NCBI GenBank assembly: GCA_947584965.1
Contig: CANPWQ010000010.1
Location: 1-49,046 of the forward strand
From: Candidatus Gastranaerophilales bacterium
GTDB taxonomy: Bacteria > Cyanobacteriota > Vampirovibrionia > Gastranaerophilales > Gastranaerophilaceae
DNA: 49,046 bases
Direction: 5' to 3'
Position numbers and translations under genes: made by a program. The notes below the pieces were generated by a model. The model searched no databases, was not told where the DNA came from, and saw only the letters and a list, made by a program, of their open reading frames with translations. This document shows positions 1 to 49,046 of the stretch, one piece after another; position 1 is the stretch's first letter; every line of letters begins with the position of its first letter.

Positions 1-1328
1 GTTATGTTCGCTTGGAACAGTAAATTTACCGTATCCGTCGGCCCGTTCCTGTGCTTCGCTATTATTATCTCCGCTTTGCCTTTATTGTTCGCGTCGTCTT
101 TATTATAATATTCATCACGATATATGAACATTACTATATCCGCGTCCTGCTCTATTGCACCCGAATCCCTTAAATCCGACAACATAGGACGCTTCTCGTT
201 CCTTTGCTCTACTCCCCTTGATAACTGCGATAACGCTATTATCGGCACATCAAGCTCCCTTGCCAGTCCTTTTAATGCCCTCGATATCGCAGATATCTGC
301 TGATTGCGGTCGTTTGTATTTCCTCCGCCCTCCATTAACTGCAAGTAATCGATTACAACAAGCCCTAAGTCTTTTTCTTTCATCATCAGCCGTCTGCATT
401 TTGCTTTAATGTCCGTTACTGTCACGCCCGACTCATCATCAATATATATCTTCGTTTCAGATAACTTCGTCATCGCATCTATTAACTTTTGCCAGTCTTT
501 CGGCTGAAGATTGCCTTGGGTTACTCTTTGCGTTTCGACCTCGGCTTCAGAACATAATATTCTTCGCCCTATTTGCACTTTTGACATTTCCAGTGAAAAT
601 ATCGCTACCGCTTTTTTGCTTATTTTTGCTACATTTTGCGCTAAATTAAGCGCAAATGCGGTCTTTCCCATAGATGGTCTTGCCGCAAGTATTATTAAAT
701 CCGATTTTTGAAGCCCCGAGGTTATTGCGTTTAAATCGTAAAAACCTGTATCTACCCCGACTAAATCCGCTTTATTGTTAAATCTTTCTTCTATTTGAGC
801 ATAACTTGTTACTATTATATCTTCTATCGGGATTAAATCCGTTGTGCTTTTCTTCGCTGCTATATTAAAAATTAATTTTTGCGCGTCATCCAGCACCATA
901 TCCGTGTCATCGTTCTCATAAGACATTGATACTATCTCGGAGCCTGCCGTTATTAATGCTCGTTTTATCTCTTTTTCCTGTATGATTTTGGCATAATAAT
1001 CTACATTTGCAGTAGTAACAACATTTAATGCCAAGTCGTTTATATAAGCTCTGCCGCCTGCATTCTCAAGTTCATCTTTATTCCTTAAATGCTCGGATAC
1101 CGTTACTATATCTATCGGCTCAGAATTTCTGTACAATTCAATTGCTGCCGAATATATGATTTTATGCGCAGGTTTATAAAAACTCTCCGGTCTTAAATAT
1201 TCGACTACTTTCCCTATTGATTCGGGATTGACTAATATTGCGCCTAACACTGCTTCTTCCGCTTCTACACTCTGCGGGAGCAGTTTTAACATCTGTGTTT
1301 CTTTTTGACTGACTAATTTCCCTGCCAT
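1..1328 (-). CDS. dnaB: replicative DNA helicase DnaB (3' end cut by window edge)
   Basis: Hexameric 5'-3' replicative helicase that unwinds DNA at the fork and recruits primase. The ATG at 1328 follows a GAGG ribosome site and the frame stays open for 442 codons to base 1. The N-terminal DnaB domain (LPQSVEAEEAVLGAIL, about residues 17-32) precedes the RecA-like ATPase domain. Walker A ARPSMGKT lies near residues 215-222, Walker B as VVIDYLQLM, and the conserved SQLSRGVEQR and RDSGAIEQDAD motifs follow. DnaB proteins usually run to about 450-460 residues, so only a short C-terminal tail is missing. It is the last gene seen in the minus-strand run starting at 5958. No intein or insertion is visible. 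Identification is secure. Confidence 0.96.
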   Translation of the reverse strand, partial: MAGKLVSQKETQMLKLLPQSVEAEEAVLGAILVNPESIGKVVEYLRPESFYKPAHKIIYSAAIELYRNSEPIDIVTVSEHLRNKDELENAGGRAYINDLALNVVTTANVDYYAKIIQEKEIKRALITAGSEIVSMSYENDDTDMVLDDAQKLIFNIAAKKSTTDLIPIEDIIVTSYAQIEERFNNKADLVGVDTGFYDLNAITSGLQKSDLIILAARPSMGKTAFALNLAQNVAKISKKAVAIFSLEMSKVQIGRRILCSEAEVETQRVTQGNLQPKDWQKLIDAMTKLSETKIYIDDESGVTVTDIKAKCRRLMMKEKDLGLVVIDYLQLMEGGGNTNDRNQQISAISRALKGLARELDVPIIALSQLSRGVEQRNEKRPMLSDLRDSGAIEQDADIVMFIYRDEYYNKDDANNKGKAEIIIAKHRNGPTDTVNLLFQANI

Positions 1329-1376
1329 TAACCTCTATCCCATTCCTAATTATTATTTATTATCCCCGTTTTTTAT

Positions 1377-1952
1377 TTATTGAGTTATTGCAGTTTCATT
1401 TTGATAGTCATTCTTTGGCGCATTCTTTGTACGCTCTTTCTCCCTTGCTAAGTATTCCTGCGCAGTTCTGACTTTGCTATGTATCTGGTCTATATATTGT
1501 TCAACATTGCTTAATACATCATCCGCATAGGCTTGCGCGCCTTCGCGAGTTTGCAATGCCTCCTGATACGCTATTCTTCTAACTTGCTCGGCTTCTTCCG
1601 TTGCTTTATTCTTCATTTCTTCGCAGTTTTCTTTTACCTGCTCCTGTATCTTCGCTGCTTTTTCTCTTACCGCTCTTATTAATTCAGATTCGCTGAGTAT
1701 ATTCGCTGCCGTGTTTTGCGCTTCGCTTATTATTCTGTCAGCTCTGCTTTGTGCTTCCATATATATATCATCACGGCGCTTTAGTATCATCTCAGCAGTC
1801 TTTATTTCCTCAGGCAATATCGCTCTGATTTTACTTAAAATATCTTGTATGTCGTCAGTATTCATAAACAAACAATAACTGCCTACATGAAATTTGTTAT
1901 CCAACATTTCATCAGCTTCATCTATTAAATGACTAACTCTTAACTCTGTCAT
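1377..1952 (-). CDS. DivIVA-like / ATP-synthase-b-like coiled-coil protein
   Basis: 191-residue, probably cytosolic protein. Residues 1-50 form a compact N-terminal part, and about 55-175 are a long charged helix rich in Ala, Glu, Arg and Gln with heptad spacing (RADRIISEAQNTAANILSES). That pattern is typical of DivIVA/GpsB-like or ATP-synthase-b-like proteins. No transmembrane segment or enzymatic motif is visible. Its start lies 4 nt past the coaD stop, so the two are translationally linked and dnaB follows 48 nt downstream. A role as a cell-division or polarity scaffold is inferred from the coiled coil only. The family assignment is uncertain and a generic coiled-coil protein is equally compatible. 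Confidence 0.6.
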   Translation of the reverse strand: MTELRVSHLIDEADEMLDNKFHVGSYCLFMNTDDIQDILSKIRAILPEEIKTAEMILKRRDDIYMEAQSRADRIISEAQNTAANILSESELIRAVREKAAKIQEQVKENCEEMKNKATEEAEQVRRIAYQEALQTREGAQAYADDVLSNVEQYIDQIHSKVRTAQEYLAREKERTKNAPKNDYQNETAITQ

Positions 1953-1956
1953 GGTA

Positions 1957-2442
1957 TTAACCTTTCATATATTTTTCTTCTAAATACTTTGCTACCGGCT
2001 CGGGTACAAATTTTGATATGTCACCTTTCATTAGTGCTATTTCCCTTACCGTTCCCGATGATATAAAATTATACTTCGGCTTCGTTATTAAAAAAACCGT
2101 GTGAATGTCACTGCTTAATGCACTGTTTGCTTGCGATAACTGCATTTCATATTCAAAATCCGATACAGCTCTTAACCCTCTTATTAATACATTCGCATTT
2201 TTCTTTTTGGCATATTCTATCGTAAGCCCGTCATAACTGTCGACTTCCGCATTTGTTATGTCTTTACAGCTTTCTTTTATCAGCTTTATTCTGTCCTCTA
2301 ACGGCAAAAAACTTTTTTTGTTTACGTTTACGGATACAACTATAATGACTTTATCAAATATATCCGCAGCACGCTTTAAGACATCTAAATGCCCTTTTGT
2401 TATCGGATCAAAACTGCCCGGATATATCGCCGTCTTCAACAC
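1957..2442 (-). CDS. coaD: phosphopantetheine adenylyltransferase
   Basis: Transfers AMP from ATP to 4'-phosphopantetheine, giving dephospho-CoA, the penultimate step of CoA synthesis. At 161 residues it has the usual family length. The nucleotidyltransferase signature TKGH (residues 15-18, inside YPGSFDPITKGHLD) and the C-terminal ISSGTVREI motif (about 126-134) are both present, as is the LIRGLRAVSDFEYE segment. The start is GTG at 2442, placed 5 nt after an AGGG; a TTG one codon later is the only near alternative. A 178-bp gap separates it from the upstream diguanylate cyclase gene, with an AT-rich stretch and a possible TATAAT box (2475-2480, minus), so it may have its own promoter. Confidence 0.95.
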   Translation of the reverse strand: MLKTAIYPGSFDPITKGHLDVLKRAADIFDKVIIVVSVNVNKKSFLPLEDRIKLIKESCKDITNAEVDSYDGLTIEYAKKKNANVLIRGLRAVSDFEYEMQLSQANSALSSDIHTVFLITKPKYNFISSGTVREIALMKGDISKFVPEPVAKYLEEKYMKG

Positions 2443-2620
2443 TTTTTCCCTTTTTTATTTTTTCTGCTATTTTCATTATATTGCAATCATGCTTTTTAGA
2501 TTATCGGCATGTTAAAAATGTTTCTAACTTTTTACAATATTTTTAATCAGATACCGTAATCCTTGCACAGTTCAGATGTTCGATTTGTAATATTCCTTAT
2601 TGCAAAATTTTATCGGACTT

Positions 2621-4231
2621 TTAACTCGGCGGGTTATATCTTGTAAATTTTTCATCAAAATATAAATGTATACAGTTTTTTCCGTTTTCTTTTGATACGT
2701 ATAATGCTTTATCAGCAAAATCTATTAAATCTTTTATATCCTCCGCAGCATTGGGGTACTCTGCCACTCCAATACTTACCGTCGGTCTTATTATAGTTTC
2801 TTCATCAACTTTAACTTCAATTTCACTGATTTTCTTTCTTAGTCTTTCAGCTATCGTTAACGCATTTTGAGCTGCCGTTTCAGGCAGAATTATTGTAAAT
2901 TCTTCACCGCCGTATCTTGCAGGTATATCTACATGCCTTATCACCTTTTGGATTGTTGAGGCAATTTCTTTCAATACCATATCACCTACAAGGTGTCCGT
3001 ATGTATCATTTACGTGCTTGAAGTTGTCTATATCCATCATTATTAATGATAATACATGGTGATACCTTTGGACTCTCTTTATTTCCGTTTCTAACAAGAA
3101 ATAGAAATGTCTGTGTATGTATAACTTTGTTAATCCGTCTTTTGTCGCCAGCTCGTATAACTGCGCATTATCAACCGCAATAGCTGCCTGATTTGCCAGT
3201 GCTTCAACAAATTCCAAATCTTTTTTATTAAAAAGTTTACCGTTCTTTTTATTCGTTATGTTTATTATTCCGATACATTCACCTTTTGCTATTAACGGCA
3301 CACATATTAAGGATGATACATTATTATCGCTTGAAAATTGGTTAAATCTGGGGTCGTTTCCGCCTAAATTTGTTATTATAGATTTTTTCTCGGTAAATAC
3401 TTTCCCCGCAATTCCACTGTCAGGCTTCATTTTTTGGCATTCTACCAGACCGTTATTTATATCATCTTCGTGCTTTTTGTCTTTTAACCCGTATACTACT
3501 TTTACCTGCAATGTGTTATCAGACGGATCATACAACATTAACGAACCTTTTTCCGCATTAACGGTTTCTATTGCTTTATCAAGTATTACTCCGATTAATC
3601 GTTTTAAATCGTCAATAAAGTTTACCGCTTGCGATATATTGTATAATATCGATAAATTATGCAGAGTTTTATTTAAATCCTGTATTTTTGCTTCCTGCTC
3701 TCGGGTTTTTATAAACTTATCCAATATCGGCTCTATACAGCTGAAAACTTGATCTAAATATTTTAAATCTTCATCGCTATATTCACTGTTATCTTCTTTT
3801 GCGCTTAATGAACATACACAAAAAGCATCATTATCATTATAAAATACTTTTATGTATTTCGATTCAAGCTCTTCCAGCTTGTATGTACTCCAAAACGCTT
3901 TATATATTAAACTGCCGTCATGGTTTACTACTTTTATTAATTCCTCTGTTTGATTTTGCAAAAACGGCGCATTTTCGGCATTAAACTCAAACTCTATATC
4001 CGAATTACTCGCTATATTCTTTGTTTGGAATATTCCGTTGTTGTTTAAGAAAAATCTTATTTTCTTTATTGATATTGATGTTTTTATCAGTATTGCAACT
4101 TTTGAAAGCAAATCTTCCATACTTCGCGACTGATTTGCCGCCATATTTAAGTCAAATAAGTTATGCAGCTCCAACACATTTTTTTGTAAATTATATACTT
4201 TTTCTTCAAGTTCATTCGTCATAATATTCAT
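2621..4231 (-). CDS. GAF-GGDEF diguanylate cyclase
   Basis: Predicted to make cyclic di-GMP from two GTP in response to a ligand of its GAF-type sensor. Residues 1-175 hold a divergent sensor region, probably a degenerate GAF. About 190-358 form a clear GAF domain (GIAGKVFTEKKSIITNLG, then CVPLIAKGECIGIINI), and 362-525 are the GGDEF domain. The active-site variant is GGEEF at 441-445, and the product-inhibition I-site RHVD lies at 432-435, exactly five residues upstream, so the enzyme is probably active and feedback-inhibited. There is no transmembrane segment, so it is cytosolic. It starts 32 nt after ribD. No Shine-Dalgarno is obvious before the ATG at 4231, and an ATG three codons later is an alternative. 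Its input signal is unknown. Confidence 0.9.
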   Translation of the reverse strand: MNIMTNELEEKVYNLQKNVLELHNLFDLNMAANQSRSMEDLLSKVAILIKTSISIKKIRFFLNNNGIFQTKNIASNSDIEFEFNAENAPFLQNQTEELIKVVNHDGSLIYKAFWSTYKLEELESKYIKVFYNDNDAFCVCSLSAKEDNSEYSDEDLKYLDQVFSCIEPILDKFIKTREQEAKIQDLNKTLHNLSILYNISQAVNFIDDLKRLIGVILDKAIETVNAEKGSLMLYDPSDNTLQVKVVYGLKDKKHEDDINNGLVECQKMKPDSGIAGKVFTEKKSIITNLGGNDPRFNQFSSDNNVSSLICVPLIAKGECIGIINITNKKNGKLFNKKDLEFVEALANQAAIAVDNAQLYELATKDGLTKLYIHRHFYFLLETEIKRVQRYHHVLSLIMMDIDNFKHVNDTYGHLVGDMVLKEIASTIQKVIRHVDIPARYGGEEFTIILPETAAQNALTIAERLRKKISEIEVKVDEETIIRPTVSIGVAEYPNAAEDIKDLIDFADKALYVSKENGKNCIHLYFDEKFTRYNPPS

Positions 4232-4263
4232 TGTATTATAAAAAATTTATTTTTTCATTTTTT

Positions 4264-5355
4264 TTATTTAAATTTGCTGTTTATCATTATATCGTTTTTT
4301 AATATTTTCGTCGATACTGTTTGTAATTTGTTACATTCCGTTATTTCACTTCGCTGAAAGCCCTCTACAAAACTTTTAGCACTATTATCGCCGAGTATTT
4401 TCGGAGCAATAAACTGTATTAATTCATCCGCTAATTTTGCTTCAATTATTGATTTATTCAATAATCCGCCGCATTCCGTCATTATACTTCTTATGCCCGT
4501 TTCATACAAAATTTTAACAGCTTCCGCAATATCAATTACCCCGCCTTTTATTTTGCACTTTTCTATATTTATATGAGAGGCGTATTGCTTTATTCTTGAT
4601 TTTGATACGTTTTCTCCCGTTATTATTATTACTTTTACTCCGTCATCGGCATAAACCTTTGAGTTTTCATCGGTGCTTAATTTAGTATCCAAAACCACCC
4701 GCACGGGGTTTCTTCCACCTTTCATTCTGCATGTCATTGACGGATTATCATATTTTATTGTCCCGCTGCCTGTTAATATTGCGTCATAAGCGTTTCTTAA
4801 CTTCTGCACTTGCGCTCTTGAGGCTTCATCCGTTATCCATTTTGATTGATGAGTTCTTGTTGCAATTTTGCCGTCAAGCGTTATTGCGGTTTTTATCGCT
4901 ATATAAGGCAGATTTTTTGTTTGGTTTTTTACAAAAAATTTATTCAGTTCAATGCATTCTTCTTCAAGAATACCCTCTATTACTTCAACTCCTGCTTGTC
5001 TTAGACGCTCTAGCCCTCTGCCCGATACTTTCGGATTAGGGTCAACCATGCCCGATATTACCCGTTTTATTCCGCGCTCTATTATTAAATCCGCACAAGG
5101 AGGGGTTTTACCGTAATGCGAGCAAGGCTCTAAATTTACTATTATTGATTTACCTTTTAAATCTTCTTTTGCGGTTAATATAGCGTTTCTTTCGGCATGG
5201 TTACCGCCGTAATATTCATGACGTCCTTGCGAGATTATCCTTAAATCATCATCAAATATTACAGCTCCGACTAAAGGGTTAGGTGAAACTCGCCCTGCGC
5301 TTTTTTGAGCCAGTTTTATACATCTTTGCATTAACTTTTTATACGCTTTTTCCAA
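4264..5355 (-). CDS. ribD: bifunctional riboflavin biosynthesis deaminase/reductase RibD
   Basis: Catalyses two successive riboflavin steps: deamination of the pyrimidine from GTP cyclohydrolase II, then NADPH-dependent reduction of the ribose side chain. The N-terminal deaminase has the zinc site HAE (residues 53-55) and PCSHYGKTPPC (77-87). The C-terminal RibD reductase domain starts near 150 (IAIKTAITLDGKIAT) and includes TGSGTIKYDNPSM. At 363 residues it has the normal length. The frame opens directly after the preceding stop (TAATTG), so the start is a TTG at 5355; an ATG eight codons later (5331) is possible but would trim the first conserved helix. No other rib gene is nearby. Confidence 0.94.
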   Translation of the reverse strand: MEKAYKKLMQRCIKLAQKSAGRVSPNPLVGAVIFDDDLRIISQGRHEYYGGNHAERNAILTAKEDLKGKSIIVNLEPCSHYGKTPPCADLIIERGIKRVISGMVDPNPKVSGRGLERLRQAGVEVIEGILEEECIELNKFFVKNQTKNLPYIAIKTAITLDGKIATRTHQSKWITDEASRAQVQKLRNAYDAILTGSGTIKYDNPSMTCRMKGGRNPVRVVLDTKLSTDENSKVYADDGVKVIIITGENVSKSRIKQYASHINIEKCKIKGGVIDIAEAVKILYETGIRSIMTECGGLLNKSIIEAKLADELIQFIAPKILGDNSAKSFVEGFQRSEITECNKLQTVSTKILKNDIMINSKFK

Positions 5356-5958
5356 TTATTTTACCTGTCCGTAAAATGCTTCCGTTATTATCTGCGAGTA
5401 TTTTCCTTTTTCATTAATTGAGATTATTATTAAATTTTTACCGTCTTTTAACTCGGCTACGCCTAAAATACCGTCCATATCTTTTACGGGCAGACTTGAT
5501 ATTACCGCATTTATTCTGGCATAAGGAATTTGTTGTTCTATACCTTTAAATTCTCCGCGTTTTACTACTTCCGCTTTATCTATTCTGACTACTTTATACT
5601 TATATTTATTTATCGCTTCATTTACTTTTTCTTGAAGTTTATCGCTCTTAATGTCTTCTTTTGTAAGTATAGCTTCGTCTTTCGGTACTATCATTATCAT
5701 CTTTTGACCGCTGGCATTATGCTCTGCTATTATCATCCTGTTTTTTAACAGCTTCATATTCTTGTCAATTGAATATTCCTCGCCGATAGCTGAAAAATCC
5801 AGAATATCTTTTGTATTTTCTATCATTTTGTCCTGTGAGGGATTATTATACTCATTTATTTTATCTTTTACAAAATCTATAACCCCTAAGTGAAGCAGTC
5901 CGAAAAATACCAAAACCGCTATGACCGTTTTTATTATAAAACTTAAACAACCTTTCAT
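5356..5958 (-). CDS. single-pass membrane-anchored protein of unknown function
   Basis: I do not recognise the family. The start chosen is the ATG at 5958, preceded by AAAGGAG with 5-nt spacing; an in-frame upstream ATG at 6006 has no such site. The 200-residue product opens with MKGCLSFIIK and a hydrophobic segment (about 5-27), consistent with an uncleaved signal anchor. The rest (about 30-200) is a soluble domain predicted outside the membrane, of mixed strands and helices. It has repeated Met/Ile-rich strands such as QKMIMIVPKDE and a C-terminal GKNLIIISINEKGKYSQ. It is first in the minus-strand run leading to ribD, touching it with zero spacing, and is divergent from mutS. Confidence 0.7.
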   Translation of the reverse strand: MKGCLSFIIKTVIAVLVFFGLLHLGVIDFVKDKINEYNNPSQDKMIENTKDILDFSAIGEEYSIDKNMKLLKNRMIIAEHNASGQKMIMIVPKDEAILTKEDIKSDKLQEKVNEAINKYKYKVVRIDKAEVVKRGEFKGIEQQIPYARINAVISSLPVKDMDGILGVAELKDGKNLIIISINEKGKYSQIITEAFYGQVK

Positions 5959-5978
5959 TAAAACTCCTTTATATTTAA

Positions 5979-6007
5979 TTGAAATTCCCTTAAATTTGTA
6001 ATACATT
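5979..6007 (+). promoter_or_regulatory. candidate mutS promoter, near-leaderless
   Basis: TTGAAA (5979-5984), 17-nt spacer, TACATT (6002-6007). The ATG of mutS is only 10 nt further on and no Shine-Dalgarno lies between, so the transcript would begin within a few bases of the start codon. Confidence 0.45.
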
Positions 6008-6017
6008 AAGTATAGCT

Positions 6018-8591
6018 ATGATAAATGAAGAAATCAAGAATAACGACAGTTCAAAAGTTAATATTGAACTTGCAACCCCAATGTTTAAACAATTTCTTGA
6101 GATTAAACGCAAATATAAGGGGGTTGTGCTTTTATATCGTTTGGGCGACTTTTATGAGGGGTTCTTTGAGGACGCTATTATCTTTCAAAAAGAATTAGGG
6201 CTTACTTTGACCGCTAAAGACGGCGGTGAACTCGGGAAAGTGCCTATGGCGGGTATTCCTTTTAAATCGGTTAACACTTATCTGCCTAAATTGCTTGAAA
6301 AAAACTTTAAAGTAGCTATCTGCGAACAGGTTGAAAACCCTAAAGACGCGGTTAAACTCGTTAAAAGGGATATAGTTAAAACTATTACCGCAGGAACTAT
6401 TACAGAAACTAATCTGCTTGAACCTACGGGAAATAACTATCTTGCTGCGGTTATTCAGGAAAATAACATATTCGGCCTTGCTTATACCGATATTTCAACA
6501 GGTGAATTTAAAATTACACAAGGCGCTTTTGCCGATATTCTTGCGGAACTCGCAAGAATTAAACCGTCTGAAATCCTTGCTCCTGTAAAAAAACTTAAAA
6601 TTACTCCGTTTCAGATTGTACCCGAGGAAAAAATTGATTTACCGAAGGAAATAGTTAATTTATACTCCTGTACTAAAATTTCTTGCTCTTCTTTTGACTT
6701 AGAAAACGCACAAGAAAAAATTAAAAAATTATTTAACGTAATATCCCTTGAACCTTTCGGGTTTAATGAATTTCAAACGGCGTTTCGCTCGGCAGGTGCG
6801 GTTATTGACTATATTATAGAAACTCAACGGGGCGTACTGCCTAAATTTGATGTTATTACTCCATATTCACTTTCTGAATATATGTCAATAGACGCTTCTA
6901 CAAGACGTAACCTCGAATTGACGGAAACCTCCAGAGATAAAACAAAATACGGAAGCCTGCTTTGGGCAATTGATAAAGTTAAAACCCCTATGGGGTCAAG
7001 ACTGCTTAAGTCTTGGATTGCTCAGCCTCTTAAAAAATTAAACGAAATTAAAAGCCGCCACGACAGCGTAGAGGAGCTTATTAATAATCCGCAGGCGGCT
7101 GTTAATTTAACCAATTTACTCGGTAAAATTTCGGATATCGAACGACTTGCCGTTAAATTAAGCAACTCCTCGGTTAATCCGCGCGATTTTCTTGCGCTCG
7201 CCGATACTCTTGAGCTTCTTCCCAATTTTAATTCAGTTATTTCTAACTTGAAAAGTCCTTATATTTCTCAATTTGATATTAATATTGAGGACTTAATGCA
7301 GTTTGCTTCCGCGATAAAACGCACAATCAACCCTGAAACTCCGATTTTGTTTAAAGACGGCGGGGTTATTAACGATAATGTTAACTCCGAACTTGATTAT
7401 TATAGAAACCTTTTATCGGGCGGGGAAGATTGGATTAAGGATTTTGAAAATAAACAAAAAGAATTGACGGGAATTAAAAGTCTTAAAGTCGCTTTTAACA
7501 ATAATTTCGGGTTTTTTATCGAAATTACAAAGTCCAACATCAGCCAAGTTCCCATGAACTACATTAGGAAACAAACGCTTACCAACGCTGAAAGGTTTAC
7601 TACGGAAGAATTACGCATTCATGAAAACGATGTTTCCTCCGCTCGTCTTAAAAGTATTGAACTGGAACAAAAAATTTATAACGATTTAGTTGAATATTCC
7701 AAAGCGTTTGTTGATGATATAAAATCCGCCTCGCACTTTATTGCACGCTGTGACGTCATTTTATCTTTTGCGCAAACGGCAATTGAATCAAGCTATATAC
7801 GCCCCGAGATGTGTGAAACTAACGAATTATACATTAAAGACGGCAGACACCCTGTTGTTGAAAAAATATTGCCTATGGGGCAGTACGTTCCTAACGATTT
7901 AAAGCTGATTGCGGATATTCATAATTTTGAAGATACTCAATTTATGATACTTACAGGCCCTAATATGGCAGGAAAATCTACTTATATGCGACAAAATGCG
8001 CTTATAGTTCTGCTCGCACAAATAGGTTCATTTGTTCCGGCTTCTTATGCACGAATCGGGATTGTCGATAAAATATTTACCAGAGTCGGCGCTGTGGATG
8101 ACCTTTCTTTAGGTCAGTCGACATTTATGGTTGAAATGAACGAAACCGCATTTATTCTCAACAGCGCTACGGAAAAAAGTTTAATCCTCTTGGATGAAAT
8201 AGGCAGGGGTACTTCTACTTATGACGGAGTCGCCATTGCTTGGTCGGTTGCAGAGTATATTGCTACCAAAATTAAAGCCAGAACTATTTTTGCTACTCAT
8301 TACCATGAGCTTAATGTTATGCCTAAATCTTTTGAGCAGATTAAAAATTACAGAATTACTATCGAAGAAGAAAACGGAGAAATCCACTTCCTGCGCAAAG
8401 TTATCGAGGGAAGCGCAAGCAAAAGCTACGGCATTCAAGTCGCTAAAATGGCGGGTCTGCCCGACAGCGTTATTTCCAAGGCTCAAAGTATTATGAACAG
8501 AATGCAGAAAGATTTTTCTAAGGATTTATCCCGCAAAAAGTCTAAACAAAACTCAAGCGACGTTCCGCAGTTATCTTTAACTTTTGATTAG
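6018..8591 (+). CDS. mutS: DNA mismatch repair protein MutS
   Basis: Recognises base mismatches and small loops and starts mismatch repair with MutL. The 857-residue length is normal for MutS1. The mismatch-contacting motif GDFYE sits at residues 43-47 (Phe45 and Glu47). Connector, lever and clamp domains follow. The ATPase domain has Walker A TGPNMAGKST (about 646-655), Walker B LILLDEIGRGTS, and the ATHYHEL motif. The C terminus ends in a short clamp-type tail, VPQLSLTFD. It leads a plus-strand run with the glycosyltransferase gene 11 nt downstream and rimO. Because MutS corrects slippage at homopolymers, its state matters for the G/C tracts found elsewhere in this window. Confidence 0.97.
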   Translation: MINEEIKNNDSSKVNIELATPMFKQFLEIKRKYKGVVLLYRLGDFYEGFFEDAIIFQKELGLTLTAKDGGELGKVPMAGIPFKSVNTYLPKLLEKNFKVAICEQVENPKDAVKLVKRDIVKTITAGTITETNLLEPTGNNYLAAVIQENNIFGLAYTDISTGEFKITQGAFADILAELARIKPSEILAPVKKLKITPFQIVPEEKIDLPKEIVNLYSCTKISCSSFDLENAQEKIKKLFNVISLEPFGFNEFQTAFRSAGAVIDYIIETQRGVLPKFDVITPYSLSEYMSIDASTRRNLELTETSRDKTKYGSLLWAIDKVKTPMGSRLLKSWIAQPLKKLNEIKSRHDSVEELINNPQAAVNLTNLLGKISDIERLAVKLSNSSVNPRDFLALADTLELLPNFNSVISNLKSPYISQFDINIEDLMQFASAIKRTINPETPILFKDGGVINDNVNSELDYYRNLLSGGEDWIKDFENKQKELTGIKSLKVAFNNNFGFFIEITKSNISQVPMNYIRKQTLTNAERFTTEELRIHENDVSSARLKSIELEQKIYNDLVEYSKAFVDDIKSASHFIARCDVILSFAQTAIESSYIRPEMCETNELYIKDGRHPVVEKILPMGQYVPNDLKLIADIHNFEDTQFMILTGPNMAGKSTYMRQNALIVLLAQIGSFVPASYARIGIVDKIFTRVGAVDDLSLGQSTFMVEMNETAFILNSATEKSLILLDEIGRGTSTYDGVAIAWSVAEYIATKIKARTIFATHYHELNVMPKSFEQIKNYRITIEEENGEIHFLRKVIEGSASKSYGIQVAKMAGLPDSVISKAQSIMNRMQKDFSKDLSRKKSKQNSSDVPQLSLTFD

Positions 8592-8602
8592 GATTTAATT
8601 TT

Positions 8603-10114
8603 ATGATTAATTTTTTTAAAAGCGACAAAGGTATTATAATTTTTTTAATCGTAATATTCTTTGTAGTGCTGCCTTTTTTCTTTCTTCATCAAGGTCTTTT
8701 ACTTATAGATACGGGCAGAGAGTTTTATATCCCCTCTCAAATCCTTAAAGGAGGCGTATTGTATAAAGATATTTTTAATATCTACGGCCCCGCTTCTTAC
8801 CAATTTAATTCGCTTTTATTTTTAATTTTCGGTGAAAAGTTTAACACACTTTATTTTATGGGGATTTTTAATTCTTTGTTGATTGTTTTAACTTTATTTT
8901 CCCTTGCAAGAGAGTTCCTTAAAAAATCAGTTTCTTTTATTTTCAGTTTGATTATTATGTTTTCTCTTGTTTACAATACTTTTTTATATAACTCTAATTT
9001 ACCTTATACATTTGCAATTTCTTATGCGCTTTGCGCTTTTTTAATTTCTTTATTGTTTTTAATTAAGTACATTAAAACAAATAACGGTAATTATGCCTAT
9101 GTTTCATCATTATTCGCAGGGTTGAGCCTTGCAAATAAGTACGAATTCTGCCTTTATCCTTTAATTATGATTTACGTTTTTTCTTTCATAAAACCTTTAG
9201 GAACGAAAAACCTTTTTAAAGCCGTTTTATGTTTTCTGTTTTTCCCGATTTTATGCTTCACGGTTTTAATTTTTCAAGGATTAAATTTGGAAGATATTAA
9301 AAACAGCGCATTTTTAATTGATAAACTTGTGCATGCTCCGTCGTTAAAGATATTTTTTACTAAATTCGGAGTGTTTTTTAACTTAAAATCAATATTAAGC
9401 CTTGCAATACACGGCGGATTTTATTCCGTTTTCGGCTTTTTGCCTGCTCTTATTATTATTTTATTTTTAATAAATATTAACAAATTGTATCAAAATAAAC
9501 CTGCTTTTATTTTAACACTGACAGCGATAAGCGCATGCGCAAAATCATTATTTTTCTTAAATATCAATCACATGGGAGCTTTAATTTTCCCTTTATGCCT
9601 GCTCTGCTTGATTATTCTTATATCTCGCATGCAAAAAATTATTCCCCTTTTCCTTATCATTTTTGCCTTATTTTTTGCGTCAGAGGATTTTAAATCGCTT
9701 AAATACAAAACATATAATATAAAATGCGAAAAAGCCGATATTTTCACTTTTAAAAAAGAGGGCGAAATTATTAATACTGCATATGATTTTATTATAAACA
9801 ACACTTCTTTAAATGATAAAATAGTTATTTTGCCCGAGGGATATTTTATTAATTTTATTACGGACAGAATTGGCTCTGATATGTATTACAATTTAAGTCC
9901 GCTGTTTTATAATGACGTTTTCGGTGAAAATAAAATTATTTCCGATTTTAAAACCGCTATGCCCGACTACTTCATAATCCTGCCCATAAATAACATTGAA
10001 TACGGACAAAGTTTCTTCGGAATTGACTATGCTCAAAATTTTTATGAGATGATTAAAAAGAATTATAAACTTATTCAAAACACAAATAATATACAAATAT
10101 ACGGGAAAAACTAA
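8603..10114 (+). CDS. polytopic membrane glycosyltransferase, GT39/ArnT-like
   Basis: 503-residue protein with roughly 10-12 transmembrane segments, the first at about residues 10-28. The first periplasmic loop carries DTGREFYIPSQILKGG followed by LYKDIFNIYGP. This resembles the acidic catalytic loop and the LYxDxxxxxGP signature of GT39/ArnT-type enzymes, which take polyprenyl-phosphate-linked sugars. The C-terminal part (about 370-503) is a soluble domain. It would add sugars to a lipid, protein or glycan on the outer face of the membrane; the acceptor cannot be told from sequence. AGGA lies upstream of the ATG. The gene sits between mutS and rimO, ending exactly where rimO begins (TAAATG). 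The family call is fair and the substrate unknown. Confidence 0.72.
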   Translation: MINFFKSDKGIIIFLIVIFFVVLPFFFLHQGLLLIDTGREFYIPSQILKGGVLYKDIFNIYGPASYQFNSLLFLIFGEKFNTLYFMGIFNSLLIVLTLFSLAREFLKKSVSFIFSLIIMFSLVYNTFLYNSNLPYTFAISYALCAFLISLLFLIKYIKTNNGNYAYVSSLFAGLSLANKYEFCLYPLIMIYVFSFIKPLGTKNLFKAVLCFLFFPILCFTVLIFQGLNLEDIKNSAFLIDKLVHAPSLKIFFTKFGVFFNLKSILSLAIHGGFYSVFGFLPALIIILFLININKLYQNKPAFILTLTAISACAKSLFFLNINHMGALIFPLCLLCLIILISRMQKIIPLFLIIFALFFASEDFKSLKYKTYNIKCEKADIFTFKKEGEIINTAYDFIINNTSLNDKIVILPEGYFINFITDRIGSDMYYNLSPLFYNDVFGENKIISDFKTAMPDYFIILPINNIEYGQSFFGIDYAQNFYEMIKKNYKLIQNTNNIQIYGKN

Positions 10115-11413
10115 ATGAAAGAAATTGCACTTATAAACCACGGCTGCGCTAAAAATCTTGTAGACTCCGAATTAATGCTGGGTAAACTCGCGCAGGCAGG
10201 TTATAAAATTACTCTTGATGAAACAAAAGCGGATATAGTTATTATAAATACCTGCTCTTTTATCCATGATGCGGAAAAAGAATCGGTTGCTTCCATATTT
10301 AATATGATAAATGCCGGTAAAAAAATTATAATAACAGGGTGTCTGCCGCAAAAACACAAAAAAGAATTAGCCGAACTTATCCCCGAGGCCTGCGCTTTTT
10401 TAGGGACTTCCGATATTGATAAAATTGTTGATACGGTTAAAAATATTACTAAAAACAACATGACAGATTATGAAGTGTGCGATATACCCGTATATAAATA
10501 CCCTGAAGATATTAAACGCCAGCAAATTACCATGGGGGCAAGCTCATATATTAAAATTGCCGACGGGTGCGACTTTAACTGCGGTTATTGCATTATACCT
10601 CAGCTTCGCGGACCTTACAGGTCAAGAAAAATCGAAAATATTATCTCGGAAGCCCAAGAACTTGCTGATAAAGGTACTTCTGAAATCGTTTTAATAGCGC
10701 AGGATACAACAAGCTACGGGAAAGATATCTACGGTAAGCCCGCTTTAATTGAATTATTAACAGAGCTTAATAAAATCAAAAACCTTAACTGGATTAGAAT
10801 TATGTACACTTATCCGTCATTACTGACTGATGAGCTTTTATTTACAATTAACAAACTTGATAAAGTTGTTAAATATATTGATGTACCGCTCCAACACGTC
10901 AGTAAAAATATGCTTTCCGCTATGAACAGGCCCGTTATGGATAATAAAGCTCTTATTAAAAAAATTCGCAAAATTATTCCAAACTGCGCGATAAGAACTA
11001 CATTTATAACAGGCTACCCGACTGAAACCGAGGCTGATTTTAATGAGCTTTATGATTTCATTAAAACAATGAAACTGGATAGAGTAGGTGTTTTTGAGTT
11101 TTCTAAAGAAAAAAATACTAAAGCCTGCTCGCTTAAACCGCAAATAAATGCAAAAATTAAAAAACAAAGAAAAAATATACTTATGAAACTACAGCAGGAA
11201 GTATCTGCTTCAATCAATGAAAAATTAATCGGCAAAAATATTGATTGTATCGTTGAAACTGTTGACTCCGACGGCAAAATAACCGCCCGCTCGTATAAAG
11301 ACGCACCTGAAGTCGACGGACTCGTTTATATAGATACAAAAACTCCCGCAATTCCGGGTGATATTATCACCGTTAAAGTTACGGGAGCTTCCGAATACGA
11401 TTTATTTGCTTAA
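10115..11413 (+). CDS. rimO: ribosomal protein S12 methylthiotransferase RimO
   Basis: Radical SAM enzyme that adds a methylthio group to the conserved aspartate of ribosomal protein S12. The N-terminal UPF0004 domain binds one 4Fe-4S cluster through Cys11, Cys47 and Cys76 (NHGCAKNLVDSE, NTCSF, TGCLPQ). The radical SAM CX3CX2C is Cys152, Cys156 and Cys159 (DGCDFNCGYC). A TRAM RNA-binding domain ends the 432-residue protein. The NLVDSE segment favours RimO over the tRNA enzyme MiaB. It begins with zero spacing after the glycosyltransferase stop, and its last 12 nt overlap the convergent protease gene. Confidence 0.95.
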   Translation: MKEIALINHGCAKNLVDSELMLGKLAQAGYKITLDETKADIVIINTCSFIHDAEKESVASIFNMINAGKKIIITGCLPQKHKKELAELIPEACAFLGTSDIDKIVDTVKNITKNNMTDYEVCDIPVYKYPEDIKRQQITMGASSYIKIADGCDFNCGYCIIPQLRGPYRSRKIENIISEAQELADKGTSEIVLIAQDTTSYGKDIYGKPALIELLTELNKIKNLNWIRIMYTYPSLLTDELLFTINKLDKVVKYIDVPLQHVSKNMLSAMNRPVMDNKALIKKIRKIIPNCAIRTTFITGYPTETEADFNELYDFIKTMKLDRVGVFEFSKEKNTKACSLKPQINAKIKKQRKNILMKLQQEVSASINEKLIGKNIDCIVETVDSDGKITARSYKDAPEVDGLVYIDTKTPAIPGDIITVKVTGASEYDLFA

Positions 11414-13051
11414 TGCTGATTTCTTTTCTCTTGTTGTTACTTTTAAATTTGTACTAACCACTCTTTGTTTTCTGTATTTTGATATTCTTCTGTCTTTTAT
11501 TGCTTCAGGATTATTTCTAATAATATTATCTATTACCTCTTTTTCTTCATTAGGTTTATCCAGTCTATAGTATACATTAGCAAGTTTTAACGCAATTTCT
11601 ATATCAGTTGGATACGTTTTATTTAATAAAATTAATTTACTTTTTGCCAGCTCTGTTCTATTTAAACGATAATCTATAAATGCTTCTAATGTTTGTGTAT
11701 CTTTATCATCATTTATATTAGTTGCATAATTTAAATATTTTTCCGACTGTTTATAGTCCCTCATTTTATAATAATTAACCGCTATATTGTATAAAACTAC
11801 AAATTGATTACCTAAATCATTTACTATTAAAGGAAATGATTGAGTTAAAATGTAATTCGAACGCTCATACTGCTTTCTATATCCTAAGTCAATTGCCAGA
11901 TTGACCAATTGAATTATATTTCCGCCATTATTTCTTAACTGTTCCAAATTTCTTTGTATATCTAACTCAAAATTCTCACCCGGATAATAAGTTAATATAT
12001 TATGAAAATACATATCTCTCATTTCCAATGGTGTTAAAGGTTTATCTATTACATCGGGTATCATATTATATATTGCTTTTAATGTATTTTTATCCCTTTC
12101 TGAAATTTCTTTATAATTAGTTTGAGAATTTATAACATCTCCATCAAAATACATAACATCATTAGGATCCGAACTATGCCCGAATAAACCTAAAGCATGC
12201 CCGATTTCATGCATAGCAAGACTTTTCAAACCGGCATCTTGATATATATTTCCATCCGCATCTCTATTTTTTAACTTTATATCAATTTTGACCAGTTGAT
12301 TATTTTTTATCTGCGGAACTGTATTTCCCGATTTTTGATTTTTAATATTATTATCACTTATTTTATCGGTAAATTCTACCGTTATTTTTGCCGAGTTATC
12401 CTTTACTTCTCTAAATACTATATCTTTATTGAACTGTGACTGCCATTCATCGAAAGCAGATTTTACATCGGCGTAATAATTTTGAGGTACGGAGGAATTT
12501 GTTTTTATGTTATATGTTATTGGCTCTGATTTATTCCACCTTACTAATTTATCTTCATATAACACATTATCAATATAATTAGGACCTATTTGTTCATTTA
12601 ATTTCCAGCGCATTTGTTCTAATGCTTTTTCAGCTACTTCATTAGCCTTATCACAATCATCTAACCATGCTATTTCATATAATGCTTTTTGATTTTCAAG
12701 TGTAGCAGGCATTTTGGATAATGCTAATGCTTTATAATAAATTGATTCATAATCATGCGGAAGTGCATTTGCTACAGCATCAAACATTCTTATTGCTTTT
12801 TCATATTGACCTTGTTCATAATATTGTTTACCTTTATTCATTTGATATTCAGGTAAACTTTTGGATAAATAACCTTTAAATCCGATTATCAAAAATAGCA
12901 GTATTGCGAATATCAGAAGTGTTATTAATATTGTTCTTTTTTCTTTTTCTTTCTTTTTTGTATTTTCTGCCTGTCCCTTATTTTGTTTTTCTTGTGTCTC
13001 TTTTGTATCTTGATTTTGTTGAGGCTCTTGAAAATTGTTTTGTTCTTCCAT
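11402..13051 (-). CDS. membrane-anchored TPR protein with metzincin-type zinc protease domain
   Basis: 549 residues. Residues 1-39 are a charged, Gln/Lys-rich cytoplasmic tail, about 40-58 form one transmembrane helix, and 70-150 hold TPR-like repeats. About 170-320 form a matrixin-like domain with the zinc motif HEIGHALGLFGH (281-292: His281, Glu282, His285, His291 by metzincin rules) and a Met-turn candidate at Met300 (DVMY). From 380 to 510 further TPR repeats follow. Zinc ligands and the catalytic Glu are intact, so activity is plausible; the protease domain would face outward. It lies 15 nt after scpB with a strong AAGGAG site, so it is the last gene of the smc-scpA-scpB transcript. Its job there is unknown. 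Confidence 0.82.
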   Translation of the reverse strand: MEEQNNFQEPQQNQDTKETQEKQNKGQAENTKKKEKEKRTILITLLIFAILLFLIIGFKGYLSKSLPEYQMNKGKQYYEQGQYEKAIRMFDAVANALPHDYESIYYKALALSKMPATLENQKALYEIAWLDDCDKANEVAEKALEQMRWKLNEQIGPNYIDNVLYEDKLVRWNKSEPITYNIKTNSSVPQNYYADVKSAFDEWQSQFNKDIVFREVKDNSAKITVEFTDKISDNNIKNQKSGNTVPQIKNNQLVKIDIKLKNRDADGNIYQDAGLKSLAMHEIGHALGLFGHSSDPNDVMYFDGDVINSQTNYKEISERDKNTLKAIYNMIPDVIDKPLTPLEMRDMYFHNILTYYPGENFELDIQRNLEQLRNNGGNIIQLVNLAIDLGYRKQYERSNYILTQSFPLIVNDLGNQFVVLYNIAVNYYKMRDYKQSEKYLNYATNINDDKDTQTLEAFIDYRLNRTELAKSKLILLNKTYPTDIEIALKLANVYYRLDKPNEEKEVIDNIIRNNPEAIKDRRISKYRKQRVVSTNLKVTTREKKSALSK

Positions 13052-13066
13052 ATATATCTCCTTTTA

Positions 13067-13582
13067 TTATTTATTTAATTCCAATACTTCCGATAATTTT
13101 TCGGGTTCCAGTTTTGATAATATTTCAGAATTACTTTTTATTTTAAAATATTCTGCAAATTTAGGCGTAGTTTTTAAGTTATATGAACGCCCGTTTTTAT
13201 CTTTCTTTTTGCTGATTAAACCTTTATCCATAAGCTCTTGAACATGCTCATAAGCTGAGGCTCCGCGCAAATCCTTTAACAAAGATTGTCTAATAGGCTC
13301 TTTTAATGCTATGACGGTTAAAGTTTTTAACACAGCATTTGATATATCTATGGGACATAATTTTTCCACTATATCCATATATTCATCTTTTACTTGGAGT
13401 ATATAACCGTTTTCATCGTCTATTTCCAGCGCACCGTCACGGGAAGAATAATCCATGATTAATGAAAGCATTGCATCTTGTACTTCTTGTTCATCAACTT
13501 CAAGGATTTTTGCTATTTCCTTTAAGTCAACGGCTTTCCCCGTTACAAATAATACAGCTTCAATTCTTGATTTTAATTCCAT
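13067..13582 (-). CDS. scpB: segregation and condensation protein B
   Basis: Winged-helix kleisin partner that dimerises and binds the ScpA linker in the SMC-ScpAB complex. The 171-residue protein begins MELKSRIEAVLFVTGKAVDL, close to the family opening, and has the LKTLTVIALKEPIRQSLLKDLRG segment typical of the first winged helix. The second winged helix (about 90-150) ends in KNGRSYNLKTTPKFAEYF. It starts 8 nt after scpA with a GGCGG ribosome site. It is shorter at the C terminus than many homologues, but complete across both winged helices. Confidence 0.93.
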   Translation of the reverse strand: MELKSRIEAVLFVTGKAVDLKEIAKILEVDEQEVQDAMLSLIMDYSSRDGALEIDDENGYILQVKDEYMDIVEKLCPIDISNAVLKTLTVIALKEPIRQSLLKDLRGASAYEHVQELMDKGLISKKKDKNGRSYNLKTTPKFAEYFKIKSNSEILSKLEPEKLSEVLELNK

Positions 13583-13590
13583 TTTACCGC

Positions 13591-14454
13591 CTATGCCGTT
13601 TCTTCCATGCTATCTTGTGATGGCGATTTTTTTATAACATATAAATCAGAATAAAACTCTTTCTGCTCTAAATCAAAGTCGCTTTCTGCAGTTAAAAATA
13701 ACAACGATATATAAGCTGTTATTTTATCCAAACCCAACAGAGTCAAAGTATTTAATTCCACTTTTTCTTCTTTTTCAAAAATTTTTATAAGGTTCTCATG
13801 CAGAATTTTTACTCCGCTTTCAATGTATTCCTCTTGCGCAAGATTTATTATATCATCCGATGACATATTTTTATAACTGTGAACACGCCTTTTTGCACGC
13901 TCTAAAGAATTTTTTAGTGCCTGCTTTTTATCAAGTTCTTCATAAAACTCTAACTGTCGAATTAAATCTTTTAAAGTAACAATTCTGTTTCTGTTTAGTT
14001 TTATGCTTTTTCTTCGCTCTATTATTTCATTTAACGGTATTACATTATCGGGGTAGTTTTGATAATACATATCATCATCAGGAGGCATTTCATCATCATC
14101 AAAAAATTGTTCATCATTTGAATGTACTTCAAATTCCATAGGGTCAAGCCCTACCAGTACGTTGGATTTTAACTTCAGCAATACTGCAAGAAAAAATAAT
14201 GCTCTGGAGCTCGTCCTTAAATTGTTTGAATGTGTTTGCGCTAAATGAAGCATGTATTTATTTGCAATATCAGCAATATCTATGTTCCAAGGGTCAATTT
14301 TGCCCTGTTTTGCCATTTGAACAAGTATTTCTATACCATCCGTTTCTTCCTGCGGACTTTCTATTATTGCTTCAGCATCAAATCCCAAATCTTTTTTATA
14401 AGATTCGGTTGAACTGTCTATGTAAAAACTATTTGTATCCTTTGGATTTAACAT
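13591..14454 (-). CDS. scpA: segregation and condensation protein A (kleisin)
   Basis: Bridges the two SMC heads and closes the ring. The 287-residue protein has a variable N-terminal stretch of about 40 residues. The conserved kleisin core follows (GIEILVQMAKQGKIDPWNIDI, then SRALFFLAVLLKLKSNVLVG). An acidic linker (about 125-150, DDDEMPPDDD) probably binds ScpB, and the C-terminal winged helix contains LTLLGLDKITAYISLLFLTA. It starts 4 nt after the smc stop, with AGGGA of its ribosome site inside the end of smc. The order smc-scpA-scpB is tightly packed, implying matched expression. Confidence 0.94.
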   Translation of the reverse strand: MLNPKDTNSFYIDSSTESYKKDLGFDAEAIIESPQEETDGIEILVQMAKQGKIDPWNIDIADIANKYMLHLAQTHSNNLRTSSRALFFLAVLLKLKSNVLVGLDPMEFEVHSNDEQFFDDDEMPPDDDMYYQNYPDNVIPLNEIIERRKSIKLNRNRIVTLKDLIRQLEFYEELDKKQALKNSLERAKRRVHSYKNMSSDDIINLAQEEYIESGVKILHENLIKIFEKEEKVELNTLTLLGLDKITAYISLLFLTAESDFDLEQKEFYSDLYVIKKSPSQDSMEETA

Positions 14455-14458
14455 TTAC

Positions 14459-17400
14459 TCAGTCCCTAAATTTGACACCTGTTACGTGGGTTTTTCCATG
14501 TTCTTTTTGAGTTACACCTATTGTCCTATTAGCTGATTCTACCATAGATTTCTTGTGGCTGACTACTATAAATTGCGTATTTTTTGATTGCTCCTGAATC
14601 ATATCCGCAACTCTGTTTACATTGATTTCATCAAGGCTTGCGTCTACCTCATCCAGCGCATAAAACGGTGCAGGCAGATATTTCTGGATTGCAAATACCA
14701 ATGCCAATGCAGTTAATGACTTTTCACCGCCGGACATTGCTCCTAGCTTTTGTTTTTTCTTATCTCTGTGCTGAGCTTCTATTGTTAAACCGCCCTCAAA
14801 AGGATTTTCAGGATTTTCCAGTACCAGCATTCCCTCACCCTCTGATAATTGAGCAAATATTTCTTTAAAATTATCATTTATATTATTAAATGTTTTTAAA
14901 AATGTTTCTTTTTTTACCTGCTCATAGCCCGTCATTTTTGCTAAAATTTCTTTTCGCTCATTAGTTAAAGTCGCAATTTGCTCTTTTTTCTCATCCTGTT
15001 TAGCTTTTACTTCATCATAGGCTTGTATAGCAAGCATATTAACGGGTTCCATTTCCTCCATGCGCTTTTGCAACCGCTGAATTTTACCCGTTATTTCTTC
15101 AGTTGATATTTCAGTCGGCGTAAGGGTATTTATATCAATTTCATTTGCTTTAAGCTCGTTTCTTACTTCTTCTAACTGCGGTTCAAGTTCACGTCTTCTT
15201 GCTTTATATGCTTCTACCTGCTCATTTAATTTTTCTATTTCGTTATTAATCTTATTCTTTTGAGTTTCCGCATTTAAAAGCTCTTCCTGAATTAAATCAC
15301 GCTGTTTTTGCAGTTCTAACAGTTTTTCACCGAGCGTCTTTATCTTTTCTTCAAGTACCTGCGCTTTTGCTTCTATTTCTTTTATTTCATCCGCAAATTT
15401 AATTTTATCCGCCTGCGCTGTTTCATTATCTTTTAACAGTTTTTGGATTTGATCTTCTTTTGTTTTTATAAATAACTCATTGAAATCAATATCTCTTTTC
15501 ATTTCATTGATTTCATTATTAAACCTTAATATTTTATTTTGATATTCTTTTATTTGATTTTCAATGGCAGAAGTCATTTCTTTAAGTTTTTTAAGCTCAC
15601 CCTCTGACATTTTGCTTTCAATTTCCGCAATTTTGTCTTGAAGAATTACCATTTTTTCATTTAAGGCTACAAGTTTTTCTTCATATTTTTCAAGTTTTTT
15701 CTCAATACTTTGAACTTTTGGTTCACTCTCTTTAATTGTTTTATTGTATTCTTCTATTTTTTGTTCATTATTTTGCGAATTATTATTAAGATTATTCAGT
15801 TCTATTTTAGCGCTGTTTAAGGCTGTCATTGTATTTGAGTAATTAGCCCTTATTTTTTCACGTTGTGATTCAAGTTCTTCCCTTGTTCTTTCAAGTGCGG
15901 AATACTGTTTTTGCAATTGAGCAAAGCGTTCTTTGTATTTATCAAGCTCCTCATCTTGATTTTGGCTGAATTTTAGTCCGCTTGACTGTCTGTCACCACC
16001 TGTTATAGCTCCGGATTTTTCAAATAAACTTCCGTCCAGCGTTACTAAACGGTATTTTCCTATCAATCTTTTTGCACTGTCGTAATCTTCAACAATTAAA
16101 GTTTCACCAAGTGCATAATAAAAAACATCTAAATACTTGTCATCAAAATCCACAAGGTTTATTGCGTAATCGACAACTCCTTTTTCTTTAGGCATTCTTA
16201 AACTGTTCGGAGCTTTTTTCATTCTGTTTAAGGGCAAAAATGTAGCTGTGCCTGCTCTTGAGGATTTCAAATAATCTATACAATGTCTTGCTGTTTCTTC
16301 ATCATCAACAACAATATTTTTCATTCTTGAACCCATTGCTACTTCAAGAGCTGTTGAATGTTCTTTATCAACACTGCCTAATTGCAATAACGGGGCATGT
16401 ACTCCTTTTATTTTAGCTTTTATTATGCTGTCTATACCCCTGCCAAGCGTTACTTCTTCATTTGCAGTTTTTTGAGCTTCCAGCGTTATTAACTTCCTTT
16501 GCGCCATTTGCACATCATGCATTAAATCAGATAACTCATTTTTATTTTTATCTAAATTGTATACGACATTTTCCTGCGCTATTTTGCACGATTCCATCTC
16601 TTTGGTCAATTCTTCAACTTGAAGCGCAAGTTTATCTTTATTATCTTTATAATTTGTTTTAAACGCATTTAATTCAGATAAAGATTTTTTTGCATTTTCA
16701 ATATCTTTCTTATATCCGGCAAGCTCGGTTTCTAAAGGCAGACTTTCATTTCTTGTATTCCATTCTTCTTCTTTTAATTTTTCGAGTTCTTTTTTTAAAT
16801 TGTTTCTTTCTTCAATTTGTTTATCTGCATTTTTATTTAATCCGGAAACTTCTTCAAGAATTTTTGCAAGTTCTGATTCCTGCACTTTTATATTTTCTTC
16901 TATCGCTTTTATTTCAGCTTTTTTTTCTTCAATTTTTAAATTGATTTTTTCAATTTTTTCTTTATTATTTTCTATTCCGTTTTTAGAGTTTTCAATAGTT
17001 TTTAAATTATCGTGGATGGTTTTTTCAACGGAACTTATTGCCATTTCTTTACGCGATATCTGACCTTTTAATTCTTCTAATTGCTTTTTTGTTTCGATTT
17101 GTTCGGCTTCACCGTTATTTTTTACAAGCTCTGATATCTCATTATGACGTTTTTTTATTTCAATTAAAGAGTCCTCGAGTTTTTTTAAATTTTCTTCTTC
17201 TTCTTTCTTCTTTTTATTTGCGTCGAGAATATTTTGATGAGCAAGCTCTAAATTTCTTTTCAAATCAAAATATTTTACGCTCGTTATTTGACTTTCAAGC
17301 TGTACTTTTTCCGTTTTTAATTTTTGATATTTTAAAGCAGTTTCTTTTTCACTCGCAAGACGCATTATGGTTTCATCTATCTGAGTTAAAATTAAATTAG

Positions 17401-17956
17401 CATCATCAACACGTTTTTCAACAGTTAAAAGTTCTTCCTGTGCTTTTTCAATTCTTCTGTTAAAATCAGCAACCCCTGCTATTTCATCAATTATTCCGCG
17501 CCTGTCTTTCGGAGAGCAGTTTGTTATACTCATAACATCATTTTGCATCATGACATTGTAACTGTTGGGTGTTATTCTGTATTTTTCAAGTTTGGAATGT
17601 ATATCAGTAAGCGTAGACGTCTTATCATTCAAATAATATGTACTGACATATCCTTGAGTGGATTTTTTTAATTTTCTTGCAACGCTGATTTGTTCTTCTT
17701 CATTGTTTTCGGGAGCAAATACAACTTTAACAAATGCTTCATTTTTTTTTGTATGTGTGGAAATAAATTCCGAAACCTGCTCCATACGCAGATTTCTTGC
17801 ACTTGCAAACCCGAGCGCAAATAAAATTGAGTCTATGATATTACTTTTTCCCGAGCCGTTCGGACCTGCGATTGTCGTAAATCCTTTTAAAAACGGGATT
17901 GTCATATCATTTGCAAATGATTTAAAATTGTCGACTTCCAGTTCTTTTATATACAA
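14459..17956 (-). CDS. smc: chromosome partition protein Smc
   Basis: 1165-residue SMC ATPase that compacts and separates chromosomes. The N-terminal head has Walker A GPNGSGKS (31-38). Long coiled coils (about 165-490 and 660-1000) flank the hinge (about 500-650, around KGVHAPLLQLG and GGDRQSSGLKF). The C-terminal head has the LGAMSGGEKSLTALAL signature and Walker B YALDEVDASLD. The start is TTG at 17956: an in-frame TAG lies eight codons upstream, no ATG lies between, and translation from TTG gives the family opening MYIKELEVDNFKSF. First gene of smc-scpA-scpB-protease, divergent from pilT. Confidence 0.97.
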   Translation of the reverse strand: MYIKELEVDNFKSFANDMTIPFLKGFTTIAGPNGSGKSNIIDSILFALGFASARNLRMEQVSEFISTHTKKNEAFVKVVFAPENNEEEQISVARKLKKSTQGYVSTYYLNDKTSTLTDIHSKLEKYRITPNSYNVMMQNDVMSITNCSPKDRRGIIDEIAGVADFNRRIEKAQEELLTVEKRVDDANLILTQIDETIMRLASEKETALKYQKLKTEKVQLESQITSVKYFDLKRNLELAHQNILDANKKKKEEEENLKKLEDSLIEIKKRHNEISELVKNNGEAEQIETKKQLEELKGQISRKEMAISSVEKTIHDNLKTIENSKNGIENNKEKIEKINLKIEEKKAEIKAIEENIKVQESELAKILEEVSGLNKNADKQIEERNNLKKELEKLKEEEWNTRNESLPLETELAGYKKDIENAKKSLSELNAFKTNYKDNKDKLALQVEELTKEMESCKIAQENVVYNLDKNKNELSDLMHDVQMAQRKLITLEAQKTANEEVTLGRGIDSIIKAKIKGVHAPLLQLGSVDKEHSTALEVAMGSRMKNIVVDDEETARHCIDYLKSSRAGTATFLPLNRMKKAPNSLRMPKEKGVVDYAINLVDFDDKYLDVFYYALGETLIVEDYDSAKRLIGKYRLVTLDGSLFEKSGAITGGDRQSSGLKFSQNQDEELDKYKERFAQLQKQYSALERTREELESQREKIRANYSNTMTALNSAKIELNNLNNNSQNNEQKIEEYNKTIKESEPKVQSIEKKLEKYEEKLVALNEKMVILQDKIAEIESKMSEGELKKLKEMTSAIENQIKEYQNKILRFNNEINEMKRDIDFNELFIKTKEDQIQKLLKDNETAQADKIKFADEIKEIEAKAQVLEEKIKTLGEKLLELQKQRDLIQEELLNAETQKNKINNEIEKLNEQVEAYKARRRELEPQLEEVRNELKANEIDINTLTPTEISTEEITGKIQRLQKRMEEMEPVNMLAIQAYDEVKAKQDEKKEQIATLTNERKEILAKMTGYEQVKKETFLKTFNNINDNFKEIFAQLSEGEGMLVLENPENPFEGGLTIEAQHRDKKKQKLGAMSGGEKSLTALALVFAIQKYLPAPFYALDEVDASLDEINVNRVADMIQEQSKNTQFIVVSHKKSMVESANRTIGVTQKEHGKTHVTGVKFRD

Positions 17957-17987
17957 TTTTGATGATACCCATGCCTAGACATTTTTT

Positions 17988-18016
17988 ATTACACAACAAA
18001 TACACGTAATAGTCAA
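17988..18016 (-). promoter_or_regulatory. candidate smc promoter
   Basis: On the minus strand TTGACT (18016-18011), an exact 17-nt spacer, TGTAAT (17993-17988). The predicted start near 17981 gives a 25-nt leader before the TTG start codon. Confidence 0.65.
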
Positions 18017-18054
18017 AAACTTTACATAGATTAAAATTTTTAATGTAAAATTGT

Positions 18055-18082
18055 TTGTTTCATTTAAAAAAAGTTATATACT
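18055..18082 (+). promoter_or_regulatory. candidate pilT promoter
   Basis: TTGTTT (18055-18060), 16-nt spacer, TATACT (18077-18082). Transcription from about 18089 would give a short leader holding GGGAG (18105-18109), the ribosome site that selects the ATG at 18118. Confidence 0.55.
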
Positions 18083-18117
18083 GTTTGTATGTCCGATAAA
18101 TTTTGGGAGCTTTTAAA

Positions 18118-19209
18118 ATGAGTGAATATACAATAAATTCTTTACTTCAAAAGGCGGCAGAACTTAAAGCGTCCGATTTGCACTTTATAGTAGGCGAAGT
18201 ACCTGCATTTCGAATTAACGGAAAAATTTTAAAATCTAAACTTCCGCCCGTAACGGAAGATAATATGATTGAGGCTATTGACACAATGGCACCCGTTTCA
18301 ATGCGTGATAAGATTTTTAATTCCTATGATACCGATTTCCCTTATGAAATTGAGGGAGTAAGCAGATTTAGAGTTAATATAGCAATGTCTTTCGGATATC
18401 ATTCCATGACTATAAGGCTTGTACCTTATGATATTCCGACTTTTGAGGAATTGCATCTACCTCATACACTTGAACAATTCTCTCAATTTGATAACGGAAT
18501 TGTCCTTGTAACAGGTGTTGCAGGCTCGGGCAAATCTACAACCATTGCTTCCATTATTGAAAACATTAATATTCATCAAAAAAAACATATAGTTACAATA
18601 GAAGACCCTATTGAATATGTTTATAAAAGTAAAAATTCAATATTCACCCAAAGACAAATAGGGCTTGATACCGCAAGTTATCTTGACGGACTTAAATTCG
18701 CACTCCGTCAAGACCCTGATGTTATTTTAATCGGTGAAATAAGAGATATGGATACCGTTCAAAGCGCACTTCATGCAGCTGAAACAGGTCACCTTGTTTT
18801 TGCAACCCTTCACACATATAATGCAGTTCAAACAATTAATCGTATTTTAAGTTTTTACCGCCCCGAACAGCGTGAAGCAGTGAGAAACCAATTTTCAGAA
18901 GTATTCAGAGGCTCTATTTCTCAAAAACTTCTCCCAACAGCCGACGGGACAGGAAGAATGCCAGCTGTCGAACTGCTCGTTTCTACTCCCACTATTAAAG
19001 ACTTTATTGTTAAAGATGAACTTGATGAAATTTATAAACTCGTTCAAAAAGGTTCATACGATGATATGATTACCTTTAATATGTCTTTGTACGATTTGTT
19101 TAAAAAAGGTATTATCACTCAAGAAACGGCTCTTGAAAACTCTGATAACCCCAATGAACTTATGCACTACATTAGAGGTGTGTACTCGGGAAGTAAAACG
19201 GAATTTTAA
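18118..19209 (+). CDS. pilT: type IV pilus retraction ATPase PilT-like
   Basis: Hexameric cytoplasmic ATPase that powers pilus retraction. I use the ATG at 18118 (GGGAG 8 nt upstream) rather than an in-frame TTG at 18103, giving 363 residues. The N-terminal domain (ASDLHFIVGEVPAFRING) is the usual PilT PAS-like part. Walker A is TGVAGSGKST (about 132-141), and the Asp box, Walker B (VILIGEIRDMDT) and His box (TGHLVFATLHT) follow. The family's AIRNLIRE retraction motif is replaced by a diverged TIKDFIVKDELDEIY segment. No other pilus gene is present here. recO overlaps its stop by one base (TAATG). Confidence 0.9.
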   Translation: MSEYTINSLLQKAAELKASDLHFIVGEVPAFRINGKILKSKLPPVTEDNMIEAIDTMAPVSMRDKIFNSYDTDFPYEIEGVSRFRVNIAMSFGYHSMTIRLVPYDIPTFEELHLPHTLEQFSQFDNGIVLVTGVAGSGKSTTIASIIENINIHQKKHIVTIEDPIEYVYKSKNSIFTQRQIGLDTASYLDGLKFALRQDPDVILIGEIRDMDTVQSALHAAETGHLVFATLHTYNAVQTINRILSFYRPEQREAVRNQFSEVFRGSISQKLLPTADGTGRMPAVELLVSTPTIKDFIVKDELDEIYKLVQKGSYDDMITFNMSLYDLFKKGIITQETALENSDNPNELMHYIRGVYSGSKTEF

Positions 19210-19976
19210 TGAAAGAACAATTTACTACAAACGTTATTAATCTTAAATCATATAATATCAGCGAGGCTGATAAAATTATTGTTATGTATTCCAAGGAAAA
19301 AGGTATTATCCGCGCAGTTGCTAAAGGGATTAAAAAAACAACAAGTAAACTCGGCGGAAGAATGGATTTATTGGTTGCAAATAAACTAATGCTTAATAAA
19401 GGTAATAATCTTGATACTATCTGTCAGGCTGAAGCATTAAATACTTTCTATAAACTCCGCTGCGATATGAATAAACTTTTTTATTCAATGTACTGCGCTG
19501 AAATCGTTTCTAATTTCGGAATTGAAAATGACCCTAACAGCGAAGAAATTTTTAACCTTTTTTATACCTTTCTTGAAACAATATCAAATGCTTCAACAAA
19601 AGAACAAATTATGCTGTGCGTAATTAAGTTTCAGCTTAAAATTATGGATATTACCGGTTACTCCATTCAGCTTTTATCTTGCATAAGGTGCAATAAAACC
19701 TTTGATAACAAAGAAGAATTATTCTTTTCCGTTGAACAGGGCGGAATTTTATGCGCTCATTGCGCTGTTAACATTAATAAAAAAATTAAAATTCCGTTTA
19801 AAATTGTGCAGTTTTTAAATACAATTTTAAAAGAAAAATTCACATCACCAACCGAATATGACAACGTAATAACGGAAAAAATATGCACTGTCTGCATTAA
19901 TCTTTTAAAAGATTATATTGAATACTACTCGCCAAAAAGGTTTAAAACAAGTCAAATTCTTGAAAGTATAAGGTAA
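19209..19976 (+). CDS. recO: DNA repair protein RecO
   Basis: Mediator that helps load RecA on single-stranded DNA with RecR. The 255-residue protein has an N-terminal OB fold (about 1-80, VINLKSYNISEADKIIVMYS) and a helical C-terminal domain. A zinc site is formed by Cys158-X2-Cys161 and Cys182-X2-Cys185 (LLSCIRCNKTF and LCAHC). Length and zinc spacing fit the family. Its ATG overlaps the pilT stop by one base, so it depends on pilT translation, and deoC begins 2 nt after its own stop. Confidence 0.92.
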   Translation: MKEQFTTNVINLKSYNISEADKIIVMYSKEKGIIRAVAKGIKKTTSKLGGRMDLLVANKLMLNKGNNLDTICQAEALNTFYKLRCDMNKLFYSMYCAEIVSNFGIENDPNSEEIFNLFYTFLETISNASTKEQIMLCVIKFQLKIMDITGYSIQLLSCIRCNKTFDNKEELFFSVEQGGILCAHCAVNINKKIKIPFKIVQFLNTILKEKFTSPTEYDNVITEKICTVCINLLKDYIEYYSPKRFKTSQILESIR

Positions 19977-19978
19977 AT

Positions 19979-20629
19979 ATGGAATTAAACAAATACATAG
20001 AACACACTCTTTTAAAGCAAGACGCAACAAAACAAGATCTTATTAAATTGTTTAATGAGGCTAAACAATACCACTTTTTAGGAGTTTGCGTAAATAGTGC
20101 AAATGTAAAACTCGCAAAAGATAACTTAAAAAACAGCGGAGTAAAAGTGGTTTCGGTAGTCGGATTTCCTTTAGGAGCATGTTTAAGTGAAGTTAAGGCA
20201 TTTGAAGCAGAACAAGCCGTTAAATTAGGGGCTGATGAAATTGATATGGTTATTAATGTTCAATCATTAAAAGATAAAGATTATAAATACACCATCGAAG
20301 ATATTAAAACGGTAAAAAACTCTTGCGGTAAAACGCCTTTAAAAGTAATAATTGAAACAGATTTACTGTCGCAAGAGGAAATCATAAAAGCATGCGAAAT
20401 AATAATAAAATCGGGAGCGGATTTTGCAAAGACCTCAACGGGTTTTGTTAAAAACGGGGTGGGCGCAAAAATTGAAGATGTTAAATTAATGCACGATATT
20501 TTAAAAAATACTAATGTTAAAATAAAAGCATCAGGCGGAATTAAAACAAAAGAACAAGCATTAAAACTGATTGAAGCTGGCGCGGTAAGGCTCGGTACAA
20601 GCTCCGGTGTTCAATTAATTAAATTATAA
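19979..20629 (+). CDS. deoC: deoxyribose-phosphate aldolase
   Basis: Class I aldolase that splits 2-deoxyribose 5-phosphate into glyceraldehyde 3-phosphate and acetaldehyde, the last step of deoxynucleoside breakdown. At 216 residues it is a normal short DeoC. The Schiff-base lysine is Lys151 in FAKTSTGF. Asp89 (ADEIDMV) and the second active-site lysine near 182 (KASGGI) are intact. The N-terminal IEHTLLKQDAT and VVGFPLGA motifs are typical. It ends an operon with pilT and recO and overlaps the convergent 95-residue gene by 11 nt. Confidence 0.96.
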   Translation: MELNKYIEHTLLKQDATKQDLIKLFNEAKQYHFLGVCVNSANVKLAKDNLKNSGVKVVSVVGFPLGACLSEVKAFEAEQAVKLGADEIDMVINVQSLKDKDYKYTIEDIKTVKNSCGKTPLKVIIETDLLSQEEIIKACEIIIKSGADFAKTSTGFVKNGVGAKIEDVKLMHDILKNTNVKIKASGGIKTKEQALKLIEAGAVRLGTSSGVQLIKL

Positions 20630-20906
20630 GATTGGCAGCATTTTCAATAATAGGTTTATGCGTTTGTGCCTTTTTATTTATAAGACTTTCCAGTGCAATT
20701 TTTTTGTTTATTTTATGATTTCGCATAATATCAAAATATAATAATACAATTCCAATTAAAAGAATTTGACATACATGTGCAGTTTTCATAGTTTTCTTTA
20801 TCATTAACTCATCAGAATTAAGTTTATTATCTTTCTGACCTTTATTACTTAATACATTAGAAGAAAATTTTATTCTGTTTATATTATTAATTGAATTTAC
20901 TCTCAT
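20619..20906 (-). CDS. small membrane protein of unknown function
   Basis: 95 residues, family not recognised. A polar N terminus (NINRIKFSSNVLSNKGQK) precedes one hydrophobic segment at about 45-60 (VCQILLIGIVLLYFDIM), followed by a basic-helical tail with paired Lys and Asn. It lies 10 nt after the GH13-like gene and is probably the last gene of that operon; the ribosome site is weak. The short N-terminal KFS patch recalls the LTFGNSG patch of the membrane protein at 24921-25952. This might be a lineage-specific N-terminal feature or chance. The coding call rests on position, codon use and the clean membrane segment. Confidence 0.6.
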   Translation of the reverse strand: MRVNSINNINRIKFSSNVLSNKGQKDNKLNSDELMIKKTMKTAHVCQILLIGIVLLYFDIMRNHKINKKIALESLINKKAQTHKPIIENAANLII

Positions 20907-20916
20907 TTTTTTACCG

Positions 20917-22662
20917 TTATATATTTTGTTTTAAAACCTTTAATCCCGATTGTTCTATATCAGGAGTATTTATTTCAAATAAATGAATTCTGCCTGCACC
21001 CAAGTCGGCGGTTAATTTACCCTCAGATATTTGAAATTCGCTGTTATCGCCATAAGATTTAAATAAGTTAGTCAATTTTTGGTCGGATTTTAAACCGGGG
21101 ATATTAATAATACCTGCCTGCCTTGCATTTACATCACGATTTGCAACAACCAGCAAAGTTCTTCCGTTTAAGTGTCTTACAAACGTTATTATTTGATCAT
21201 GGTCATTTTTATCAACATTTAATGGTATAAATGAACCTTTTGTTAAGATATCATGATACTTTTCATTGTTTCTTACGGAAAGGGTATTTTGCATAAAATC
21301 ACCGCATTCGGGATGTTTACCCTTTAAGGGTCTTGAGAAATTAAATATATCCGGTCTGCCTCTGTGAACGGTGCATTCGGTTGAGTCCGTATCGGTTTGT
21401 TCATCATTAGTGCCTTCAAAATCATATATATAATCATCGCCTGTTTGATATCCGTCAAAATAATACGGATTTAACATCGGTAATGTTGCCTGTAAGCCTG
21501 ATACCAGATTTGTAAATGTTACACCGCCATGATTCATTATTGAAATATCATCATGAGTACCGAATGAACCAATTAATGATTTACCTTTGTCAAGATTTTG
21601 CGACATATCCAAATTTTCTTCAACATAGTCATATAAATCTTTTGCTTTTGTCCATTCATGGAAAATGTGATATTGACCGTAATAGCTGTCAAAACCTGCT
21701 CTTAAAGAATCTTCGGGGCGGTCATAATCCATATTTAATTGAGGTGAAGCATCTTCATAAGTATAGCTTTCCGCAAGCCAAGCAAATTCAGGATCTTTTG
21801 ACCTTGAATAATTAATTAATATATCCCAAAATTCAGTAGGTTTAGTTCTTGCTACATCACTTCTTATTCCGTCAACACCAAGATCAATACACATATCTAC
21901 AAAGTCTTTGTGCATTTGCAGTAATTCGGGATTTAATTCACGTTTGGATTTATCTTTCCACGGATCGAACATTCTTATATCGTTCCAACCGCCCGGAGTT
22001 TTTGGCGTTCCGTCTTTTTCAAATGCCATTAATTCAGGTCTTTCTTTAAATAAATCATAAGAAGCGCAGCTTGGCAAATCAAGCATTACACTTATTCCGC
22101 GTTTATGACATTCGTTTATAAAATTTTTAAATTCATCTTTTACACTTCTCGGGTCATTGGGATCGTCCAATGCAGGGTCTATACTTAAAAAGTCAGACGG
22201 CGCATAAACAGAACCCGCCGTTCCCATTGCATTTTCTTTCCCCGGCGGATTTACGGGAAGTACATGCAAAGTATTTATTCCTAATTTTTTAAATTCATCA
22301 AGTCTTTTGACGGCATTATTAAAGTTTCCTCTGATATCACCGGCTCTTAACAGTTGGTTACCGCAGCGGTCCTCGGCACCCATATTTCTAATAATAACAC
22401 CCATTATAACAGCTTCATTATTCTTAAATTTAGTTCTTAAATTATTAGCATAATTTCCGTTTACAAGGTTAGTATTGACGGGAGTAACCTGTACCGCTGC
22501 CGTAGCACTTTGACTTTGCAAATAACGTTCAAGTATATTTGTACCTAATGGCTCAATAATGACAGGTTCAACTTTAGCAGCCATAACCGCAGTCGGCATG
22601 GTCGGCTGCTGCTGCAGGGGTTGTGATATTTGTTTTAAATATACGTCTATATAATTAGCCAT
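20917..22662 (-). CDS. GH13-like (alpha-amylase family) cytosolic protein with degenerate region I
   Basis: 581 residues, no signal peptide, with a low-complexity Gln/Pro/Val-rich N terminus (1-80). The barrel starts near 85. Region II keeps GIRSDVA (265-271, nucleophile Asp269 with Arg267), the acid/base Glu298 lies in WLAESY, and region IV keeps His370-Asp371 (GTHDD). Region I, usually DxVxNH, reads DLPSCA (195-200) and lacks the conserved His, so activity or substrate may be altered. A small all-beta C-terminal domain follows. Its start overlaps the upstream membrane-protein gene by 8 nt, so the two are coupled. I infer a glucan-acting or glucan-binding protein that works with the membrane pair. 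Confidence 0.8.
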   Translation of the reverse strand: MANYIDVYLKQISQPLQQQPTMPTAVMAAKVEPVIIEPLGTNILERYLQSQSATAAVQVTPVNTNLVNGNYANNLRTKFKNNEAVIMGVIIRNMGAEDRCGNQLLRAGDIRGNFNNAVKRLDEFKKLGINTLHVLPVNPPGKENAMGTAGSVYAPSDFLSIDPALDDPNDPRSVKDEFKNFINECHKRGISVMLDLPSCASYDLFKERPELMAFEKDGTPKTPGGWNDIRMFDPWKDKSKRELNPELLQMHKDFVDMCIDLGVDGIRSDVARTKPTEFWDILINYSRSKDPEFAWLAESYTYEDASPQLNMDYDRPEDSLRAGFDSYYGQYHIFHEWTKAKDLYDYVEENLDMSQNLDKGKSLIGSFGTHDDISIMNHGGVTFTNLVSGLQATLPMLNPYYFDGYQTGDDYIYDFEGTNDEQTDTDSTECTVHRGRPDIFNFSRPLKGKHPECGDFMQNTLSVRNNEKYHDILTKGSFIPLNVDKNDHDQIITFVRHLNGRTLLVVANRDVNARQAGIINIPGLKSDQKLTNLFKSYGDNSEFQISEGKLTADLGAGRIHLFEINTPDIEQSGLKVLKQNI

Positions 22663-24919
22663 TTGCTTTTATTTCCTTCTCTGCCTGTTTTTCCATTTTA
22701 CTTTTTCGACCGAGAATTAATCCTGCTGCTATTGTTACTGCCGCTATTACTATCATTGCACCGCCAAAGATTTTTAACCATTTTCTTGATGTATATATAT
22801 TTTTTGCGGATTCTTTTATCCAGTCAGTTATCGGCTTACCGGATAATGCACTTCTTTGTGTAGCATTTGATGCTGCATTACTTGAACCCGATACCGCACG
22901 GGATAAATCAGGAGTCATTTCGTTTCTCCAATTAACAAGTCTGTCCATAATTTCTTTTTTATGAGCAGCCAAACCGCTTGTTGCTTCTTCTTCGCCGTTC
23001 TTAAACAATATATCCGTTATGATTTTATATTCATCATTATCTAATCTAAAGTTTGCTGATTTAAGTTTTTCGGCATAATCAGAAGGCGTAGCACCTGATA
23101 ATATACTCTTACATTTTTCAATCATTGCTTTTACGGAATCATCACCGTAATCTTTACCTGCCGCTTTAAGTGCTTCCGTTACTTGTGATTTTAATTCACC
23201 GGATTGCTCTTTTCTTAATATATCCATCCACTGAACTAATCTGTAAAAAGAAGCTCTTGCACCTAATATTCTGTTTGATGCCCTTTGTGTTATTTCATTT
23301 TCTAAAGTACCGGATTTAACTTTAGCACTAACTTTTTTTGCCAAATCATCAAAACCGTTTTCAGTTAACTGTATTCCTGTTTTTTCGCAAACCGCTTTTG
23401 CTTTTGTGCTAACAATGTTCATCATTCCATCAGCACCGGTCTTTGTTTCATAGTCTTCAATTAATTTCAATAATTTATTAATTAATTTATCATATTTATC
23501 TGCGGGTAATTCGGCTATCTTCTTCGTAATAATTTCATAACTGCCGTCTTTTTGTAACGCTTTTAATTCACTACTGCTTAAATGAAGTGAATTAAACAAG
23601 GTATTTGTTACTCTGCCCCATTGATTTGCTATATAAGTTCCCGATTCTTCACCGACTCTTGCGTGAATGAATTTTTCTATTACTTTTTTACCCGATGAGA
23701 AATCAACCAGCGAATTGCCTAATTTTTTCATTTGTTCGCCAATTTGTTCTACGGTAACCGGCTGTTTGGATTGGGCTTCTTTTATAAGTTTTGTCAATTC
23801 TCCAATTAATTTCTTTTTCTTAGAAGTTGATAATCCGCTTGCATTAGCCAATTTACGTGCTATATCTTCTACTGAACTTTGATTTATTATATCATCAGAC
23901 ATTTCACCTAATACTTTTTCAAGTGTTGACTGATCAAATTTACCTTTTAATGCTTCGTTTATAACATTTTTATTTAATGTATTTCTTATGTTATCTACAA
24001 GAGAGACTATATATTTTTTTATGCTTCCGCTAAAATCAGATGAATTAACATCAGGTAATTTTCTCATTATTTCTTGTAAAGTATTTTCATTTAATACAGT
24101 TTGACCGTTTTCGGATACATACTTTTGTATAGCTTCCCATACTCTTGAGTCAACACCGTTAGCATTTAATGCTTCCATAGCTTTTCTTGTAGAATTTAAA
24201 GCATGCTGTTCAAGTACATTTGTTATCGGTTTTTCCAGAACATTACAAGTTAAAGCACTCATAACGGGAGCTGCTAACCCCGCACTCATCATCCACAGTG
24301 TATTGCCTTGTGTAGCAAGTTTTTTTGCTCTTTGTTTTATAAATTTGTCACGATCAGGCAAGTTTTCATTAACTTTTAGTTTTTTACCTATCCTGTCTAA
24401 ATCTTCTCTTGAATATAAATCCGTTAAATCGTACTGTGGATCTTGGAACATCATTTTTTTACGTCCCTGAGAGTCAATATATTTTTGATGAATATCAACA
24501 CCGGTTCTTGCCTTAATTGGAGCCTGTATAGCCAATTTCGGCCACAGAGCCATTGAACCGAAGAATGTTCCCAATCCGACAAATTCCATTGTCTTATTTA
24601 ATTTTAAAGGATTTTTTACAAATAAATAACAAGCTAAAGCAAATGAGCCTAATTTCATTGCTATATCATTTATCCTTCCAAGCTCATGGTCATTTGCCTG
24701 CCCTTTCATTGCACGTCCGATATTTACTATATCTTTTTTTATATCTTTTGCATATTCAACAGGTGAACCGAATATTCTTGACGGAAGTAATTTTGCTTTA
24801 TCTTCTTTCGGTTTTACTCTGCCATCCGAATCAAAGGTAAAAGTATGTTTATAAACATAAGAGTTATGTTTATTTTCCGTTGAATTATTTGTCAGTATTG
24901 AATTTAATACATTTGACAT
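22655..24919 (-). CDS. large membrane protein of unknown family, paralogue of the next gene upstream
   Basis: 754 residues, family not recognised. Hydrophobic segments lie near 88-102, 113-132 and 205-225. They are followed by a long helical soluble region (about 240-700) with many Lys/Glu/Asn-rich helices, then a clear C-terminal membrane helix (about 715-738) and a basic tail. Between the membrane segments is PIKARTGVDI (134-143) and KKLKVNENLPDRD (179-191). Both line up with PVKWKHGIDV and DKMNIYDGDLEHAD of the 343-residue neighbour, so the two share an N-terminal membrane module. It starts 1 nt after that neighbour's stop (AAGGTAG ribosome site) and overlaps the GH13-like gene at its end. 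Confidence 0.75.
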   Translation of the reverse strand: MSNVLNSILTNNSTENKHNSYVYKHTFTFDSDGRVKPKEDKAKLLPSRIFGSPVEYAKDIKKDIVNIGRAMKGQANDHELGRINDIAMKLGSFALACYLFVKNPLKLNKTMEFVGLGTFFGSMALWPKLAIQAPIKARTGVDIHQKYIDSQGRKKMMFQDPQYDLTDLYSREDLDRIGKKLKVNENLPDRDKFIKQRAKKLATQGNTLWMMSAGLAAPVMSALTCNVLEKPITNVLEQHALNSTRKAMEALNANGVDSRVWEAIQKYVSENGQTVLNENTLQEIMRKLPDVNSSDFSGSIKKYIVSLVDNIRNTLNKNVINEALKGKFDQSTLEKVLGEMSDDIINQSSVEDIARKLANASGLSTSKKKKLIGELTKLIKEAQSKQPVTVEQIGEQMKKLGNSLVDFSSGKKVIEKFIHARVGEESGTYIANQWGRVTNTLFNSLHLSSSELKALQKDGSYEIITKKIAELPADKYDKLINKLLKLIEDYETKTGADGMMNIVSTKAKAVCEKTGIQLTENGFDDLAKKVSAKVKSGTLENEITQRASNRILGARASFYRLVQWMDILRKEQSGELKSQVTEALKAAGKDYGDDSVKAMIEKCKSILSGATPSDYAEKLKSANFRLDNDEYKIITDILFKNGEEEATSGLAAHKKEIMDRLVNWRNEMTPDLSRAVSGSSNAASNATQRSALSGKPITDWIKESAKNIYTSRKWLKIFGGAMIVIAAVTIAAGLILGRKSKMEKQAEKEIKANG

Positions 24920-24920
24920 T

Positions 24921-25952
24921 TTAACATACTACCTTTTCTTTACTTTCATCAATTAGTGATGAAGCCGCATGAGTTTTTGACCCCTTATCTTTATTAAAGT
25001 CAAAAAGTGTTATAAAATTGCCTAACAAAGTCATGCCTACAGCGGCTCCCAATAGAACTCGTCCGGCTGTCCTTGCCGCAGGATTTGGATTATTGACAAA
25101 TTCATTACAGCTTTTAACAAATTTATTGCCGATTTCTTTAAGATTAAATGATAATTTTTCCCAAGGTTTCTGCATTGCAACACCAACACCTACTGCTGCC
25201 CACAGGTAAGAAATTAATGTTGAAAATACTTTTGTTTGTATCACCTTTTCTTTTATTTTCGGTTTTACTTTTTGATCGGCATGCTCTAAATCACCGTCAT
25301 ATATGTTCATTTTATCTGCTACTTTGCTGAAATAAGAATTTCTTTCATCTCCGTAAAATTTATTGTTATAGAATAAATCCCAACGCGGGAAATCAACACT
25401 CTCATAAGCCTTATGGTATTCATAGCTTACAAGATTATCTTTGTTATCTTCTTCGGGCAGTTCATCTATTTTCTTAATATAAGGAAGATTAACGTCAATA
25501 CCATGTTTCCATTTTACGGGAACTTCTATTAATTTTTTGGATAATACTTTGGCAATTCCGTAAAATAAAACGCCTAAACCCATTTTATTTCCCAGCTTTG
25601 CCGCTGCTTGTTTTTTAGCTTCATCTGATATAAAAGCACGTGCGCCGTTAAATACAGCGATTAACATAGCACTGCCTGTTAAATAAGGCACACTGCCCAT
25701 TGTAAGAAACTCATAAAAATTAGCGTTTTTACTGCCTTTAAAACCTTTTACGGGGTATTTTGTAAATGCTTTTGTTAATTTATCCGATTGAATTTTCAAA
25801 CGGGTTGAAATCGGGTGTTTTTTTATATCCTCAGCCATTAATCTGTCATGGTTTTCGCATTTGCTTTTTTTCTCCGCACCACTATTTCCAAAAGTCAATG
25901 CAGACAACACTTTTATATTACCGTAATTTTGTACCCCTATTTTGTCGACCAT
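24921..25952 (-). CDS. membrane protein of unknown family, shares module with following gene
   Basis: 343 residues, family not recognised. About 70 polar residues (with a short LTFGNSG patch at 19-25) precede hydrophobic segments near 82-105, 124-137, 242-260 and 296-316. PVKWKHGIDV (145-154), DKMNIYDGDLEHAD (213-226) and QKP (261-263) mirror the corresponding parts of the 754-residue neighbour. A soluble loop of about 85 residues lies between the two membrane blocks. First gene of the minus-strand operon 25952-20619; GAGG precedes the ATG at 25952. The C-terminal tail is charged and ends in Cys. Confidence 0.75.
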   Translation of the reverse strand: MVDKIGVQNYGNIKVLSALTFGNSGAEKKSKCENHDRLMAEDIKKHPISTRLKIQSDKLTKAFTKYPVKGFKGSKNANFYEFLTMGSVPYLTGSAMLIAVFNGARAFISDEAKKQAAAKLGNKMGLGVLFYGIAKVLSKKLIEVPVKWKHGIDVNLPYIKKIDELPEEDNKDNLVSYEYHKAYESVDFPRWDLFYNNKFYGDERNSYFSKVADKMNIYDGDLEHADQKVKPKIKEKVIQTKVFSTLISYLWAAVGVGVAMQKPWEKLSFNLKEIGNKFVKSCNEFVNNPNPAARTAGRVLLGAAVGMTLLGNFITLFDFNKDKGSKTHAASSLIDESKEKVVC

Positions 25953-26148
25953 CGTACCTCACAGATAAATTCCTGCTGTTTTAAACATCCTAAAATAATA
26001 TTATTGCCTCATGTTTGAGCTTTTTTTACAAAAAATTTACTTTTCTTAATATTTATTTTTTCCTTTATTCTTGATAAAAATGAAGTAAAATTATACAATA
26101 TTTATGTAACAATTTTTTAATTAAACCCAAATTAAGGAGAAACTCAAA

Positions 26149-26442
26149 ATGTACGAAGACGAAAAGCTTATTTGCGAAGATTGCGGAAGTGAATTTGTTT
26201 TTACCGCAGGTGAACAGGAATTTTATGCCCAAAGAGGTCTCGTTAATAAGCCAAAACGCTGCCCTGAATGCAGAAAAAACAGAAGACAAAAAAACAGAAG
26301 AAAACTTTATGAAGTTACCTGCTCAAAATGCGGATGCCAAACTAAAGTTCCATTCAAACCCATTGAGGGAAAAGAAGTTTATTGCAAAGACTGCTATGCT
26401 GCAATAAAAGAAGCGGAACAACAAAATAAAGAATCCGTTTAA
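26149..26442 (+). CDS. double zinc-ribbon protein
   Basis: 97 residues with four CxxC knuckles: CEDC and CPEC in the first half, CSKC and CKDC in the second. The first half (LICEDCGSEFVFTAGEQEFY, then GLVNKPKRCPECRK) matches the probable zinc-binding domain family common as short stand-alone proteins. A strongly basic linker (RKNRRQKNRRK) separates the two, suggesting nucleic acid contact. The second ribbon resembles the CxxC-x-CxxC type. AAGGAG precedes the ATG and a strong terminator hairpin follows 19 nt after the stop, so it is probably a single-gene transcript. The precise function of this family is not established. Confidence 0.85.
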   Translation: MYEDEKLICEDCGSEFVFTAGEQEFYAQRGLVNKPKRCPECRKNRRQKNRRKLYEVTCSKCGCQTKVPFKPIEGKEVYCKDCYAAIKEAEQQNKESV

Positions 26443-26460
26443 ATATAAATTAAATAACAA

Positions 26461-26490
26461 AAAACAGGATGATAGAAATCATCCTGTTTT
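26461..26490. terminator. bidirectional intrinsic terminator
   Basis: Perfect 13-bp inverted repeat around loop AGAA (left arm 26461-26473, right arm 26478-26490, core ACAGGATGAT/ATCATCCTGT). It has T runs on both strands and sits between the convergent zinc-ribbon gene and the small Ser-rich gene. Confidence 0.93.
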
Positions 26491-26494
26491 TTGT

Positions 26495-26728
26495 TCACGC
26501 TACGGCAGAATATGAACCGCCCGAACAGGCAAATCCGCCTCCTGAGCTTGAAGTACTTGAACAAGCTACTGATCCCGCAGTTTCTCCGCCAATTGTGGAA
26601 TTACCATATACATTATAACTTGAGGATGCAACAGTACCTGCACTTTCGGAATGAGAGGAATTTAATGAAAAAATTACATAACTGCCTGCCGTTGAATTTG
26701 CCATTGAAAAAAATTTGTAATCTCCCAT
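26495..26728 (-). CDS. small Ser/Gly/Cys-rich protein
   Basis: 77 residues, family not recognised. The start is the ATG at 26728, preceded by GGAGG with 8-nt spacing; an in-frame ATG five codons upstream lacks a site. The first 18 residues (MGDYKFFSMANSTAGSYV) are ordinary. The rest is about one third Ser with many Gly and Thr, ending in a Cys-containing segment (SVACSSTSSSGGGFACSGG). It has its own promoter-like sequence, ribosome site and terminator, which argues that it is a real gene despite low complexity. A secreted or modified peptide is possible; no maturation enzyme lies next to it. It could also be a structural or cell-surface peptide. Confidence 0.68.
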   Translation of the reverse strand: MGDYKFFSMANSTAGSYVIFSLNSSHSESAGTVASSSYNVYGNSTIGGETAGSVACSSTSSSGGGFACSGGSYSAVA

Positions 26729-26764
26729 TTTTAAATCCTCCAATGTTACTAATTTTATTCCTCA

Positions 26765-26793
26765 CTTATATAAAAACAATTTTTTAGAACCAA
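26765..26793 (-). promoter_or_regulatory. candidate promoter of the Ser/Gly/Cys-rich gene
   Basis: Minus strand TTGGTT (26793-26788), 17-nt spacer, TATAAG (26770-26765), about 30 nt before the GGAGG ribosome site. Confidence 0.45.
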
Positions 26794-26906
26794 AATCGCA
26801 AGTTTGATTTTTTGTTACAAATATTAACATTCAAGTTGAAATTAAGGTTTCAGATGTATTTTAAACTTGCTTATGGTTTAATTATTCTATAAATTATGGA
26901 GTAATT

Positions 26907-28178
26907 ATGAAATCATTAAATGTAGGAATAATAGGTTTTGGCACAGTAGGAACAGGTGTTTGGGAAGTCCTTAAAAATTTTGAGAATATACACGTAAAAA
27001 AAATTGCAGTAAAAAATTTAAACAAAAAAAGAGAAATTGAAAATTTTGACACATCTTTATTAACGGATAATCCTTTTGAAATAACCGAAAATTCCGAGAT
27101 TGATGTTGTAATAGAAGTAGCTGGAGGCACACAGCCTGCTTTTGACATTTTAAAATCCGCCATAAATCACGGAAAACATATCGTTACCGCAAATAAAGAA
27201 TTGCTTGCAAAAAGAGGAAGCGAATTATTCTCGCTTGCTAAAGAAAAGAAAGTAATTATACTTTATGAAGCTGCGGTTGCAGGCGGTATTCCGATTATTA
27301 TGCCGATTAAAACAATACTTTGCGCCAATAAAATAACTAAAATTGCAGCTATTCTCAACGGAACGACAAATTACATTTTAACAAAAATGGCAGAAAAAGA
27401 GCTTTCTTATGAAACAGCACTTAAACAAGCGCAGGAGCTGGGATATGCAGAAACAGACCCGACAGGTGATGTTGAGGGATTTGACGCTGCTTATAAAATC
27501 GCAATTTTATCCACAATTTCTTTTAACAAAAAAATTGACATAAATAAAATTTACCGTGAGGGAATTACTAAAATTACCGCTCAAGATATAAAATCGGCAA
27601 AAGAATTAGGATACAGAATAAAATTAATTGCAATGGGACAGGTTTTGGATAGCGGGAAAATAGATGTAAGAGTTCATCCTATGCTAGTTGCAAAAAAACA
27701 TTTACTTGCAAAAGTAAATAATGCAACTAATTCTATTATGCTTACGGGTAATCCCGTAGGAGATTTAGTTCTTACAGGCGCAGGCGCAGGCGCAAAACCC
27801 ACTGCAAGCAGTGTTGTCGGCGATTTGCTTGTTTTAGCTTCAGAGCTTGAAACCACAAATTCTCCGCTTCCGCAGGCAATATGTAATCACAGTGAAACGG
27901 CAGAGCAAATTGATATCGGAGAAACATATAACGATTACTACATTTCCGTCACTGCAAGCAATAATCCCGGAGCTATCGGTATTATTGGTACTATTTTCGG
28001 ACATAATAATATTAATATTTCAACAATTATGCAAAAAGGAATTAATCAGGATAATACTGCTGAAATTGTTGTTATTACTGAAACGGCAAAAGAAGCGGAT
28101 TTACAAAATGCTTTAAAAGAATTACTTAAATCCACGCGCATTAAAAATATAAACAACCTGTTAAGAGTTATGAATTAG
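26907..28178 (+). CDS. hom: homoserine dehydrogenase
   Basis: NAD(P)-dependent reduction of aspartate semialdehyde to homoserine, the branch point to threonine and methionine. The 423-residue protein has an N-terminal Rossmann fold ([14 protein letters not shown], residues 7-20) and the catalytic domain signatures [26 protein letters not shown] and [17 protein letters not shown]-terminal ACT domain (about 350-423) probably senses threonine. GGAG precedes the ATG. thrC follows 8 nt downstream; no thrB is present here, so homoserine kinase must be encoded elsewhere. Confidence 0.96.
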
Positions 28179-28186
28179 GAGGCTTT

Positions 28187-29272
28187 ATGGAGAAAAATCA
28201 CTATCAGGGTTTAATAAATAAATACAGACAATATCTTCCCGTAACAGACAAAACACCTGTTATTACTTTAAATGAGGGTAATACTCCATTAATAAAAGCT
28301 GATAATCTGGCAAAAAAAATAGGTATAAAAGGAAATGTATACTTAAAATATGAAGGGGCAAATCCTACGGGGAGTTTTAAAGACCGCGGAATGACAATGG
28401 CTGTTACAAAAGCTGTCGAAGACGGTGCCAAAGCTATTATTTGCGCTTCAACAGGTAATACAAGCGCAGCAGCTGCCGCATACGGTGCTAAAGCAGGAGT
28501 CAGAGTTTTCGTTTTAATTCCTGACGGATATATTGCACTTGGTAAACTTTCTCAAGCTATGATGTACGGTGCTGAAATTATTGCTATTCAAGGTAATTTT
28601 GATGAGGCACTTGAAATGGTTATTGAAATTTCAAAAAATTCGCCCATTACCCTTGTTAATTCCGTAAACCCATACAGAATTGAGGGACAAAAAACAGGTG
28701 CTTTTGAAATTATTGAAGCACTTGGCGATGCACCTGATTATCATTTTATACCCGTTGGAAATGCAGGCAACATTACTGCATATTTTAAAGGTTATGAAGA
28801 ATTTTATGCACTTAAAAAATCTTCTCATCTGCCTAAAATGATGGGATACGAAGCACAAGGCGCCGCTGCTATCGTAAGAGGCGAACGCATACTTCACCCC
28901 GAAACTATTGCTACCGCTATCAGAATTGGCAACCCTGCAAGCTGGAAACAGGCAGAACGCGCAAGAGATTTATCTAACGGTACAATTGACTGCGTAACTG
29001 ATGATGAAATTATTGAAGCATACAAACTTATGGCTTCAACAGAGGGTATTTTAGCGGAACCCGGAAGTGCTGCTTCAGTTGCAGGACTTATTAAAGCGCA
29101 CAAATCGGGATTAATTAAAGAAAATTCAACTTCTGTCTGCATATTAACAGGTAATGGTTTAAAAGACCCCGACAGCGCAATTAAATATTCCAATGCTGAA
29201 GTTAAGAAAACAAAAGCCGATTTGCATGAAATATTAAAAGTAATTGATTTGTCCGAGAAAATTTCGCGATAA
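28187..29272 (+). CDS. thrC: threonine synthase
   Basis: PLP enzyme converting O-phosphohomoserine to threonine. The 361-residue length fits the short bacterial class. The PLP lysine is Lys65 in GSFKDRGM. The phosphate-binding Gly loop ([11 protein letters not shown]), the substrate loop [17 protein letters not shown] and the C-terminal [11 protein letters not shown] are intact. A textbook AGGAGG lies 5 nt before its ATG, and it is co-transcribed with hom. An unusual GCGA-rich structured stretch lies between its stop and the convergent atpC. Confidence 0.96.
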
Positions 29273-29277
29273 GGAAC

Positions 29278-29352
29278 TTGAGCGAAATTTTAGAGTGGCA
29301 ACTTTAAAAGGTGAGCACTTGTACGGCGACGATGAGTCGGCGGCAAAGTGCG
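29278..29352. other. GCGA-rich structured intergenic element
   Basis: Short G-rich patch between convergent thrC and atpC. GCACTT (29315-29320) can pair with AAGTGC (29346-29351), enclosing an inner CGAC-GATGA-GTCG hairpin. Composition (GAGCGAAATTT, GGCGACGATGAG) resembles the repeat island at 40021-40569 and is unlike neighbouring intergenic DNA. It could act as a terminator or be a remnant repeat. Confidence 0.4.
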
Positions 29353-29371
29353 ACACTGGATTAGATTATAA

Positions 29372-29779
29372 TTAATTCTTAGATGCAGCCTTTAAACGAG
29401 CCATAGCCCTTGCAATAGCAGCATTTGCTATTTTTATATCTCGCTGAGTTTTAGCGCTGCTAAGCTGTGCTTCCGCACGTTCTTTAGCGAGTTTTGCACG
29501 AGCAGTATCTATATCATTTCCGCGCTCTGCAGCTTCGGTTAATATTATTGCGTCATTTCCCTTAAACTGAAAAGCTCCGCCCATTATTGAAAAAGTTATT
29601 TCTTCACCATTTTTGATAACTTTTGCCGTATCAATATCCAAAGCAGACATAAAAGGTATATGATTCGGCAGTATTCCAAAGCTGCCTTTTACTCCCTGTG
29701 CAATGACAGAATCCACATCATCTTCATACACAATTTTTTCGGGAGTTATTATTTTTATATGTATTTTTTTTTCGCTCAT
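29372..29779 (-). CDS. atpC: ATP synthase F1 epsilon subunit
   Basis: 135-residue central-stalk subunit that regulates ATP hydrolysis. The N-terminal beta-sandwich (IKIITPEKIVYEDDVDSVIAQG, then GSFGILPNHIPFMSALD) is typical. The C-terminal two-helix hairpin (about 88-133, Ala- and Arg-rich) is full length, so the inhibitory arm is present. It starts 9 nt after atpD. No other ATP synthase gene adjoins, matching the separate beta-epsilon transcript known from cyanobacteria. Confidence 0.95.
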   Translation of the reverse strand: MSEKKIHIKIITPEKIVYEDDVDSVIAQGVKGSFGILPNHIPFMSALDIDTAKVIKNGEEITFSIMGGAFQFKGNDAIILTEAAERGNDIDTARAKLAKERAEAQLSSAKTQRDIKIANAAIARAMARLKAASKN

Positions 29780-29788
29780 TTGTATTGC

Positions 29789-31198
<1,410 letters not shown>

Positions 31199-31230
31199 TC
31201 ACCTTACTTATTCTATGATTTATTGATTAT

Positions 31231-31259
31231 ATTATACAATTTTTATATTAATTTGTAAA
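31231..31259 (-). promoter_or_regulatory. candidate atpD-atpC promoter
   Basis: Minus strand TTTACA (31259-31254), 17-nt spacer, TATAAT (31236-31231). A weaker plus-strand TTGTAA-N17-TATTCT starts at 31253 in the overlapping -35 region and could serve the divergent glycosyltransferase gene. Confidence 0.68.
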
Positions 31260-31340
31260 AAGTCCGTTAGAATTATATTCTTTATTATGTTAAATTTATG
31301 ATAAAATTAAAAAGTTAAAAGTTAAATAAAAAAATATATT

Positions 31341-32255
31341 ATGAATAATAATCAAAAAATCGTAATATTTCCGATTTATTTTAAGAAAGCTCCCATTTTT
31401 AAAAATGAAATTTTTAAACCTATTCAGGCAGGCTGTGCATTAAATGAAATTTATTCGGGGGGGGGGATTTTAACTGATAATACGGGTGATAATATTTCCT
31501 CAAAAAACCCTTATTATGGAGAGTTAACCGCTACTTATTGGATATGGAAAAACTATTTAAAAGAAAATCCAAATATAGAATATATCGGATTTTGCCATTA
31601 CAGAAGATTTTTTGATTTTATAAATAAAAAAGTTGAACCATACAGTTTTAAATTAACAGATTATAAATTTTTTACAAATAATTTTTTGGAAAAAAACACT
31701 CCCGATATTATTGAAAAAACTGTTCAAGAATATGATATAATTTTACCAAGACATATTTATAATTTAAAGCAAACAATTTATAATCAATATATATCCAATC
31801 ATCCAAAAGAACTAATTGATAAATTTATTGAAATTGTAAAATCAGATTATCCTGATTACGCGGAGTGCATGAATAATTTTTTAAACGGGCATGAAATGTA
31901 TCTCGCTCTTAATTTTGTCATGAGAAAAGACCTTTTTATAAACTGGTGTAATTGGATTTTTGATATCCTTTTTAAAATAGAAAAAACTACTGATTTAACT
32001 AAATACAAAACTTATAATGAAATTAGAGGTCAAGCATTCGTTGCTGAAAGATTTTTTAATGTTTGGCTTAAATATAATATTGAAAAATACAATCTTAAAA
32101 CTAAAGAAATAAATGCTTATCTTTTAGAAGATTTAAATACTAAAGTTTACCCGTTTTTATTGGGTAAACTTCAAATTGACAATAAAAGAATAATGCTTAA
32201 TATACTTGGAATAAAAATATTTCACTGGCGAAAAAAAGACAAGGACAGTGAATAA
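31341..32255 (+). CDS. DUF4422-type glycosyltransferase with internal G10 tract
   Basis: 304 residues. The opening IVIFPIYFKKAPIF, the AGCALNEI segment, the conserved DNTGDNISSKNPYYGELTAT followed by YWIWKN, and YIGFCHYRRFF near 80-92 are hallmarks of the DUF4422 family. That family comprises small cytosolic glycosyltransferases found in capsule, O-antigen and other surface-glycan loci. Ten G residues at 31457-31466 encode Ser-Gly-Gly-Gly at a loop just before the conserved DNTGDNIS motif. The present length keeps the frame, while gain or loss of one base would stop the protein after about 40-50 residues. No ribosome site is evident before the ATG. Convergent with rubrerythrin, 3 nt away. Confidence 0.85.
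   Translation: MNNNQKIVIFPIYFKKAPIFKNEIFKPIQAGCALNEIYSGGGILTDNTGDNISSKNPYYGELTATYWIWKNYLKENPNIEYIGFCHYRRFFDFINKKVEPYSFKLTDYKFFTNNFLEKNTPDIIEKTVQEYDIILPRHIYNLKQTIYNQYISNHPKELIDKFIEIVKSDYPDYAECMNNFLNGHEMYLALNFVMRKDLFINWCNWIFDILFKIEKTTDLTKYKTYNEIRGQAFVAERFFNVWLKYNIEKYNLKTKEINAYLLEDLNTKVYPFLLGKLQIDNKRIMLNILGIKIFHWRKKDKDSE
31457..31466 (+). repeat. poly-G tract (G10) inside glycosyltransferase gene
   Basis: Ten consecutive G in an AT-rich coding region, in frame, at a poorly conserved loop. A typical substrate for slipped-strand length change. Confidence 0.9.
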
Positions 32256-32258
32256 ATT

Positions 32259-32840
32259 TTATAAACAATCGCATAAAATTTCAAAATAACCTTGTTTTTT
32301 CTCGCATACAGGACATTTAACGGGCGCTGATTTTGCTTCAACTACATGCCCGCAATGAGTACAAACCCATAAAACTTTTTCATCTCTTTTAAAAAGAGCT
32401 TCATCTTTCAAGCGTTGAGCCAATGTTTTATATCTTTCACTATGATGTTTTTCTATGTTCGCAATATTATAAAATGCTTTTGCTATTTCATCAAAACCCT
32501 CATCCTGAGCTATTTTGCTGTATTCAGGATACATTGTTGTATGTTCTTCTTCTTCATATTTTGCCGAACACAGTAAATTTTCCAAAGTAGTACCATTGCA
32601 AGACGGGTATGAAATATTTGTAATTTCAACATCGTCGCCGTCTAAAAATTCGTAATATATTTCAGCGTGTTCTTTTTCGTTGAGTGCGGTTTTTTTAAAT
32701 ATTTCCGATATTTGAATTAATCCCTCTTTTTCTGCCATAGAAGCAAATATGCAGTATCTGTTGCGAGCCATAGATTCACCCGCAAACGCTTTCATTAAAT
32801 TTTCTCTTGTTTTAGTTCCTTTTAATTCTTTTTTTTCCAT
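32259..32840 (-). CDS. rbr: rubrerythrin
   Basis: Peroxide-reducing diiron protein of anaerobes. The ferritin-like four-helix domain (about 10-145) supplies Glu22 and the ExxH pairs Glu55/His58 and Glu130/His133, plus the EEEEH at 96-100. The C-terminal rubredoxin-like domain binds iron via Cys160-X2-Cys163 and Cys176-X2-Cys179 (VCTHCG, CPVC). 193 residues is the normal length. AAAGGAG precedes the ATG. The presence of this gene supports an anaerobic or microaerobic lifestyle. Confidence 0.95.
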   Translation of the reverse strand: MEKKELKGTKTRENLMKAFAGESMARNRYCIFASMAEKEGLIQISEIFKKTALNEKEHAEIYYEFLDGDDVEITNISYPSCNGTTLENLLCSAKYEEEEHTTMYPEYSKIAQDEGFDEIAKAFYNIANIEKHHSERYKTLAQRLKDEALFKRDEKVLWVCTHCGHVVEAKSAPVKCPVCEKKQGYFEILCDCL

Positions 32841-32897
32841 AATTTATCTCCTTTAATAAGATAAATTATTTTAAAACGAATTTAATCACAAAAAATC

Positions 32898-32927
32898 GCC
32901 GTTGCGGCTATTTTATAAGGCAACGGC
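32898..32927 (-). terminator. intrinsic terminator of the NTF2-like gene
   Basis: GCCGTTGC (32898-32905) pairs with GCAACGGC (32920-32927), 8 bp. On the minus strand it is followed by GATTTTTTG, ending transcription from 32960-33337 before rubrerythrin. Confidence 0.82.
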
Positions 32928-32959
32928 AATATATGCAATTATGTTATTTTTAGGGTACA

Positions 32960-33337
32960 TTACGATTTTGACAATGTATCATAAACTTTTGAAACTATTT
33001 TCCATTCGCCGTTTACTTTGTTCATTATCAATAAATCAGTAAATTTATATCCGTGCCAATTATCTTCTATAACTCTGACGGTAGCTATTGTTTTTTCAAG
33101 CATTAATACATCGACTCTTGAAACATAATCATTACCGCAAGCGCCAAAAGTATCAATAGTTTTATAAAATTCTCCAATAGAACCCGATTGATATGTTTGT
33201 TCGTTTAATTGACCAAAAAAGCACGCCTTTTCATAAAAATACGGTTTAACTATTGAGCTGTCGCCTTTTTTTACCGCTTCACAAAATTTTCTTGCAACAT
33301 TTTCAACAGTATTATATTCTTTAATATCATCTCTCAT
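32960..33337 (-). CDS. NTF2-like / SnoaL-like small protein
   Basis: 125 residues with the alpha+beta cone pattern of the NTF2-like superfamily. An N-terminal helix (TVENVARKFCEAVKKGD) is followed by ACFFG and a helix around IGEFYKTID. Then come long strands (YVSRVDVLMLEKTIATVRVIEDN) and FTDLLIMNKVNGEWKIVSKVYD. It resembles putative lumazine-binding or DUF4440-type members, whose roles vary from ligand binding to isomerase activity, so no reaction is assigned. GAGG precedes the ATG. Its promoter (33379-33409) has a close relative at 34490-34520 that carries a G9 tract. Confidence 0.78.
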   Translation of the reverse strand: MRDDIKEYNTVENVARKFCEAVKKGDSSIVKPYFYEKACFFGQLNEQTYQSGSIGEFYKTIDTFGACGNDYVSRVDVLMLEKTIATVRVIEDNWHGYKFTDLLIMNKVNGEWKIVSKVYDTLSKS

Positions 33338-33378
33338 AAAACACCTCTTTTTCTTTATTATTAATTGTAACAGAGTTT

Positions 33379-33409
33379 ATTATACCATTTTTTTCCTAAA
33401 TTAAAGCAA
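33379..33409 (-). promoter_or_regulatory. promoter of NTF2-like gene
   Basis: Minus strand TTGCTT (33409-33404), 19-nt spacer, TATAAT (33384-33379) with an extended TGG before the -10 box. It gives a leader of about 35 nt containing the GAGG ribosome site. Confidence 0.6.
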
Positions 33410-33454
33410 GTTTTAGATGTTTGTAAAAATATTTATATCAAGTTTTAAGTATGT

Positions 33455-33460
33455 TATATT
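33455..33460 (+). promoter_or_regulatory. -10 box placing the radical SAM transcript start at its ATG
   Basis: TATATT with an upstream TGT (extended -10), and TTTATA 17 nt before it. Only 6 nt separate the box from the ATG at 33467, so the mRNA is predicted leaderless. Confidence 0.45.
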
Positions 33461-33466
33461 TTCTAT

Positions 33467-34447
33467 ATGGAAAATAAAAAAATTTGTTCTAAACCTTTTA
33501 CAAAGATTGAAATAGACTCTTATGGGGATGTTTATACCTGCTGCCCTTGTTACATAAAGTACAATAAAATAGGCAATATATGGGATAAAAATGTTAAAAC
33601 TATCGAAGACATTTGGAATTCCAAAGAGGCTAAAGAATTCAGAAGAAAAATTTTAAATAATGATTATTCTTTATGTAATCTTGACATCTGCCGAGAAATT
33701 AGTCTTGAAGAGAATAAAAATTTTTCAGATACTCCGCCTTTGCCTGAATACGTTATGTTGGCGTATGATAAAGAATGTAATATACAATGTATAACTTGCA
33801 GGGATAAAAAAATAAAAAATAGTCTGAAACAAAATTTCATACATAATAAAATCCTTTCCATAATGTTACCACTGTTGCAAAACGCAAAATTAATTACTAT
33901 AAGCGGCTCGGGAGAAGCCTTTTACAGCAGACACAGCAGATTACTTATCAAAAAACTGACAAAAACCAATAAAACAACTAAATTTAATATTTATACTAAC
34001 GGTCTGCTTTTTAATGAAGCAAATTTAAAACAACTTAATTTAATCAACAGAATAGAAAATGTCTGCGTGTCCGTTCATGCTCTTGAACCCGAATTATATA
34101 AAAAAATTATGGTTGGTTCAAATCTTGATGTCGTTCTTAAAAATCTGAATTATATTTCTACATTGTATAGAACGGGACAAATTAAATCGGCAACCATTAA
34201 TTCCGTTATCTCAAATATGAATTACACCGAAATACCTAAACTTATAGAATTAGCAAAAAAATTAGACTTTTATATTTCTTTTTCCATTTTTACTCCATTT
34301 GGAAGTTCTTTAGATAAAAACTATAAAGAATTAGCTATTTGGGAAGAAACACATGAAAATTACAGTAAGTTAAAAAATATATTAAAAACGGCAAGGGAAA
34401 TAAATTATGACAAATGTATTTTTCCGCCCGCATTTAAATCAATTTAA
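33467..34447 (+). CDS. radical SAM protein with N-terminal SPASM-like cysteine domain
   Basis: 326 residues. The first 80 residues form a SPASM-like auxiliary cluster region with Cys7, Cys25, Cys26, Cys28, Cys70 and Cys75 (CSKPFTKIEIDSYGDVYTCC, then IGNIWD and VKTIEDIWNS). The radical SAM core follows with CX3CX2C at Cys104, Cys108 and Cys111 (CNIQCITC). The glycine motif ITISGSGEAF and later barrel strands follow. The order is the reverse of classical SPASM peptide maturases, where the auxiliary domain is C-terminal. Such proteins are known near surface-polysaccharide genes, but the substrate is unknown. No Shine-Dalgarno is present. A terminator hairpin starts at its stop. Confidence 0.82.
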   Translation: MENKKICSKPFTKIEIDSYGDVYTCCPCYIKYNKIGNIWDKNVKTIEDIWNSKEAKEFRRKILNNDYSLCNLDICREISLEENKNFSDTPPLPEYVMLAYDKECNIQCITCRDKKIKNSLKQNFIHNKILSIMLPLLQNAKLITISGSGEAFYSRHSRLLIKKLTKTNKTTKFNIYTNGLLFNEANLKQLNLINRIENVCVSVHALEPELYKKIMVGSNLDVVLKNLNYISTLYRTGQIKSATINSVISNMNYTEIPKLIELAKKLDFYISFSIFTPFGSSLDKNYKELAIWEETHENYSKLKNILKTAREINYDKCIFPPAFKSI

Positions 34448-34478
34448 AAAAGAATTTCCAACTTTGGAAGTTCTTTTT
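34447..34478. terminator. terminator hairpin after the radical SAM gene (works on either strand)
   Basis: About 15 bp of stem (TTCCAA with TTGGAA, extended by AAAGAA with TTCTTT) around a 2-4 nt loop, with T runs on both strands. Confidence 0.75.
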
Positions 34479-34489
34479 GGAAATGTTTC

Positions 34490-34520
34490 ATTATACCATT
34501 TTTACCCCCCCCCGAAGCAA
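34490..34520 (-). promoter_or_regulatory. promoter-like module with a 9-base G tract in its spacer
   Basis: Minus strand TTGCTT (34520-34515), 19-nt spacer containing nine consecutive G (34513-34505), TGG, TATAAT (34495-34490). The 14 bases covering the -10 region are identical to those of the NTF2-like gene promoter at 33379-33392, and both have the same -35 box and the same 19-nt spacer. A transcript would meet the terminator at 34478-34447 after about 35 nt. Its target is unclear. Confidence 0.55.
34505..34513 (+). repeat. poly-C tract (C9)
   Basis: Nine consecutive C in noncoding AT-rich DNA. The 14-mer around it, TACCCCCCCCCGAA, is identical to that of the tract at 41718-41726. Confidence 0.9.
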
Positions 34521-34619
34521 TTTAAGGGAAACAGGAATGTAACAAGATTTTAATATAGAGGTTTAGAATTTTAAAAAACGGGCATTGTAATATTACGTTG
34601 ATTTGTGCCTAAAATTAAT

Positions 34620-34735
34620 TTGAATATAATTATAAATTTTATATAAAACTAAGAATATTTAATGAAGCTGCATAAAAATTGCAGCAGGAATATTTTTGCC
34701 CCTAAAAATACGGTTAAAATCAGTGAATTTTAACC
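34620..34735 (+). promoter_or_regulatory. candidate promoter and structured 5' leader
   Basis: TTGAAT (34620-34625), 16-nt spacer, TATAAA (34642-34647). The resulting leader of about 150 nt contains a 6-bp hairpin (34667-34685) and a 9-bp hairpin (34712-34735). No known riboswitch class was recognised. Confidence 0.4.
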
Positions 34736-34803
34736 ACAATACAGTTACGACGCCCAAAAGACGCCAATATTTTGGTGCAAAAAAACAGAAAGGACTTTTT
34801 ACT

Positions 34804-35298
34804 ATGAATGAAAATAAATTTTTAAATGAATCACCCGAGCAAGTTATTTTAACTCCTAACCCGAGAAAAATTATAATAACTCATGCCTGTGCAAATCGAG
34901 CATACGGACTTTTTGACTCTGAAACAGGCACTCAAGTCACGGGGTTTAAAAAAGGCACAGACGGTAAAGTTGAGTTTACAGGTTTAGACCCAAATAAGCA
35001 CTATGACGTGGGAGCAATTGAAGGTATGGGAGATGAAAAACCTCAATTTGCTATTGCTTGGAATTTACATATGAGAGATGAAACAGACGATATATTAAAA
35101 AATTCAGGAAACTTGCCTGTAATATATCCTGAGGTTTACACTATAAAAGATAACAGCAACAATTCCAACAACATTTTTGATATAGTTGATGATAGAGGCG
35201 AAACGGTCGGGCAAGTTATGAATTTATCTCAGACAGGAGATAAACCTAAATTTGCATATATTCGTACTTTCAAAATAAAAGACGACACTCAAAAATAA
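34804..35298 (+). CDS. protein of unknown function, possible beta-sandwich
   Basis: 164 residues from the ATG at 34804, which follows an AGGA. An in-frame TTG at 34696 would add 36 residues across two hairpins and is disfavoured. No signal peptide or membrane segment. The segment TGFKKGTDGKVEFTGLDPNK and then HYDVGAIEG resembles edge strands of an Ig or fibronectin-like fold, and the C-terminal half alternates short strands and polar loops (NNSNNIFDIVDDRGETVGQV). I do not recognise a family. A long structured leader suggests regulated expression. The candidate ncRNA begins 66 nt after its stop. Confidence 0.65.
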   Translation: MNENKFLNESPEQVILTPNPRKIIITHACANRAYGLFDSETGTQVTGFKKGTDGKVEFTGLDPNKHYDVGAIEGMGDEKPQFAIAWNLHMRDETDDILKNSGNLPVIYPEVYTIKDNSNNSNNIFDIVDDRGETVGQVMNLSQTGDKPKFAYIRTFKIKDDTQK

Positions 35299-35328
35299 CA
35301 AACTTTGGCAGAAATCAAATAAATAAGG

Positions 35329-35357
35329 TTTAAATCGCTTTTAAAATTTGTTATAAT
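35329..35357 (+). promoter_or_regulatory. promoter of the candidate ncRNA
   Basis: TTTAAA (35329-35334), 17-nt spacer, consensus TATAAT (35352-35357). The predicted start, about 35364, coincides with the first paired base of the RNA's closing helix. Confidence 0.65.
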
Positions 35358-35363
35358 ATGTTA

Positions 35364-35456
35364 GGATAGAATAGTTGAACACTCTGGAAAATCGTACCAG
35401 GTGGCATTTAATTGGCCGGGTGATGGGATTTTGCGTCCATCCAACTATTCTATCTT
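35364..35456 (+). ncRNA. candidate structured small RNA, about 93 nt
   Basis: GATAGAATAGTTG (35365-35377) pairs perfectly with CAACTATTCTATC (35442-35454), 13 bp, extendable by a G-U and an A-U pair. Three small hairpins fit inside: CTGG/CCAG, GGC/GCC and GATGG/CCATC, giving a four-way-junction-like fold. A U-rich stretch follows (TTCTTATATATTTTTTG). A consensus promoter starts it precisely at the helix. It is much richer in G and C than its surroundings. I compared it with tRNA, 4.5S/SRP, 6S and common riboswitches from memory and found no match to their conserved cores. Confidence 0.6.
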
Positions 35457-35511
35457 CTTATATATTTTTTGATTTCATTCAACTTTTTTCGCATTCTAAA
35501 AATTAAATAAT

Positions 35512-35541
35512 AAAAGGACTCCCGATTTTGGAAGTCCTTTT
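35512..35541. terminator. intrinsic terminator at the end of the ribosomal operon
   Basis: AAAAGGACT (35512-35520) pairs with AGTCCTTTT (35533-35541), 9 bp, with T runs on both strands. It lies 20 nt beyond the rpsI stop on the minus strand. Confidence 0.82.
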
Positions 35542-35561
35542 TGAATATATTTGGAAAAATA

Positions 35562-35957
35562 TTAACGTTTTGAGAATTGAAATCTTTTTCTTGCTCTCTT
35601 GCGTCCGTATTTTTTACGTTCTTTAACTCTTGCGTCACGGGTTAATAAACCTTCTGATTTTAAAACGGTTTTGTATTCTTCATTAACTTTTAATAAAGCT
35701 CTAGAAATACCGTGTTTTATAGCACCTGCTTGAGCAGTTACGCCGCCGCCTACCGTTTTAACTCTTACATCATATTTTTCTTGGTTATCCGTTAGCGCTA
35801 AAGGTCTATAAACCATCATTTCTAATGCTGCACGGTTACCAAAATAATCTTTAAATGTTTTACCGTTAACAAAAACTCTGCCTTTACCTTTTACTAATTT
35901 TACAACGGCAATTGCGGTTTTTCTTCTTCCTGTTGCCATAATTTCTTTATCTGCCAT
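35562..35957 (-). CDS. rpsI: 30S ribosomal protein S9
   Basis: 131-residue small-subunit protein whose C-terminal tail reaches the P-site tRNA anticodon. Clear hallmarks are the opening ATGRRKTAIAVV, GGGVTAQAGAIKHGISRAL and the basic ending KKYGRKRARKRFQFSKR. The ATG at 35957 overlaps the rplM stop by one base (TAATG); a second ATG six codons later would also give a family-like start. Last gene of the ribosomal operon, followed by a terminator. Confidence 0.97.
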   Translation of the reverse strand: MADKEIMATGRRKTAIAVVKLVKGKGRVFVNGKTFKDYFGNRAALEMMVYRPLALTDNQEKYDVRVKTVGGGVTAQAGAIKHGISRALLKVNEEYKTVLKSEGLLTRDARVKERKKYGRKRARKRFQFSKR

Positions 35958-36397
35958 TATTTAGCCTCCGTTTCATTATAAACAACAGGTTTTTGAGCAG
36001 CATGCGGGTGCTCGGAGCCTGCATATACCTTTAATTTATTGAATTGTTCCTGCCCTAAAGTATTGTGCGGTAACATTCCTTTTATTGCTTTTTCTATTGC
36101 TTTTGTCGGATTTTTTTCCATTAATTCTCTAAATGATGCTGATTTTAATCCACCCGGATATCCTGTGTGGTGATAATAAATTTTACCTGTTTCTTTTTTA
36201 CCCGTAACGCTTATTTTTTCAGCATTGATTATGATAACAAAATCACCTGTATCTACGTTAGGAGTATATTGTGGTTTGTGCTTTCCTCTTAAAAGATTTG
36301 CTGCTAATACTGCAAGTCTGCCTAATGTTTGACCTTCAGCGTCAAGCAAATACCATTTTCTTTCTACTTCAAGAGGTTTAGCTGAATAAGTTTTCAT
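35957..36397 (-). CDS. rplM: 50S ribosomal protein L13
   Basis: 146 residues from the ATG at 36397 (GGAGAG ribosome site), giving the usual start MKTYSAKP; an in-frame ATG five codons upstream is not supported. Motifs [37 protein letters not shown] and [13 protein letters not shown] are typical. Its start lies inside the end of truA (20-nt overlap) and its stop overlaps rpsI, so truA, rplM and rpsI are coupled. Confidence 0.97.
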
Positions 36398-37175
36398 GTG
36401 CTTTCTCTCCATTTATATTATTGTATATTACTTCTATTAATGTCAGCCCCTCCGGGCTTATGGTCGAACCTGCTTTTGTTATATCCTTAGACTCAAGAAT
36501 TTCTTTCATTACTTCGGGGTTAAAAGAATTTCTTTCCATCCAAAGGAGAGTTCCGACGATCAATCTGATCATATTGTACAAAAATCTGTCTGCAACAAAA
36601 TCAATGTATATATAATCGCCTTGCTTAACCGCTTGTGCTTTATACATTTTGCAAACCTTGGCAGGGTTAGTCGTTCTTGATTTCTTAAAGGCGGAAAAAT
36701 CATGTTCGCCCAAAAGATACGAGAGCGACTTATTCATCCTTTCTATATTTAAAGGATACCTAGCAAGTAAACAATGTTCGTCCCAGCAGCTTCGTTGAGT
36801 TCTGTTTGCGATGACATATTGATAATGCCTTGCAATAGCGCTCTTTTGTGCGTGAAACATTTTTTCGACTTTTTTTAACCCTTTAATGCTTATTGTGTTT
36901 GGCAATATTCCGTTTAAAGAATTAACGAACTTACTCGGATTTAGTTCAAGCTCTGTATCAAAATGAGCTGTCTGCCCTTTTGCGTGAACTCCGGCATCGG
37001 TTCGGCCCGAAAATATTGTTTTGATTTTTGTTTTTGTCAATGTACTGATTGCTTTTTCCAGTTCATCCTGAATAGTTATTACAGGCTTATTACTGTTGGG
37101 CATTTTATTCGGCTGTTTTTGACTGCCTGCGTAGTTTGTTCCGATATACTCTATTTCAATCAAGTATCTTGTCAT
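36378..37175 (-). CDS. truA: tRNA pseudouridine synthase A
   Basis: Converts uridines 38-40 of the tRNA anticodon arm to pseudouridine. The 265-residue protein has the catalytic Asp60 in [10 protein letters not shown], plus [16 protein letters not shown] and [16 protein letters not shown]. Its ATG overlaps the rplQ stop (TAATG), and its 3' end overlaps rplM. Placement between rplQ and rplM is a known cyanobacterial-type arrangement and helps identify the lineage. Confidence 0.96.
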
Positions 37176-37603
37176 TATACTAATTGAATTAAAGCCATTT
37201 CTACGCCGTCTCCGCGTCTTGGCGGCAAGTGATATATTCTTGTATATCCGCCGTTTCTGCTTTCATACTGTTTGCCGATTTCGGAAAATAATTTTCTTAA
37301 AACAGTTTGAGGTATTAATTTTTTACCCTCTTGCAATTCTTCAAAAATTTCTCCCGTTGCAGAATCTACATATTTTGATGTTTCAACATCAAATATAAAT
37401 TTTGCAGCCTGCCTTCTTGCGTGTAAATCGCCTCTTTTAGCGAGTGTTATTATTTCTTCGGCATAAGGTTTTAATGCTTTTGCTTTTGAAATAGTTGTTT
37501 TAATCTCGCCATGTAAGAACAATTCGGTTGCTAATGACCTTAGCAAGGCTTTTCTTTGGTCTTGCGGTCTGGACAGTCTGTTTCTTGTGCATTGGTGTCT
37601 CAT
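37175..37603 (-). CDS. rplQ: 50S ribosomal protein L17
   Basis: 142-residue protein of the exit-tunnel region of the large subunit. The opening MRHQCTRNRLSRPQDQRKAL and LFLHGEIKTTISKAKALKPY are family hallmarks; the C terminus has GGYTRIYHLPPRRGDGVEMA. It is slightly longer than common L17 because of an insertion around 75-105 (KYVDSATGEIFEELQEGKK). It lies 21 nt after rpoA. Confidence 0.96.
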   Translation of the reverse strand: MRHQCTRNRLSRPQDQRKALLRSLATELFLHGEIKTTISKAKALKPYAEEIITLAKRGDLHARRQAAKFIFDVETSKYVDSATGEIFEELQEGKKLIPQTVLRKLFSEIGKQYESRNGGYTRIYHLPPRRGDGVEMALIQLV

Positions 37604-37624
37604 TTTATTAGTCCTTTTGTATTA

Positions 37625-38599
37625 TTATACTTCTTCAAGTTCAACACCCTCGGGGTTCGGTTGAAGTTCCAAACCTACCTGGTGTAACTTTTCTATTACT
37701 TCATCAGATGATTTTTTACCGAAGTTTTTAATATTCAATAAATCGTGTTCTGATTTTTTAAGCAATTCGGCTAAAGAGTTAATACTTGCTCTTTTTAAGC
37801 AGTTATAAGCTCTTACCGACAATTCTAAGTCTTCAATAGAGATACTTGGTGTTTGCGTTTCTTCTTCAACTTCTTCAATAATGTGTTGATTAGGAAGAAC
37901 TGCAGGTTGACCTGTAATTGAAGCTATTTGCATAAAGTGTTCTATCAACAGATTTGCAGCCTGACTTAATGCGCTTGATACGTCTATACTTCCGTTTGAC
38001 CATATTTCAAGAGTTAATTTATCATAGTCAATAACATCGCCTACACGTGTATTTTCTACGTTATAGCTTACTCTTTTAATAGGCATAAATGAAGCATCGA
38101 TAGGCAATAAATCTATCGGTATGTTGCCTTTATTTTCTTTTAATACATCAACCGTTCTGTAACCTTTACCCGTTTCAACGGTAATGTCGGCAGAAATACT
38201 TCCGCCCTCTGATATTGTACATATCAGCCAATCAGGATTTACTACTTTTACGCCTGCGGGTAATTGCAAATCACTTGCAAGTACGGGGCCGGGGCGGTCT
38301 ACTTCAAGTCTTAAGTGCTGAGGATCTTTATCTTCTGTTTTTACTGTTAAACCTTTTAAGTTCAACATAATATCAATAGCATCTTCTACGATACCGGGGA
38401 TTGAAGTATATTCGTGAGTAATACCTTCAATTCTGATAGAAGTAACAGCAGCACCTTCGAGTGATGATAAAAGCACTCTTCTTAAAGCGTTACCGATTGT
38501 AGTACCAAAGCCTTTTTCAAGCGGTTCTACCACGAATTTACCGTATTGTGAACCGTCCGATGAGGTTGTTGTATTAATACATTTAATTTTCAATTCCAT
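37625..38599 (-). CDS. rpoA: DNA-directed RNA polymerase alpha subunit
   Basis: 324-residue alpha subunit that nucleates core assembly. The N-terminal domain carries FGTTIGNALRRVLLSSLEGAA and the dimer/beta contacts (GKGYRTV, KRVSYNVENTRVG). After a flexible acidic linker (about 230-250) the C-terminal domain (about 252-312) has ELSVRAYNCLKRASINSLAEL and the KNFGKKSSDEV helix that binds UP elements and activators. Located between rpsD and rplQ as in many bacteria. Confidence 0.97.
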   Translation of the reverse strand: MELKIKCINTTTSSDGSQYGKFVVEPLEKGFGTTIGNALRRVLLSSLEGAAVTSIRIEGITHEYTSIPGIVEDAIDIMLNLKGLTVKTEDKDPQHLRLEVDRPGPVLASDLQLPAGVKVVNPDWLICTISEGGSISADITVETGKGYRTVDVLKENKGNIPIDLLPIDASFMPIKRVSYNVENTRVGDVIDYDKLTLEIWSNGSIDVSSALSQAANLLIEHFMQIASITGQPAVLPNQHIIEEVEEETQTPSISIEDLELSVRAYNCLKRASINSLAELLKKSEHDLLNIKNFGKKSSDEVIEKLHQVGLELQPNPEGVELEEV

Positions 38600-38617
38600 T
38601 ATAATTATCTCCTACAA

Positions 38618-39220
38618 TTATTTAGAATAATACTCAATTACAAGCTGTTCTTTAAGTTCCGGATCCAATTCTTCGCGTTCGGGGATTCTGTCAAAAGTAA
38701 CTTTCATAGCTTCTTTATCTATTGTTATCCATGCCGGAGCTAAAGCTAAATCTATTGATTCTGAAACTGCTTTAACGAAATCACTGCTTGATGATTTAAA
38801 AGTGATAACATCGCCTGCTTTAACGGTATATGAGGGAATATCGACTCTTTTGCCGTTAACAAGAACATGACCGTGGTTAACAATTTGTCTTGCCTGTTTT
38901 CTTGTAATTGCGAAGCCTGTTCTAAACAGAATGTTATCAAGTCTTGATTCTAAAAGCTGAAGAAGAACGGTACCTGTAACGCCCTTGCTTCTTGACGCTT
39001 CATTGTAGTATCTTACGAATTGTTTTTCGCTTAATAAGTATGTTAAGCGGATTTTTTGCTTTTCATTTAAGTGAATAGCATATTCAGAAAGTTTTTTTCT
39101 TGCTGCGCCGTGTTGACCGGAAGCATTTTGTCTTAGTGAAGAAACCAGCTTTCTGTTTGATAAATCCGTAACTCCGTAGTTACGAAATAATTTATTTGAT
39201 GGTCCTGTATACTTAGCCAA
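38618..39220 (-). CDS. rpsD: 30S ribosomal protein S4
   Basis: 200-residue 16S-binding assembly protein. The S4 RNA-binding domain shows LDNILFRTGFAITRKQARQIVNHGH-type sequence (quoted part LDNILFRTGFAITRKQ) and VNGKRVDIPSYTVKAGDVI. The N terminus lacks the zinc-binding Cys pairs, so this is the Cys-minus form. Its presence between rpsK and rpoA follows the common bacterial order, whereas cyanobacteria usually keep rpsD elsewhere. The operon is therefore a mixture of both styles. Confidence 0.97.
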   Translation of the reverse strand: MAKYTGPSNKLFRNYGVTDLSNRKLVSSLRQNASGQHGAARKKLSEYAIHLNEKQKIRLTYLLSEKQFVRYYNEASRSKGVTGTVLLQLLESRLDNILFRTGFAITRKQARQIVNHGHVLVNGKRVDIPSYTVKAGDVITFKSSSSDFVKAVSESIDLALAPAWITIDKEAMKVTFDRIPEREELDPELKEQLVIEYYSK

Positions 39221-39241
39221 TTTTATGACTCCTTACTTTTT

Positions 39242-39628
39242 TTATACTCTACGTCTTTTTGGAGGACGGCAGCCGTTATGAGGAATAGGTGTAACGTCCT
39301 TAATTAATGTAATTTCGAGTCCAGCAGCCTGAATAGCTCTTATAGCTGTTTCTCTGCCCGAACCCGGTCCTTTGATGTAAACTTCAACCTTTTTCATACC
39401 TTGGTCGATTGATTGCTTAGCAACTTTTTCTGCTGCCGATTGTGCTGCAAACGGAGTGCCTTTTCTTGCACCTTTAAATCCGCAGCCGCCTGCAGAAGCC
39501 CAAGCAATAGCGTTACCTTGAGTATCTGTTGAAGTTACGATTGTATTATTGAAGGTTGATTGTATATGTACAACACCTTGCAATACATTCTTTTTTTCTT
39601 TCTTTTTTGTTTTTACGGGTCTAGCCAT
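39242..39628 (-). CDS. rpsK: 30S ribosomal protein S11
   Basis: 128-residue platform protein. [20 protein letters not shown], then [21 protein letters not shown], and the C-terminal [20 protein letters not shown] are diagnostic. It begins 15 nt after rpsM with an AGGAG ribosome site. Typical length and no oddities. Confidence 0.97.
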
Positions 39629-39643
39629 TGTTTATATTACTCC

Positions 39644-40015
39644 TTAAATTGTTTTCTTATTGGCGATTGGGCCTGTTTTCTTACCGCGTCTTGTTCTTGC
39701 GTTTGTTTTTGTTCTTTGTCCTCTTACGGGAAGTTTGCGTCTGTGGCGCATTCCTCTGTAAGAGTTAATTTCGCTCAATCTTTTGATGTTTACCGATTCT
39801 TCTCTTCTTAAATCACCTTCGATTGTGTAATGAGAGATTTCATCTCTCAATTTTTTGATGTTGTCATCTGTCAAATCGTCTGTTCTTAAATCTTCGGATA
39901 TACCGCAAGCTGCTAAGATTTTAGCGCTTCTTGTCGGTCCTATTCCGTAGATATAGGTCAATGCGATTATCATTCTTTTATTACGAGGTAAATCTACCCC
40001 GGCAAGTCTTGCCAT
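39644..40015 (-). CDS. rpsM: 30S ribosomal protein S13
   Basis: 123-residue head protein that contacts the 50S subunit and P-site t[38 protein letters not shown] and the basic ending [16 protein letters not shown] are hallmarks. AAGGAG lies 6 nt before the ATG at 40015. Upstream, instead of the usual few bases to rpmJ, there is a 554-bp stretch filled with repeats. Confidence 0.97.
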
Positions 40016-40020
40016 AGTCT

Positions 40021-40569
40021 CTCCTTTTGTTTTATGTTATTTACTTATTTGGCTTTGTTTTTTGGTTTGTTTTTTCCGCTTCTGGTCAAGCTGTCTTGGT
40101 TTTTGCTCTTTATCGGGGCTGTCGTTGGTTTCACTTCGTTATCGCCAACTTCGCTGTCCTTATTTTCCTGTCGGCTCAATCTTCTTCTTCGTTTCACGAG
40201 CCTTTCGGCTTTTTGTACTCCGAGCGATTTGCACCTCTTCGGGCTCGGGTGCAGCGGCACCTTTAAAGTTTAGTTTAACTTATTATATTTAATCCAACTT
40301 TAAACCGGCTCTGCCGACCGTCCGCAATTTCGCTGTCTTGAAATTCCTGTTCGCACAACCCGAGCAAACTCGCTTAAAAACCTTCGGTTTCCCACTCGTT
40401 ACGGGTTGTTGCTCCCTCGGGCTCGCTCGCTTTCGCTCGACTTAGCCCTGCGGAATTTCGCTGTCTTGAAATTGCTTTTCGCTCGCTGCTGTCGTTGGCT
40501 TCACTCCGTTGTCGCCAACTTCGCGCTCGCCTATCGGGTTCGTTTCACTCCACCCGTCCGCAATTTCGC
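40021..40569. repeat. interspersed repeat island inside the ribosomal operon
   Basis: Noncoding, clearly more GC-rich than its surroundings, between rpmJ and rpsM. A 37-bp unit starting GCTGTCGTTGG and ending CGCCAACTTCGC occurs at 40118-40154 and 40488-40524 (34 of 37 identical, all differences transitions). A 20-bp unit AATTTCGCTGTCTTGAAATT, itself a 6-bp hairpin, occurs exactly at 40326-40345 and 40454-40473. CCGTCCGCAATTTCGCT occurs at 40318-40334 and 40554-40570, the last copy touching the rpmJ stop. Several frames stay open by composition, but none shows gene-like features. Confidence 0.75.
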
Positions 40570-40683
40570 TCAGCCCTGCCTTTGTTTGTGTTTCGGGTTT
40601 TCACAAATTATTGCTACTCTGCCCTTTCTTTTTATTACTTTGCATTTGTCGCAAAGCGGTTTTACTGATGCTCTGACTTTCAT
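40570..40683 (-). CDS. rpmJ: 50S ribosomal protein L36
   Basis: 37-residue zinc ribbon protein, complete from ATG at 40683 to TGA at 40570: [20 protein letters not shown] followed by [17 protein letters not shown]. Zinc ligands of the C+ form are Cys11, Cys14, Cys27 and His32. GAAAAGGA lies upstream as ribosome site. It belongs between infA and rpsM as in most bacteria, but is separated from rpsM by the repeat island and from infA by a gap of 104 bp that contains a C10 tract. Confidence 0.96.
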
Positions 40684-40749
40684 TTTATTTTCCTTTTCTT
40701 TATATCATTCCTTTTTTTATCGAGAGGGTTTTTAGTTTTTTTTACTTTT

Positions 40750-40759
40750 CCCCCCCCCC
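40750..40759 (+). repeat. poly-C tract (C10) between rpmJ and infA
   Basis: Ten consecutive C on the plus strand (G10 in the mRNA), flanked by a T-rich stretch and, 12 nt further, a small CCGC/GCGG hairpin (40771-40782). It lies in the infA-rpmJ leader region, not in a gene. Confidence 0.9.
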
Positions 40760-40787
40760 TCAGTGTAAGCCCGCCTGCGCGGTTTGG

Positions 40788-41003
40788 TTATTTTAACCTG
40801 TATGTAATTCTGCCTCTTGTTAAATCGTAGGGGGTCATCTCGACTTTTACTTTATCACCGGGTAATATCTTAATAAAATTTTTCCTTATTTTTCCCGATA
40901 TATGTGCCAATATTTCGTGTCCGTTTTCTAAACCTACCCGAAACATTGCATTCGGCAGTGATTCTATTATTGTTCCCTCGAATTCTATTACGTCTTTTGA
41001 CAT
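40788..41003 (-). CDS. infA: translation initiation factor IF-1
   Basis: 71-residue OB-fold protein that occupies the ribosomal A site during initiation. [51 protein letters not shown] and the RGRITYR ending are canonical. GAGG lies 6 nt before the ATG. First gene of the ribosomal operon visible here. Confidence 0.97.
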
Positions 41004-41027
41004 TTTTTCCTCTTTATCGTGCCAATA

Positions 41028-41055
41028 AATATATCCTACATGTTAAATTTTTCAA
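41028..41055 (-). promoter_or_regulatory. candidate promoter of the infA-rpsI operon
   Basis: Minus strand TTGAAA (41055-41050), 16-nt spacer, TATATT (41033-41028), giving a leader of about 20 nt with the GAGG site. Confidence 0.5.
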
Positions 41056-41208
41056 ATCAAGCCTTTTTTTACTGCAAGACTACTTTTTTTAACCGATTTT
41101 ATTTTTATATTCATTAATTGTTTTTTTAAAATAACAAAATATACAACAAAATTGCGACTCTCTAAAATACTTATTTAGATTATTTATTCACCATTTTGTA
41201 AATTTTTC

Positions 41209-41220
41209 TTAACATGTTAA
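41209..41220. promoter_or_regulatory. 12-bp palindrome in the infA/SGNH divergent region
   Basis: TTAACATGTTAA, a perfect palindrome. A near copy of its right part (TACATGTTAA) lies at 41038-41047 beside the infA -10 box. It could be a repressor site, but in AT-rich DNA it could also be chance. The rest of this 281-bp gap (41004-41284) is plain AT-rich sequence. Confidence 0.25.
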
Positions 41221-41271
41221 AAGTTTTTTATTTTTTATTAAACAATCATTATATACTTTTTCATTTAGTTA

Positions 41272-41277
41272 TATAAT
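41272..41277 (+). promoter_or_regulatory. -10 box giving a leaderless SGNH-protein transcript
   Basis: Consensus TATAAT 7 nt before the ATG at 41285, with no Shine-Dalgarno. The second gene has TGGTAAAAT (box 42266-42271) 8 nt before its ATG. Confidence 0.45.
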
Positions 41278-41284
41278 TGTATAG

Positions 41285-42259
41285 ATGAAAAAATTTATTG
41301 TTAACATTGTTGTTTTTATATTTTGTTTCTTTGCTCTTGACTATTGCATATATAAATTTAACAGCATTGAATACAAAAAAGTTACAAATACGGATATGCA
41401 CCCGATACTACCTTATTATAAATTTTATACGGAAAGAATAAGTCTTTCGCTCCCCGTATTAAAAAAAAATTATATAAACGGTGATTTCAGTTACTTTAGA
41501 AAAAATCCCGCGAATTCTAATTTAAACACAAAACCGTCCATTTTACTTTTTGGATGTTCTTATGCTTATGGTACTCTTTTAGAAGATAAACAAACCTTTC
41601 ACTATAAACTGTCCAAATTAACAAAAAGGAACATCTACAACAGAGCGCTTGAAGCATGCGGTATTCAGCACATGTATTTTTTATTATCCGATAAAAACTT
41701 CTTTAATCCAATTCCTACCCCCCCCCGAATACAATATGCTGTTTACATATATATTCCAAACCATTTAGAAAGACTTACAACGAAAACTTTTCCTAATCCG
41801 TTATGCTTAAGCGAAAAACTTTTAATTTACAAACTAAAAAATAATGATTTAATAATAAACAATACTCCGTCTTTCTTATACAAGTCCTTTATTTTTAAAG
41901 AATTAGTAAAAATTAACGATGATAGAAATAACATAGTTACAATTGAAAATAATTATAAAAAATTTATTCTTGCAAATGAAATATTTTTAAGAAGTAAAAA
42001 AATACTTGAACAAAAATATCCGGATATTAAATTTGTTATTTTAAAATATAATTATGAAAATGATCACAATGTTAATTATGAATTACCTTTCATGTGGGAT
42101 ATTTTAGAAAAAGAAGGATTTATAATTTTAGAAACAAAAGATTTAATAGGAAGAAAATTTGTTTTAAATTCTAAAGATACGGTAAATGACGGATATCATC
42201 CGTCAGAATATGCATGGGATTTGCTTCTTCCTCCATTAATTAAAAAATTAAACTTATAA
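41285..42259 (+). CDS. membrane-anchored SGNH-hydrolase-like protein with C9 tract
   Basis: 324 residues. An N-terminal signal anchor (about 4-24) is followed by an external domain. ILLFGCSYAYG (86-96) holds the candidate nucleophile Ser92, and DGYHP (302-306) gives Asp302 and His305, the spacing of an SGNH/GDSL triad. That suggests esterase or acyltransferase action on a cell-surface glycan. The second gene is a tandem paralogue with the same motifs. Nine C at 41718-41726 encode the Thr-Pro-Pro-Arg segment near residues 145-148. In the present state the frame is open; a one-base change would cut the protein at about half length, removing Asp302/His305. Confidence 0.75.
   Translation: MKKFIVNIVVFIFCFFALDYCIYKFNSIEYKKVTNTDMHPILPYYKFYTERISLSLPVLKKNYINGDFSYFRKNPANSNLNTKPSILLFGCSYAYGTLLEDKQTFHYKLSKLTKRNIYNRALEACGIQHMYFLLSDKNFFNPIPTPPRIQYAVYIYIPNHLERLTTKTFPNPLCLSEKLLIYKLKNNDLIINNTPSFLYKSFIFKELVKINDDRNNIVTIENNYKKFILANEIFLRSKKILEQKYPDIKFVILKYNYENDHNVNYELPFMWDILEKEGFIILETKDLIGRKFVLNSKDTVNDGYHPSEYAWDLLLPPLIKKLNL
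41718..41726 (+). repeat. poly-C tract (C9) inside SGNH-like gene
   Basis: Nine consecutive C within TACCCCCCCCCGAA, in frame, in a coding region of otherwise very low GC. Confidence 0.9.
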
Positions 42260-42279
42260 TTATGGTAAAATAAATACTT

Positions 42280-43275
42280 ATGAATAAAGTAATAAAAATA
42301 TTTATTATAATTCTTATTAATGCAATGATTGTGTGCGCGGTTGTATTTGTTTCTGATTTATTAATTTACAAACATTACAAAAGTATTTATTACAAAACAA
42401 ATCCAAGAACATTTCAAATACAGGAATTTACTTATGTTCCGAATATTCCAAGTTACATTTATGATTTAAGCGGATTTTTTAAAGAAAAAGACGATATTTA
42501 TTATTGGGGCAGAAAACCTGACGGTCTTCAGTATTGCAAAGATAAAAAAGACTGTCGTCCCATTGTTTTATTCGGAGGCTCTTACGCTTACGGTCAATAT
42601 TTAAAATATAATCAGACATTCAGTTACAAGCTGGCGCATAAATTAAAACGTCCTGTTTATAACAGAGGAATAATCGGCGGAAGCTGGCATTTAATGTATT
42701 TTCAGACTAATGATGAACAGGGAAAAGATTTTTACAAAGATGTTCCGCCCTCTGATACGGTTATTTACATTATGATTAATGACCATTTCAGGCGAACTTT
42801 ATTATATTATTTTAATGTTGTAGATAAATTTGTTTACCCACACTACATATTAAAAAAAGATAAATTTGTAATGGATAATTATAAAAATCGGCCTGTAACT
42901 TTTTTCAATTCGTTATACACGGTCAAACATTTTAACCATGTTTATGCGGATAATTACATTAATGATTTTAAAAATAACAAAAAGTTAACAGATACAGCTC
43001 TAAAATATTTTCTTTTATCAAGAGAGGCTATGGAAAAACATTGGGGTAAAAAAATCAAATTTATTGTTATAGTTTATGATGACTGGTATTTAAACCATAC
43101 AGATGTTTTCATTGACAAATTAAAAGAAAATAACTTTATTGTTTTAAAAGTCAGTGATTATATTAAAGCAGATTTAAACTCACCCGAATACAAAATGCAG
43201 GATAATCTGCACCCGACTGAAAGAGCTTATAAAGAATTAGTTGACGTTGTTGTAAAGAATATAGATTTTAATTAA
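42280..43275 (+). CDS. membrane-anchored SGNH-hydrolase-like protein, tandem paralogue
   Basis: 331 residues with an N-terminal signal anchor (about 5-28). IVLFGGSYAYG (95-105, Ser101) and DNLHP (308-312, Asp308/His311) match the first copy, as do the intervening QTFSYKLAHKLKRPVYNRG and the VIYIMINDHFRR strand. Where the first copy has a C9-encoded TPPR this one reads VPPSDT without a homopolymer, so only one of the pair is switchable. It overlaps the convergent purB by 4 nt. Probably an external glycan esterase or acyltransferase; the substrate is unknown. Confidence 0.75.
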   Translation: MNKVIKIFIIILINAMIVCAVVFVSDLLIYKHYKSIYYKTNPRTFQIQEFTYVPNIPSYIYDLSGFFKEKDDIYYWGRKPDGLQYCKDKKDCRPIVLFGGSYAYGQYLKYNQTFSYKLAHKLKRPVYNRGIIGGSWHLMYFQTNDEQGKDFYKDVPPSDTVIYIMINDHFRRTLLYYFNVVDKFVYPHYILKKDKFVMDNYKNRPVTFFNSLYTVKHFNHVYADNYINDFKNNKKLTDTALKYFLLSREAMEKHWGKKIKFIVIVYDDWYLNHTDVFIDKLKENNFIVLKVSDYIKADLNSPEYKMQDNLHPTERAYKELVDVVVKNIDFN

Positions 43276-44564
43276 ATTTCAAAGCGGGAATATATCTGTC
43301 CTATATTCTTTAAATAATCCTCTATATCAAAGCAAGATTTTATTTCAGCCTCGGTTAATTTTAATTTAATTTCTTCATCATTTAAAAGATTATCAATAAA
43401 ACTTCCGTCATTATTAAATGCGTTAAGTGCGTTTTTTTGAACCAGTCTGTATGCTTCTTCGCGGGATAGTCCTTTTTCGCAGAGTTTCAACAGCACTTTT
43501 TGTGAAAACACAATTCCGCCAAACTTTTTGGTATTTTTGAGCATTGTATCTTTATGCACAACAAGGTTTTTAATAACGTTATTGAGCCTATTTAGCATAT
43601 AATCAATTAAAATTGTAGTATCGGGGAAGATAATCCTTTCAACGCTTGAGTGAGAAATATCTCTTTCATGCCAGAGCGCAATATTTTCAAGTGCACTAAT
43701 GGAATTAGAGCGGACAATTCTGGCTAATCCCGTTAAATTTTCGCCCGAGATCGGATTTTTTTTATGAGGCATAGCTGATGAACCCTTTTGCCCTATGCTA
43801 AAGCCCTCCTCGACCTCTGATACTTCGGTTCTTTGGAGGTGGCGAAGCTCAACCGCTATTTGTTCTATTACACTCCCGATAACTGCCAATGACTGGATAA
43901 AGCGGGCATGAATATCGCGGGCAATAATTTGAGTAGAAAATTTAGCAGGTTTCAAGCCCAAATATTTGCATACAAGTTTTTCTATTTCGGGATTAATATT
44001 GCTGTAAGTGCCGACAGGACCCGATATTTGACCGACCAATGCTTCATCAAGCGCAAATTCAAAACTGCGTTTTGCGCGTTCAAACAAGTCAATCCACCCG
44101 CAGAGTTTAACTCCGAAAGTCATCGGCTCTGCGTGAATACCGTGTGAGCGCCCTATACATACGGTATTTTTATGTTCTTTTGCCTTTTCTCTAACTGTGC
44201 AAATGATTTCATCCAAATCTTTTAAAATAATATTCCCGCTGTCTTTCATCTGCAAAGCAAGCGCAGTGTCTATAACATCCGAGCTTGTAAGCCCCATGTG
44301 GATATATCTTGAATTTTCGCCCACATTTTCATTAACATTTGTAAGAAATGCAATTACATCGTGGCGGACTTCTTTTTCAATTTCCGAAATTCTGTCAACG
44401 GAAAAGGAGGCATTTTTAGTAATATCTTCAAGCACACCGTTTGAAATGACCCCGAGTTCATTGTATGCTTTGCAAACCGCAAGTTCAACGTTAAGATAAT
44501 ATTGGAATTTACTGTTTAAATCCCATATTTTTTTCATTTCATCGCGAGAATACCTGTCAATCAT
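43272..44564 (-). CDS. purB: adenylosuccinate lyase
   Basis: Catalyses two fumarate-releasing steps of purine synthesis. The start is the ATG at 44564 with an AAGGAA site, giving MIDRYSRDEMKKIW and 430 residues; the open frame extends 44 codons further upstream, but without a ribosome site or homology-like sequence. The superfamily signature GSSAMPHKKNPI, plus MGLTSSDVIDTALALQ and GRSHGIHAEPMTFG, identifies it. Divergent from leuA, convergent with the second SGNH gene. Confidence 0.95.
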   Translation of the reverse strand: MIDRYSRDEMKKIWDLNSKFQYYLNVELAVCKAYNELGVISNGVLEDITKNASFSVDRISEIEKEVRHDVIAFLTNVNENVGENSRYIHMGLTSSDVIDTALALQMKDSGNIILKDLDEIICTVREKAKEHKNTVCIGRSHGIHAEPMTFGVKLCGWIDLFERAKRSFEFALDEALVGQISGPVGTYSNINPEIEKLVCKYLGLKPAKFSTQIIARDIHARFIQSLAVIGSVIEQIAVELRHLQRTEVSEVEEGFSIGQKGSSAMPHKKNPISGENLTGLARIVRSNSISALENIALWHERDISHSSVERIIFPDTTILIDYMLNRLNNVIKNLVVHKDTMLKNTKKFGGIVFSQKVLLKLCEKGLSREEAYRLVQKNALNAFNNDGSFIDNLLNDEEIKLKLTEAEIKSCFDIEDYLKNIGQIYSRFEI

Positions 44565-44589
44565 AAAAACTTCCTTTTTCAATTCTTTT

Positions 44590-44618
44590 ATTTTACAATA
44601 ACAGATAACATAGTTCAA
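44590..44618 (-). promoter_or_regulatory. candidate purB promoter
   Basis: Minus strand TTGAAC (44618-44613), 17-nt spacer, TAAAAT (44595-44590). Confidence 0.6.
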
Positions 44619-44641
44619 GAACGGGTAAAGGAGCATAAACT

Positions 44642-46171
44642 GTGCAAAGGCAGCCTTTTTTCTATGATATAACACTGCGTGACGGCAATCAATCATTAAA
44701 AAAGCCGTGGAACACTTATGAAAAGGAAATAATATTTAATCACCTAAAAGAGCTCGGTGTTCAAGGAATAGAGGCGGGATTTGCAGCTGCTTCCGAAATG
44801 GATTATGAGGCATGCTCGCATTTAGCTTCTATTGCGCCTGATAATATTGTAATCTCGGCGCTTGCAAGGTGCGTGGAAAATGACATTATAAAAGCGTCCG
44901 AAGCGATAAAATCGGCTCCGAAGCAGAGAATTCATACATTCATTGCCATGAGCCCTTTTAATATGCGGTATGTTTTAAATAAATCACCAGAACAAGTAAG
45001 AAAGCAGGCAATAGAAGCGGTTGAATTTGCGAAGAAAACTATCGGCAAAAGAGGAGAAGTGCAATTTTCCGTTGAGCATTTTGGAGACTGCGCCGAAAAC
45101 ATTGATTTTGTTATAGATACGCTTAAGCAAATAGTAAAATCCGGAGCAAATGTAATCAATCTGCCAAATACTGTTGAAAGAACGCGCCCGAAAACATTTA
45201 TTAATCTTGTGGAAAAAGTATATAACGCACTTCCCAAAGATATAATTATATCGGTTCACAATCATAATGACCTTGGCATGGCAACGGCAGTAACGGTAGA
45301 GAGTTATTTTGCGGGCGCGCTTCAGCTTGAATGTGCGCTAAACGGTTTAGGCGAGCGCGCGGGTAACACTAATATGTATGAAGTAGCTGTTGCCCTGCAT
45401 AATTCGGGCGTTGATGTTCCGTTAAATTTATCTAAAATATACGAGCTTGCTCTGACTATATCTGATATGTCAAACGTAAAGATATACGAAAAAGCGCCGT
45501 TAATAGGGCCTGACGCATTAGCGCACAGAAGCGGAATACATCAGGACGGTGCTGTAAAGACAAAAGATATGGAAAAAGGCGCATACAGACCTATTCATCC
45601 GTCATTAATCGGCAGAAAAGATGATGAAAAATTAGGCTTTACCTCGCAATCAGGGAAAACCGCGGTATACGAAATTATTTCGGAAGCCGGTTATCCGATT
45701 ACATTGCGCGAAGCTCAACGCATTGCGCCTTACGCTAAAGAAATCGCGGAAAAAATCGGCGAGCTTACCACCAAAAACATTATTGATATTTACTTTAAGC
45801 AGGTATTTAATATTCAAGGCGCTTTTGTTTTATGCAATATGGAAAAAATTGAAAGCGGAATTAATCTTCACTTTAAGTATCATGACAAGGAATACGACAT
45901 TGAAGTAGCGGGCAACGGGCCTGTTGACGGCTGTATAAAAGCAATACAAAAAGCAGGATTTAATTGCGAATTACTGCATTATGAACAGCAGGCGTTAAAC
46001 GAAGAATTAATGGGCTCAGGAGCAACCGCTATGAGTATTATGCACTTTAAAGCACCAAACGGGCAGACCGTTATTTCAAGAGGTATGGATGAAAGTACGA
46101 TAAAAGCAAATATTAAAGCTATATTCAACGGATTAAATATAATTGAAAACCTTTACAACCCAAAAGGCTAA
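44642..46171 (+). CDS. leuA: 2-isopropylmalate synthase
   Basis: Condenses acetyl-CoA with 2-oxoisovalerate in the first committed step of leucine synthesis. The 509-residue protein has the HMGL-like barrel with YDITLRDGNQ (Arg13, Asp14), the metal-binding HNHND (His206, His208) and NGLGERAGNTN. A linker domain with HRSGIHQDG follows. The C-terminal allosteric LeuA dimer domain (about 385-505, GSGATAMSIMHFKAPNG) implies leucine feedback. The start is GTG at 44642, 8 nt after AAAGGAG. Citramalate or homocitrate synthase is a less likely alternative. Four nt separate it from the exported GH13 gene. Confidence 0.88.
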   Translation: MQRQPFFYDITLRDGNQSLKKPWNTYEKEIIFNHLKELGVQGIEAGFAAASEMDYEACSHLASIAPDNIVISALARCVENDIIKASEAIKSAPKQRIHTFIAMSPFNMRYVLNKSPEQVRKQAIEAVEFAKKTIGKRGEVQFSVEHFGDCAENIDFVIDTLKQIVKSGANVINLPNTVERTRPKTFINLVEKVYNALPKDIIISVHNHNDLGMATAVTVESYFAGALQLECALNGLGERAGNTNMYEVAVALHNSGVDVPLNLSKIYELALTISDMSNVKIYEKAPLIGPDALAHRSGIHQDGAVKTKDMEKGAYRPIHPSLIGRKDDEKLGFTSQSGKTAVYEIISEAGYPITLREAQRIAPYAKEIAEKIGELTTKNIIDIYFKQVFNIQGAFVLCNMEKIESGINLHFKYHDKEYDIEVAGNGPVDGCIKAIQKAGFNCELLHYEQQALNEELMGSGATAMSIMHFKAPNGQTVISRGMDESTIKANIKAIFNGLNIIENLYNPKG

Positions 46172-46174
46172 AAG

Positions 46175-48211
46175 ATGAAAAAATTTATTTCATTATTAAT
46201 AATATTAAATTTATTATTAACGTATTCACTGCCCTCATTTGCGTTTACGCCTCATTTTATAACGAATGAAAAAATAACCGATTTAATTGAAACGGAAAAC
46301 ATTGTATCAAAAGATGTTGAAAAGCGGTTAAAATCCGCTATCACAAAAGTATACGGAGAAAGTCAAACAGAAGATATATATATTAATATATTAAAAATTA
46401 TAAAAGAAGCGCGTCAAAAGAGAGAGCCGAAATTAAAGCAGGAGGACTTAACCCGCGCCGATGACTGGTATAAAGACGAAATTATATATATGTATTACGT
46501 TGACCGTTTTGGTGTTGATGATGATATGAGCCCTAACACCTTTAGCAAATCAATCAAAATGCTGAGATATTTAAAAGGACTTGGGATAACAACAATTTAC
46601 ATGCTTCCTTTTGCGGATTCTCCAATGGGAGATGCGGGATTTGACGTTAAAAATCCGCGTGATGTAAGAAAAGATTTAGGCGGGATGAGCGAATTTATAA
46701 GATTTATCACGGAAGCAAAACGACAGGGGTTTAAAATAAAGTCCGATTTGGTTTTAAACCATTTTTCAGACAAGCATGAATGGTTTGAGAGCATACAAAA
46801 AGGCGACTTATCAAAGTTAAATTATTTTGTAGTAACGGACGAGGAGCCTCAAAAGAAGATTTATAAAGATGAGAAACTGGGATATGTTGCCGAATATAAG
46901 CATAAAAGCGGGAAAATATCAAAACGCAGGTTAATTTTCCCCGATATTACCGACACTCACTACAGAAAAGTGACGATAGACGGAAAAGATTATTATTTTT
47001 ATCATACTTTTTATCCGTTCCAACTGGATATTAACTGGGAAAATCCCGAAGTTTTATACTATAACTTAAATACAATAGCATTCTGGGCAAATATAGGCAT
47101 TGATATATTCAGAATGGACGCTATACCCTACCTGATAAAAGAGGAGGGCACAAGCGCAGAAAATAATCCCAAGACACATGAAATAATAAAAATATTAAGT
47201 ACATTTTTGCAGGAAATTGCGCCAAGGAGCGTAATACAAGCGGAAGCATGCCAGAGCCCGAAAAAAATAATCGACTACTTTGGCACTGAAAGAACAATTG
47301 AAACGGAAATTGACAATAAGCCAAAAGCGCTGACAAGAACCGATGAGGTGCAAATAGCGTATCATTTCCCTTACATGCCTGCGATGTGGGCAACAATAGT
47401 ATCGGGTGACAGCAGATATTTTTGGAAAACGCACAAACAGACCCCGCAAATTCCAAACAGTGCAAGCTGGGCAGTGTTTTTAAGAGTACATGACGAGCTT
47501 ACGCTTGAAATGGTGAACCAAAAAACGCGCGAATTAATATATGAAGATTTAGCCGATAAAGGAGCGGAATTCAGAAAAGGGTTTGGTGTAAGCGGAAGAA
47601 TGGCGGATTTTTTAGACAACAATCCCGACCGAATAACAATGGCATTTGCGATATTACTTTCATTAAAAGGAATACCGATAATCTATTACGGCGACGAAAT
47701 AGGTATTAGGAACAATTTTTCTTATGCGCAAAGGTGGGCAAAAATCAGAGAGCGAAGAAACAAGAAAACAACAAAAGATGATATGTTATCATACTTTGAC
47801 AGCCGTGACATTCACAGAAGCGCTATAAGGAGAAACACGTTTTACAGAGCTTCGCAAGGCAGTAATTCATTTAAAAGCAGGATATATAAAGAAGCAAAAC
47901 GGTTAATAGAGGTTAGAAAGAACTATCCGACAATGTCGCGCGGTGACTTTATTGAAGTAAAATCCGATAAAAACGAAGTATTTGCATATATGAGAACGGG
48001 GAAATACGATAAAATATTAATAGTAAACAACTTATCAGATGAAAGGGTATATACAGAGCTTGACAGCAGTTTATTTAACTTTACTCAAACCGATACGGAA
48101 TTAAAAATGCAAGAGTTGATAACAAAGCAGGAAAAGAAATTTCCCGTTGAAAATAAAAAATTAATAATAAAACTGCGCCCCTATGAAACGATGTGGTTAA
48201 GTTTTAAATAA
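46175..48211 (+). CDS. exported GH13 enzyme, trehalose-synthase-like
   Basis: 678 residues with a signal peptide (MKKFISLLIILNLLLTYSLP, probable cut after SFA at 23). The GH13 barrel starts near 100 with YYVDRF. Catalytic regions are complete: DLVLNH (191-196), Asp315 in FRMDAIPYL, Glu357 in QAEA, and His439-Asp440 in RVHDELTLEMV. The stretches IPYLIKEEGTSAENNPKTHE and the HFPYMP and HDELTLEMV blocks are those of the trehalose synthase/maltose glucosyltransferase group, known mainly as cytosolic enzymes. An exported form is unusual. It is followed by malQ, so alpha-glucan turnover is the likely context. Exact specificity is uncertain. Confidence 0.83.
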   Translation: MKKFISLLIILNLLLTYSLPSFAFTPHFITNEKITDLIETENIVSKDVEKRLKSAITKVYGESQTEDIYINILKIIKEARQKREPKLKQEDLTRADDWYKDEIIYMYYVDRFGVDDDMSPNTFSKSIKMLRYLKGLGITTIYMLPFADSPMGDAGFDVKNPRDVRKDLGGMSEFIRFITEAKRQGFKIKSDLVLNHFSDKHEWFESIQKGDLSKLNYFVVTDEEPQKKIYKDEKLGYVAEYKHKSGKISKRRLIFPDITDTHYRKVTIDGKDYYFYHTFYPFQLDINWENPEVLYYNLNTIAFWANIGIDIFRMDAIPYLIKEEGTSAENNPKTHEIIKILSTFLQEIAPRSVIQAEACQSPKKIIDYFGTERTIETEIDNKPKALTRTDEVQIAYHFPYMPAMWATIVSGDSRYFWKTHKQTPQIPNSASWAVFLRVHDELTLEMVNQKTRELIYEDLADKGAEFRKGFGVSGRMADFLDNNPDRITMAFAILLSLKGIPIIYYGDEIGIRNNFSYAQRWAKIRERRNKKTTKDDMLSYFDSRDIHRSAIRRNTFYRASQGSNSFKSRIYKEAKRLIEVRKNYPTMSRGDFIEVKSDKNEVFAYMRTGKYDKILIVNNLSDERVYTELDSSLFNFTQTDTELKMQELITKQEKKFPVENKKLIIKLRPYETMWLSFK

Positions 48212-48227
48212 ATAACCGTTTATACAC

Positions 48228-48256
48228 TTGTAAAATCTTTTTGATAATTATATTAT
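48228..48256 (+). promoter_or_regulatory. candidate malQ promoter
   Basis: TTGTAA (48228-48233), 17-nt spacer, TATTAT (48251-48256); AAGGGG (48277-48282) precedes the ATG at 48292. Confidence 0.5.
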
Positions 48257-48291
48257 AAAAAATAAGTTAGTTTTTTAAGGGGTTGTTTATT

Positions 48292-49046
48292 ATGGCATAT
48301 TGCGAAGAAAAAAAGTCACCGTTTTCAACGGCAGAGGGAAAAAGCGTATTAAAAGAAGCGCTAAATGTTCTAGGCAAAAAAAATCTGGCATTTATAGCAC
48401 ATGCAAACAGTTTTCCTGCTGAAGCAGGTAAAAACACGGGGTTTGGAAGCGTAAATTCAAATTCCGCAAAAAAGTTAATCGACTTTTTATCGGGAGTTTT
48501 TAACGATATCCAACTGGGGCCTGCGGGAAAAACCAAATCAATAGACGCTTCACCGTATACGGGAACAATATTTTCAAATAATCCATTGTTTATTGACCTT
48601 GAACAATTAACAACCGATGAATGGTGCAATATACTTTCACAAGAAACGTACAATAAAATTACACAAAATAATCCTAATAAAGATACAAACAGAACAGCGT
48701 ATTCATATATATTTAAAGCGCAGGATGAAGCGTTAAAAGAGGCTTGGGAAAACTTTAAAACCTGCGGGTGCGAAGAATTAAAGAAAAAATTTGAAGAATA
48801 TAAAGAAGCAAATAAATTCTGGCTCGAAAAAGATTCGTTGTATGAAGCATTAACAGTAGAACATAACAACGATTACTGGCCGATGTGGAACAGTGAAACG
48901 GATAAAAACCTTTTAAATCCGCAAAATGATGAACAAAAAGCTCAATATGAGCACAGAATAAACGAAATAAAAGAAAAATATTCCGATGTTATTGAATATT
49001 ATTCATTCTGCCAGTTTGTAATATCAACTCAAAACGATAAATCAAG
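48292..49046 (+). CDS. malQ: 4-alpha-glucanotransferase (5' part, cut by window edge)
   Basis: The frame is open from the ATG at 48292 to the window end (251 codons). LAFIAHANSFPAEAGKNTGF, followed by IQLGPAGKTKSIDASPYTGT and IFSNNPLFIDLEQL, matches the N-terminal region of GH77 amylomaltases in the form of many gut bacteria, where the enzyme disproportionates maltodextrins. The acid/base and nucleophile residues lie beyond the window, so activity cannot be judged. Together with the exported GH13 enzyme upstream it indicates glycogen or maltodextrin metabolism. No signal peptide. Confidence 0.85.
   Translation, partial: MAYCEEKKSPFSTAEGKSVLKEALNVLGKKNLAFIAHANSFPAEAGKNTGFGSVNSNSAKKLIDFLSGVFNDIQLGPAGKTKSIDASPYTGTIFSNNPLFIDLEQLTTDEWCNILSQETYNKITQNNPNKDTNRTAYSYIFKAQDEALKEAWENFKTCGCEELKKKFEEYKEANKFWLEKDSLYEALTVEHNNDYWPMWNSETDKNLLNPQNDEQKAQYEHRINEIKEKYSDVIEYYSFCQFVISTQNDKS

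Follow-up and report, generated by a model that had tools for sequence, protein, structure and literature searches.

A run of nine cytosines lies within the first of two tandem genes for SGNH-like proteins in an uncultured gut bacterium of the Gastranaerophilales, raising the question of whether gain or loss of a cytosine switches the gene on and off, or whether the run is a stable piece of coding sequence. We considered it within the window, a stretch of 49,046 nt that is one entire contig among the 74 of a 1.73-Mb genome, and then across that genome and its relatives.

The C9 tract and its host gene

The tract (41718-41726, forward strand) sits exactly where the preliminary description placed it, in a 324-aa open reading frame (41285-42259, forward strand; hereafter protein 1) that is in the ON frame in the assembly. 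It occupies codons 145-148, read as ACC CCC CCC CGA (Thr-Pro-Pro-Arg). A change of one nucleotide in either direction shifts the frame and brings an early stop, as the other two frames close within 13 or 22 codons downstream of the tract. Either slipped frame therefore leaves a stub that keeps Ser92 and lacks Asp302 and His305, so the truncation ahead of the Asp/His pair that had been proposed holds for both alternatives.

An intact frame would also fit a Thr-Pro-Pro loop that uses CCC codons by chance and does not switch, as CCC accounts for about 21% of proline codons (758 of 3,563). Transcriptional slippage or programmed ribosomal frameshifting offers another account, in which one genotype yields both a full-length and a short protein; homopolymers are capable of this, and the stub would retain the membrane helix together with Ser92. 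Evidence bearing on both accounts comes from the other tracts and from related species, as set out below.

The gene product is SGNH-like with a presumed catalytic triad, as first described. Ser92 (codon 41558-41560, forward strand), the presumed nucleophile, lies in a block I motif (FGCSY) encoded upstream of the tract, and Asp302-x-x-His305 (codons 42188-42199, forward strand), presumed to complete the triad, is lost in either slipped frame. All three residues are conserved without exception among the aligned orthologues, as are Ser92 and His305 throughout a 62-member family, and a block I Ser with a block V Asp-x-x-His is the motif pattern of the SGNH/GDSL superfamily. The structure predicted from 62 homologues (mean pLDDT 93.5) comprises a TM-like helix (residues 2-33) and an SGNH domain (about 82-324), with the C9 encoding part of a loop (141-148) directly ahead of a core strand (149-156). 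Over residues 84-324, Foldseek and VIA-align match this model to SGNH chains with Z of 12-15.7, among them CgnD (15.7), TesA (about 13) and CE2 acetyl esterases (about 12.9); the match to the PatB O-acetyltransferase has Z 11.7. Protein 1 has no Pfam match, falling short of the gathering scores of Lipase_GDSL and Lipase_GDSL_2, and a profile search of solved structures returned a sole, sub-threshold GDSL match; its superfamily assignment thus rests on fold and motifs.

Cell-surface SGNH enzymes usually add acetyl groups to glycans or remove them. Judging from the model, protein 1 is probably a membrane-anchored, sugar-modifying enzyme, and its topology is probably extracytoplasmic. From the fold, and from the company of genes that carry similar tracts, among them a second SGNH gene, an AT3 acyltransferase gene and an AlgX/DltD-like SGNH gene next to an MBOAT gene, we infer that it acylates or deacylates a glycan. 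Five MBOAT loci and one AT3 gene are present in the genome, none of them in the operon of protein 1.

The adjacent gene (paralogue 2; 42280-43275, forward strand, 331 aa) resembles protein 1 at 30% identity over 252 aa (E 2e-21) and matches Lipase_GDSL_2 weakly (E 0.011, under the family cut-off). It lacks a tract at the aligned site, as had been noted. The pair was accordingly proposed to be one switchable and one constant copy; the contrast between tract and no tract stands, but a same-function backup is not established, because paralogue 2 is only 30% identical, falls on a separate branch of the tree and is one of nine SGNH homologues in the genome, two of which have tracts.

Run lengths and gene classes across the genome

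The genome contains 42 C/G runs of 9-12 nt (26 C9, 14 C10, one C11 and one C12) and, in all of its 1.73 Mb, none of exactly 7 or 8; the 42 tracts explain every one of the 61 matches to C9 and of the 145 to C7, which leaves nothing over for a run of 7 or 8. None was seen either in the 445 kb examined in full, consisting of the window and 396 kb of background that is non-random with respect to tracts and was used solely for the absence of 7-8 nt runs. The window itself has four C/G runs of 9-10, with lengths of 6-8 unrepresented, and runs of at least 8 give 10 overlapping matches against 0.16 expected from dinucleotide shuffles, with 0 of 100 shuffles reaching 10; the C9 thus has the long repeat, far above chance, of an SSR contingency locus. 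Long A/T runs lie below a simple Markov expectation, opposite to C/G. The C/G length spectrum is that of maintained, slippage-prone tracts, and 42 runs of 9-12 alongside none of 7-8 speak against a stable loop that acquired its CCC codons by chance. Tracts in C. jejuni share the G9/G10 set point, insertions prevailing at G8 and deletions from G11 upwards (PMC8355987).

Loss of mismatch repair was rejected as the cause of the tracts, since a MutS1 gene lies in the window (6018-8588) and MutL is encoded in the genome. With both encoded, the slippage rate may be below that of C. jejuni. Across the genus, the presence of mutS and mutL does not track tract number. The very tract-rich genome G032 has no mutL match.

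Reading all 42 tracts together with their flanks, we found 17 in ORFs that are ON, ten that split an ORF, four near a start whose reading is ambiguous, and eleven that are intergenic or at contig ends. The ten OFF genes have their reading frame divided exactly at the tract, several with the conserved domain divided too; Pfam profiles for GT2 (contig C17) and LicD (contig C34) are interrupted precisely there. This call is weakest for three pilins, for which it depends on a short upstream ATG. Tracts are concentrated in surface-sugar and pilus genes. The glycan families represented are acyltransferase-3, FkbM methyltransferase (two), LicD (two), GT2 (three, one fused to a polysaccharide pyruvyl transferase), GT8, DUF4422 and SGNH (two), joined by TupA-like ATP-grasp, DegT aminotransferase, PMT-like membrane, radical SAM and NFACT proteins and by three N-methylated pilin-like proteins. 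As a share of each family in the whole genome, tracts occur in 2/2 FkbM, 2/2 LicD, 3 of about 23 GT2, 3/12 pilin-like and 2/9 SGNH genes, with each p at most 0.011 given 31 tract-bearing genes among about 1,700, a total estimated from the size of the genome. In the window, the DUF4422 gene (31341-32255) is a locus of the same kind as that of protein 1, with a G10 tract (31457-31466, forward strand) at codons 39-42 and an ON frame.

Such a distribution bears on two of the alternatives. The genomes are metagenome bins, in which homopolymer lengths may be wrong or chemistry-derived poly-G may have been built into the sequence; yet an artefact of assembly or sequencing would neither target surface-glycan genes nor leave 17 frames open, and the tracts are located mid-contig. 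Transcriptional slippage or frameshifting, for its part, sits poorly with a tract common to genes of unrelated product, which is the pattern of contingency at the DNA level.

In the three pilin-like genes (L003, L029 and L061) the tract follows the short upstream ATG and precedes the prepilin leader, out of frame in every case, and a pilin-like gene in G018 (L205) is similar. A G12 run (L063:2001-2012) stops six bases short of the start codon where an AlgX/DltD-like SGNH gene begins (2019-3152), itself adjoining an MBOAT gene; its position makes the run a possible switch, translational or at the promoter, for an acylation pair. In another genome, a G11 run (L206, G011:C50:19797-19807) lies in the DPPY region of a DNA-methyltransferase-like ORF, resembling phase-variable Mod enzymes.

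Outside coding sequence, a near-identical cassette, TTGC(T/C)-G9-TAAAA-TATAAT, stands upstream of three Kelch-like secreted paralogues, about 43 nt from the start (L062:1402-1480, L069:1956-2035 and L079:896-975 (minus strand)). Its G9 falls in the spacer between the -35 and -10 elements, which suggests transcriptional phase variation. These promoters were identified by eye, the promoter scanner, which accepts spacings of 16-18 nt, having missed these longer ones. The window carries an orphan copy (34480-34525) with no ORF behind it, its G9 (34505-34513, reverse strand) again in the spacer of a sigma70-like promoter. A C10 tract (40750-40759) separates infA from rpmJ in the ribosomal-protein operon, and is absent from the syntenic locus of G012. 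Between rpsM and rpmJ there are also imperfect direct repeats that are unusually GC-rich (40090-40570).

Tracts in orthologues, paralogues and sister species

Of the 58 genomes searched, 32 encode homologues of protein 1. All 32 belong to the same genus as the window, and homologues are frequently numerous in a genome and arranged in tandem. Each related species was represented by a single genome; the nearest orthologues belong to MAGs from one project, with isolate names starting 'Lapin', taken as rabbit gut. The gene order infA, SGNH array, purB and citramalate-synthase-like gene is syntenic in full in G012; G008 retains the array, purB and citramalate gene on a contig that begins within the array, and in G026 infA adjoins the orthologue of the protein 1 gene. 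Syntenic orthologues in all three have C9 at the same codon positions, with differing flanking codons. The tract is in frame in G012 and G008 and out of frame in G026, where the halves matching residues 1-150 and 150-324 of the query occupy different frames. Both states expected of an SSR contingency locus are therefore found, ON in the present genome (G000), G012 and G008 and OFF in G026, although the OFF state of G026 could reflect decay or a homopolymer consensus error.

The tract is absent from L083 and L084, the closest orthologues. Tractless orthologues carry other residues at the loop, so the Pro-Pro pair is not needed. In the tree, the tract-bearing genes fall into one supported group of six (98/95), two members of which are tractless; on this topology the tract would have been gained once and lost twice, or gained repeatedly. 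Two in-frame orthologues suit a stable loop as well, but other residues at the site in tractless orthologues, and frames broken at the tract in the orthologue of G026 and in ten further genes with tracts, do not, and we regard this explanation as improbable. Transcriptional slippage or frameshifting appears less probable still, given that the alternative frames vary between species and yield just short tails.

Paralogues carry tracts at other sites, lying before the catalytic Ser in L066, L107, L130, L150, L156 and L196, near residue 231 in L150 (a second tract), and right before the Asp-x-x-His in L151. The frame is ON in L066, L130, L150 (both tracts) and L196, and OFF in L107, L151 and L156. 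Independent acquisition of tracts at several sites of the SGNH family argues for selection for switching. One of these genes, L196, belongs to a genome from another project (U.4_7), so the tract pattern is not confined to one dataset.

Congeners such as G001, G006, G017 and G020 have no C9 runs, and tracts are accordingly dispensable. Across the relatives G001-G034, some species are rich in C/G runs of 9 or more and others have none. G018 (contigs C40, C55 and C60; L202-L204) and G013 (C108) have poly-G/C runs 17-32 long that lie next to N or at the end of a contig; these are probably sequencing artefacts, and they inflate the raw tract counts of G018 and of part of G013. These runs, and the origin of most named tract-bearing SGNH loci in one rabbit-gut project, lend some colour to the view that tracts are artefactual. 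Against it, orthologous tracts reappear in separately binned species, and SGNH and glycosyltransferase-like tracts are also present in U.4_7 (G013), from a different project; we consider it very unlikely that the tracts arose in this way.

The proposed switch and its relation to known systems

We conclude that the C9 is very probably a slipped-strand contingency locus that switches a predicted acyl-modifying SGNH surface enzyme, one among about 30 or more phase-variable surface genes. This reading is built on the tract, its frame, the fold, the length spectrum, the gene classes and the ON and OFF frames of genome and orthologues. The on/off switch put forward in the preliminary description gains support from the run-length spectrum, the concentration in surface-glycan genes, the ten other genes split at a tract and the frameshifted syntenic orthologue. 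Slipped-strand mispairing is the established cause of variation at such loci. During replication it would alter the C9 by one or more C, with nine and every third length giving the full-length frame and the other two frames stopping 13-22 codons later, in a stub of roughly 160-170 aa without Asp302 and His305. The ON product would be an SGNH enzyme, anchored in the membrane and probably extracytoplasmic, which acts on a surface glycan by attaching or cleaving off acyl groups, acetyl being the likeliest. Together, the switchable genes (glycosyltransferases, FkbM methyltransferases, LicD, acyltransferase-3 and pilins among them) may diversify the surface of a Gastranaerophilales population. More broadly, it is likely that a subset of the genus uses combinatorial phase variation at about 30-40 loci, through G/C tracts in ORFs and the G9-spacer cassette, with a 9-10 nt set point kept despite MutS and MutL and with tracts gained and lost between sister species.

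Homopolymeric-tract phase variation is best known in mucosal Proteobacteria and Campylobacterota, and the SGNH array is not, to our knowledge, a phase-variable family of Campylobacter. We found no report of phase variation by such tracts in Gastranaerophilales or Melainabacteria in the open-access literature searched, outside which most subscription journals lie. The proposed mechanism is one already known, slipped-strand phase variation as in Campylobacter; the lineage is new for it as far as that literature goes. That uncultured gut relatives of Cyanobacteria have a repertoire as large as that of Campylobacter suggests an independent origin under host or phage pressure, and the occurrence of tract-rich and tract-free species within one genus makes its cause testable by comparison. 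The tract list also provides candidate surface loci for a group with little-known cell-surface biology, and gene calling in such MAGs will mislabel OFF genes as pseudogenes.

Campylobacter contingency loci are the nearest counterpart. Their G/C mononucleotide tracts are mostly 9-10 long, number dozens per genome, lie mainly within ORFs with an intergenic minority, and act on capsule, LOS and flagellar-glycan genes (PMC8355987). The tracts described here are alike in length, placement, number and surface-glycan targets, but belong to an unrelated lineage, in which phase variation is predicted from sequence and mismatch repair genes are present, whereas mismatch repair is reported to be non-functional in C. 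jejuni (PMC8355987). Phase-variable O-acetylation of glycans is represented by oafA of H. influenzae and by oafB of Salmonella, which has a methylation-based switch (PMC9558356). The proposed outcome is similar, a random ON/OFF acyl decoration of a surface glycan, although oafA and oafB encode acyltransferase-3 proteins and protein 1 stands alone as a membrane-anchored SGNH protein, its gene having no acyltransferase gene for a neighbour, and a C tract within the ORF takes the place of the methylation switch of oafB. Finally, peptidoglycan O-acetyltransferases and esterases of the PatB/Ape1 type (PDB 7tlv, 7trr, 8tlb and 8gkd) have in common with protein 1, which bears an N-terminal membrane anchor, the SGNH fold, the Ser and the Asp-x-x-His; protein 1 differs from them in its sequence, at just 8-15% identity, and in having no MBOAT gene beside it.
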